Shown one piece after another: positions 1 to 37,356 of a stretch of 37,356 bases of DNA. The stretch spans positions 1-37,356 of the IMG/VR virus record IMGVR_UViG_3300030107_002437; one strand, written 5' to 3'. The stretch comes from a virus. The notes under the pieces were generated by a model. The model ran no database searches. It saw nothing but the letters and a program-made list of their open reading frames with translations, and was not told the origin of the DNA. Made by a program: the position numbers and the translations under genes. Within the stretch, counting starts at the first letter, position 1. Each line of letters opens with the position of its first letter.

Positions 1-125
1 TCTTTTATTGGCTTTTTATTAAATTTTTCGTCATGTTGTACTTCAAGAACTCTAATAGATAAAGCTAGTCTGTCTATTTGAAATTCTAAATCGTTAATTT
101 TTTGTTCTAATTCTTTATTTTTCAT
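1..125 (-). CDS. Small coiled-coil-like protein, cut by the window start
   Basis: An open frame starts with ATG at 125 and runs off base 1 after 41 codons. The product starts MKNKELEQKINDLEFQIDRL and has regular hydrophobic spacing, which suggests a short coiled coil. The Shine-Dalgarno AAGGAG is well placed upstream, and the start overlaps the stop of the preceding gene (115-255). If the window is circular, the frame continues into the last bases of the window and stops at TGA (37349-37347), giving a 44-aa protein. No family is recognised. The gene reading is supported by the RBS and the overlap; a role is not. Confidence 0.6.
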   Translation of the reverse strand, partial: MKNKELEQKINDLEFQIDRLALSIRVLEVQHDEKFNKKPIK

Positions 126-255
126 TTGAGGTACTCCTTAAGGTTAATAAATCATTTTTATATTGTTCTAGTTCAAAACCTGTTTCAAGGTCTGTTTCTG
201 GATTATTAAGTTCTTTGTTAACTTCTTCTAATGCTTCTTTAATTTCATCTGTCAT
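115..255 (-). CDS. Small acidic hypothetical protein (46 aa)
   Basis: ATG at 255 opens a 46-codon frame whose product begins MTDEIKEALEEVNKELNNPE. It is acidic and probably helical. The stop TAA overlaps the start region of the next leftward gene in the pattern AATGAAAAATAA. The Shine-Dalgarno AAGG sits in a short inverted repeat (TAAGG tatt CCTTA on the plus strand, 257-270) just before the start. No family is recognised. It looks like a typical small early phage gene in a translationally coupled pair. Confidence 0.6.
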   Translation of the reverse strand: MTDEIKEALEEVNKELNNPETDLETGFELEQYKNDLLTLRSTSNEK

Positions 256-256
256 T

Positions 257-349
257 TAAGGTATTCCTTATAATTAATAGATACTTACCCTTAAGCTCAT
301 CCTAAGAGCAAGTATCTGGTTGATAGCTTAATTGCTATTGGATAAGAAT
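257..349 (-). other. Intergenic run of three stem-loops
   Basis: This spacer holds three inverted repeats in a row. AGATACTT (279-286) pairs with AAGTATCT (310-317). ATAGC pairs with GCTAT around 323-336. GATAAGA (341-347) pairs with TCTTATC (355-361), the last running into the 3' end of the neighbouring gene. None is followed by a T-run, so these are not classic terminators. They could be processing sites or a structured regulatory segment in the leftward mRNA. The pairing is seen; the function is inferred. Confidence 0.45.
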
Positions 350-1066
350 TTATCTCTTATCTTCTATTTCGTAATCTGCTGGTACTTCGTATTGTTCTTC
401 TGAAGCTTTGCAGTCTACACCGTTATGCTGTGGCGTATAAGGTACAGTTGGTGGTTTTTTAGTTAACCGTAATGATTTCATAATCTCAATCATTCTTGGA
501 TCATCTGCTGATAACCTACTAACTGATGCTCGTGATTGTTTAGTATGCTGTCTATCGTGACGTTTGGGCCAATTTTGTATATTAAGCTCTGATATCATAC
601 GTTCACGTACAGTTTTTAAACAATTTACTGCACAATTAAGTACTGCGTATTGTTGACGCAATTTGGCTATATCTTCTTCCATTTTCATTTGCTCATTGGT
701 ATTTATATCACCACCGTCATGTATTCTATCCATGAACTGTTGTAACTTTTTCTTTTTACCATTTGCGTAATCTTCTGTTGCGTCACGTTTATTTTCTGCG
801 GTAGTTAGAAAACCGTCTGTTAATTTCATAACAGCTATTCTATCTTCTGAAGTTACGTCATTAAGTGCAGATAATCCCATAGCTATATGATAGCCGAAGT
901 TATTAAGTGCTTCGTTACTAGGTAAGCAAACACCAGCCCAACGTTCGTGAGCTAATGCTTTTAACTCATCTTGCGTATGTTGTGGAATTTGTCCTAATAC
1001 TGGACTTGAACCTGCTTCGTGGTCTATTGATGTAACCACGTTAGAATTAAGTATTGGTTGTGTCAT
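350..1066 (-). CDS. Hypothetical phage protein (238 aa)
   Basis: A long leftward frame ends at 350. I place the start at the ATG at 1066, because GGAGGT lies about five bases upstream of it; a TTG 12 bases earlier also keeps the frame open but overlaps that RBS. The product is hydrophilic, with a Lys-rich stretch (KKKKLQQFMDRI) near residue 105 and a Pro-rich, acidic C-terminus. I see no signal peptide, membrane segment or recognisable domain. It is the largest gene of the left early block and has a GCCAATGTAG promoter-like motif (1099-1107) just upstream. Function unknown. Confidence 0.75.
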   Translation of the reverse strand: MTQPILNSNVVTSIDHEAGSSPVLGQIPQHTQDELKALAHERWAGVCLPSNEALNNFGYHIAMGLSALNDVTSEDRIAVMKLTDGFLTTAENKRDATEDYANGKKKKLQQFMDRIHDGGDINTNEQMKMEEDIAKLRQQYAVLNCAVNCLKTVRERMISELNIQNWPKRHDRQHTKQSRASVSRLSADDPRMIEIMKSLRLTKKPPTVPYTPQHNGVDCKASEEQYEVPADYEIEDKR

Positions 1067-1098
1067 GTTAACCTCCAAGTTAATAATTTGTTTAAACT

Positions 1099-1107
1099 AC
1101 ATTGGCT
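1099..1107 (-). promoter_or_regulatory. Leftward GCCAATGT promoter-like motif
   Basis: The minus strand reads AGCCAATGTAGTTTAAAC about 30 bases before the ATG of the 350-1066 gene. The same AGCCAATGT core occurs upstream of minus-strand genes at 33236-33244 and 36637-36645, and with one change at 37147-37155. AT-rich, -10-like sequence follows each copy. Recurrence at 5' ends of leftward transcription units supports a promoter or activator site; the exact role is inferred. Confidence 0.45.
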
Positions 1108-1148
1108 AATGATACAGTTGTCTGCACCACTAGCCATTGTGTGCTATA

Positions 1149-1385
1149 TTAAAGCTCCATTGCGAATTGGTCTGTAATTAGAGCTTGTATTTGTTCGGCA
1201 CGTTGCCTGTCGCCAGATTCTTGAGCTTCTTGTAAATCTCTGGCTAAAGTTATATCTCCAGACTGAGTTTCTCGAAGCTGGTCTTGTAATATAACTAATT
1301 CTTCTAATGAAATTACTCGTTCATGTAATTCTTCTAATGAAATGATACCTGATTCAGGTATTTGTTTTTTGTTATCTATAGACAT
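1149..1385 (-). CDS. Small acidic helical protein (78 aa)
   Basis: ATG at 1385 follows a strong AAGGAGG Shine-Dalgarno. The product is Glu/Gln-rich and predicted helical. ISLEEL occurs twice, ten residues apart (about residues 15-20 and 25-30), encoded by a direct repeat of TTCTTCTAATGAAAT on the plus strand. This points to a small internal duplication. No membrane segment, cysteines or known domain. Probably an early-expressed protein of unknown role. Confidence 0.65.
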   Translation of the reverse strand: MSIDNKKQIPESGIISLEELHERVISLEELVILQDQLRETQSGDITLARDLQEAQESGDRQRAEQIQALITDQFAMEL

Positions 1386-1635
1386 GATGTCCTCCTTGTA
1401 GTTATGCTGTGCTTAATTGCATCAACATCATCAGAAGTTTTCTGATAACGAATTAATTGCTACTTAAACAAGAAAATCTTAGTCAAGAATAAATGTCATT
1501 GTTTTTAAACTATTTCTCTTGTATATCGTAAGATATACATATCCATAAAGTGTGACCTCTTGGGAACTCCTATAAATAGTTTCTTCTTAAAAAAGAATTA
1601 CATTTACGATTATTGGTACCTCCTTTGATGTGTCC
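1386..1635. other. Non-coding spacer with nested inverted repeats
   Basis: I see no convincing gene in these 250 bases. AAACTATTT (1507-1515) pairs with AAATAGTTT (1574-1582). Inside that pair is a tight hairpin, GTATATC (1521-1527) with GATATAC (1532-1538) and a four-base loop. This could fold into a nested structure of about 75 nt in the leftward transcript, upstream of the 1149-1385 gene. A 13-codon frame inside it lacks a well-spaced RBS and I did not call it. Confidence 0.4.
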
Positions 1636-1833
1636 TTACACATCAGTAGGAAGGTAATGTTCGTTTTCTTTACTTAGTTTTTCTTGCTTTGAGTACGATT
1701 CGTTCGCAGAAACTTCTGATGATGATGATGTCCTGCGTAGGATTAAAAACACCACGATGATGAGTGCAGGTAAATTTCCTGTTGAAATCATCGTTTTCGC
1801 TCTTGCGAATACACTTAGCGTGTTTTTACGCAT
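1636..1833 (-). CDS. Possible small single-pass membrane protein (65 aa)
   Basis: An ATG-started frame of 65 codons encodes a basic N-terminus, one hydrophobic stretch (about residues 22-33, LPALIIVVFLIL) and a hydrophilic Ser/Glu-rich tail. That layout resembles a small inner-membrane protein with one N-terminal anchor. There is no clear Shine-Dalgarno before the ATG and no recognisable family, so the call is tentative. If real, it would be the first gene of the leftward early block in a closed genome. The surrounding DNA is rich in inverted repeats, so a chance frame is possible. Confidence 0.4.
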   Translation of the reverse strand: MRKNTLSVFARAKTMISTGNLPALIIVVFLILRRTSSSSEVSANESYSKQEKLSKENEHYLPTDV

Positions 1834-2152
1834 TTGTTCTTACAAATGTGATTAAGCATATCCCTGTCGTAGACATGATATGATTAATAATCCGTAAAGG
1901 TAATTGAACGCCACAATATCAGCAACATAGGAGAAGCTGAAAACACATAGCCAAAATAATACTAGTCATGTGTTTTTTTCGCAAACAACTGGTGTTTACA
2001 TCAGTTCGTTTGTGAACCTCTGCCTTTCACTTGTTTTCAAAATCTTGAAAAATAACTGTTCTATTACAATAGTTTATATAATGTGAATTGACGACATTTT
2101 GTGAGCAGTTATCTATATAGTTAACAATTACGTTAATTGAAATTGGCATCAC
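1834..2152. promoter_or_regulatory. Divergent control region with consecutive hairpins
   Basis: This 319-base gap separates leftward from rightward genes. AAAACACAT (1940-1948) pairs with ATGTGTTTT (1968-1976), followed by a T-run to 1979, terminator-like on the plus strand. TTCGCAAACAACTG (1978-1991) pairs with 2002-2016 apart from one bulged C. TCAGC/GCTGA forms a weaker pair near 1920-1939. A TATAAT and the repeated AATGTGAATTGAC motif lie at 2077-2092, before the TerS gene. A leftward GCCAAT is present at 2142-2147. The region probably holds divergent promoters and possibly a small RNA. Confidence 0.5.
2080..2092 (+). promoter_or_regulatory. Rightward repeated motif, copy 1
   Basis: AATGTGAATTGAC lies about 60 bases upstream of the TerS gene. 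Copies of AATGTGAATTG followed by A/C and C occur at 8474, 19212 and 33270, each just before a plus-strand gene after a gap. Here TATAAT overlaps the left end (2077-2082), which could be a host-type -10 element. Alternatively TTGAC could act as a -35. Either way it is a good promoter or activator-site candidate for host RNA polymerase. Confidence 0.55.
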
Positions 2153-2590
2153 ATGAGTAAACAGAACGCAAATCCTGAACAAGCACAGAAATATAAACGT
2201 GGGATTGTGCCAATGGATGAGATAAAATTATCCGCAAACACAATCCGTATTAATCACCCAAAAGTCACAGACCAACAAGCTGAATTAGTACATGCAGTAT
2301 TGCATGATGGTTGCAACGTAACCGAAGCAAGCAGACGGATAGGTGCAAACAAAGCTTGGGCGTGGAGAACCGCACAAAAGCAACATGTTTCAGACTATAG
2401 AAAAGAATTAGCATTAAGTGTGTTGGGATGGCATGGCAGTCAAGCTATGGCAACTATGGTATCACTACTCGAACACAAGTCAGGTAATGTAAGACTAGAA
2501 GCTAGCAGAGATTTAATGGACAGAGCTGGAATCAGAAGCGAACCAGTTAGACCGACTACAGCAGTGCAGATAAACTTCGGTGTCGATTAA
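2153..2590 (+). CDS. Terminase small subunit candidate
   Basis: The 145-aa product sits two genes before the large terminase, the usual place for TerS, which recognises phage DNA and loads TerL. Residues 58-77 (NVTEASRRIGANKAWAWRTA) look like a helix-turn-helix. The later segment VRLEASRDLMDRAGIRSEP resembles the 'LLDRAG' stretch common in phage TerS proteins. No strong Shine-Dalgarno precedes the ATG. It is the first gene after the divergent control region. Identification rests on position, HTH and size rather than a certain family match. Confidence 0.6.
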   Translation: MSKQNANPEQAQKYKRGIVPMDEIKLSANTIRINHPKVTDQQAELVHAVLHDGCNVTEASRRIGANKAWAWRTAQKQHVSDYRKELALSVLGWHGSQAMATMVSLLEHKSGNVRLEASRDLMDRAGIRSEPVRPTTAVQINFGVD

Positions 2591-2709
2591 AGTAATGTGG
2601 GGCCCCTTACGATGTTAGCCACAGGGAGAAGGGGGTTAAAAAAAAGCGATGAAATACTTATAAACCTATTACTCACACGTTATAAGTTAAAAAGGAAGGA
2701 TTCACACAC
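2591..2709 (+). other. GC-rich spacer between TerS candidate and next gene
   Basis: This gap contains GGGGCCCC (about 2599-2606) and an inverted repeat CCCCTT/AAGGGG spanning about 2603-2634. Such a G/C cluster is unusual in this AT-rich genome. No T-run follows, so it is not a classic terminator. Its position beside the terminase genes makes it a candidate packaging (pac/cos) or end-processing site, but nothing in the sequence proves that. Confidence 0.3.
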
Positions 2710-2901
2710 ATGAGTTTTATAGATACATTAAGCGCAAGAGATCATCGAAGATTGCGAGAAATTATTTTTGGAGTGCATATGAAGAATTATCCGAAAGAAC
2801 ATTTTAATGTAAGAGAAGCGGATAAGTTAATTGAAAGTTTAGGACCAGAAGTTGCTGAGCAATTAATTAAAAGGGGTGTTGATACACATAGTGTTGAATG
2901 A
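2710..2901 (+). CDS. Conserved small protein preceding TerL (63 aa)
   Basis: ATG follows AAGGAAGGATT. The 63-aa product (start MSFIDTLSARDHRRLREIIF) resembles small proteins found immediately before TerL in marine podoviruses, with the pattern 'LSARD-RRLREI ... YPKEH ... EADKLIESLGPEVAEQLIK-GVD'. That comparison is from memory of the family. It has no membrane segment and no enzymatic motif. Its stop overlaps the TerL start (GAATGA), indicating translational coupling. A packaging role is plausible from context only. Confidence 0.7.
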   Translation: MSFIDTLSARDHRRLREIIFGVHMKNYPKEHFNVREADKLIESLGPEVAEQLIKRGVDTHSVE

Positions 2902-4433
2902 AAATAGATTATAAACCACCAGGACAAGTTGCTAAAAATTTTATGAAGTCCGAAGATTTTGTTCGAGGATTACGTGGTCCTGTAGGAAGTGGTAAAAGTG
3001 TTGCATGTTGTTTTGAAATTATGCGTAAAGCGTGTTCCCAGAAGATAGATAATAAGGGATTACGTAGAAGCCGATGGGCTGTGATTAGAAATACCAATCC
3101 ACAATTAAAAACAACGACTATTAAGACGTGGCGTGATTGGTTTGGTGATGATATGGGTAAATTTAATTGGTCGCCACCATATACCCATCATATGCGATTT
3201 GGATTACCTGATAAATCTGTCGTTGAAGCGGAAATTATTTTTTTAGCGTTAGATAATCAATCCGATGTTAAAAAATTATTGTCTTTAGAGTTAACAGGTT
3301 TATGGATTAACGAAGCAAGAGAGATTCCGAAGTCTATTGTTGATGCTTGTACGATGAGAGTAGGGCGTTTTCCGTCTATGAAAGACGGTGGACCAACGTG
3401 GTCAGGTGTAATTATGGATACAAACAGCCCAGATGAAACGCATTGGTGGGGAATTATGTCTGGAGAAGTGCCAACGCCGGAATATATTACCGATGAAGAA
3501 AAAATGACGTTAATTAAGCCTGATGATTGGCAATTTTTTACACAACCAGGCGCAATGGTAGAAAAAGTTAATAAAGAAGGCGTTTTAGAAGGATATGAAA
3601 TTAATAAAGAAAGAGAAAACGCTGAAAATTTAAAAGAAGATTACTATAATAAGATAATTTTAGGAAAAAGTCGCCCTTGGGTTAAAGTTTACGTTTTAAA
3701 TAAGTATCAAACGTTAATGGATGGTAAAGCTGTCTATCCTATGTTTAAATCAGAAACACATGTAAGTAATGCTCCTATAAAAGCGACATCTGGAGAAATT
3801 TTAGTAGGTATAGATTTTGGTAGAACTCCTGCGGCAGTTTTTTGTCAGCAAAGTATGGGAGGAAAATGGAAGATTTTACATGAATTAATAGCAAATGATA
3901 TGGGAGCTACACGATTTAGTGAAGTGTTAAAGCATGAAATAGCTAGACAAGGATGGTCTGATAACGATATACGATATATTGGAGATCCTGCTGGTAATCA
4001 AATGGCACAAACTGATGAACATACTCCATTTATGATCTTACGAGCTAATGGCATTAATGCTGTTCCAGCTACAACCAACGATCCAATGTTGCGAGTAGAA
4101 GCAGTTGAAAATGTATTAAATCGTATGGTAGAAGGTAATGCCGCCTTTCAAATATCCCCCACCTGCCCTACGTTAATTGCAGGATTTGAAGGCGGCTACC
4201 AATACAGACGTATGCAAGTAGTTGGACAAGAAAAATATGATGAACGACCAAATAAAAATAGATTTTCTCACATACATGATGCATTACAATATGCTGTTAT
4301 TGGTGGAGGAGAAGGTCGTAAAGTAACAACAAATAGTTCTTTTAAAGCAAGAGCTACAGTTGTGCAAAGAAGTTTTAATCCATTTGGGAAAAATCGTGGA
4401 AGAAAAGTGGCTAATATGTTTCGTAGGTTCTAA
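2898..4433 (+). CDS. terL: Terminase large subunit
   Basis: This 511-aa protein is the packaging motor that pumps DNA into the procapsid and cuts it. Walker A is GPVGSGKS at residues 27-34. A Walker B-like segment, LTGLWINEA (132-140), ends in the catalytic Glu. The C-terminal RNase H-like nuclease starts near residue 303 with VGIDFGRTPAAVF, and a late acidic motif, FSHIHDALQYAV, lies near 455-470. Length fits podoviral TerL. The start overlaps the upstream stop by four bases. Confidence 0.95.
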   Translation: MKIDYKPPGQVAKNFMKSEDFVRGLRGPVGSGKSVACCFEIMRKACSQKIDNKGLRRSRWAVIRNTNPQLKTTTIKTWRDWFGDDMGKFNWSPPYTHHMRFGLPDKSVVEAEIIFLALDNQSDVKKLLSLELTGLWINEAREIPKSIVDACTMRVGRFPSMKDGGPTWSGVIMDTNSPDETHWWGIMSGEVPTPEYITDEEKMTLIKPDDWQFFTQPGAMVEKVNKEGVLEGYEINKERENAENLKEDYYNKIILGKSRPWVKVYVLNKYQTLMDGKAVYPMFKSETHVSNAPIKATSGEILVGIDFGRTPAAVFCQQSMGGKWKILHELIANDMGATRFSEVLKHEIARQGWSDNDIRYIGDPAGNQMAQTDEHTPFMILRANGINAVPATTNDPMLRVEAVENVLNRMVEGNAAFQISPTCPTLIAGFEGGYQYRRMQVVGQEKYDERPNKNRFSHIHDALQYAVIGGGEGRKVTTNSSFKARATVVQRSFNPFGKNRGRKVANMFRRF

Positions 4434-4800
4434 AAGTTGGGGATGGTGGAATGTTTTTACAATATTTAGAAAAAAATTTTCTCATACTTTTGCTTTACGA
4501 TATAACAGTTTAACACAAAGTTGGATATTATTTGAATGGTCATCAAAAGGATTAATTGTTGACACAGTACCTAGAGATTATGTAGCGTGTATGATAAGTG
4601 AATTAAAAGAAAACGGTGTTGTGTTAGAAATAGAAAAAAAACCACATCCTATAACATTTCCTCTCTTGCCATTATATTGTGTTAGCCCTATAAGACATTT
4701 ATGTGGAATAAAAAAATTATGCTTAACTCCATATTCTTTGTATTGTGAATTGCAAAAAATTGGAGGAGTATTCAAGTTTGGTACAGAAAATAACATTTAA
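4396..4800 (+). CDS. Possible permuted papain-like hydrolase after TerL
   Basis: The frame overlaps the end of terL. No ATG is available; GTG at 4396 after GGGA is my preferred start, with TTG at 4360 or 4384 as alternatives. The product (about 134 aa) contains GSKSWGWWNVF, then FSHTFALR, then YCVSPIRHLCGIK and LTPYSLYCEL. A His-before-Cys order, with Cys opening a helix, recalls permuted NlpC/P60 or YiiX-type cysteine hydrolases. Similar Trp-rich proteins follow terL in other marine podoviruses, as I recall. Neither catalysis nor substrate is established. Confidence 0.55.
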   Translation: MEEKWLICFVGSKSWGWWNVFTIFRKKFSHTFALRYNSLTQSWILFEWSSKGLIVDTVPRDYVACMISELKENGVVLEIEKKPHPITFPLLPLYCVSPIRHLCGIKKLCLTPYSLYCELQKIGGVFKFGTENNI

Positions 4801-4816
4801 CTAATAGGAGAAAATA

Positions 4817-5074
4817 ATGGGAGCTATATTTAACCCAAAACCTAAAAGAGATCCTAATGCTGAGCGTATGCAAAAACAATTAGAAGCAGAACGTCAAAGT
4901 CGTTTAGATTTAGAAGCTAAAAATGCAGCAGATGAAGCCGATAGAAGAACTAAACGTTTTGGTTATGCTGGCTTAATGGGAGAAAATGCTACTTATGCTG
5001 GTTTTACTGGAAGTGCAGATAAAGATCCAAAAAGACAAAAAACACGAAATCTTGGCGGAGGTGGAGCAGTTTAG
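4817..5074 (+). CDS. Small charged protein between TerL block and portal (85 aa)
   Basis: ATG follows TAGGAG. The 85-aa product has a highly charged helical part (residues 10-45, rich in Glu, Arg and Lys) and a Gly-rich C-terminal tail ending GGGGAV. The portal gene starts directly after its stop (TAGATG). No domain is recognised. The virion-assembly context suggests a head-associated or assembly role, but this is inference from neighbours only. Confidence 0.7.
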   Translation: MGAIFNPKPKRDPNAERMQKQLEAERQSRLDLEAKNAADEADRRTKRFGYAGLMGENATYAGFTGSADKDPKRQKTRNLGGGGAV

Positions 5075-6706
5075 ATGGCACAAATAGAACCTCGTACTGA
5101 TCCAAATCCTTCTAGCCCACAAGGAGCGCAACAATCAAGTTTGTACGAAAGTACAATGAAGATGTTTAAAGAAGCTAAAAAACGTAGGGATAATTGGGTT
5201 AGCACTTGGGATGAAATTAATGATTATGTATTACCTGGTCGTGAAGGATTTTTTGATTCTAATACAGGAAGTGAATCTTTTGGTAATAAGCGTACAGATT
5301 TAATTTATGATGAAACTGCTGTTGTTGGAGTACCACGATTTGCGTCACGTTTACAATTAGGATTTTTTCCACCAAATGGTCGAGCATTTAGATTAATGCC
5401 TGGTCCAGAATATCCTGGTAATATGCGTAGCCAAAGAGTTATGGCAGAATTAGATAATGCAACAGATTTAATACATGAAGGATTACGTAATAGTAATTTT
5501 AATTCTGAATTGCATGAAGGTTTACAAGATTTAGGTATAGGTACAATGAATATGATTTGTGAACCTGGTCGATTTGTAGGCGATTTAAAATTTACTGCTG
5601 TTCCTGCAACACATGTTGCACTATTACCATCTAAAGGTGATGAAGTCGGATGTTGGTTTCATTGGCGTAATGATTTACGTTTAAGAGATTTACAACAAAC
5701 ATATCCGCATTTTAAATTATCACCACAAATTTTAGAAGATATAAATCGTAATCCAGATAAAAAAATGAAAATTATTGAAGCTACTATGGTAGATCAATCT
5801 AAACCATTTGAAGATGCTTGGATTAAAGTATGTATATCTGAAACACATAAAGAAATATTATATACTACAGGATATGTAGGATCAGGAAGTAACCCTTGGA
5901 TTTCTACACGTTGGTCTAAATCTGGATTTGAAGTTTGGGGTAGAGGGCCTATATTACAAGCAATGCCAGCAATTAAAACTTTAAACTTAACAGTTAAGTT
6001 AATTTTAGAAAATGCAGAAATGGCAATAGCTGGTGCATATATGTATGATGATGACGGAGTGTTTAATCCTGAAAATATTATTTTACAACCTGGTACTTTT
6101 GTTCCAAGAGCCGCAGGTAGTAAAATAGAACCATTACAATCACCATCACGATTTGATGTAGCACAATTAGTATTAGAAGAACAAAGACGTAATGTAAGAA
6201 AAGCATTGTTTATTGATGAGTTAGAACGTGAAGGTGCAAAAACACCATTATCTGCAACAGAAGTTTCTCAAAGACTAGCAGAAGTAGCAAGAGATATGGG
6301 TGCTGTAGCTGGTCGTATGCAAAGAGAATTTTTACAACCATTAGTTAATCGTATTGTATACATATATAAAGAAATGGGATTATTAGAATTACCACGTATA
6401 GATGGTAGAGAAATACGAATAGTTCCAGTAAGTCCTTTATTACGAGCGCAAGATCAACAAGATGTATCGGATTTTATGCGATTTAGTGAATCTATTATGG
6501 CATCGTTTGGTCCACAAATGGCAATGATGTTATTAAATAGAGAAAGAACTGTTAAATGGTTAGCATCTAAATTTGGTATAGATGAAGATTTATTAAACAG
6601 CCAAGAAGAATTACAAGCAGAAGTGGAACAAGCCGCAGAAGTTATGCAACAAATGCAAGGAGCTGAAGGCGGACAACCACCAGGTCAAGGAGGACCAATG
6701 CAATAA
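5075..6706 (+). CDS. Portal (head-to-tail connector) protein, T7 gp8-like
   Basis: The 543-aa product matches the podoviral head-to-tail connector family in length and features. The N-terminal part has RRDNWVSTWDEINDYVLPGR. A central LQLGFFPPNGRAFRLMPG, and a later segment with QRRNVRKALFIDELEREG and TPLSATEVSQRLAEVARDMG, are typical of this family. The C-terminus is Gln/Gly/Pro-rich and low in complexity. The portal dodecamer forms the DNA channel and is the docking site for terminase and tail. It lies directly before the scaffold and capsid region, as in T7-like genomes. Confidence 0.92.
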   Translation: MAQIEPRTDPNPSSPQGAQQSSLYESTMKMFKEAKKRRDNWVSTWDEINDYVLPGREGFFDSNTGSESFGNKRTDLIYDETAVVGVPRFASRLQLGFFPPNGRAFRLMPGPEYPGNMRSQRVMAELDNATDLIHEGLRNSNFNSELHEGLQDLGIGTMNMICEPGRFVGDLKFTAVPATHVALLPSKGDEVGCWFHWRNDLRLRDLQQTYPHFKLSPQILEDINRNPDKKMKIIEATMVDQSKPFEDAWIKVCISETHKEILYTTGYVGSGSNPWISTRWSKSGFEVWGRGPILQAMPAIKTLNLTVKLILENAEMAIAGAYMYDDDGVFNPENIILQPGTFVPRAAGSKIEPLQSPSRFDVAQLVLEEQRRNVRKALFIDELEREGAKTPLSATEVSQRLAEVARDMGAVAGRMQREFLQPLVNRIVYIYKEMGLLELPRIDGREIRIVPVSPLLRAQDQQDVSDFMRFSESIMASFGPQMAMMLLNRERTVKWLASKFGIDEDLLNSQEELQAEVEQAAEVMQQMQGAEGGQPPGQGGPMQ

Positions 6707-6969
6707 TGGTAACAAAAAATAATACAGTAGCATCTTGTGATGGATTTCAATATACAAAAGATGCTGAAAGCCGATTAAATGGCACAGCAGTTCGTGTATT
6801 TGAAACAGAAAGCGGAGCTGAATTTCTTCGCTATTTAGAAAATATAACTATTAATAATATTAATGCGTCTGGCATAGATGAAAGTGCTTTAAAACATATT
6901 GAAGGACAGCGTTGGATTGTTGGTGTTATTAAACGAAGAATATTTTTAGGAAAACAGGAGAAATTATAA
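6706..6969 (+). CDS. Hypothetical protein after portal (87 aa)
   Basis: ATG overlaps the portal stop (TAATG), and the gene's own stop overlaps the next ATG, so it is embedded in a coupled series. The 87-aa product has no membrane segment. It ends with a basic stretch, WIVGVIKRRIFLGKQEKL. A small gene between portal and scaffold is common in T7-like marine phages. Function unknown; a head-assembly accessory role is possible from context. Confidence 0.7.
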   Translation: MVTKNNTVASCDGFQYTKDAESRLNGTAVRVFETESGAEFLRYLENITINNINASGIDESALKHIEGQRWIVGVIKRRIFLGKQEKL

Positions 6970-7229
6970 TGAGTTTGAGAAATATGTACGCTAAATTTAA
7001 AAGAGATATATCAGGGCCTAACTATGAATGGCAAGTAGGTAAAGGACAATATCCTGTTGGTAAATTTCAACCATGGTTAAAAGGCAGAACAACAAAAAAC
7101 TATTTGGAAGTAGGATCAAAAATAAGATCAGCTGAATATATGGTTAATGTTGAAAATAAAGCAGATGCTACAAAAAGAAAAGTACAAAAAAATAGAACTA
7201 TTCTTTTAGGTAAATTTAAAGGAGAATAA
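6969..7229 (+). CDS. Small basic protein, first of three (86 aa)
   Basis: ATG at 6969 follows a GGAG-type RBS (CAGGAGAAATTATAATG). The 86-aa product is strongly basic, rich in Lys and Arg, with a GKGQYPVGKFQPWLKGR stretch. It has no recognisable fold. Two further small basic genes follow directly. Being between portal and scaffold, these may be minor head or DNA-contacting components, but that is inference. Confidence 0.7.
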   Translation: MSLRNMYAKFKRDISGPNYEWQVGKGQYPVGKFQPWLKGRTTKNYLEVGSKIRSAEYMVNVENKADATKRKVQKNRTILLGKFKGE

Positions 7230-7231
7230 TA

Positions 7232-7489
7232 ATGGCAATAGGAATGAAAAAATCTAAAGCAAAAGGTTATGCAGATACAAGACAAGCTACAGGATCTAGT
7301 ATAATAAAGAAAAATATTAGAAAACATGGAGTAGCAGATCCAGCTTTTGGATTTAGAAATCCAAATGATCCTCCAGGAGGTTATTTTCCTTATCCATATA
7401 AAAGTGCAGAACCTACAAAAGCAGTTAGAATTAATTGGAATATTAGTAAGTCCTTTATTCCGAAAAGAAAAAAATTAGGAGATTATTAA
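7232..7489 (+). CDS. Small basic protein, second of three (85 aa)
   Basis: ATG follows AAAGGAGAATAATA. The 85-aa product is basic, with KSKAKGYADTRQATGSS near the N-terminus and a Pro/Gly/Tyr-rich centre (DPPGGYFPYPYK). Its KAKGY...TGS start resembles the start of the next protein, so the two may be related. No known domain. The stop overlaps the next ATG. Confidence 0.7.
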   Translation: MAIGMKKSKAKGYADTRQATGSSIIKKNIRKHGVADPAFGFRNPNDPPGGYFPYPYKSAEPTKAVRINWNISKSFIPKRKKLGDY

Positions 7490-7710
7490 TGGTAAAAGCA
7501 AAAGGTTATGGAGCAGGTACTAATACTGGTGGAGCTAGACCTAAATTTTGGCGTGATCCATATGCAGAAGGTACTGGAGATCCAAAACTACAAGAAGGAA
7601 CAAGAGCTTACAATAAACAATTAGGAGAATTTGAAGCTCATCAAAGACTTTATAAAAAAATAATGCGACAAAAAAAACGTAAAGGTTATAACCAAAACGA
7701 TAAAGGATAA
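7489..7710 (+). CDS. Small basic protein, third of three (73 aa)
   Basis: The 73-aa product starts MVKAKGYGAGTNTGGARPKF, echoing the previous protein, and ends in a very basic stretch (KKIMRQKKRKGYNQNDKG). The centre contains FWRDPYAEGTGDPKLQEG. It overlaps the preceding stop by one base, and the scaffold gene starts seven bases after its end. A nucleic-acid or head-interior role would suit its charge, but no homologous family is recognised. Confidence 0.7.
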   Translation: MVKAKGYGAGTNTGGARPKFWRDPYAEGTGDPKLQEGTRAYNKQLGEFEAHQRLYKKIMRQKKRKGYNQNDKG

Positions 7711-7716
7711 AAACCC

Positions 7717-8472
7717 ATGAATGAAGAAGCTCAAGTAGAAACAGAAGTAGAATCAACTGAAACAGAAGTTCCGCCAACACCAGCAAGTGAAAGTGTTGAA
7801 GAAGTAAAAGCAGAACGCCCTGATTGGTTGCCTCAAAAATTTGAAAGTCCAGAACAGTTATCTGTTGCTTATGGTGAATTAGAAAAACGTCATTATCAGC
7901 GTACAGATGATTTAAAAAAGACTGTAGCAGAAGAAATGCAAAAAGAAGCATTTGCTGATGTTCCAGAAGTTCCACAAGATTATAAAGTTGCTGATGATTT
8001 AGGTGTTGAAATACCTGAAGATGATGTAATGCTAAACTGGTGGAAAGATCGTTCTCATCAATTAGGTTTAAGTGATAAAGAGTTTAATGGTTTTATTAAA
8101 GAATATCACGAAATGGCACAACAAAGTGGACCTGATACAGATGCAGAAATAAATGCTTTAGGTGAATATGGCGAAAAAAGAGTAGAACGTGTTAACGAAT
8201 GGTTTAAATCTAATATGGAAAAAGAAAACTATGAAGTGTTAGCACAAATGCCTATTACAGCTCCGTTAATTCAAGCATTAGAAAACATTATGGAATTAGC
8301 TGGTCAACCAGGTGTTACCATACAAGATAGTGGTGAGCTTAAAGATACTTTAACTAAAGATGACTTAAAAAATATGATGAAAGATCCACGTTATCATTCT
8401 AAAAACGATCCTGTATTTCGTCAAAAAGTTAAAGCTGGATTTGAAGCATTGGCACGACAACAAAATAATTAG
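7717..8472 (+). CDS. Capsid assembly scaffolding protein, T7 gp9-like
   Basis: The 251-aa product is acidic at the N-terminus (Glu/Val/Thr/Pro-rich for about 35 residues). It then has PDWLPQKFESPEQLSVAY and ELEKRHYQR, the pattern of podoviral scaffolds: a disordered acidic start, a 'P-WLP-KF-S-E-L--AY' segment and a helical body. It lies directly before the major capsid gene. Scaffolds guide procapsid assembly and leave before DNA entry. The C-terminus is basic and helical, fitting the part that contacts capsid. Confidence 0.88.
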   Translation: MNEEAQVETEVESTETEVPPTPASESVEEVKAERPDWLPQKFESPEQLSVAYGELEKRHYQRTDDLKKTVAEEMQKEAFADVPEVPQDYKVADDLGVEIPEDDVMLNWWKDRSHQLGLSDKEFNGFIKEYHEMAQQSGPDTDAEINALGEYGEKRVERVNEWFKSNMEKENYEVLAQMPITAPLIQALENIMELAGQPGVTIQDSGELKDTLTKDDLKNMMKDPRYHSKNDPVFRQKVKAGFEALARQQNN

Positions 8473-8473
8473 T

Positions 8474-8486
8474 AATGTGAATTGCC
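8474..8486 (+). promoter_or_regulatory. Rightward repeated motif, copy 2
   Basis: AATGTGAATTGCC begins two bases after the scaffold stop codon and about 145 bases before the capsid start. It matches the copies at 2080, 19212 and 33270. A separate promoter here would boost capsid expression independently of the upstream morphogenesis genes. The repeat is seen; promoter activity is inferred. Confidence 0.55.
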
Positions 8487-8629
8487 AAAAGTATTGTTAA
8501 AAGACAAAACTTAGAATGTTAAGCGGCCCAAATTGCCGATATTCAGAAGCCCAGCGATGGACTAACTTCAGATAGGCTTGAGGACTAACCGAGAAACAAA
8601 CTTTTTTTTAATTTAACAAGGAGGCTAAT
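8487..8629 (+). other. Structured leader before the capsid gene
   Basis: This untranslated stretch is unusually long and less AT-rich than its neighbours. It contains CGGC (8524-8527) pairing with GCCG (8535-8538), AAGCC (8547-8551) pairing with GGCTT (8575-8579), and a direct repeat GGACTAAC at 8559-8566 and 8582-8589. A T-run follows at about 8601-8608, then AAGGAGG before the capsid ATG. It may be an mRNA-stabilising or translation-enhancing leader; other uses of the repeat are possible. Confidence 0.4.
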
Positions 8630-9460
8630 ATGGCTTTTAATACTATTAGCACATCATTTGTTGAGGAGTTTGAAGCTGGAGTTCACATGGCTTATCAGCG
8701 CATGGGTTCAAAACTTCGAAACACAACTCGAACACGTGATGGCGTAAAAAATAAGACTACGTTCCAAAAAGTAGGTAAAGGTTCAGCTACACAAAAAGCA
8801 CGTGCTGGTTCTGTTCCACCTATGAATCTCGAACACACTAATGTAAATGTAACATTAGAAGATTGGTTCGCTGGTGAATGGGTAGACGATCTAGATACTT
8901 TACGTGTTAACCATGATGAAATGGTTGTAGCACAAGAATCTGGAGCTTACGCTTTGGGAAGAAAAACTGACGATCTAATTAAAACTGCTTTAGACGCAAC
9001 TACTACAACTTCTAATGAAACATCTAATGGTATAACATTAGCATGGGCGTTAGGTATAATGGAAACTATGGGTAACAATGATGTTCCTGATGATGGTCAA
9101 CGTTATGCTGTTGTTGGTTGGGAAAATTGGTCACAGCTTATGAGCATAGATCAATTTAGTAGAGCTGAATATGTTGGAATGGACCAACTTCCATTTCCTT
9201 CAGGAATGACTGCTAAGAATTGGTTAGGCTTTATGTGGTTCCCACATTCTGGTCTAGATTCTGCTACAGTTAGTTCAGTAGATTGTCGCAAATGTTTTGT
9301 GTATCATAGAACAGCTATCGGACATGCTATAGGTGCTGATGTTCAATCGAACATTGATTACCACAATGATAAAGACAGTTATTTCATTTTAAATAAAATG
9401 CAAATGAACTCTGTTCTTATCGATGTAAATGGCTGTATCGAAGCTAACTTAAAGAAATAG
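8630..9460 (+). CDS. Major capsid protein
   Basis: The 276-aa product follows the scaffold gene and has a very strong RBS (AAGGAGG), as expected for the most abundant virion protein. Residues 1-60 carry a charged N-terminal arm with FQKVGKGSATQKARAGSVPP, followed by LEDWFAGEWVDDLDTLRVNHDE and a C-terminal part with FVYHRTAIGHAIG and IDVNGCIEA. This resembles the capsid group of T7-like marine podoviruses, presumed HK97 fold. It has its own upstream motif and leader, and shares a downstream terminator with the next gene. Confidence 0.88.
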   Translation: MAFNTISTSFVEEFEAGVHMAYQRMGSKLRNTTRTRDGVKNKTTFQKVGKGSATQKARAGSVPPMNLEHTNVNVTLEDWFAGEWVDDLDTLRVNHDEMVVAQESGAYALGRKTDDLIKTALDATTTTSNETSNGITLAWALGIMETMGNNDVPDDGQRYAVVGWENWSQLMSIDQFSRAEYVGMDQLPFPSGMTAKNWLGFMWFPHSGLDSATVSSVDCRKCFVYHRTAIGHAIGADVQSNIDYHNDKDSYFILNKMQMNSVLIDVNGCIEANLKK

Positions 9461-9472
9461 GAGGAATATAAC

Positions 9473-9745
9473 ATGGCTTTTACTTCAAGTACTTTTTCTC
9501 TGGTTTCATATAGCGGAAATGGCTTTCATATTTGGCACTATAAATCAGATGATGCGGCAACAGATATTGATGCAGCTGGTTACTTTAACACCTACGCTAA
9601 AGAAATGAACGCAGGTGATGTAATCTTTGCAACAACTGCGGCAAGTGGCACTCCTGTTTATGGTATGTTTGTTGTAAGTTCTAATGACGGAACTACAGTA
9701 GATGTAAATAATATAACTGCATGGACAGCTACCGATTCAGATTAA
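9473..9745 (+). CDS. Putative head decoration protein (90 aa)
   Basis: The 90-aa product starts 12 bases after the capsid stop, with an AGGAGG-type RBS. It is rich in Ser, Thr, Ala and Gly and predicted to be beta-rich, with no charged tails, membrane segment or signal peptide. Small beta proteins directly after the capsid often bind the outer shell. It shares the capsid transcript up to the terminator at 9755-9787, so it is probably made in large amounts. The decoration role is inferred from position and composition. Confidence 0.6.
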   Translation: MAFTSSTFSLVSYSGNGFHIWHYKSDDAATDIDAAGYFNTYAKEMNAGDVIFATTAASGTPVYGMFVVSSNDGTTVDVNNITAWTATDSD

Positions 9746-9754
9746 AATAATATT

Positions 9755-9787
9755 AAAGGGAGAGAGAGTTATTCCTCTCCCTTTTTT
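9755..9787 (+). terminator. Strong rho-independent terminator after capsid unit
   Basis: AAAGGGAGAG (9755-9764) pairs perfectly with CTCTCCCTTT (9775-9784), with a ten-base loop and a T-run to 9787. It ends the capsid and decoration transcript and would lower expression of the tail genes downstream. This matches the position of the terminator after the capsid gene in T7. Confidence 0.9.
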
Positions 9788-9801
9788 AGAACAGGGTTAT
9801 T

Positions 9802-10392
9802 ATGGCAACAACTTCAAAAATCGATATTGCTCAACAAGCTATGGTGTTAGTAGGTTTACAACCTTTAACTAGTTTTGATGATAAAACAGATGAAGCTTTA
9901 TCTGCTAATTTATTATATGAAACAGTAGTAAAAGATTGCTTAAGTCAACACACTTGGAATTTTGCTACAGGACAAAAAGCTTTAAATAGATTAGCTGATA
10001 CTCCAGTAGATATATGGGATGCGGCTTATCAATTACCAACTGATGTTGAGCCTCTTATAGTACAAACACTTACAAATGATGATGTTACAGTTCAATATGA
10101 TCGTTATGAAGATAAAGTATATACATTAGATACAGAAGTTTCTTCAGAAGATACATTAGTAGCAACATATCAATTTAGAGCAGATGAAGATGATTGGCCC
10201 CCATACTTTGTAATGTATGTAGTTTATCGCTTAGCATCTACTTTTGCTTTATCAATAATACGTAAAGGTGATATTGCACAGTCATTATCACAATTAGCAG
10301 AACAACAATTTACAAGAGCTAAAACTAGAGATAGTCAAGCTGTTACAACAAATAAAATAAAGTTAAGTCGTTTTGCTAACATAAGGAGATAA
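9802..10392 (+). CDS. Tail tubular protein A, T7 gp11-like
   Basis: The 196-aa product has the length and pattern of podoviral tail tube protein A. The N-terminal segment is KIDIAQQAMVLVGLQPLTSFDD, followed by CLSQHTWNFATGQKALNRL and a C-terminal helical part ending in basic residues. The protein forms the upper tail ring between portal and nozzle. It is immediately followed by tail tubular protein B, the standard order. It starts just downstream of a terminator, so read-through or its own promoter drives it. Confidence 0.88.
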   Translation: MATTSKIDIAQQAMVLVGLQPLTSFDDKTDEALSANLLYETVVKDCLSQHTWNFATGQKALNRLADTPVDIWDAAYQLPTDVEPLIVQTLTNDDVTVQYDRYEDKVYTLDTEVSSEDTLVATYQFRADEDDWPPYFVMYVVYRLASTFALSIIRKGDIAQSLSQLAEQQFTRAKTRDSQAVTTNKIKLSRFANIRR

Positions 10393-10393
10393 A

Positions 10394-12310
10394 ATGGCAT
10401 TACTTCGTCAATTTTGGACAAATTTTACTGGTGGAGAAATGGACCCATTATTATCATCAAGAGTTGATACTCATGCTTATGCTAATGGTGCTAAAACAAT
10501 TCGTAATATGCGTATATTGGCTCAAGGTGGTGTAAAACGCAGACCTGGCACTAAATACATATCTACTTTATCAGGAACAGCTCATCAAATGGAGCCATTT
10601 ATATTTTCTGATGCACAAACATATTTTTTTATTTTTACTGCAAGCACATTAAATGTTTACAATGGTGTAACTGGTGCGGCAGTTGTTACAGTTAGTAGTT
10701 GCCCTTGGACTTCAGACATGATTGGCGATTTAATTGTAGCACAAACAGCAAATACTATGATTGTTACACATCCAGATTTAGTAACACAACGTATATTAAG
10801 AACTGGAGCTTCTACTTTTACTGTAAGCAATTTTGCTTTTAAAACAAAAGATGATCTTGTTTATCAACCTTATCATAAATTTGAAGGCGATAGTTTAACA
10901 TTTAATCCTAATGGAACTAGTGGTAATATTACTATTACAGCTTCTTCTAATTTTTTTGTATCTGCTCATGTTAATCAAAATTTTCTTATTCAATCAAAAC
11001 AAGTAACAATAACTGCTGTTGCTAGTGCAACATCTGCTAGTGCTACTGTAAGAGAAAATTTACCAAATAGTGATACAACTGTTGATTGGGAAGAACCAGC
11101 TATAAGTTCTACAAGAGGTTATCCTAGATCATGTTGTTTTCATTCAGGGCGTTTAGTATTTGGCGGAACTAGAGATTTACCTAATTATATATTTACATCT
11201 AAAACATCTGATTATTTTAATTTTGATGTTGGAGAAGCAGCAGATGATGACAGTATACAAGTACAAGTTTTAGAAAGCCAAGTATCTGAAATTACTGGAG
11301 TTTTATCATTTAGACATTTATTAGTATTTACAGATAATAGTGAATTGTATTCACCAACAAGTGCAAACAATCCTTTAACACCAAGTAATGTATCTTTTCG
11401 TAGACAAACTCGATATGGTACATCTCGATTACAAGCTAAAGAATTTGATGAAGCTATAATCTTTTTATCTAAAGGTAAAAAATCATTAAGAGAATTTGAA
11501 TATGATGATATTAAACAAGCATATTTATCACCATCTGTATCATTATTATCAGGTCATTTAATTGATAATCCTGTTGGATTAGAAATACAAACAGAAAACG
11601 ATCAAGGTCAAGAAAGTTATGCTTATATTTTAAATACAGACGGATCATTAGCTGTATATATGGCAATGCGTAATGAAAAAATATCTTCCTGGTCAAAATG
11701 GACTACTGATGGTGAATTTAAAAATATTGTATCTATAAATGGTTTAGTATTTTGTATAGTTAAAAGAACTATAGATGGTGCTGTAGTATATTTATTAGAA
11801 CTATTTGATTCTAACTTAACGTTAGATTGTGCCGAAACTTTAACATCTGGATCAGCAACAGCATCTTGGACTGGATTAGATCATTTAGATGATACTGCTG
11901 TAAAAGTTGTAAGTGGTAATTATAGTTTAGGAACAAAAACAGTAGGATCTGATGGTAGTTTATCTACTTCACCTGATACATTTTCTACAATAACTGTAGG
12001 ATTAGATTATACACCAGAAATAACAACATTAGCTCCTGAGTTACAAGTTGAAGGTGGTACTTCTGCTGGTACACATAGACGTGTTGTTCGTACAGTTTTA
12101 GATTTAAATGAAAGTTTAGATGTATCTGCAAAAGGTACTAAATTACTTATACGTAATGTTAATGATGATTTGTCAACTGAGCCATCTAAAATTACAGGAA
12201 GAAAAGAATTTTGGATGTTAGGTTGGGATAGACTTGGAGAAGTAACAATAACACAAACAGAACCATTAGCTTTAACAGTAAATGGCATAATGGTAGAATT
12301 GGAGTTTTAA
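10394..12310 (+). CDS. Tail tubular protein B (nozzle), T7 gp12-like
   Basis: The 638-aa product carries the family's N-terminal signature FTGGEMDPLLSSRVD, then GVKRRPGTKYI, and is beta-rich throughout. Segments such as GYPRSCCFHSGRLVFGG and SFRRQTRYGTSRLQ fit the nozzle family, which forms the tail tip and holds the fibres. An AAGGAGATAAAATG start follows protein A after one base. The length is below that of T7 gp12, as in many marine podoviruses. Confidence 0.9.
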   Translation: MALLRQFWTNFTGGEMDPLLSSRVDTHAYANGAKTIRNMRILAQGGVKRRPGTKYISTLSGTAHQMEPFIFSDAQTYFFIFTASTLNVYNGVTGAAVVTVSSCPWTSDMIGDLIVAQTANTMIVTHPDLVTQRILRTGASTFTVSNFAFKTKDDLVYQPYHKFEGDSLTFNPNGTSGNITITASSNFFVSAHVNQNFLIQSKQVTITAVASATSASATVRENLPNSDTTVDWEEPAISSTRGYPRSCCFHSGRLVFGGTRDLPNYIFTSKTSDYFNFDVGEAADDDSIQVQVLESQVSEITGVLSFRHLLVFTDNSELYSPTSANNPLTPSNVSFRRQTRYGTSRLQAKEFDEAIIFLSKGKKSLREFEYDDIKQAYLSPSVSLLSGHLIDNPVGLEIQTENDQGQESYAYILNTDGSLAVYMAMRNEKISSWSKWTTDGEFKNIVSINGLVFCIVKRTIDGAVVYLLELFDSNLTLDCAETLTSGSATASWTGLDHLDDTAVKVVSGNYSLGTKTVGSDGSLSTSPDTFSTITVGLDYTPEITTLAPELQVEGGTSAGTHRRVVRTVLDLNESLDVSAKGTKLLIRNVNDDLSTEPSKITGRKEFWMLGWDRLGEVTITQTEPLALTVNGIMVELEF

Positions 12311-12847
12311 ATGGGTGATCCTATAACAGTAGCAATGATAGGAGCTAAAGTAGTTGGCGGTGTAATGGAAGCAAGAAATGCTAAAAAAATGGCAAATCTT
12401 GAAGCGCAATCTTACGAAAGACAAGCTATAGCTACACAAATTGAAACAGAACAAGCAAGTTCAGATAGAGCAAGAGCTTATAGAGAAGCTTTATCTACTG
12501 AAACAGCCTTACAAGGAGCTTATGGTAGAACTGGTAGTGGTGGTACTGGTCGTGCTTTAGCACGAAATCAATTAACAGCATATGGTCGTGATGTAAATAG
12601 AATACAACAAGCAGGAACAAATCAAGCCGCCTCTTTAAATCAATCAGCATCTAATACAAGAACAAGTGGTAATATGGCTATGACTAGTGGATATATTAGC
12701 ACAGCATTTGGAGCTTTAGGTGATTGGGATGAATACAAAAAAGGTCAAACGCCAGGAGTTAAAACTACTCCAAAATCACCTACAGGTAAAAATACCTATA
12801 AATTACCAAAAGGCCAAATGTATGGCGGAAATAAAGGATGGAAATAA
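12311..12847 (+). CDS. Internal virion protein, T7 gp14-like
   Basis: The 178-aa product directly abuts the tail nozzle gene and precedes two very large proteins, which is the gp14-gp15-gp16 position. It has an N-terminal hydrophobic segment (ITVAMIGAKVVGGVMEA), a long Ala/Gln/Arg-rich helix (ANLEAQSYERQAIATQIETEQ...), and a Gly/Ser/Thr-rich C-terminus. Proteins of this class sit inside the head and are ejected into the cell envelope to form part of a channel. Identification rests on order and helix pattern. Confidence 0.75.
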   Translation: MGDPITVAMIGAKVVGGVMEARNAKKMANLEAQSYERQAIATQIETEQASSDRARAYREALSTETALQGAYGRTGSGGTGRALARNQLTAYGRDVNRIQQAGTNQAASLNQSASNTRTSGNMAMTSGYISTAFGALGDWDEYKKGQTPGVKTTPKSPTGKNTYKLPKGQMYGGNKGWK

Positions 12848-12850
12848 AAT

Positions 12851-15800
12851 ATGGGAGTTAAACAAAAAACACCGACACCATTTGTAGGAGCAGGAAGCGT
12901 TAGAACTTTAACTCCTAATTTATTAGGATTAGGAGGATCAATAGCTAATGGTGCTAATGCTATTTTAGATAAAAGATTTCAAGAAAGAAAACGAATAGCT
13001 GAAGAAGAAGGAAATACTGCTGGTAGTAATTTTATTACTTATGATAAAGATGGTAATTTAGAAAATTTAAAACCTTTACCAAAAGGTGATACATATTATG
13101 AACAAGCTTTAAGAGATAGTGCAAAAGTTACATATTTAGCGGCTTTAAGAACAGATATTGAAAATTTTGGTAATAAATATTTAACTGAAAATCCTTATGA
13201 GCCAGAAATTATAAAAGAAAAAATGAACATTCTTTCAGATAATTATTTGAGTGAAATGGATGAAGATTTAATAGGTGATGCTCAATTAATAATAAATTCT
13301 GGATCAAAAACTATTATTAATAAAGCTTATAGCAATAAAATTATAAAACATAAAGAAGATACTATAGCAAATGCTAATATTGAATTAGAAAATATTGCTA
13401 GTTCAGTTTTAACTAATGCTGAAATGACTAATGCGCCTTTAGAAGATGTAACTTTAAATTTAATAAGAGGATTATTAAAAAGCAAACAAAATTCTGGAGA
13501 AAAAGTAATAACTGATAAATATATTAATGATGTAATAAATGATTTTAAAGATCAACATGAAATGAGTAATCATTTATATGGTTATAATAAAATTTTACAT
13601 ATGTATGATCCAGAAGATAAAGCCAATAATTATAAAATTGAAAAAAGTCTTAATGAATATAAAACATTAATTAGAGATAGTTTGAAAAATAATGATTTAA
13701 AATCACAATGGGATAATCTTACTGAAGGAAGATATAATAATCATATAACAGAATTAAATATACTTCAAAAAAAGAAAGAAGATGCAAATGCTTTTATTGA
13801 ACTTGAAAATTATGAAAAAATAACAAATGATATTGTAACAAAATCAGCAATAGATAAAAACTATTTGTATATTGCCCCAGAAAATAGAAAATCTTTTATA
13901 GATAATTTAACAAATCAAGTAGGAAAATTAAAAGCTAATGAAATTTGGCGAAGTTTTTATCAAGGACATAATGTTTTAAGAGATACTCAACAAGCAGATA
14001 ATTTTTTTAGACCTATTTGGAGAGATATAAAATTAGGGAAAGAAGGATATAAAAATTGGAATGAAGTTTATCTTATGTACCCAGACGCTTTTGATAATCC
14101 TTTTACTGGAGCAAAAAATACTGATTTAGTAAAAAAATATTTTTTAGATGAATATATAAAAGAATTAGATGATTCTAAAAATAATCAATTAGCAGATATT
14201 CAATTTATGATAACTGATAGTTGGATTCATGTTGATAGTAGTCATTATCATTATTCATTAGATGCTACAGAAGTAAGAAAAAATTTAATTAATTTTGTAA
14301 AAGAATCTCAAAAAAGTATAACAGATAAAGATGAAAGAATAGATCATAGTAAAATTAATACTATAATGAACGCTTGGAGTGCGGTAAAAACAAATATTTT
14401 AAAACAAATAAATTATGGAGATGAAGTTTTATATAATTTAAATAATAATATTTCATTAGATGATATGGATAATTCAAAAGCTAGAGAATGGGCTTTAGAA
14501 AATATTTTTAATGATTCAAGTGTAAATCCAGCATATTTAAACGCAGATCAAGTTTTAATGCAAGCAAATCAAATTAGAACGCATAGATCAACTAGTGGAG
14601 TATATACAAGTTATTTAAAAGGAGCTTTAAGTTTTGATCCAGAAGCATTAGAAAATACTATGCCTTATTTAAATAGAATTTTTGCTAATCCAGATAATAT
14701 TTCTATAGATGTTATTAGAAGATTAAAAAAAGCGGGTGTTCCTGTAGATTATTTACAAGCTTATCATCAAGCTAGAAAATCACAATTAGGAATTGATGAA
14801 GCAAGAAAATATGCAACAGCAAATTCAACTGTTGAAAATACACAAAGATTAAATACTAATTTTTACAAAAGTATAGCAGGTAAAGTTTGGGGAATAGGTA
14901 ATGATACAGATGTTAAAGATGATATGTCTTTAAGACAACATATTCAAAATATTTTTGAAGAAAGATCTTATGCAAATTCAGGATTGTTAGATGCAAGAAT
15001 GATGGCTCCATGGAATGATCATAGATTTAGACCAAACTCAGTAATGATGAATAAATTTAAAGATGCTACAGGATATGATTGGGATGAAGTTTTACATGCT
15101 TTACCACCACAATTTTATGATAATGTTATATCACGAGCAAAAATAGTTTATTCTTTAAATCCTTCACTTTATCAAAATGATCCTACTATAATGGATGATG
15201 TTATAGAAAATCAAATAGCTTTAGAATTAGATTTTTGGCATCCTAATGTAGAAATTGCGGCTGGAGGAGATTTTGATGATAAACCTTATTTAACTTGGTC
15301 AAAACATAGTTTATTAGCAGATGCAGAAAGTTTAGGAGGATGGGGACATACTTCTTTTAGTTTAACAAATGAAGTAGCTTCTGCTGATATTGGAATGAAA
15401 TTATCTTTAGCTGAAATTCCTTTACCTGAAAGAATACCAGCAGAAAGACAAAATATAATAGGAAGGCAAATAGATGATGAAAGACACGCTACATCATGGT
15501 TAGACGTAGATTTTACTGTTCAATATGAAAGAAAAGATCCAAATACAGGTGAAAATTTATATGGAATTTATTATTATGATGAATATAATAGAAAAATTCA
15601 ATTAATGTCTGATAATGAAGATGGAACTAAATCTCCTGTTTATTATGATTATACTTATACAAATAGCAGTATTTATGCCGCAGAAGAATTAGCTTATAAA
15701 GAAAGCAAAGGAGATGAATCAATAAGTGGAGTTCAAGAAATTTGGAATACAATTAAAAATGAAGGATTAGATAGTTTAGGAGGAAAAAGAAAATTAAAAA

Positions 15801-16051
15801 CTCATAAGGATGTTCAACGTTTTAGACTTTTAATTCCTGATGCTTTTGGTAAATTTTTTGATGGTGGACAAACTGAATTAAATTTTAAAAATATGTTAAA
15901 AGAACAAAGAAATAAAGATAATAGAATAAAACAAAGAGAATGGTTAAATAATACAGTTGGTAGTTTTTTAGAAGCTGGAGCTAATGGATTAAGTGCTGAT
16001 CGTATAAATAATTTAGGTTTATCACAACCTAATCTTTTAAGAGCTCAATAA
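12851..16051 (+). CDS. Large internal virion protein, T7 gp15-like
   Basis: The 1066-aa product lies between gp14-like and gp16-like genes. It is predicted mainly helical and highly charged, with few hydrophobic runs; the N-terminus is MGVKQKTPTPFVGAGSVRTL. I see no lysozyme or transglycosylase motif. It would form the ejectosome tube that crosses the periplasm. Its stop overlaps the next ATG (TAATG). The function is inferred from position, size and helical composition. Confidence 0.78.
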   Translation: MGVKQKTPTPFVGAGSVRTLTPNLLGLGGSIANGANAILDKRFQERKRIAEEEGNTAGSNFITYDKDGNLENLKPLPKGDTYYEQALRDSAKVTYLAALRTDIENFGNKYLTENPYEPEIIKEKMNILSDNYLSEMDEDLIGDAQLIINSGSKTIINKAYSNKIIKHKEDTIANANIELENIASSVLTNAEMTNAPLEDVTLNLIRGLLKSKQNSGEKVITDKYINDVINDFKDQHEMSNHLYGYNKILHMYDPEDKANNYKIEKSLNEYKTLIRDSLKNNDLKSQWDNLTEGRYNNHITELNILQKKKEDANAFIELENYEKITNDIVTKSAIDKNYLYIAPENRKSFIDNLTNQVGKLKANEIWRSFYQGHNVLRDTQQADNFFRPIWRDIKLGKEGYKNWNEVYLMYPDAFDNPFTGAKNTDLVKKYFLDEYIKELDDSKNNQLADIQFMITDSWIHVDSSHYHYSLDATEVRKNLINFVKESQKSITDKDERIDHSKINTIMNAWSAVKTNILKQINYGDEVLYNLNNNISLDDMDNSKAREWALENIFNDSSVNPAYLNADQVLMQANQIRTHRSTSGVYTSYLKGALSFDPEALENTMPYLNRIFANPDNISIDVIRRLKKAGVPVDYLQAYHQARKSQLGIDEARKYATANSTVENTQRLNTNFYKSIAGKVWGIGNDTDVKDDMSLRQHIQNIFEERSYANSGLLDARMMAPWNDHRFRPNSVMMNKFKDATGYDWDEVLHALPPQFYDNVISRAKIVYSLNPSLYQNDPTIMDDVIENQIALELDFWHPNVEIAAGGDFDDKPYLTWSKHSLLADAESLGGWGHTSFSLTNEVASADIGMKLSLAEIPLPERIPAERQNIIGRQIDDERHATSWLDVDFTVQYERKDPNTGENLYGIYYYDEYNRKIQLMSDNEDGTKSPVYYDYTYTNSSIYAAEELAYKESKGDESISGVQEIWNTIKNEGLDSLGGKRKLKTHKDVQRFRLLIPDAFGKFFDGGQTELNFKNMLKEQRNKDNRIKQREWLNNTVGSFLEAGANGLSADRINNLGLSQPNLLRAQ

Positions 16052-19000
16052 TGGCAGATTATAGTGCATTTATACTTGGAAAACCAGTTAATCAATTTGA
16101 AGGATTTGATAATAATTTTTATCATTCTAAAGATACTGAAATTAAACCATTTACAAAAGATTTTACAGCTTATGATGCTTTTTCTTCTGGTTTTATGGAA
16201 GGAAGTAATATTGATGATATTTATAATTATATAGTAAATGATGAACCAGAGTTTATACATAATCCTACATATGATCCTTTTAGTGATCCTCGATTAAAAA
16301 ACAGACCTGATTATTTAAAAAAAATTTATCATAGTGGATCTCAAAAAGAAACTGATTATATTATTAATAAATATGAAGAAGAATTAGATAGAGCAAGATT
16401 AATAGCATCTTCTGGATTAATGGGAACTTTAGGAAGTGTTATGGGTTATACAGTAGGAGATCCAGCTTTTTGGTTAACTACTGGCGTTGTAAGCGCAGTA
16501 AAAGGTGCTAATTTTTTAACTCGATTTGGTAAAGCATCCAGTTATGGAATTGCGGCAACAATACCAACAGAATATATTAGAGCAGAACAATCAGAAGTAT
16601 TTACTGGTCAACATTTTTTAACATCTTTAGCTGTTATCGGTGGAGCTTCAGGAATATTTAGTGGATTAAGAAAAAATGCTAAAGGTAATTTTAATAGAGA
16701 AACAAAATATTTAGGAGAAGAAAATGCAAATCCTAGTGCTGGATCTGCATATAATCCTCATTATAATCATGGAAATGTTTATAAAAATGGTAAAGATGGC
16801 AGACAAAATTTTGCTAGAGAATTAGAAGAAGAAGGCATGATAGATTCTTTAGGTATTAATAAATTAGGTTGGAATCCTGTAATACGTTTATTAAATAGCA
16901 CAAATGTTGGTGCTAGAAGATTAGTTTCTGAAATAACTTCTATAGGCGGTATAATTACTAAAAAAAATACTAGAGGAGTAGCTACATCAGAAAGTGTAGA
17001 AGTAGAATTTAGAACAACGTATTTATCAAATTTAGTTAAAGTTATGAATAAAGTTCATGATGAATATATTACTTATGCTGGAGGTGTTGCTAAAGGAGAT
17101 CTTGTTGGAAATATGGTTCCATTAGCTCAAACTTGGATTAAAAGGCATAAAGGTGCGCAAGATATTATGTCGCATAGTAATTTTAGACAAGAAATAACTA
17201 AAGCTATGCGTAATGGAGATGTTCATCCTAATCCTAATATACAAAATGCGGCAAAAGAATATAGAAAATTTTATAATCAAATGGCTAAAGAAGCAGAAGA
17301 AGTAGATTTGTTTACTAGAAATTTAAGAAATAAATTAGATACTTTAAAATCTAAAAAGAAACCTACAAAATTAGATCAAAAACAAATTGTTGAGTTAGAA
17401 AAACAAATTAAAAATATAAGAGCAAATGGGCCATTAGCTAATAATGGTAAATTTTATGTACCTAGAATACATAATCAAGAGTTAATGCTTAAAGAACAAG
17501 TTCAATGGATTCAAGCAGTAAGAAATTATTATGTAGGACAAGGTGTAAAACCTGATAAAGCATTAAAACAAGCAACAGATGATTTTGATGCGGCATTAAG
17601 AATAAAACCTTATCAAGAAATAGATGATACTCTTGATGCTTTAAAAGAAGCTGGTTCTGCTAGACAAAGAACATTAGATATTCCTGATGAAGTAATTGCT
17701 CGTTGGTTAGAAAATGATATAGAGCTTTTAACTAGACATTATAATAAACAAATGGGTATGGACATTTTATTTACTAAAAGATTTGGTGATATAACTATGA
17801 AAGAACAACTTAATGAAGTTAGAGCTTTTCATAAAACAGCATTAGATCAATTAAATAAAAATTATAAAGCTAAAAAAATATTATATCCTAAATTTCATGA
17901 AGATGTGAAAAAATTAAATAAACAATTAAAAAATGATTTAAGAGATATTAGAGGATTAAGAGATAGAACAAGAGGTACTTATGGTGCGCCTAAAGATCCA
18001 CATAGATTAACATCTAGAGCAATTAGAGGTTTAAAATCTTTAAGTGTTGTTACTTTAATGGGAGGTGCCGCAATATCTAGTATTCCTGATATTGGTATTA
18101 TGATTATGCATCATGGTTTTAAAGATAGTTTTAAAGCTATGCGTGGTTTATGGGGAATGAATTCTGAAATAATGAGAAAAATGAATAGAGGTGAATTACA
18201 TAATGCTGGAGAAGCATTAGAAATGGCATTAAATTCTCGTTCTTTAGCTTTAGCAGATGTAGGAGATATATTTGGAAATCGTTTTGCATTTGAAAGATCA
18301 TTACATAATTCAACAAATGTATTTATGTTTATGAATGGTTTAAATATGTGGAATACTATTATGAAAGAAACTACAGGTTTAATGGTTTCTAATAATATTG
18401 CAAAATTAAGTAAAGAATATTTAAAAACTGGAAAATTATCACAAAAAAATAAACAAAGATTAGCAAGTGTAGGTATAGATCCAGATGTATTAAAAAAAAT
18501 AGGAGAAAATATTAATAAATATGGTGAAACTAAAAATGGATTTATATTACCTAATACAGATCTTTGGAAAGATACGTTAGCTGTAAGACGTTTTAGAACA
18601 GCATTAACAGAAGATACTTCTAGAACTATTGTAACACCTGGTGCTGGTGATAGAGCTTTATTAACATCTACTGAATGGGGTAGCATGATTGCTCAATATA
18701 AATCATTTTCACAATCTTTTACTCAAAGAGTTTTAACTAGAGGTTTACAAGAACAAGATTCTGCTTTTGTAATTGGAGTAGGTTCTATGATTTCTTTAGG
18801 AATGTTAGTAGAGCAAATTAAAAGAAAACAATATGGTCAAAAAGCATTAACAGATTTTGATTCTTTGTTATATGCAGGAATTGAAAGATCAGGTGTTATG
18901 GGATGGTTTATGGATATAAATAATGTAGCAGAAAAAGTAAGTGGTTATAATTTAGGTTTAAGACCAGCATTAGGTGTAGCAACTCCTAATAGTTCTACAT

Positions 19001-19212
19001 TACAAACTAAAATAGGCGCATTAGGAGGACCTAGTGCTACACAAATTATGAACGCATTAACTGTAGGTAAATCTGCTTTAACTGGAGATTATAATTATAA
19101 TACTAGACGTGCATTAAGATCGCTAACACCTGGTAATACTTTACCATATGTAGATCCATTAATGGATGCTATATATGATCAAAATATTACAAGTAACAAT
19201 TTTAGACCGTAA
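16051..19212 (+). CDS. Large internal virion protein, T7 gp16-like
   Basis: The 1053-aa product has glycine- and alanine-rich hydrophobic segments near residues 118-150 (SGLMGTLGSVMGYTVGDPAF) and 170-205, suited to membrane insertion during DNA ejection. A second hydrophobic patch lies near 672-690 (LSVVTLMGGAAISSIPDIGI). The N-terminal transglycosylase domain of T7 gp16 is not evident, and the protein is shorter than T7 gp16. It ends the internal-protein series, and the repeated promoter-like motif follows immediately. Confidence 0.75.
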   Translation: MADYSAFILGKPVNQFEGFDNNFYHSKDTEIKPFTKDFTAYDAFSSGFMEGSNIDDIYNYIVNDEPEFIHNPTYDPFSDPRLKNRPDYLKKIYHSGSQKETDYIINKYEEELDRARLIASSGLMGTLGSVMGYTVGDPAFWLTTGVVSAVKGANFLTRFGKASSYGIAATIPTEYIRAEQSEVFTGQHFLTSLAVIGGASGIFSGLRKNAKGNFNRETKYLGEENANPSAGSAYNPHYNHGNVYKNGKDGRQNFARELEEEGMIDSLGINKLGWNPVIRLLNSTNVGARRLVSEITSIGGIITKKNTRGVATSESVEVEFRTTYLSNLVKVMNKVHDEYITYAGGVAKGDLVGNMVPLAQTWIKRHKGAQDIMSHSNFRQEITKAMRNGDVHPNPNIQNAAKEYRKFYNQMAKEAEEVDLFTRNLRNKLDTLKSKKKPTKLDQKQIVELEKQIKNIRANGPLANNGKFYVPRIHNQELMLKEQVQWIQAVRNYYVGQGVKPDKALKQATDDFDAALRIKPYQEIDDTLDALKEAGSARQRTLDIPDEVIARWLENDIELLTRHYNKQMGMDILFTKRFGDITMKEQLNEVRAFHKTALDQLNKNYKAKKILYPKFHEDVKKLNKQLKNDLRDIRGLRDRTRGTYGAPKDPHRLTSRAIRGLKSLSVVTLMGGAAISSIPDIGIMIMHHGFKDSFKAMRGLWGMNSEIMRKMNRGELHNAGEALEMALNSRSLALADVGDIFGNRFAFERSLHNSTNVFMFMNGLNMWNTIMKETTGLMVSNNIAKLSKEYLKTGKLSQKNKQRLASVGIDPDVLKKIGENINKYGETKNGFILPNTDLWKDTLAVRRFRTALTEDTSRTIVTPGAGDRALLTSTEWGSMIAQYKSFSQSFTQRVLTRGLQEQDSAFVIGVGSMISLGMLVEQIKRKQYGQKALTDFDSLLYAGIERSGVMGWFMDINNVAEKVSGYNLGLRPALGVATPNSSTLQTKIGALGGPSATQIMNALTVGKSALTGDYNYNTRRALRSLTPGNTLPYVDPLMDAIYDQNITSNNFRP

Positions 19213-19224
19213 ATGTGAATTGCC
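19212..19224 (+). promoter_or_regulatory. Rightward repeated motif, copy 3
   Basis: AATGTGAATTGCC overlaps the stop codon of the preceding gene and lies about 45 bases before the tail fibre start. It matches the copies at 2080, 8474 and 33270. It probably marks a transcription start for the fibre and lysis genes. The repeat is seen; the role is inferred. Confidence 0.55.
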
Positions 19225-19265
19225 TAACTTAAAGCTCATACGTTAACTATAGATAAGGAAATGAT

Positions 19266-21476
19266 ATGGCAAATTTAACAATAGCAAATAATGATGCAAG
19301 AGTAAGATATACAACTAATAGTGGAGGCTCCGCAGGTGCTTTTACTATTGATTTTCCATTCTTCTCTTTAGATGACATTAAAGTAGTTGTAACAAACAGT
19401 AGTGGAGTAGATACAACATATTCTAGAGTATCAAGTTCTCCTAATTCTACACAATTTACAGTTTCAGGAACAGCGGCAGATGATGAAGGTTATACTGGTG
19501 GTAGCGTTACTTTAGGTGCGTCAGTAGTATCATCAACAGTTACAATATATAGAGATATTGTAATAGAAAGAGCAACTGATTTTCCAACATCAGGTTCATT
19601 TAATATAGGTAGTTTAAATACAGATTTAGATAAAGCATTTGCTATTGCACAAGAAAATAATACTAAATACGACAGATCAATTAGATTGGCTGAATCTGAT
19701 ACAGACGTTACTATGTTATTACCTAATGCATCTACTAGAGCAAATAAAGGTTTAGTATTTGACAGTTCTGGTAATACATTGTCTGCTATTGTATATCCAG
19801 CAAGTGCTTCTGCAACAGTTTCAACTGTAAGTGCTGGTGGTAGTGCAACTGCTAGTGCATCTTATAATACAACAACTGGTGCAATGACATTTGCATTTGG
19901 AGTGCCTACAGGTGCTACTGGAGCAACAGGTGCTACTGGTAATGCGGCAACAATAGCTGTTAATTCTGTAACTGAATTATCACCTGGTGCAACGCCAACT
20001 GTTGCAAATGCTGGTAGTTCTGCGGCGGCAAGTTTAAATTTTGGAATACCTGGTACTGCTATATGGTCTACAGGAAATTCTTTTCCAGGTTCTCCATCAG
20101 ATGGAGATTTCTTTTTATTTACTGCGGCTGTAGGCTCAGGATTAACTTGGTATGATACAAATGGAAGTTCTTCTTTATCAAGTGCGGCAAAAGGTGATAT
20201 TGCTAAATATCAAACATCAAACACTCGTTGGGTAAAACAAGTAAATATTATAGGTGCAACTGGAAATACCGGCGCAACTGGAAATACTGGTGCTACTGGT
20301 TCGACAGGATCTACAGGGCCTTCAGGAGTAAATTCAGGTTTATCTATGACATGGTCTAGTTCTACAAGTGATGCAGATCCAGGCAATGGAAAATTGGCAA
20401 TGAATAACGGAACATTAAGTTCTGTAAGTGTTTTATATATTGATGATGTTGATGATGCTGGAGCAACAATATCTGGTTTTGTTCAATCTTGGGATGATGC
20501 AGTAAATAGTACAGCTAGAGGTATTATACATATTGTAAAAGAAGGAACACCATCTACATTTTGGATTGGAAAAGTATCTTCTGCACTTGTAGATGCAAGC
20601 GGTTATACTAAAGTAAATGTAACTCATATTGTAAGCAATGGTAGTTTTACTAATAATGATGGTATAGGTGTAAACTTTAGTTTTAGTGGAGCAGATGGAT
20701 CTGACGGAGCAGATGGTTCTGGTTCTATGTCTAACTTTACACTTACTGCTGATAGCGGAAGCAATCAAACTATAGCAGATGGGAACACACTTGACATTGA
20801 AGGTGGAGAAGGAATTGATACTGTTGTAGGTGCTACTGATAAAGTTACTATATCTGGTGAAGATGCTTCTACAAGTAATAAAGGTATTGCAAGTTTCCAT
20901 TCTGATAACTTTTCTGTATCAAGTGGTGCTGTAACAATTAAAGATCAAGGTGTAGCTTTAGCAGAAATAGTAAATGTAAGTGCTACAGATAAAATACTAG
21001 GCCGAAGTTCAAGTGGTGCTGGTACTATAGAAGAAATAGATTGTACTGCTGCTGGTCGAGCATTGTTAGATGATGCTAATGCTTCAGCACAAAGAACAAC
21101 TCTTGGTTTGGTAATAGGCACAAACGTACAAGCCTATAATGCTGACATTGTAGCTAAAGATGAAACGAACGTATATACTGCGCCACAACGTAATGCTTTA
21201 ACGTCAGATAATGATGGCTCGTTTGACATGAACGCTAACAATAATTTTAAATGTACTCCGTCTGGTAACTTTGCATTAACATTTACTAATCATGCAGATG
21301 GTCAATCTGGGTACATATTGTTAATTAATAGTGGCGGTCATACTGTAAGTTTACATGCAAACACTAAAGGTTCTGCTACTACTGCGGCAACTTTAAGTAC
21401 AGCTGGAACGTATCTTGTTAGCTATCTCTCAGATGGAACAAATGCTTATCTGACAAATAGTGTGGTATATGCATAA
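19266..21476 (+). CDS. Tail fibre with T7 gp17-type N-terminus and collagen-like repeats
   Basis: The 736-aa product starts with a T7-type fibre attachment domain (residues about 1-145), including FTIDFPFFSLDDIKVVV, VTIYRDIVIERATDF and FNIGSLNTDLDKAFAIAQE. It contains Gly-X-Y collagen-like runs at about 215-226 (GATGATGATGN), 331-360 (GATGNTGATGNT) and 478-489 (GADGSDGADGSG), which probably make trimeric rods. The remaining C-terminus is Ser/Thr/Ala-rich and beta-predicted. The N-terminus would dock on the tail nozzle. The next gene overlaps the stop. Confidence 0.88.
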   Translation: MANLTIANNDARVRYTTNSGGSAGAFTIDFPFFSLDDIKVVVTNSSGVDTTYSRVSSSPNSTQFTVSGTAADDEGYTGGSVTLGASVVSSTVTIYRDIVIERATDFPTSGSFNIGSLNTDLDKAFAIAQENNTKYDRSIRLAESDTDVTMLLPNASTRANKGLVFDSSGNTLSAIVYPASASATVSTVSAGGSATASASYNTTTGAMTFAFGVPTGATGATGATGNAATIAVNSVTELSPGATPTVANAGSSAAASLNFGIPGTAIWSTGNSFPGSPSDGDFFLFTAAVGSGLTWYDTNGSSSLSSAAKGDIAKYQTSNTRWVKQVNIIGATGNTGATGNTGATGSTGSTGPSGVNSGLSMTWSSSTSDADPGNGKLAMNNGTLSSVSVLYIDDVDDAGATISGFVQSWDDAVNSTARGIIHIVKEGTPSTFWIGKVSSALVDASGYTKVNVTHIVSNGSFTNNDGIGVNFSFSGADGSDGADGSGSMSNFTLTADSGSNQTIADGNTLDIEGGEGIDTVVGATDKVTISGEDASTSNKGIASFHSDNFSVSSGAVTIKDQGVALAEIVNVSATDKILGRSSSGAGTIEEIDCTAAGRALLDDANASAQRTTLGLVIGTNVQAYNADIVAKDETNVYTAPQRNALTSDNDGSFDMNANNNFKCTPSGNFALTFTNHADGQSGYILLINSGGHTVSLHANTKGSATTAATLSTAGTYLVSYLSDGTNAYLTNSVVYA

Positions 21477-24007
21477 TGAGTTTATTACAAAATAGCAATG
21501 CTATACCTACAGCAGGTGATACTGATTTTTATGAACATCAAATAGCTAATAGTGCTCGATTTACAGGTAGTGGTGTATTATCAAGAACTGCTGGTACTGC
21601 TACTAATGAAGATAAATTTACTATAAGTTGTTGGGTAAAAAGAAGTAAATTAGGTGCAACTCAAAATTTTATTTTTGGTGATCAATCTAATATTCATTAT
21701 CAAAGACTTAGTTTTAATAGTTCAGACAAATTAGAAATGCATGAACAAAGAGGTGGCGGTGATAGTAATGGAGTGAGAACTATTGACCAAGTATTTAGAG
21801 ATACTTCAGCTTGGATGCATATAGTATGGACATATGATACAGCTCAAAGTACAGATACAAATAGAGAAAAATTTTATGTTAATGGCACACAACTAACTAA
21901 TGTTGAAGGATGGGATGGTAATTATCCTTCTCAAAATCGTGATTCAGTTTTTAATAAAAATGGTTCTACATTACGTATTGGTGCTGCTTCTTCTTATTAT
22001 GGTAATTATTTTCAAGGGTACATGGCTGAAGTAGTATTTTGTGATGGGCAAGCTTATGCTGCTTCTGATTTTGGAGAAACTAAAAACGGAGTGTGGATTC
22101 CGAAAGACCCATCTGGGCTTACCTTTGGTAACAATGGTTTTTATTTAAATTTTGCTAATGCTTCTGATATGGGAAATGACGTATCTGGAAATAATAATGA
22201 TTTTTCAGAATCAAATGTAGAAACACACGATCAAATGACTGATACTCCTACGTTCAACTCTAGTTCTAATGGTGGTAATTTTGCTACACTAAATCCTTTA
22301 GCAAAAGGTTCTAATGCAACTTTAAGTGAAGGTAATTTACGAGCAAGTGGTAATTCTTCAGATGGTTCTTATGTACCTAGTACAATGGCATTTAAAACTG
22401 GTAAATGGTATTGTGAATTTTTATGTATAGCTAAGCTTGAAGGATGGCCCTATGTATCAATATTTGATTATGCAAATCAAGCATATTCTACAAGTACAGG
22501 AACCACTTATGCTATTCGTTATCAAGCAGATGATGATTTAGAAGCAAATACAGGAGACCCTATTAGTAATTTTGGAACTATAACATTAACTTCAACTGGT
22601 TTAACTACATATACTGCTGGTGATATTATAGGAATACATTTAGATTGTGATAATAAAAAAGTATGGTTTAGTAAAAATGGTTCTTTTTTTAATTCTGGTG
22701 ATCCTAGTGCTGGTACAAATCCACAAGCTTCATGGACAGGAACTCCTACTATTGCTTTTATGGGGGCTACTTATCAAAATTATGATTATATAATGAATTT
22801 TGGACAAGATGGAACTTTTGCTGGAGAAAAAACAGCACAAGGAAATAGTGATGACACAGGTTATGGCAACTTTTATTATGCTCCAGATACAGGATTCTTG
22901 GCTATGTGTGCTGGTAACTATCCAATACCAGATTCAATAAATCCTTCAGAAACTGATGATAATTATCCACAGAAATTATTTAACGCAGTTGCTTATACTG
23001 GCAATGGTTCTTCTGGCAGAACATTATCTATAGGTATGGCAAAAAAACCTTCTATTAGTATGAACAAAAGAAGAAGTGGTGATACCGTTGCTATAAATAC
23101 TTGGACAGCAGCATTTAATAGTGGGGATTATGATTCTTTTGGAGAACTACATTCTGATGCTGATTGGTATGCCAATCAAGGTGTTAATGGGCCTTTTTCT
23201 GCTGATCCAACTGCTAGTACATTAACATATACAGCTTATGGTCAAGTAAATGCTAGTTCTGCTCCTTATGTAAGTTGGAACTGGGTTGCCAATGGGGGAA
23301 GCACTTCTTCTAATAGTAACGGATCATTAACTTCTACTGTAGAGGTTGATCCTTCTGGATGTTTTTCGGTTGGCAAATATACTGCAAATGCTACAAATTC
23401 TACGATTGGACATGGTCTTTCAAAAGTTCCTTCATTTATCTTAATAAAAAAAATGACTGGTCAAGATAGAAAATGGACAGCTTGGCATACAAGTTTATCA
23501 AATACACAAGGGTATTTTAGTTTTAACACTAATAGTGCTGCTGGCACAGATTCTTTGTGGAATAATACTGCTCCGACAAGTTCTGTATTTAGTGTTAATT
23601 ACGGCACTACAGAAGTTAATGCTGCATCTGGACATACCTATTTATTTTGGGCTTTTGCAAATTGTGAAGGTTGGATTAAAGCAGGAAAGTACATTGGAAA
23701 TGCCAATGCAGATGGTACATTTGTTTATACTGGATTTAAACCAGCATGGATATTTCTGCGTGCTGTAAATTCTGGAGATGATCCACAAATCTATGATAAT
23801 GCTAGAGATACATATAATCCAGCTACAAAAGTTATACCTACACACAGTACAGCAGCAGAAACAGATCATTCTAATAGAAGTATGGATATATTAAGCAATG
23901 GTTTTAAATTTAGAGATTCTAACAGTAATATAAACGGTTCTGATTCAGACGGTTATTTGTATTTAGCAATGGCACATAACCCATTTAAATACGCAACAGC
24001 AAGATAG
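21476..24007 (+). CDS. Putative receptor-binding adhesin with LamG- and SPRY-like domains
   Basis: The 843-aa product starts with a laminin-G/concanavalin-like beta-sandwich (about residues 25-215; FTISCWVKRSKLG, WMHIVWTYDTAQ, GYMAEVVFCDGQ). A SPRY-like region follows (about 300-455; KTGKWYCEF, DIIGIHLDCDNKKVWFSKNG). The C-terminal part (from about 600) has VPSFILIKK, HTYLFWAFANCEGW and GFKPAWIFLR, a repeat type I associate with marine phage tail proteins. These folds bind sugars or proteins, so host recognition is likely. The gene overlaps the fibre gene. Confidence 0.75.
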   Translation: MSLLQNSNAIPTAGDTDFYEHQIANSARFTGSGVLSRTAGTATNEDKFTISCWVKRSKLGATQNFIFGDQSNIHYQRLSFNSSDKLEMHEQRGGGDSNGVRTIDQVFRDTSAWMHIVWTYDTAQSTDTNREKFYVNGTQLTNVEGWDGNYPSQNRDSVFNKNGSTLRIGAASSYYGNYFQGYMAEVVFCDGQAYAASDFGETKNGVWIPKDPSGLTFGNNGFYLNFANASDMGNDVSGNNNDFSESNVETHDQMTDTPTFNSSSNGGNFATLNPLAKGSNATLSEGNLRASGNSSDGSYVPSTMAFKTGKWYCEFLCIAKLEGWPYVSIFDYANQAYSTSTGTTYAIRYQADDDLEANTGDPISNFGTITLTSTGLTTYTAGDIIGIHLDCDNKKVWFSKNGSFFNSGDPSAGTNPQASWTGTPTIAFMGATYQNYDYIMNFGQDGTFAGEKTAQGNSDDTGYGNFYYAPDTGFLAMCAGNYPIPDSINPSETDDNYPQKLFNAVAYTGNGSSGRTLSIGMAKKPSISMNKRRSGDTVAINTWTAAFNSGDYDSFGELHSDADWYANQGVNGPFSADPTASTLTYTAYGQVNASSAPYVSWNWVANGGSTSSNSNGSLTSTVEVDPSGCFSVGKYTANATNSTIGHGLSKVPSFILIKKMTGQDRKWTAWHTSLSNTQGYFSFNTNSAAGTDSLWNNTAPTSSVFSVNYGTTEVNAASGHTYLFWAFANCEGWIKAGKYIGNANADGTFVYTGFKPAWIFLRAVNSGDDPQIYDNARDTYNPATKVIPTHSTAAETDHSNRSMDILSNGFKFRDSNSNINGSDSDGYLYLAMAHNPFKYATAR

Positions 24008-24017
24008 GAGAAAAACA

Positions 24018-24662
24018 ATGTGGGCTAAACTAAATGATGCAGGAGATACTATAGAGGAAATTTTATCATCTCCCAAATCTTTGACGATTAACGGAGTAAA
24101 ACATCCTCGCCAAATTTTTCAATGGACAACAGCCGAGTTAAAAGCTTTAGGTATAGTGCCAGTAACAACAAGTGGTACATCTTTAGATGAAAGATTTTAT
24201 ATAGAAAAAGATGAAGAATTTTCTGTGGCTGGGGATGGCAATAGTGTTGTAAGAACGATTGGACAAAAAGCAGGCGACAAAAAATTAGCTGATGAAGATG
24301 CAGTAGATAAGGATGGCAACAAGTTAAAAGATGATGACGGCAATCAAATGATTGTTTATGGTTTAAAAACACAAGCAAAAGATAGAGCAACTAATAATGC
24401 AAATGCAAGATTACAAGGTTTTAACTGGTTAATACAACGTAAAGTTACTGCTGATACTGCTATCCCTTCAGATGTTGTTACTTATATGGCAGCCATAAGA
24501 ACAGATCATAAAGCGATATGTGATGCTATTGATGGTGCTAGTGATATGGATGCGTTTATAGCCTTACACACAAATACTTATAAAGAAGATGGCACAGTAG
24601 ATGTTGTAGCAAGAGTAAATCGTTGGACAGACGATAAAGATGTAAAGCAATATAGGAGATAA
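24018..24662 (+). CDS. Tail fibre assembly/chaperone-like protein candidate
   Basis: The 214-aa product follows the adhesin gene with an AGGAG RBS. It opens with LNDAGDTIEEILSSPKSLTINGVKHP, where a short 'v--I-G--yp' element resembles the start of many fibre-associated assembly proteins. The C-terminal half has QGFNWLIQRKVTADTAIPSDVVTYMAAIRTDHKAICDAID, resembling DUF4376-type segments ('R...ET--I---'). Such proteins help fibres fold or form part of the tip. The assignment is tentative and relies partly on the neighbour. Confidence 0.5.
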   Translation: MWAKLNDAGDTIEEILSSPKSLTINGVKHPRQIFQWTTAELKALGIVPVTTSGTSLDERFYIEKDEEFSVAGDGNSVVRTIGQKAGDKKLADEDAVDKDGNKLKDDDGNQMIVYGLKTQAKDRATNNANARLQGFNWLIQRKVTADTAIPSDVVTYMAAIRTDHKAICDAIDGASDMDAFIALHTNTYKEDGTVDVVARVNRWTDDKDVKQYRR

Positions 24663-24664
24663 TT

Positions 24665-25198
24665 TTGAGGTGGCTGTTTGTCATAGTCTTTATGGTTATG
24701 TCCTGGCAAACTATGGCTCAGACTAATACTGTTAGTTCTACATCCTCGACTGTAAGCGGAACTACAACTGTTGATCGTACTCCCTCTACTGCTTCTGCCC
24801 CAAGCGTAGTAATAAACAATCAAGATGTTTGTAGTTTCGCCGCAAGTGCTGCATTACAAAGTTCTATATTAGGTTTAGCTGGTGGTGGTGCTATAAGAGA
24901 TTTAAATTGTGAAAGACTTAAATTATCTAGAGCATTATTTGCTATGGGTATGAAAGTTGGTGCTGTTGCTATGTTATGTCAAGATGAACGTATATTTCAA
25001 GCAATGGAAATGGCAGGTACACCTTGTCCGTATTATGGTCAAATTGGGCTTGAAGCGGCTAAAGGTTGGGCTGAAAATCCAGAAAAAAGACCTGACTATG
25101 ACAAATGGGTAAAAGAAAATGTTAAAGAAGAGGAGATAGTAAGTGATGAAGGTGCTTTGGGTATTTTTAGCGTTCTTTTGTTTTTGCTTTTCCTCTAA
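24665..25198 (+). CDS. Exported Cys-rich protein of marine phage type (177 aa)
   Basis: The start is TTG at 24665 with GGAG six bases upstream; no ATG lies nearer that RBS, though one occurs 27 bases later. The N-terminus (RWLFVIVFMVMSWQTMAQ) is a signal peptide with a probable cleavage after AQ. Four cysteines follow in VCSFAAS, LNCERLK, MLCQDER and TPCPYYG, fitting two disulfides in the periplasm. The C-terminus is very hydrophobic (about 163-177). I recall related proteins in marine phages but no function. It overlaps the next gene by over 50 bases. Confidence 0.75.
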   Translation: MRWLFVIVFMVMSWQTMAQTNTVSSTSSTVSGTTTVDRTPSTASAPSVVINNQDVCSFAASAALQSSILGLAGGGAIRDLNCERLKLSRALFAMGMKVGAVAMLCQDERIFQAMEMAGTPCPYYGQIGLEAAKGWAENPEKRPDYDKWVKENVKEEEIVSDEGALGIFSVLLFLLFL

Positions 25199-26795
25199 TG
25201 CTCAAATGCAAGATGAAGGCACAACCTCAACATCTACTTCTGAAGTAGAAATGCAAGGTGATTTAGAAGTTACTACAACTACAACAACTACTACAGTAAT
25301 TGAAAATAAAAATACAGGAGCTATATTAAGTAGCGAATCAACAGGTATCGTAGCTGAGAGATACGAAGGGGATATGGATCAAGATTGGGGTGGGCAGGGT
25401 TCAATAAATTCGCATACTTCATGTAATAATAAGTTAGGTGTTTATACTGGCAGTAATACTTGTGCTTCAGCACGATTAGATTCTTTAACAACTTGGAGGC
25501 AAACTGTTGATTTAAATCAGTTTTCTATTGATGATGGAGGTCAAGTTAGATGGGAAATGCGTTTTGGTATGGAACCAGGCATGTATAATGATGCAAGTAA
25601 AACAGCTTTTGTAGAATTAAAAGGTTATGAAGGTACAGCTTTACAATGGACAGACACATATAATGTAGATAAATCAACATTTACTTTAAATGCTAATGGT
25701 AATTATTTAGCACCTTATGGTCATATAAATAGCAATGTAGATTATTCAGGCGGATTAAGTTCTTTATATATAAATATAGGTGGTTATGGTGAGTATATGT
25801 TTGATTCTGTGTGGTTTGATGTTTATTACAATCAAATAACAACAACTGTATCTGAAGAAATAGTTTATAATTTAATACAAAATGAAATAATAGAAACTAT
25901 AAACACAGTTATATCTGATACATCTTACACTACTCCTGATCCTGTTGATGATCCTATTGGTGATCCTGTTGATGATATGCCTGTATTTCCTACAGATGAT
26001 TTTGGTCCTGTTGTAACTTTACCTACTATATCATTAGATGATGTTGCAATGCCTATTGAAATACAAACAATAGATGATGCCGGATTTACACCTACATTAA
26101 ATGTTGGTGAACCTGTAGTTACTGTTGAAACAATTACAGAAGAAATACAAGAAGTTATGACAGTAGAAGTAGCGCAACCAGAACCAGAGCCAATAAAGGT
26201 AGAATCACAGCCAGAACCAGAAATAGCTGTTAATACGCCTGAAGAACCAGTAAATGAGGATTTAGAACAGCCCATAAATGCTCCTACAGAGCCAGTAGAG
26301 GAGGTTGAGGATAGTAAGCCTACCCCTGAAACTGCGTCTAATGATGAGCCTGTAGAAGAAATTAAAGAAGAACCAAAGGAAGTAGTAGAGGAACAATCAG
26401 AGCCAGAGCCTCAAGAAAAAGAAGTAGCTAAGAATGAGCCTAAAGAAGAACCAGAAGAAGCTAAAGAAGAACCTAAACAAGAAGAAGTAAAAGAGGCTAA
26501 AGTAGAAGATAAATCAACTAAAAAACAAGAAGCTAAACAAGAAAAAGCTAAACAAATTATGCAAAGTTTTGACAGTCAATATGATGCTGTAGCTCAATTA
26601 ACTACATTAGCATTAGTTAATGCTTTAGGAGCTGATATTAAAACATATCAACAAATCCCAACACAAGTACAACCTACCTGGTATGAATCTAAAGATATAT
26701 ACGCTAATTCTATGTTGCAAGATCCATTAGGTAATTATTTTGGTGTGCGTGATAGTTTAACTTTTAATAAATTAGTGGATATGCAGTATGAGTAA
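25146..26795 (+). CDS. Exported beta-rich protein with Glu/Pro-rich spacer (549 aa)
   Basis: ATG at 25146 (a GTG sits one codon earlier) opens a signal peptide, KVLWVFLAFFCFCFSSNAQ. A Thr-rich stretch follows, then a beta-rich, probably carbohydrate-binding-like, domain (about 70-235). Next come a DPVDDPIGDPVDD linker and a long Glu/Pro/Lys-rich low-complexity region (about 345-475), with a globular C-terminus. The composition suggests an extended envelope protein. It overlaps the preceding exported-protein gene by about 50 bases and the next gene by eight. The role in lysis, adhesion or superinfection is unknown. Confidence 0.7.
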   Translation: MKVLWVFLAFFCFCFSSNAQMQDEGTTSTSTSEVEMQGDLEVTTTTTTTTVIENKNTGAILSSESTGIVAERYEGDMDQDWGGQGSINSHTSCNNKLGVYTGSNTCASARLDSLTTWRQTVDLNQFSIDDGGQVRWEMRFGMEPGMYNDASKTAFVELKGYEGTALQWTDTYNVDKSTFTLNANGNYLAPYGHINSNVDYSGGLSSLYINIGGYGEYMFDSVWFDVYYNQITTTVSEEIVYNLIQNEIIETINTVISDTSYTTPDPVDDPIGDPVDDMPVFPTDDFGPVVTLPTISLDDVAMPIEIQTIDDAGFTPTLNVGEPVVTVETITEEIQEVMTVEVAQPEPEPIKVESQPEPEIAVNTPEEPVNEDLEQPINAPTEPVEEVEDSKPTPETASNDEPVEEIKEEPKEVVEEQSEPEPQEKEVAKNEPKEEPEEAKEEPKQEEVKEAKVEDKSTKKQEAKQEKAKQIMQSFDSQYDAVAQLTTLALVNALGADIKTYQQIPTQVQPTWYESKDIYANSMLQDPLGNYFGVRDSLTFNKLVDMQYE

Positions 26796-27402
26796 TGAAT
26801 TAGAATTTGCAGGAATTAAGTTTAGAGGCGGTAAATTAGTAGGTATTTTAATAGCATTGTCAACATTAGTTGGTGGTGCTTATGGTGCATTTGAAGTGTA
26901 TAAAGATTATATGGATATGAAAGAAGTTATAAAATCTTATGAACCACCAGATTTATCAGGTTATGAAAGTCGTTTAAATGTATTTGAAGAAAAAATAACT
27001 AATTTAGAAAATGTAATAGAAACTAAAATTGCTAATATGGAACAAATATTACAATCAGAAATATCTACTGCATTAGAACTTGTGCAATCAGCACAAGGTG
27101 ATGCTAGAGATATTCGAAATGAACTTCGTAAGGATATTAATGAAGTTATGGATAATATAAGTGCTGTTGATAAAAGGTCAAGATTAACAGAACAAGAAAT
27201 ACGAGGCAGTCAACGTACAGCAGAAAATGATGTAAGAACATTAATACAACATGCAGAAGATAGATTTGATGGTAAACGTACTGCTATAGAATCAGATGCT
27301 ACTAGACGTAATGAAGCTATTGATGTTAAGTTAAAAGAATTAGAAGATCGTTTAAGAGAAATGTTAACTAAAGCTTTAAATAATCCACTAGCAGGACAAT
27401 AA
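26788..27402 (+). CDS. Membrane-anchored coiled-coil protein (204 aa)
   Basis: The 204-aa product has one transmembrane segment at about residues 15-37 (GKLVGILIALSTLVGGAYGAF), preceded by a short N-terminus. A long charged coiled coil (about 50-200) with heptad-like spacing follows. I recall similar proteins in marine phages, of unknown function. One anchor plus a long periplasmic helix resembles an inner-membrane spanin, but a clear partner rule is not shown. It lies at the beginning of the lysis region and overlaps the previous gene. Confidence 0.7.
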   Translation: MSNELEFAGIKFRGGKLVGILIALSTLVGGAYGAFEVYKDYMDMKEVIKSYEPPDLSGYESRLNVFEEKITNLENVIETKIANMEQILQSEISTALELVQSAQGDARDIRNELRKDINEVMDNISAVDKRSRLTEQEIRGSQRTAENDVRTLIQHAEDRFDGKRTAIESDATRRNEAIDVKLKELEDRLREMLTKALNNPLAGQ

Positions 27403-27403
27403 T

Positions 27404-27613
27404 ATGCAAAAAAAATCACTTACTAAAAATGATGTTGCTGTATTATCAGAAATAGATGCATTAAACATTAAATTTAATTTACATGAATATCATTGTGAAC
27501 AAAATCGTAATGAAATATTAAAAAAAATAGATAGATTAGAAACAATCATTATTGCTTCTTATGGCAGTTTAATTTTATTTCTTGCAGGAATTGTTTATAC
27601 GGTTATAATTTAA
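27404..27613 (+). CDS. Small tail-anchored membrane protein, holin/XhlA-like candidate
   Basis: The 69-aa product has a hydrophilic, charged N-terminal helix and a C-terminal hydrophobic segment (about 49-69; IIIASYGSLILFLAGIVYTVII). That layout is like XhlA-type haemolysin/holin accessory proteins. It starts two bases after the preceding gene. A holin-type or membrane accessory role in lysis is a reasonable inference from location and architecture, not a proven match. Confidence 0.6.
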   Translation: MQKKSLTKNDVAVLSEIDALNIKFNLHEYHCEQNRNEILKKIDRLETIIIASYGSLILFLAGIVYTVII

Positions 27614-27638
27614 AATATTAATAAAAAGGGGAAAAACT

Positions 27639-27830
27639 ATGGATATGATTGTTGGTTTTTTTAACTCTGGTCCAGCTTGGATTGCCGCTGTAACTGGTAT
27701 AGTTACTGCGTGTACTGCTATTACTGCTCTGACACCAACTAAAAGTGATGATAAAATAATTAATTTTGTTCTTACTATTTTAAATGTTGTGTCTGGTAAT
27801 ATTGGCAAAAATCGTAATAAAGATTCATAA
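27639..27830 (+). CDS. Small membrane protein, holin candidate (63 aa)
   Basis: ATG follows an AAAAGGGGAAAAACT RBS. The 63-aa product has hydrophobic segments at about residues 12-30 (AWIAAVTGIVTACTAITAL) and 40-52 (INFVLTILNVVSG), then a short charged tail (KNRNKDS). The size and two-segment shape fit a class II holin, and the gene lies before the spanin-like lipoprotein, nuclease and lysozyme genes. Holins release endolysin through the inner membrane, needed here because the lysozyme lacks a signal peptide. Confidence 0.6.
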   Translation: MDMIVGFFNSGPAWIAAVTGIVTACTAITALTPTKSDDKIINFVLTILNVVSGNIGKNRNKDS

Positions 27831-28036
27831 TGGGTTGGTTATCAGCATTAGGTGGCATTGCCAAATTAGCATCTAAGCTTTTTGGCTTTGTCCTTATGCG
27901 TAAAGCGGTACAAGCCGATGTTATGAAAGAGCAATTAGACGATATAAGGGTAGCTGATGAAGTTAAAAAGAAAATTAATGCTACTACTGCTAGTGCTAAG
28001 CGTAGCAAGTTGCGGAAGTATAGGAAGCGGAAATAA
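27830..28036 (+). CDS. Small basic protein overlapping the lipoprotein gene (68 aa)
   Basis: The start overlaps the preceding stop (ATAATGG). The 68-aa product has a moderately hydrophobic N-terminal region (LSALGGIAKLASKLFGFVLM) and a very basic C-terminus (KRSKLRKYRKRK). The lipoprotein gene begins inside it in another frame, 80 bases before its end. This nested arrangement recalls Rz/Rz1 pairs, and it could be a degenerate i-spanin, but the membrane segment is weak. Function remains open. Confidence 0.55.
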   Translation: MGWLSALGGIAKLASKLFGFVLMRKAVQADVMKEQLDDIRVADEVKKKINATTASAKRSKLRKYRKRK

Positions 28037-28157
28037 AGGTTACTGTATTATAAGTGGCCCAATTAATCCTACTGATGCAGATATAGATGTTATATCTGAT
28101 GAGTTAGTTGATGATTTATTAATTCATAATGAAATCTATGAAAGGTTATGTGAGTAA
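27957..28157 (+). CDS. Rz1-like outer-membrane lipoprotein (spanin candidate, 66 aa)
   Basis: The 66-aa product has KLKRKLMLLLLVLSVASC, a lipoprotein signal with the lipobox VASC and lipidated Cys at residue 19. The mature part contains YCIISGPINPTDADIDV and LLIHNEIYERLC, resembling small phage lysis lipoproteins with the pattern 'C---pi--s--D-------i--hN--w--lC'. It starts within the preceding gene, as Rz1 does within Rz. It would act in the outer membrane at the last step of lysis. The next gene starts at its stop. Confidence 0.75.
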   Translation: MKLKRKLMLLLLVLSVASCGSIGSGNKGYCIISGPINPTDADIDVISDELVDDLLIHNEIYERLCE

Positions 28158-28525
28158 TGTACGAATATCGTTGCACATTACGAAGGGTTATAGATGGTGA
28201 TACAATAGATGTTGATATCGATTTGGGATTTAAAGTGTGGTTGCAGAAAGAACGAGTGCGATTATATGGCATTAACACGCCTGAAAGCCGAACAAGAAAC
28301 TTGGCTGAGAAAAAGTTGGGTTTGGCTTCGAAGGCTAGGCTTAAAGAACTCTTGCCAAAAACCTTTATTGTAAGAACAGAAAAAGATGGTAAAGGTAAGT
28401 TTGGCAGAATACTTGGTATACCATTAGTTGATAATGTAAATATTTGCGATAAATTAATAGAAGAAGGTCATGCTAGAAGTTATTTTGGTTATGGACCTAA
28501 AGAACCATGGGTAAAGGAGGAATAA
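28157..28525 (+). CDS. Staphylococcal nuclease-like (SNase/TNase) endonuclease
   Basis: The 122-aa product contains the SNase motifs VIDGDTIDVDIDLGF (residues 11-25), RVRLYGINTPESR (33-45) and GKFGRILG. R35 and E43 match catalytic residues of the family, while the position usually taken by a metal-binding Asp is Asn-40, a common variant in bacterial members. There is no signal peptide, so it should act in the cytoplasm, perhaps degrading host DNA. It sits in the late lysis cassette rather than in the replication block. Confidence 0.88.
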   Translation: MYEYRCTLRRVIDGDTIDVDIDLGFKVWLQKERVRLYGINTPESRTRNLAEKKLGLASKARLKELLPKTFIVRTEKDGKGKFGRILGIPLVDNVNICDKLIEEGHARSYFGYGPKEPWVKEE

Positions 28526-28696
28526 ATGTTTGAATGGTTAAATGGTTGGTTTACACCTAAACCTAGCCAAAAAGATTTAAATAAATTAACTAAATTAGAA
28601 TTAGAAGCTAAAGGTCGAGAAATTGGCATTGAGCTTGATAGACGATTAAAAAAGAATAAATTAATAAAACAATTAGAAAAAGCATTAAATGGATAA
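28526..28696 (+). CDS. Small SAP-like helical protein (56 aa)
   Basis: This short frame starts with ATG after a perfect AAAGGAGG and stops inside the lysozyme start (ATGGATAA overlap). The 56-aa product has WLNGWFTPKPSQKDL followed by LTKLELEAKGREIGIEL and a basic helix. The 'L-K-ELEA-GRE-GIELDRR--K--LI--L' pattern resembles SAP/LEM-like two-helix modules found in marine phage proteins. DNA binding is possible. Coding status is well supported by the RBS and overlap. Confidence 0.65.
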   Translation: MFEWLNGWFTPKPSQKDLNKLTKLELEAKGREIGIELDRRLKKNKLIKQLEKALNG

Positions 28697-29147
28697 AAAT
28701 AAACTTATAGATTTAATTTCAGATCATGAAGGTGTAATTTTAAAAGTATATGATGATGGTACTGGTCAAGAATTACAAGCTGGTGATATTCTTATAGGAC
28801 ATCCTACAATAGGTGTAGGTAGAAATGTAGCAAAAGATGGTTTAGGTATATCTGAAGATGAGGCTAAGTATTTGTTATTAAACGATATTTCTAGAGTTGA
28901 ACAAGAAATTAAAAACTTTCCGATAGATCATTTAAATGAAGTTAGAACTGCTGTTATTATAGATATGGCATTTAATATGGGAATAACGAGATTTAATCCT
29001 ACAATGTGGCCCAATTTTTTTAGAGCAATAGCTAATGAATTATGGAATGAGGCTTCTAAAGAAATGTTAGATAGTAATTGGGCTAGACAAACAAAAAGAC
29101 GTAGTAAAAATTTATCTAAAATGATGTTTACAGGTCAATGGTTATAA
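28689..29147 (+). CDS. T4-type lysozyme (GH24 endolysin)
   Basis: The 152-aa product cleaves peptidoglycan glycan strands at the end of infection. The catalytic Glu is in DHEG (E14), followed by YDDGTG (Asp-22/23) and HPTIGVGR (Thr-40), the E-D-T triad of phage muramidases. AFNMG and RFNPTMWPNF further down are family-typical. There is no signal peptide or SAR segment, so a holin is required. It is the last rightward gene; its stop lies directly before the parS-like palindrome. Confidence 0.92.
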   Translation: MDKNKLIDLISDHEGVILKVYDDGTGQELQAGDILIGHPTIGVGRNVAKDGLGISEDEAKYLLLNDISRVEQEIKNFPIDHLNEVRTAVIIDMAFNMGITRFNPTMWPNFFRAIANELWNEASKEMLDSNWARQTKRRSKNLSKMMFTGQWL

Positions 29148-29165
29148 ATGTTTCACGTGAAACAT
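29148..29165. promoter_or_regulatory. Perfect parS-like palindrome
   Basis: ATGTTTCACGTGAAACAT is a perfect 18-bp palindrome. Its inner 16 bp (29149-29164), TGTTTCACGTGAAACA, equals the consensus bacterial chromosomal parS site bound by ParB/Spo0J. It fills the gap between the lysozyme stop and the stop of the converging minus-strand gene. It has no loop and no T-run, so it is a poor terminator. The sequence match is seen; binding by host or phage protein is an inference. Confidence 0.75.
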
Positions 29166-29371
29166 TAACCGTTGTCTATACCTCTATTACTATTATTTAT
29201 AGCATCAGCTATTCTTTTTATAATCCAATTTAAACTTTGTTTATCTATTTGTCTAAAATACATTGTACCTTCTACAGTTACTCTTAATTCTAAAATACCT
29301 TCAATACATACAGCATCTACTATAAGATTATCTGTTGTATGTATTCCTTTTCCTGGAATAAGATCTGACAT
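29165..29371 (-). CDS. Hypothetical small protein (68 aa)
   Basis: ATG at 29371 follows an AAGGTAAATA RBS. The 68-aa product is mixed in composition with a beta-rich middle (GILELRVTVEGTMYFRQIDK) and a helical end. Its start overlaps the preceding gene's stop. No domain is recognised. It is the last gene of the leftward 29165-33186 block, ending at the parS-like palindrome. Confidence 0.6.
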   Translation of the reverse strand: MSDLIPGKGIHTTDNLIVDAVCIEGILELRVTVEGTMYFRQIDKQSLNWIIKRIADAINNSNRGIDNG

Positions 29372-29613
29372 TATTTACCTTCTTTCTTTTTTTGTGTGTA
29401 ATAATACCAAGAAGCCATATGTGCAAACACTATTATCCAATCGCTACTAGTTTTAGTTTTGCTAAAATCTCTCATAATATCTTCTGGATTAGCATTTTTT
29501 TTAATTAAAGTTTCTAAAACTGTAACTGTTTCTTTAATAGCATCTAATTTATATAAAGCATCTAATTTTTTTGGATCATCTTCAATTTGCAATGTATTTA
29601 GTCCAAAATTCAT
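29371..29613 (-). CDS. Hypothetical small protein (80 aa)
   Basis: The 80-aa product is predicted helical, with a charged N-terminal half and an aromatic stretch near the C-terminus (WIIVFAHMASWYYYTQ) that could associate with a membrane but is short. It overlaps the preceding gene (29582-29773) by about 30 bases. No domain is recognised. It belongs to the closely packed leftward early set. Confidence 0.6.
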   Translation of the reverse strand: MNFGLNTLQIEDDPKKLDALYKLDAIKETVTVLETLIKKNANPEDIMRDFSKTKTSSDWIIVFAHMASWYYYTQKKKEGK

Positions 29614-29773
29614 TTTTATCCATTTTTAATTCTTTAGCTATTTCTTTAGCTTTTTCATGTAATTCATCTTCTTCAGTATAAGATGTGGCTCTACGTGCAT
29701 AAATAAAAGCTAAATTATTTTTTAGTTTTTGTATTTCTAACCATAAATTATTATATTCTTTTTTAGGTTCCAT
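29582..29773 (-). CDS. Hypothetical small helical protein (63 aa)
   Basis: The 63-aa product begins MEPKKEYNNLWLEIQKLKNN and is strongly charged and predicted helical. It overlaps the DUF2958 gene by 11 bases and the next leftward gene by 32 bases, consistent with translational coupling. No known family. Confidence 0.6.
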   Translation of the reverse strand: MEPKKEYNNLWLEIQKLKNNLAFIYARRATSYTEEDELHEKAKEIAKELKMDKNEFWTKYIAN

Positions 29774-30092
29774 ATTTCTTTTCCATTTCTATACATTCTT
29801 CAGGTGTATATTTATTGGCTTCAAAATGTTTATCTTTTTCTATAGGTAAATTAAAAGGTGGTGTTTTAATTCGTTTTAATTGTATCATGTCAATACTACC
29901 TATTTCTACTTCTTGTATGCTACAAACTCCAAAAGCTATAGTTTCATCTTCTGTCATAGATGTTATATACCATGTTCCTAATCCACTAGGATTAAATAGT
30001 TTAATAACAGCTTTTTGCATGTTACCTGTTCTAGTTTCTATTTCCCAGTTTTTGTTTAACTGTTTTTTTTGTGATTCTGTATATAATTGCAT
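29763..30092 (-). CDS. DUF2958-like protein (109 aa)
   Basis: The 109-aa product matches the DUF2958 pattern as I know it. KAVIKLFNPSGLGTWYITSM is followed by AFGVCSIQEVEIGSIDMIQLKRI, and the C-terminal LPIEKDKHFEA agrees with the family's 'KLF-P-G--TWL-TE ... FGLCDLG--ELG-VSL-EL ... LP-ERD-HF'. The family is typical of plasmids and integrative elements, where its role is unknown. Here it lies just downstream of the ParB-like gene, separated by paired hairpins. ATG follows AGGAGAGTATA. Confidence 0.75.
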   Translation of the reverse strand: MQLYTESQKKQLNKNWEIETRTGNMQKAVIKLFNPSGLGTWYITSMTEDETIAFGVCSIQEVEIGSIDMIQLKRIKTPPFNLPIEKDKHFEANKYTPEECIEMEKKYGT

Positions 30093-30121
30093 TATACTCT
30101 CCTGTTTGGTAGGGTTAAATT

Positions 30122-30185
30122 ACACGAATGAGCTTCGTGTTGGGCGAAGGCTTAGAGGCTAGCGTGATGCAGTTTCTAAGCCTTC
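30122..30185 (-). other. Two stem-loops between ParB-like and DUF2958 genes
   Basis: ACACGAA (30122-30128) pairs with TTCGTGT (30134-30140) around a five-base loop. GAAGGCTTAGA (30146-30156) pairs perfectly with TCTAAGCCTTC (30175-30185), the latter covering the last codons of the ParB-like gene. There is no strong T-run on either strand. They may be mRNA processing or protective elements, or a weak terminator. The pairing is seen; function is inferred. Confidence 0.5.
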
Positions 30186-30907
30186 AAGTTCAAGTTAAAT
30201 CGTATTCTTTTATCAATAGATGTTTTATGATTATATAATTTTTCTATATTAACAAGAAAATCATGTCTGCTTCCTTGATTTTTTAATATAGAAGAAAAAT
30301 TTTCTAACTTTTGTTCAAAGCGTGTCCAGGCAAAATCTTTTTCTCTAATAGCAAAAATCATAGCAGTTACAAAAGTACGTTTTTTATAATGCTCAAAATA
30401 TTCTCCAATTTTATTAATTCTTTTAGCTATTAATTTACCTTGTTCTAAGTTTTTAATTTTAAACTTACCTTCTTTAAATTCTACAGTATGTTTAGCACTT
30501 CTTTGTGCGCCACCATCTAACATTTGGCAACATTCATTAATACCAAATTTATATGTTCTATAGAACCATTCTAAATATACATAATCTTCTACTCCTAATT
30601 GAGCAAAAGAGTTCATATATGTTAATGGTGTCCAATTTTTTTGAACAGAATTAACTTGTCTTATATCTGCTAAATTAAAATCTTTTTTAACAATATATGT
30701 TACAGGTTTAGATAATATTTCATAAGCTTTAAGCCTATGTTGTCCGTCAACTACATTCATGTCTTGGTCTACAATTATAGGCATAGCTAAATCTTTTTCT
30801 TTTATGCTATTAACTAAATTGCCTACATGAGTATAATTTATAGGTCTGTTACCTTTAATAAATTTAAACATGGTGTATTCAGTAGTTTTTAAGATTTTAT
30901 TTGTCAT
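30176..30907 (-). CDS. ParB/sulfiredoxin-like GQHR-motif protein
   Basis: The 243-aa product has a ParB-like N-terminal domain. INYTHVGNLVNSIKEKDLAMPIIVD is followed by VVDGQHRLKAYEIL (residues 52-65), where GQHR corresponds to the GERR/GHRR nucleotide-binding box of ParB-type CTPases. The C-terminal two-thirds is helical and basic but does not show an obvious canonical ParB HTH to me. It could act in segregation, regulation or as a nuclease. Its neighbours are the annealing protein, the exonuclease and a parS-like site about 1 kb away. No ParA is visible. Confidence 0.75.
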   Translation of the reverse strand: MTNKILKTTEYTMFKFIKGNRPINYTHVGNLVNSIKEKDLAMPIIVDQDMNVVDGQHRLKAYEILSKPVTYIVKKDFNLADIRQVNSVQKNWTPLTYMNSFAQLGVEDYVYLEWFYRTYKFGINECCQMLDGGAQRSAKHTVEFKEGKFKIKNLEQGKLIAKRINKIGEYFEHYKKRTFVTAMIFAIREKDFAWTRFEQKLENFSSILKNQGSRHDFLVNIEKLYNHKTSIDKRIRFNLNLKA

Positions 30908-31230
30908 AATTCTACTCCTACTCCTTCGATTAATTGTTCAAGTATTTTTTCAAAAACATCAATGGCAAAACTATTAAAGTTTTTTTCTAATGTTATTGGC
31001 TGTTCTGTTTGAACGCATAAGTATGTTTGTTTATTATTTTCATCTACGAGTGTAGCGTGAAAGGCGTCTTTGTTTTTTGACATACCTAAAACAACAGTTC
31101 TCTTTTTTTTAGATTTAGTTTTACCTTCAAGCCATAAGAGTTCAGTTCCTACATAGATCGTGGGCTTGATTAGCTTACTTATTCTAATTGCAGAGCTTTG
31201 TGTTTTAGACGATTCCCACAATTCGTGCAT
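30904..31230 (-). CDS. Hypothetical protein (108 aa)
   Basis: The 108-aa product overlaps the ParB-like gene's start by four bases. It has a central basic patch (GKTKSKKKRTVVLG) within a probable beta-barrel-like stretch (IYVGTELLWLEG, HATLVDENNKQTYLCVQ) and a helical C-terminus. No family is recognised. Its position between recombination genes and the ParB-like gene suggests a nucleic-acid-related role, which is inference. Confidence 0.65.
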   Translation of the reverse strand: MHELWESSKTQSSAIRISKLIKPTIYVGTELLWLEGKTKSKKKRTVVLGMSKNKDAFHATLVDENNKQTYLCVQTEQPITLEKNFNSFAIDVFEKILEQLIEGVGVEL

Positions 31231-31242
31231 TAAGTAAGCTTT

Positions 31243-31887
31243 CTATTTTGTTGTTTTAATATTATTTACTAATTCAGTAATAATACCTTTTACTTTGATA
31301 AATACTTTAGGATCTGTATTTTTTTGTATTTTTTTCATTTCTTCCCAATGAGATTCTAATTCTTGTAATGTTTTAAGTTTTTTAGCTTCTTCTACATATT
31401 TTTTTATGTCTTTAGGTAATGGAATTTCAGCTATTTGTTCTTTTTGAATTTCTATGTTTCTTTCATTTACATATTTATTGTCATCAAATTTACCTAAGAA
31501 TACATCAGCATTAAAACCTAAATGAGATAAACCTTTAGTTAAAGCATCAGTCATAGCTTTTTTACCTGCATCATCATCTAATTGTCCTTTTTTATTGTAT
31601 AAAGGAGCAATAGAACATATAGGGCCAAAACTATTAGCATGATCTTGTTGCCAAATACTTACAAATGCAATAAGCATTTTATCGTCTATTTTGTATTCTA
31701 CATTATAGCCCCAACCTATGCCAACTGGGCCGAAAGCTTCTGTAGCACACATAATTTGAGAGTGAGCATCAATAGCTGTAAAGCCACGACCAAAAGATAC
31801 AGGTTTTGTATGAGCAGGGTTAGTTTTACTAACTTGTTCCCATAATGCTAAGTTAGCTTTCTTTTTTTCGTTATTGTAATAAGTCAT
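31243..31887 (-). CDS. Single-strand annealing protein, Rad52-like
   Basis: The 214-aa product resembles phage Rad52-like single-strand annealing proteins. LALWEQVSKTNPAHTKPV, GRGFTAIDAHSQIMCATEAFGPVGIGWG and the segment GKKAMTDALTKGLSHLGFNADVFLG (about 107-131) fit this group, including the 'DAL-KGLS-LGF' motif. The C-terminus is a charged helix. It would anneal complementary strands exposed by the neighbouring YqaJ exonuclease, whose stop overlaps its start. I use 'Rad52-like' broadly; the exact subfamily (ERF, DdrA or Sak) is uncertain. Confidence 0.8.
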   Translation of the reverse strand: MTYYNNEKKKANLALWEQVSKTNPAHTKPVSFGRGFTAIDAHSQIMCATEAFGPVGIGWGYNVEYKIDDKMLIAFVSIWQQDHANSFGPICSIAPLYNKKGQLDDDAGKKAMTDALTKGLSHLGFNADVFLGKFDDNKYVNERNIEIQKEQIAEIPLPKDIKKYVEEAKKLKTLQELESHWEEMKKIQKNTDPKVFIKVKGIITELVNNIKTTK

Positions 31888-32801
31888 TTATCCTCACTTT
31901 CTTTTCCATTTGTAAACATATTTTTTGATTCTTTTAAAAAATCTTCTAAATCGTTTTCTGTTATAGTTAAACGATTGTTTCTGGCACGTTTTATTTTTAT
32001 ACCGTTACCAATAGCTATATTGGCTTGTTTTGGTACTAACGATTTTAATTCTTTTTCTGCATCTTTAAATTTTTGAACATAAGGTCTGTTAATTAACCAT
32101 TCAACAGCATATTCTGTCCAAGCATTAGATGATTTAGTTTTAGTCATATCTATAGTTTTAAGCATTGAATGATCTGGAACGCCTACATTATCTTTATTAA
32201 AGTTTTTATATGGAGGCAATTTCTTTTCTACCATATCCCAAAACTTAATAGCTTTTTCTATATAATGTCCTTGCCAATCATAATCAGCTTTAAACAGTTC
32301 CCATTTAAATGTACCGTAATGACCAAAGGTAACAGCAAATACAATAGATGTAGAAGTGCTACACATCATATTATGTTGTAATTGTGGTGCATAGAAATCA
32401 GCTAATTCTGCAAATGATTTATTTCCAGTATGAAATTTAACTTCTATAGGCTGACGGTTAGAATCTGTTAAACCATCTAAATTACAACGCATGAATTTAT
32501 ATTCTTCATGTATACGTTCTAATGCTTTTTTGTATTTTTCTATACTGTCGTTATCAAGTTGTGGTTTATATATAGGAACTTCTTCATTAAGCCTGTCTAA
32601 AGTTACATGTTCTGTAGCATTACCTAAAGCCATAAGAAATTTACTTCTCATATCAAATTTAGGTTCTTCTTGACCTGTTTTTTGTAGCCAGAGATTATGC
32701 CAATCTTCTTGCGTACCATTAGCTATAATTCTGGCATCAGAGCCACCTATACCTAATTTCCTACGCTGTATTTGTTTTTCAGTTAATCCAGTATTCTTCA
32801 T
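31884..32801 (-). CDS. YqaJ-like recombinase exonuclease (lambda exo fold)
   Basis: The 305-aa product has the YqaJ/lambda exonuclease pattern. RRKLGIGGSDARII is at residues 13-26, with Glu-64 in the GNATE segment, NLDGL with Asp-109, PIEVKF with Glu-120 and Lys-122, and YAPQLQHNM at 137-145. This is the D-ExK nuclease core that resects 5' strands. It overlaps the annealing-protein gene by four bases, forming a Red-like recombination pair. Length is normal, with a charged C-terminal extension. Confidence 0.9.
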   Translation of the reverse strand: MKNTGLTEKQIQRRKLGIGGSDARIIANGTQEDWHNLWLQKTGQEEPKFDMRSKFLMALGNATEHVTLDRLNEEVPIYKPQLDNDSIEKYKKALERIHEEYKFMRCNLDGLTDSNRQPIEVKFHTGNKSFAELADFYAPQLQHNMMCSTSTSIVFAVTFGHYGTFKWELFKADYDWQGHYIEKAIKFWDMVEKKLPPYKNFNKDNVGVPDHSMLKTIDMTKTKSSNAWTEYAVEWLINRPYVQKFKDAEKELKSLVPKQANIAIGNGIKIKRARNNRLTITENDLEDFLKESKNMFTNGKESEDK

Positions 32802-32944
32802 ATTTCTCCCTCTTTATTTTCTGTTTTTTTTATGTTTAGTAAATCTAATATTTTATCTAGTGTTTCTTGTCCACTACTAGACATTCTGTCATAATCCCAA
32901 TACAAATCATTTACTAAGTTTATTAATTTTTGTTTATTCTTCAT
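32798..32944 (-). CDS. Small helical protein (48 aa)
   Basis: ATG at 32944 opens a 48-codon frame whose product starts MKNKQKLINLVNDLYWDYDR. The stop TGA overlaps the exonuclease ATG (ATGA), and its ATG overlaps the stop of the preceding gene in the same way. It is basic at the N-terminus, predicted helical and without a known domain. The four-base overlaps on both sides are good coding evidence. Confidence 0.65.
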   Translation of the reverse strand: MKNKQKLINLVNDLYWDYDRMSSSGQETLDKILDLLNIKKTENKEGEI

Positions 32945-33186
32945 GATTTTTCGTACCAATGCTCGTTAGGAATATGATCTAAATTATGCATATTATCCGT
33001 AGTTAATTCGTTAATAACTTTAAGTATGCCTTCTCGATGTTCTTTATGATCCATCTTTAAGCATACAGCAGTTAATGTTTTAATGATTTCGTTGTTTTTT
33101 ATTGCAGCATCTAGATCTAATGGCTGTTTATTGCGTTTTAATTTTTGTATTTCGTCATGTATATTTGACATTTCATAGTCTGACAT
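32941..33186 (-). CDS. Small acidic helical protein, first gene of leftward block (81 aa)
   Basis: I start this gene at the ATG at 33186, directly after AAGGAGGT, rather than at an upstream ATG at 33315 that would run through the promoter region. The 81-aa product begins MSDYEMSNIHDEIQKLKRNK and is charged and predicted helical, without a recognised domain. A GCCAATGTTA motif lies about 50 bases upstream. It leads the recombination operon. Confidence 0.7.
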   Translation of the reverse strand: MSDYEMSNIHDEIQKLKRNKQPLDLDAAIKNNEIIKTLTAVCLKMDHKEHREGILKVINELTTDNMHNLDHIPNEHWYEKS

Positions 33187-33235
33187 CTCTCTACCTCCTT
33201 CGGTTAGATTAAAAATAGTATAACATATAAAAATA

Positions 33236-33244
33236 ACATTGGCT
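33236..33244 (-). promoter_or_regulatory. Leftward GCCAATGT motif before recombination operon
   Basis: The minus strand reads AAAGCCAATGTTATTTT followed by TATACT, a -10-like sequence. It matches the motif copies at 1099, 36637 and 37147. It lies in the divergent gap shared with the XRE regulator, whose rightward motif starts at 33270. Probable promoter for the 29165-33186 operon. Confidence 0.5.
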
Positions 33245-33269
33245 TTTTTATTTTCTTGTGGCATTATGT

Positions 33270-33282
33270 AATGTGAATTGAC
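33270..33282 (+). promoter_or_regulatory. Rightward repeated motif, copy 4
   Basis: AATGTGAATTGAC lies about 25 bases before the XRE-type regulator start. It matches the copies at 2080, 8474 and 19212. The close spacing with the leftward GCCAATGT motif (33236-33244) makes this a compact divergent promoter region. The regulator may bind here to control both directions, which is inference. Confidence 0.55.
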
Positions 33283-33306
33283 ATTAATTTCAAAGGTGGG
33301 GGCCTT

Positions 33307-33534
33307 ATGGAACAAGAAAACAGATTTTGTGAGAAATTAATCTCGCAATTTAGAAAACGAAGATATAAATTAGGGTTATCACAACCTCAAATAGATCAAA
33401 AAACTGGCATTGCTGATGGTCTTACAGCTAAGTGGGAAATTGGTTATAGAAAACCTACTTTATTTAATGCTTTTGCTTGGGCTGAATCATTAGATTGTGA
33501 TTTAGTATTAAAACCTAGAAAAAAACAAAAATGA
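33307..33534 (+). CDS. XRE-type helix-turn-helix regulator (75 aa)
   Basis: The 75-aa product is a compact Cro/C1-type HTH. FRKRRYKLGLSQPQIDQKTGI (about 15-35) carries the first helices, and TAKWEIGYRKPTLFNAFAWAESLDCDLVL carries the 'W-rG-r-P----l---A-ald--l' tail typical of XRE proteins. A GGTGGGGG sequence serves as an RBS. It lies beside the divergent promoter region and probably regulates the leftward recombination operon or itself. The RuvC-like gene overlaps its stop. Confidence 0.85.
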   Translation: MEQENRFCEKLISQFRKRRYKLGLSQPQIDQKTGIADGLTAKWEIGYRKPTLFNAFAWAESLDCDLVLKPRKKQK

Positions 33535-33998
33535 TTTGTGGTATAGATCCAGGTTTAAATGGTGGCATAACATTTATGGGCGGTAGTTTCTTTAATGTTT
33601 TATCAATGCCGGTAAGTACACTACGAATAGCCAATAAAAAAACACGATATATTAATATTCTTGAATTAAGAGATATTTTTATTCAACGTGTAGGTTTGCG
33701 TACTTGTTATATTGAAAAACAACAAGCTATGCCACAACAAGGGTTATCTTCTACCTTTAAAACTGGTTTTGGTTATGGTATATTATTAGGTACTACAACT
33801 ATTTATTTTAATCAGGTAGTAGAAGTTAGACCGCAAGAATGGAAAAAATATTTTGGTTTATCTTCTGATAAAGAAGAAGCACGTAATTTAGCATCAGAGT
33901 TATATCCTGCGTATAAAGATCTCTGGAAACTTAAAAAACATGACGGATTAGCAGAATCCGTTCTCATTGCACATTGGGGGAAACAATATGGCAAATGA
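33531..33998 (+). CDS. RuvC-like Holliday junction resolvase
   Basis: The 155-aa product has the RuvC-type RNase H-like fold motifs: MICGIDPGLNGG (Asp-6), CYIEKQQAMPQQG (Glu-62), EVRPQEWKKYF and KKHDGLAESVLIA (Asp-138 and Glu-142). These match the acidic metal-binding positions. It would resolve junctions and branched DNA made by the Rad52-like/YqaJ system before packaging. It overlaps the regulator gene by four bases and the next gene by 11 bases. Confidence 0.9.
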   Translation: MICGIDPGLNGGITFMGGSFFNVLSMPVSTLRIANKKTRYINILELRDIFIQRVGLRTCYIEKQQAMPQQGLSSTFKTGFGYGILLGTTTIYFNQVVEVRPQEWKKYFGLSSDKEEARNLASELYPAYKDLWKLKKHDGLAESVLIAHWGKQYGK

Positions 33999-34470
33999 AT
34001 TAACAGAAAGACAAGTTACATCATTAGATGTAGTACGTAAAAGATTAAATGAGGCAGTATTTATACCTGTACGTGATTTAAACAGAGAAGCTGTAGATGA
34101 TTATTTAGATGATGCCGAACAATCTATTCTGGTATTACTACAAGGTGCAGGGCCAGAAAAGATTGCTAGAGGCATCGGATTTACAGCTAAAATGTTAGGA
34201 TGTAAAGTACCTGATCCTTTTATGATGAAAGGTTTTGAAAAGTTATTATCAGATATTCCTAATGATTTGTGGGAAAGAGGCGTTTTAAAATTGTTAGAAA
34301 CACATACGTTCTGTAAAATACCAACACCTGGTGAGTTTTTAGCACCAATTAGAGGTGAATGGTATGAACGTAAAGATTTATTAAAACGTATTCAGCTCCA
34401 TAAATCACGTTTAGAATTGGCTGATAATTTAAACGATAGAAAACCTAGTAAAATCAAGAGGTTACAGTAA
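33988..34470 (+). CDS. Possible replication accessory protein (160 aa)
   Basis: I choose the ATG at 33988, with GGGGGAAACAAT upstream; an in-frame TTG lies 21 bases earlier. The 160-aa product has IARGIGFTAKMLGCKVPDP, NDLWERGVLKLLETHTFCKIPTPGEFLAPI and a basic C-terminal helix. The 'h-W---P-PgE-l---' pattern recalls proteins that load or inhibit replicative helicases, but I cannot confirm it. It is encoded with the RuvC-like gene, so a DNA-replication link is reasonable. The end overlaps a converging gene by nine bases. Confidence 0.5.
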   Translation: MANELTERQVTSLDVVRKRLNEAVFIPVRDLNREAVDDYLDDAEQSILVLLQGAGPEKIARGIGFTAKMLGCKVPDPFMMKGFEKLLSDIPNDLWERGVLKLLETHTFCKIPTPGEFLAPIRGEWYERKDLLKRIQLHKSRLELADNLNDRKPSKIKRLQ

Positions 34471-34644
34471 CTCTAGCATTTCCATATCTACGTTTGTTAT
34501 TAAATAATCGTTGTGTAATAGTCTGACATCGTATTTTGGGTTTTGATCAAAGGTTCTGCCAATAATAATTGCTTCTTGGCATCTGCTTTTTTTATTATTG
34601 TCTATATAAGTAATTAAAACTTTATCATTAGTTATATATGCCAT
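34462..34644 (-). CDS. Small beta-rich protein (60 aa)
   Basis: The 60-aa product (MAYITNDKVLITYIDNNKKS start) alternates hydrophobic and charged residues, suggesting a small beta fold. It starts two bases after the next upstream gene's stop and converges on the 33988-34470 gene with a nine-base overlap. No known family. Coding is supported by tight packing with its neighbour. Confidence 0.55.
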   Translation of the reverse strand: MAYITNDKVLITYIDNNKKSRCQEAIIIGRTFDQNPKYDVRLLHNDYLITNVDMEMLELL

Positions 34645-34646
34645 GA

Positions 34647-34889
34647 TTAATTATCCTCTAAATCAAATTCTACTTTTATTTGATTGCCATAATCGGAATG
34701 GTGTCTACTACAAAAAGCTAATACTTCTGTTAGTTCATTACCATTATAAATATATTTTGTTTCATAAACTACAGTATTAGTTATTTTAGGAGTTTTATAT
34801 TTAATATGTTTATTTTTTTTATCGCTCCAATAACCTTCTTCAGTTTCTATTTTAGTAATTTTTACATTTTTCATAGTATACATAAGCAT
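34647..34889 (-). CDS. Small hypothetical protein (80 aa)
   Basis: ATG at 34889 follows AAAAGGATT; a second in-frame ATG lies five codons later. The 80-aa product is beta-predicted with a basic part (KNKHIKYKTPKITNT) and FCSRHHSDYGN near the C-terminus, where Cys and two His could bind metal, though this is weak. No family is recognised. It is part of the leftward early block. Confidence 0.55.
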   Translation of the reverse strand: MLMYTMKNVKITKIETEEGYWSDKKNKHIKYKTPKITNTVVYETKYIYNGNELTEVLAFCSRHHSDYGNQIKVEFDLEDN

Positions 34890-34897
34890 AATCCTTT

Positions 34898-35575
34898 TTA
34901 ATGTTTACTTATTTTAGGCATTGGCTCTAGGTCATTATTCAATATACCTTCTGCTGTAATATTATTAGTTACAAGCAAATGTTTTACTAAATTAAAGAAT
35001 GAGCTAGGTACATTTTGCATTTGTAATGCATCGTGTATTTGTAATAAAGCATCATCTAATTTTTGTAAATTAACATTGTTTTTAGATAATTCTTCACGAA
35101 CTATTTTATCGCTAGTCATTTCAATAAATCTATTTATATTATAAAATTGATCTACAGAAGTTGAATGTTCCCAAATGCTACCTCCATATTGTTGTTCTTC
35201 ATTAAAATTATTAATATCTTTAGTATTGTTTTTATAAAAATTATTTTCTTGTAATGTATGAACAAGATCAGTTATAGCAAGATCTAAATGTTTAGTTATA
35301 ACTCGTAATTCATTATCATATTTTGCTTTTGTATTTTTTTCAGTTTTTAATAAGTCATTGATTCTATTAGATTTTTTATCAATTTTTAAAAACTTTTTAT
35401 AATCTTGTGCTTTTTTTATAGATTTTTTATTTATAATATCTGCATATTCTATTGTTAATTCTTCTTTTTTAGCAGCAATAATAGAATCTAATCTTTTTGT
35501 CCAATATTCTTTTTGACTATTTGTAAGAGGTCTAGAATTTGGTATTGATTTAATAACTACTTTAGGGGCTTTCAT
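34898..35575 (-). CDS. Charged helical hypothetical protein (225 aa)
   Basis: The 225-aa product is highly charged, mainly helical and probably coiled-coil in residues 20-115 (rich in Lys, Asp, Glu and Leu). The C-terminal part (NINRFIEMTSDKIVREELSK, VPSSFFNLVKHLLVT) is more globular. No enzyme motif is visible. The start overlaps the preceding membrane-protein gene by four bases. Function unknown. Confidence 0.65.
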   Translation of the reverse strand: MKAPKVVIKSIPNSRPLTNSQKEYWTKRLDSIIAAKKEELTIEYADIINKKSIKKAQDYKKFLKIDKKSNRINDLLKTEKNTKAKYDNELRVITKHLDLAITDLVHTLQENNFYKNNTKDINNFNEEQQYGGSIWEHSTSVDQFYNINRFIEMTSDKIVREELSKNNVNLQKLDDALLQIHDALQMQNVPSSFFNLVKHLLVTNNITAEGILNNDLEPMPKISKH

Positions 35576-35781
35576 ATCATTCTCCTTCGATTGAGTTTTT
35601 TAGTTAAGTTCCAAGAACATATACACACAGTTATCCATAGAGGCGCACCTAGTACAGATACAAGTAGAGTAGGATTTATACCCATAACTAGTAGTATAAA
35701 TAATATACTTATACTAGAAGCCATGTGAATAAGTATAAATGTACCTAGAAATGAGGCTTTACGTCTAAATGATGGTGTCAT
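35572..35781 (-). CDS. Small two-helix membrane protein (69 aa)
   Basis: The 69-aa product has two hydrophobic segments (about residues 10-33, SFLGTFILIHMASSISILFI, and 37-57, LLVSVLGAPLWITVCICSW) between basic ends (SFRRKA and KKLNRRR). This is a typical two-pass inner-membrane phage protein. It starts within the preceding stop (ATGA overlap). It is far from the lysis cassette, so it is more likely an early membrane-active protein than a holin. Confidence 0.65.
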   Translation of the reverse strand: MTPSFRRKASFLGTFILIHMASSISILFILLVMGINPTLLVSVLGAPLWITVCICSWNLTKKLNRRRMI

Positions 35782-35954
35782 TTTTTATATTTCTCCTGTA
35801 ATTTTACCATTTTATCTAAATCTTCATCTGTAAATATTTGGCTATTGGTAAAACCAGCTTTATTTAATAATGTAAATACATCAAGATCATGTTCGTCATG
35901 TGAATCTTGAGGACTTTCTTGTTTTTCTATATCTTTATCAGACATTTTACCCAT
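35778..35954 (-). CDS. Small acidic protein (58 aa)
   Basis: ATG at 35954 follows CAGGAG; an in-frame ATG three codons later is also possible. The 58-aa product is acidic (KDIEKQESPQDSHDEHDLDV) with a helical C-terminus (FTDEDLDKMVKLQEKYKK). Its TGA overlaps the next ATG. No family is recognised. The RBS and coupling support a real gene. Confidence 0.65.
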   Translation of the reverse strand: MGKMSDKDIEKQESPQDSHDEHDLDVFTLLNKAGFTNSQIFTDEDLDKMVKLQEKYKK

Positions 35955-36148
35955 GAGGCAATCTCCTGTAAGTTGTTGTTTTATGAGGCTTTTTTATCAA
36001 ATTATTGTCCAGGAATAAACTTAGTCTAGCTTCTCTGGAATATAAATAATTATAGCTAGATACCTTTACTATAGCTACAGCTGGAAGGGAAGCACTACAA
36101 GGAAAACTTCCCTCCCAATTCTTTTCTAGAATTACAGTATATAACTGA
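35955..36148 (-). other. Structured spacer between ssb and the next gene
   Basis: This 194-base gap holds AGGGAAG (36086-36092) pairing with CTTCCCT (36107-36113), TCTAGCT (36025-36031) pairing with AGCTAGA (36054-36060), and a direct repeat TATAGCTA at 36051 and 36070. A frame overlaps it (35947-36252 on the minus strand) but shares its 5' part with ssb and looks like a shadow. The hairpins may terminate or stabilise ssb mRNA. Confidence 0.45.
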
Positions 36149-36580
36149 CTAGAAAGGAATATCGTCATCAGGTATAGATTGTGGATTAGTATTAGATGTT
36201 TGAACTGTAGCACCTTTACCTTTAGTGCTAACAAGTTTAAGTTGACCACCAAAACCTGATATATTAATTTTCATGCGTGTTAGCATTGGAGGCTTACCAT
36301 CAGAACTTGTTAAAGTTTTTGATTGATATTCATCCATTTTAGGAAATCCTGATACTAAAACAGTAGCACCTTTATCTATATAAGGCACAATAACATTAGA
36401 TACTAAAGCACCAATAGCGTCTACAGTATACCAATGTGTTTGTTGTTTCATTTCACCTGTTCTAGATTTATATTTTTCGGTAACAGCTATATTAAATGAA
36501 GCTCCTTGTGTATCACCAACAGTTCTTACTATTGGTTTTGCACCTACGTTACCTAATACTGTAATATTTGCGTATGACAT
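36149..36580 (-). CDS. ssb: Single-stranded DNA-binding protein
   Basis: The 143-aa product is a bacterial-type SSB. The OB fold spans about residues 1-110 (NITVLGNVGAKPIVR, ASFNIAVTEKYKSR, HWYTVDAIGALVSNVIVPYI, GATVLVSGFPKMDEYQSK). A flexible Ser/Thr/Asn-rich tail ends in DDDIPF. That acidic tip is identical to the E. coli SSB end that recruits replication and repair partners, so the phage SSB may dock host replisome proteins. A GCCAATGTAG promoter-like motif lies about 60 bases upstream. Confidence 0.93.
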   Translation of the reverse strand: MSYANITVLGNVGAKPIVRTVGDTQGASFNIAVTEKYKSRTGEMKQQTHWYTVDAIGALVSNVIVPYIDKGATVLVSGFPKMDEYQSKTLTSSDGKPPMLTRMKINISGFGGQLKLVSTKGKGATVQTSNTNPQSIPDDDIPF

Positions 36581-36829
36581 ATGAGTTTACCTTTCTATTT
36601 TAAGTTGTTGAAATATACGCTAATTTATAATACTCTACATTGGCTTAACTGTGAAATCAAACCAACGTAGAGCTTGAGGCATCACGTATAACCTCATCTG
36701 ATAGGATAGCGACCTGTATACATAGTACCTATCTGATCTCTTACTGGACTTACTCGAGTCTACCAGAGAGATTTAATAAACAGACTTCGCTGGTTACTGT
36801 AAGGAAGTTTTAGCCAGAACTGTTTAATT
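36581..36829 (-). other. Hairpin-rich ssb upstream region
   Basis: No gene is seen in these 249 bases. Three folds are visible: GATAGG (36700-36705) with CCTATC (36728-36733); ATCTCT (36736-36741) with AGAGAT (36767-36772) enclosing CTGG/CCAG and ACT/AGT; and AAACAG (36778-36783) with CTGTTT (36820-36825) enclosing CTGG/CCAG. Sequence here is less AT-rich than coding DNA. It may encode a leader or small RNA before the ssb promoter at 36637-36645. Confidence 0.45.
36637..36645 (-). promoter_or_regulatory. Leftward GCCAATGT motif before ssb
   Basis: The minus strand reads AAGCCAATGTAGAG followed by TATTATAAAT, -10-like. TTCACA lies 17 bases before TATTAT, a possible -35. The AGCCAATGT core matches the copies at 1099 and 33236 (and 37147 with one change). 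Probable ssb promoter or control site. Confidence 0.5.
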
Positions 36830-37123
36830 TTATTTGGATTGCCATTTAGCTTCTTGGTCAACCCATTTTAATTTCATTTTTTTAATTATTGGCTTTTGAT
36901 AACCAAATACACGTTTGTATATAAATAAAAATACAGAAATAAAAATACCCCCCAGTAGTCCAGCAACCATTCCAGCAAAAGTTCCTGCAAACATAACTAC
37001 TAAACCTACTGTTGATAGAATATCTATAATAATTTCATAATTGGCTATTTTTTTAAGACCTATTTTAGCAAATAATAATATAAATGCTGTACCTGCTATA
37101 ATACCGAATAATAAATATTCCAT
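36830..37123 (-). CDS. Small inner-membrane protein of marine phage type (97 aa)
   Basis: The 97-aa product has three hydrophobic stretches at about residues 1-22 (YLLFGIIAGTAFILLFA), 31-52 (IIDILSTVGLVVMFAGTF) and 52-73 (MVAGLLGGIFISVFLFIY), and a basic cytoplasmic-like C-terminus. I recall similar short membrane proteins in cyanophages and pelagiphages, of unknown role. ATG follows AAAGGAGG. A GCCAAT motif and TATAAT lie directly upstream. Confidence 0.7.
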   Translation of the reverse strand: MEYLLFGIIAGTAFILLFAKIGLKKIANYEIIIDILSTVGLVVMFAGTFAGMVAGLLGGIFISVFLFIYKRVFGYQKPIIKKMKLKWVDQEAKWQSK

Positions 37124-37238
37124 ATTTACCTCCTTTATTATAATTTATATTGGCTTTGTTGTGTTGAGGCATAACCGAATGAGGCGTAAACCAGCGAACC
37201 GAACGTAGTGAGGTGAGCTAGTCTGCAATGTTAAACAC
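37124..37238 (-). promoter_or_regulatory. Leftward promoter region with repeats
   Basis: The minus strand has AAGCCAAT (about 37150-37157) then TATAAT, and AAAGGAGG before the ATG of the membrane-protein gene. The remaining sequence carries a repeated block on the plus strand: GAGGCATAACC (37166-37176) and GAGGCGTAAACC (37181-37192). GGTTAT...GCCTCAA also occurs upstream of the ssb motif. These shared repeats may bind a regulator. Observed repeats; inferred role. Confidence 0.45.
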
Positions 37239-37272
37239 AAAAAAAAGCACCTGGGCTTCTTAGCCCAGATGC
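37239..37272 (-). terminator. Rho-independent terminator on the minus strand
   Basis: On the minus strand GCATCTGGGCT and AGCCCAGGTGC pair through an 11-bp stem with one mismatch and a four-base loop (37247-37272). It is followed by a run of eight T (37246-37239). This is a strong terminator ending transcription from the 22-aa gene, and from the left block if the genome is circular. Confidence 0.9.
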
Positions 37273-37285
37273 GATTTTAGGAGGT

Positions 37286-37354
37286 TTAATGTGTCCAAAC
37301 TATTTTAGGTATGTACCTTTTAGCTTTTTTACATTTAGATTTAATATCAGCCAT
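37286..37354 (-). CDS. Very small basic peptide gene (22 aa)
   Basis: ATG at 37354 opens a 22-codon frame for a basic, Lys-rich peptide starting MADIKSKCKKAKRYIPKI. It ends just before the terminator. The ATG sits only two bases from the window edge; the wrapped upstream sequence would supply the overlapping stop of the gene at 1-125, in an ATGGCTGA overlap. The short length makes coding status uncertain, but the overlap and terminator support it. Confidence 0.5.
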   Translation of the reverse strand: MADIKSKCKKAKRYIPKIVWTH

Positions 37355-37356
37355 TC

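Follow-up and report, generated by a model that had tools for sequence, protein, structure and literature searches.

An orphan host-type parS site at the late/early gene junction of a marine phage as a candidate loading site for host ParB

Results

A perfect parS palindrome fills the gap between two converging operons

The DNA analysed here (hereafter named the window) is the whole 37,356-nucleotide stretch of the IMG/VR virus record IMGVR_UViG_3300030107_002437. The following features were located at and near the junction between its late and early operons:

28689-29147, plus strand: phage lysozyme (endolysin), final gene of the late/lysis operon (Pfam PF00959, PHROG 7)
29148-29165, no strand: palindrome, parS, a perfect match that is kept in relatives
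29165-29371, minus strand: gene at the end of the early operon that converges on the late one, without a match in PHROG or Pfam
30176-30907, minus strand: ParB/sulfiredoxin-fold DGQHR protein (hereafter the GQHR protein), 243 aa (PHROG 12305; fold match of the N-domain)

The inner 16 bp (29149-29164) of the perfect 18-bp palindrome ATGTTTCACGTGAAACAT correspond to TGTTTCACGTGAAACA, the exact chromosomal parS consensus; comparison with TGTTNCACGTGAAACA, the consensus reported for the chromosomal parS of ParABS systems (PMC7022226), gave 0 mismatches, in agreement with the preliminary description of this DNA. An exact 16-mer had been estimated to occur far less than once in 37 kb, and the computed expectation is indeed about 1e-5 per window (32% GC; order-0 or order-1 models). 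Apart from 29148-29165, no parS-like site with up to 3 mismatches was found in the window. The palindrome exactly occupies the space between the stop of the lysozyme gene at 29147 and the stop of the minus-strand ORF, and has one base in common with ORF 29165-29371. The convergent junction at the palindrome was correctly recognised in the preliminary description, but it is not the only one if the ORFs that converge near 34470/34647 are genes.

The lysis operon contains, as one of its best conserved genes, a staphylococcal-type thermonuclease homologue (window 28157-28525), and a DUF2958 protein (PF11171; window 29763-30092) is encoded in the early operon, adjoining the ParB-like gene. No tRNA hinting at an attachment site was found, and no close DNA relatives were retrieved among GenBank phages by megablast.

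The junction site is conserved in related phages

Relatives were taken from viral contigs by means of the lysozyme, the ParB-like gene, the major capsid protein (MCP), the thermonuclease and the YqaJ exonuclease. The window and L122-L124, L284, L283, L129, L132, L294, L295, L002, L128 and L143 share an identical 16-bp core at their convergent junctions (spurious overlapping ORFs led the simple ORF caller to label some junctions wrongly as tandem). L122-L124 are near-identical phages with the exact 16-mer at the same junction. The exact 16-mer was also found there in L129 and L132 (lysozyme 76-78% identical), in L182/L294 and L183/L295 (ParB-like protein 74% identical) and in L180/L284 and L052/L283, where no lysozyme precedes the site. 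An HNH-like gene replaces the lysozyme in L002, and L128/L143 have a different left gene; the exact 16-mer is kept in all of them. The left neighbour has been swapped in L284 as in L002, leaving parS unchanged, and the right neighbour (29165-29371) has been swapped for another gene in L129, L132 and L002. At least three left and at least four right neighbours were found in combination at this junction.

Alignment of the diverged junctions showed 18/18 or 17/18 identical positions in the core, and often only 3-7/15 in the adjoining 15-bp flanks. The values for the window and L129 were 5/15 (left), 18/18 (core) and 4/15 (right), and those for the window and L002 were 6/15, 18/18 and 4/15. Therefore, the stretch 29148-29165 is more conserved than the surrounding DNA. 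The retention of the core at the late/early junction despite the swapped genes on both sides suggests that it probably attaches the phage DNA to host ParB.

The search for the 16-mer at the same junction, which had been proposed in the preliminary description, was successful in many relatives, and the palindrome is hence not missing from all the close ones, but its distribution is uneven. In relatives whose left gene is of the L128 type (L139, L140, L141, L142, L144, L146 and L159) parS is replaced by TGTTTCACATGAAACA, and L131 and L136 differ from parS at two positions. The junction site has been lost in L155, indicating that parS is not essential across the whole group. The MCP relatives G013, G016, G019 and G021 (65-73% identity, contigs of 35-38 kb) contained no site with up to 2 mismatches, which makes the trait patchy.

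The contig IMGVR_UViG_3300029448_006480 (L052, L283) carries parS at positions 2287-2302 and 2617-2632, and the stretch flanked by these copies comprises an HNH-like gene together with a fragment of the right-hand gene that is repeated. This may represent either a cassette duplication or a misassembly.

A sister clade carries the site inside a scaffold-like gene

Most members of a sister clade, whose MCP is about 50% identical, lack the junction site. Many members of this clade contain an exact parS, or one with 1-3 mismatches, within a scaffold-like gene located directly upstream of the capsid gene. This gene is the homologue of window 7717-8472, and the site lies in its N-terminal linker, where it is translated as V-[S/P]-[R/H/Q/N]-E-T (VSRET, VPRET, VSHET or VSQET). 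Such in-gene sites were located at the following positions:

L248:561-576, parS-like site in the scaffold-like gene
L243:1356-1371, parS-like site in the scaffold-like gene
L249:6795-6810, parS-like site in the scaffold-like gene

The mismatch counts within the scaffold-like gene were bimodal, with 0-3 mismatches at 19 loci and at least 5 at the remaining loci. The conserved element there could be the peptide itself, and the sister-clade site is consequently taken as support and not as proof. The comparison of both clades indicates that parS moves between positions among related phages.

Pelagibacter phage Hodr, which is the nearest isolate by capsid protein (about 50% identical), has only TGTTTCAAATGAAACA, a 2-mismatch variant, in the scaffold-like gene (peptide VSNET). 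The site was also missing from HMO-2011 and from 7 further tail-related isolates, of which six are Pelagibacter phages and the seventh is MEP301.

The GQHR gene probably does not form a partition system with the site

The fold search aligned residues 4-91 of the GQHR protein to ParB of M. xanthus (Z 9.4, 2.3 A), and the comparison of its N-domain with ParB N-domains (Z about 9) shows that the modelled protein contains the ParB N-terminal CTPase fold. The whole model had a weak match to Spo0J (Z 4.5), whereas the helical half alone gave only weak matches to unrelated folds, and no HTH was found in it, although one may be present there. The protein reached 19 bits against TIGR00180, whose cut-off is 58.45, and neither a Pfam match nor an LG(K/R)GL-type ParA motif was found in its sequence. 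Hence, the earlier label of "ParB-like gene" is right only as regards the ParB/sulfiredoxin fold, and the gene does not appear to encode a canonical centromere-binding ParB (TIGR00180). The reported absence of ParA was borne out by the search of the window with PF13614, the sole family searched (14/14 controls positive), which gave no match. Judging from these searches, the window encodes neither the ParA ATPase nor the canonical ParB of a ParABS system of its own.

The GQHR gene and parS were found together in the window, L122-L124, L180, L182 and L183. An exact parS without the GQHR gene was observed in L002, L129 and L132, and the GQHR gene was present in L188, L189, L191 and L193, whose whole records lack a parS with up to 2 mismatches. 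This independence in both directions speaks against the phage protein as the partner of the palindrome, which had been suggested as one option, and indicates that the GQHR protein probably has a separate function. Phage orphans with the ParB-CTPase fold and without the ParA motif have been reported in a survey (PMC12704722), and the GQHR protein, with its distribution independent of parS, falls in this broad class.

parS is over-represented in phages of hosts with chromosomal ParB

A search with the parS 18-mer (N-padded query) retrieved 315 of the 50,697 records of a redundant phage collection, and a composition-matched scrambled palindrome retrieved 0. In IMG/VR the 18-mer was present in at least 120 contigs or stretches and the scrambled palindrome in 1, one such palindrome being used as control per collection. 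Chance as the origin of parS is ruled out by these controls together with the expectation of about 1e-5 given above.

The leading names among the phage records were Listeria, Microbacterium, Arthrobacter, Gordonia, Bacillus and Lactobacillus, some of the Listeria records being possible induced prophages or contamination; Microviridae and inovirus-like records were also retrieved. Phages of Enterobacteriaceae were outside the ten leading names, despite the presence of at least 595 Escherichia records in the collection, and Enterobacteriaceae have been reported to be devoid of chromosomal par genes (PMC7022226). The phages that carry parS infect mainly hosts with chromosomal ParB. The variant TGTTCCACGTGGAACA was found in 58 phage records, with Pseudomonas phages in the lead. 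It is also carried by the Klebsiella jumbo phages RaK2, K64-1 and Muenster, in the first two within a baseplate wedge gene; these phages are an exception to the host pattern, their hosts being without chromosomal par genes.

The 18-bp parS also occurs in very small ssDNA phages, such as Microviridae, the inovirus-like bajarodino viruses and Spiroplasma phage 4 (PQ006097, PQ006148, MG945609, M17988 and other records), some of which have 5-6 copies in 6 kb. Four to five exact copies within a few kb were observed in each of L007, L014, L069 and L117. In the Pseudomonas syringae phages phiPsa374 and phiPsa267 a near-parS lies in the annotated direct terminal repeat (KJ409772.2:388-410 and MT670417.1:372-394).

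The 16-mer is present in plausible hosts

The host of the window phage is probably alphaproteobacterial. The Rhodobiaceae MAG G100 belongs to a class from which 142 genomes were drawn; 100 of these contained the exact 16-mer, typically as 1-2 copies close together, and parS lay beside parA-parB in the alphaproteobacterial examples that were fetched. The genome G200, a 1.21-Mb contig with 28% GC and a bacteriorhodopsin-family gene, has a single exact parS inside gidB, in the VSRET frame and adjoining parA and parB (L365:3471-3486, which is G200:C1:121789-121804). In the family of G200, a site with up to 1 mismatch was present in 39/60 genomes (23 of them exact), and 38 of these 39 had a single site. 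These rhodopsin-bearing Alphaproteobacteria, with genomes of about 1 Mb and 28% GC, are probably SAR11-like, and the family is a plausible host family of the window phage. The CACATG variant of some phage relatives was also found beside parAB in L361, L343 and L355.

Assignment of the host through genome contigs carrying the MCP was attempted and rejected, since the Flavobacteriales, Rhodobiaceae, Novosphingobium and Euryarchaeota MAGs obtained were too inconsistent to name one. The nearest ParB-like proteins point to a Flavobacterium host; no parS with up to 3 mismatches was found in the 33.6 kb examined of phage lillamy, which belongs to this lead.

Discussion

The best explanation of the junction palindrome, to which we assign a probability of roughly two in three from sequence comparison, is that of an orphan parS of the host type, from which clamps of host ParB would load onto the phage DNA for the benefit of positioning or segregation. 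A consensus parS triggers the closure of ParB into a CTP clamp, and its spreading (PMC12704722). During infection, the host chromosomal ParB would recognise the palindrome, close as a CTP clamp and slide onto the adjoining phage DNA, so that a ParB patch would form at the late/early junction. Through this patch, host ParA, and probably also SMC, would bind the phage genome, which would be positioned, would stay with the nucleoid and would reach the daughter cells if lysis is slow or deferred. The phage would then need neither a ParA nor a centromere-binding ParB of its own. The model of host ParB capture, regarded as attractive in the preliminary description, gains support up to the binding step from the conservation at the junction, the enrichment in phages of ParB-bearing hosts and the presence of the 16-mer in plausible hosts. 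ParB binding itself, ParA/SMC loading and a positioning or segregation benefit in preference to ParB titration are what we infer from this pattern.

A standard lytic burst cycle requires no segregation, and therefore the benefit of parS is not obvious. Positioning, or inheritance under slow lysis, is probably the likeliest one. The main alternative is interference: host ParB would be bound, and the phage copies would titrate it off the host parS, or the coating of DNA would block division or replication control. Nearly all the site-bearing genomes of the G200 family have one site, which the dozens of copies made by phage replication would soon exceed in number, and a single high-affinity site per phage genome would be enough at high copy number. 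However, many public phages have several sites per genome and small ssDNA phages carry parS too. Sequence data do not separate titration from positioning, and we regard interference as rather unlikely.

Two other roles for the palindrome are much less probable. As a bidirectional transcription terminator of the converging operons it would be suitably placed, in the exact interval that separates the two stop codons, and in the window its flanks lengthen the hairpin to about -15 kcal/mol. Nevertheless, 0 intrinsic-terminator-like sites were detected in 28600-29700, the T content after the stem ranges erratically from 1 to 5 of 8 across the relatives, and the extended stem varies among them without compensatory changes, whereas the core sequence is constant. 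Moreover, the presence of the site within genes, both in the sister clade and in many other phages, makes a terminator or any fixed-junction role fail as an explanation. It is similarly improbable that the palindrome is kept mainly as a crossover point for the exchange of gene cassettes, joining interchangeable modules. The identical 16-bp core does join differing left and right neighbours, and the contig 3300029448_006480 has two copies flanking the HNH-like gene, but that contig may be a misassembly, and this role accounts neither for the identity with chromosomal parS nor for the enrichment in phages of ParB hosts or the copies in coding linkers. Least probable of all is binding by the phage GQHR protein, in spite of its gene lying about 1 kb from the palindrome, its ParB N-domain fold and the genomes in which gene and site coexist, because each occurs without the other and the protein lacks the TIGR00180 score, the Pfam match and the ParA motif mentioned above.

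Host ParB capture can be compared with known systems. Phage P1 and the extrachromosomal mycobacteriophages encode their own ParA/ParB and use non-chromosomal centromeres. These phage-encoded partition systems (PMC7157519 for the mycobacteriophages) likewise have a centromere-type site on the phage genome; the window phage differs from them in the absence of ParA and in its host-type site. Chromosomal parS has the same 16-bp palindrome as the phage site, but it adjoins parA-parB, whereas the copy in the window is on a phage, is single and has neither parA nor a canonical parB in its vicinity. The closest precedent is the phi29 family of virulent phages, for which exploitation of host ParB/Spo0J has been reported: host Spo0J is said to mediate the entrapment of phage DNA in spores (PMC9437464, with reference to Meijer et al. 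2005). The 18-bp parS was found here within the endolysin gene of the phi29-like phages B103, Goe1 and relatives. Unlike these, the window phage is marine, its presumed alphaproteobacterial host is non-sporulating, its site lies at a convergent junction and its link to ParB is a prediction.

In the literature searched, no report on orphan parS sites in phages at large was found. The window phage, a marine phage of lytic type, carries such an orphan host-type site, and the trait is apparently widespread and was undescribed in that literature. We consider it an evenly balanced proposition that orphan host-matched parS sites represent a general and largely unrecognised strategy, by which phages whose hosts possess ParB acquire the host centromere again and again, shift it and retain it, in one or few copies located either in intergenic positions or in protein linkers that tolerate it, and thereby place their replicating DNA under ParB-CTP/ParA/SMC in lytic infection. 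The host pattern makes this idea directly testable: the sites occur in phages whose hosts have ParB and are few in those of Enterobacteriaceae, and Pseudomonas phages lead among the carriers of the variant. If true, it would explain the unannotated 16-bp palindromes of many phage genomes, some of them within structural genes, and it would mean that lytic phages, including marine phages that probably infect single-centromere alphaproteobacteria, exploit a bacterial machinery for chromosome segregation that they do not encode themselves.
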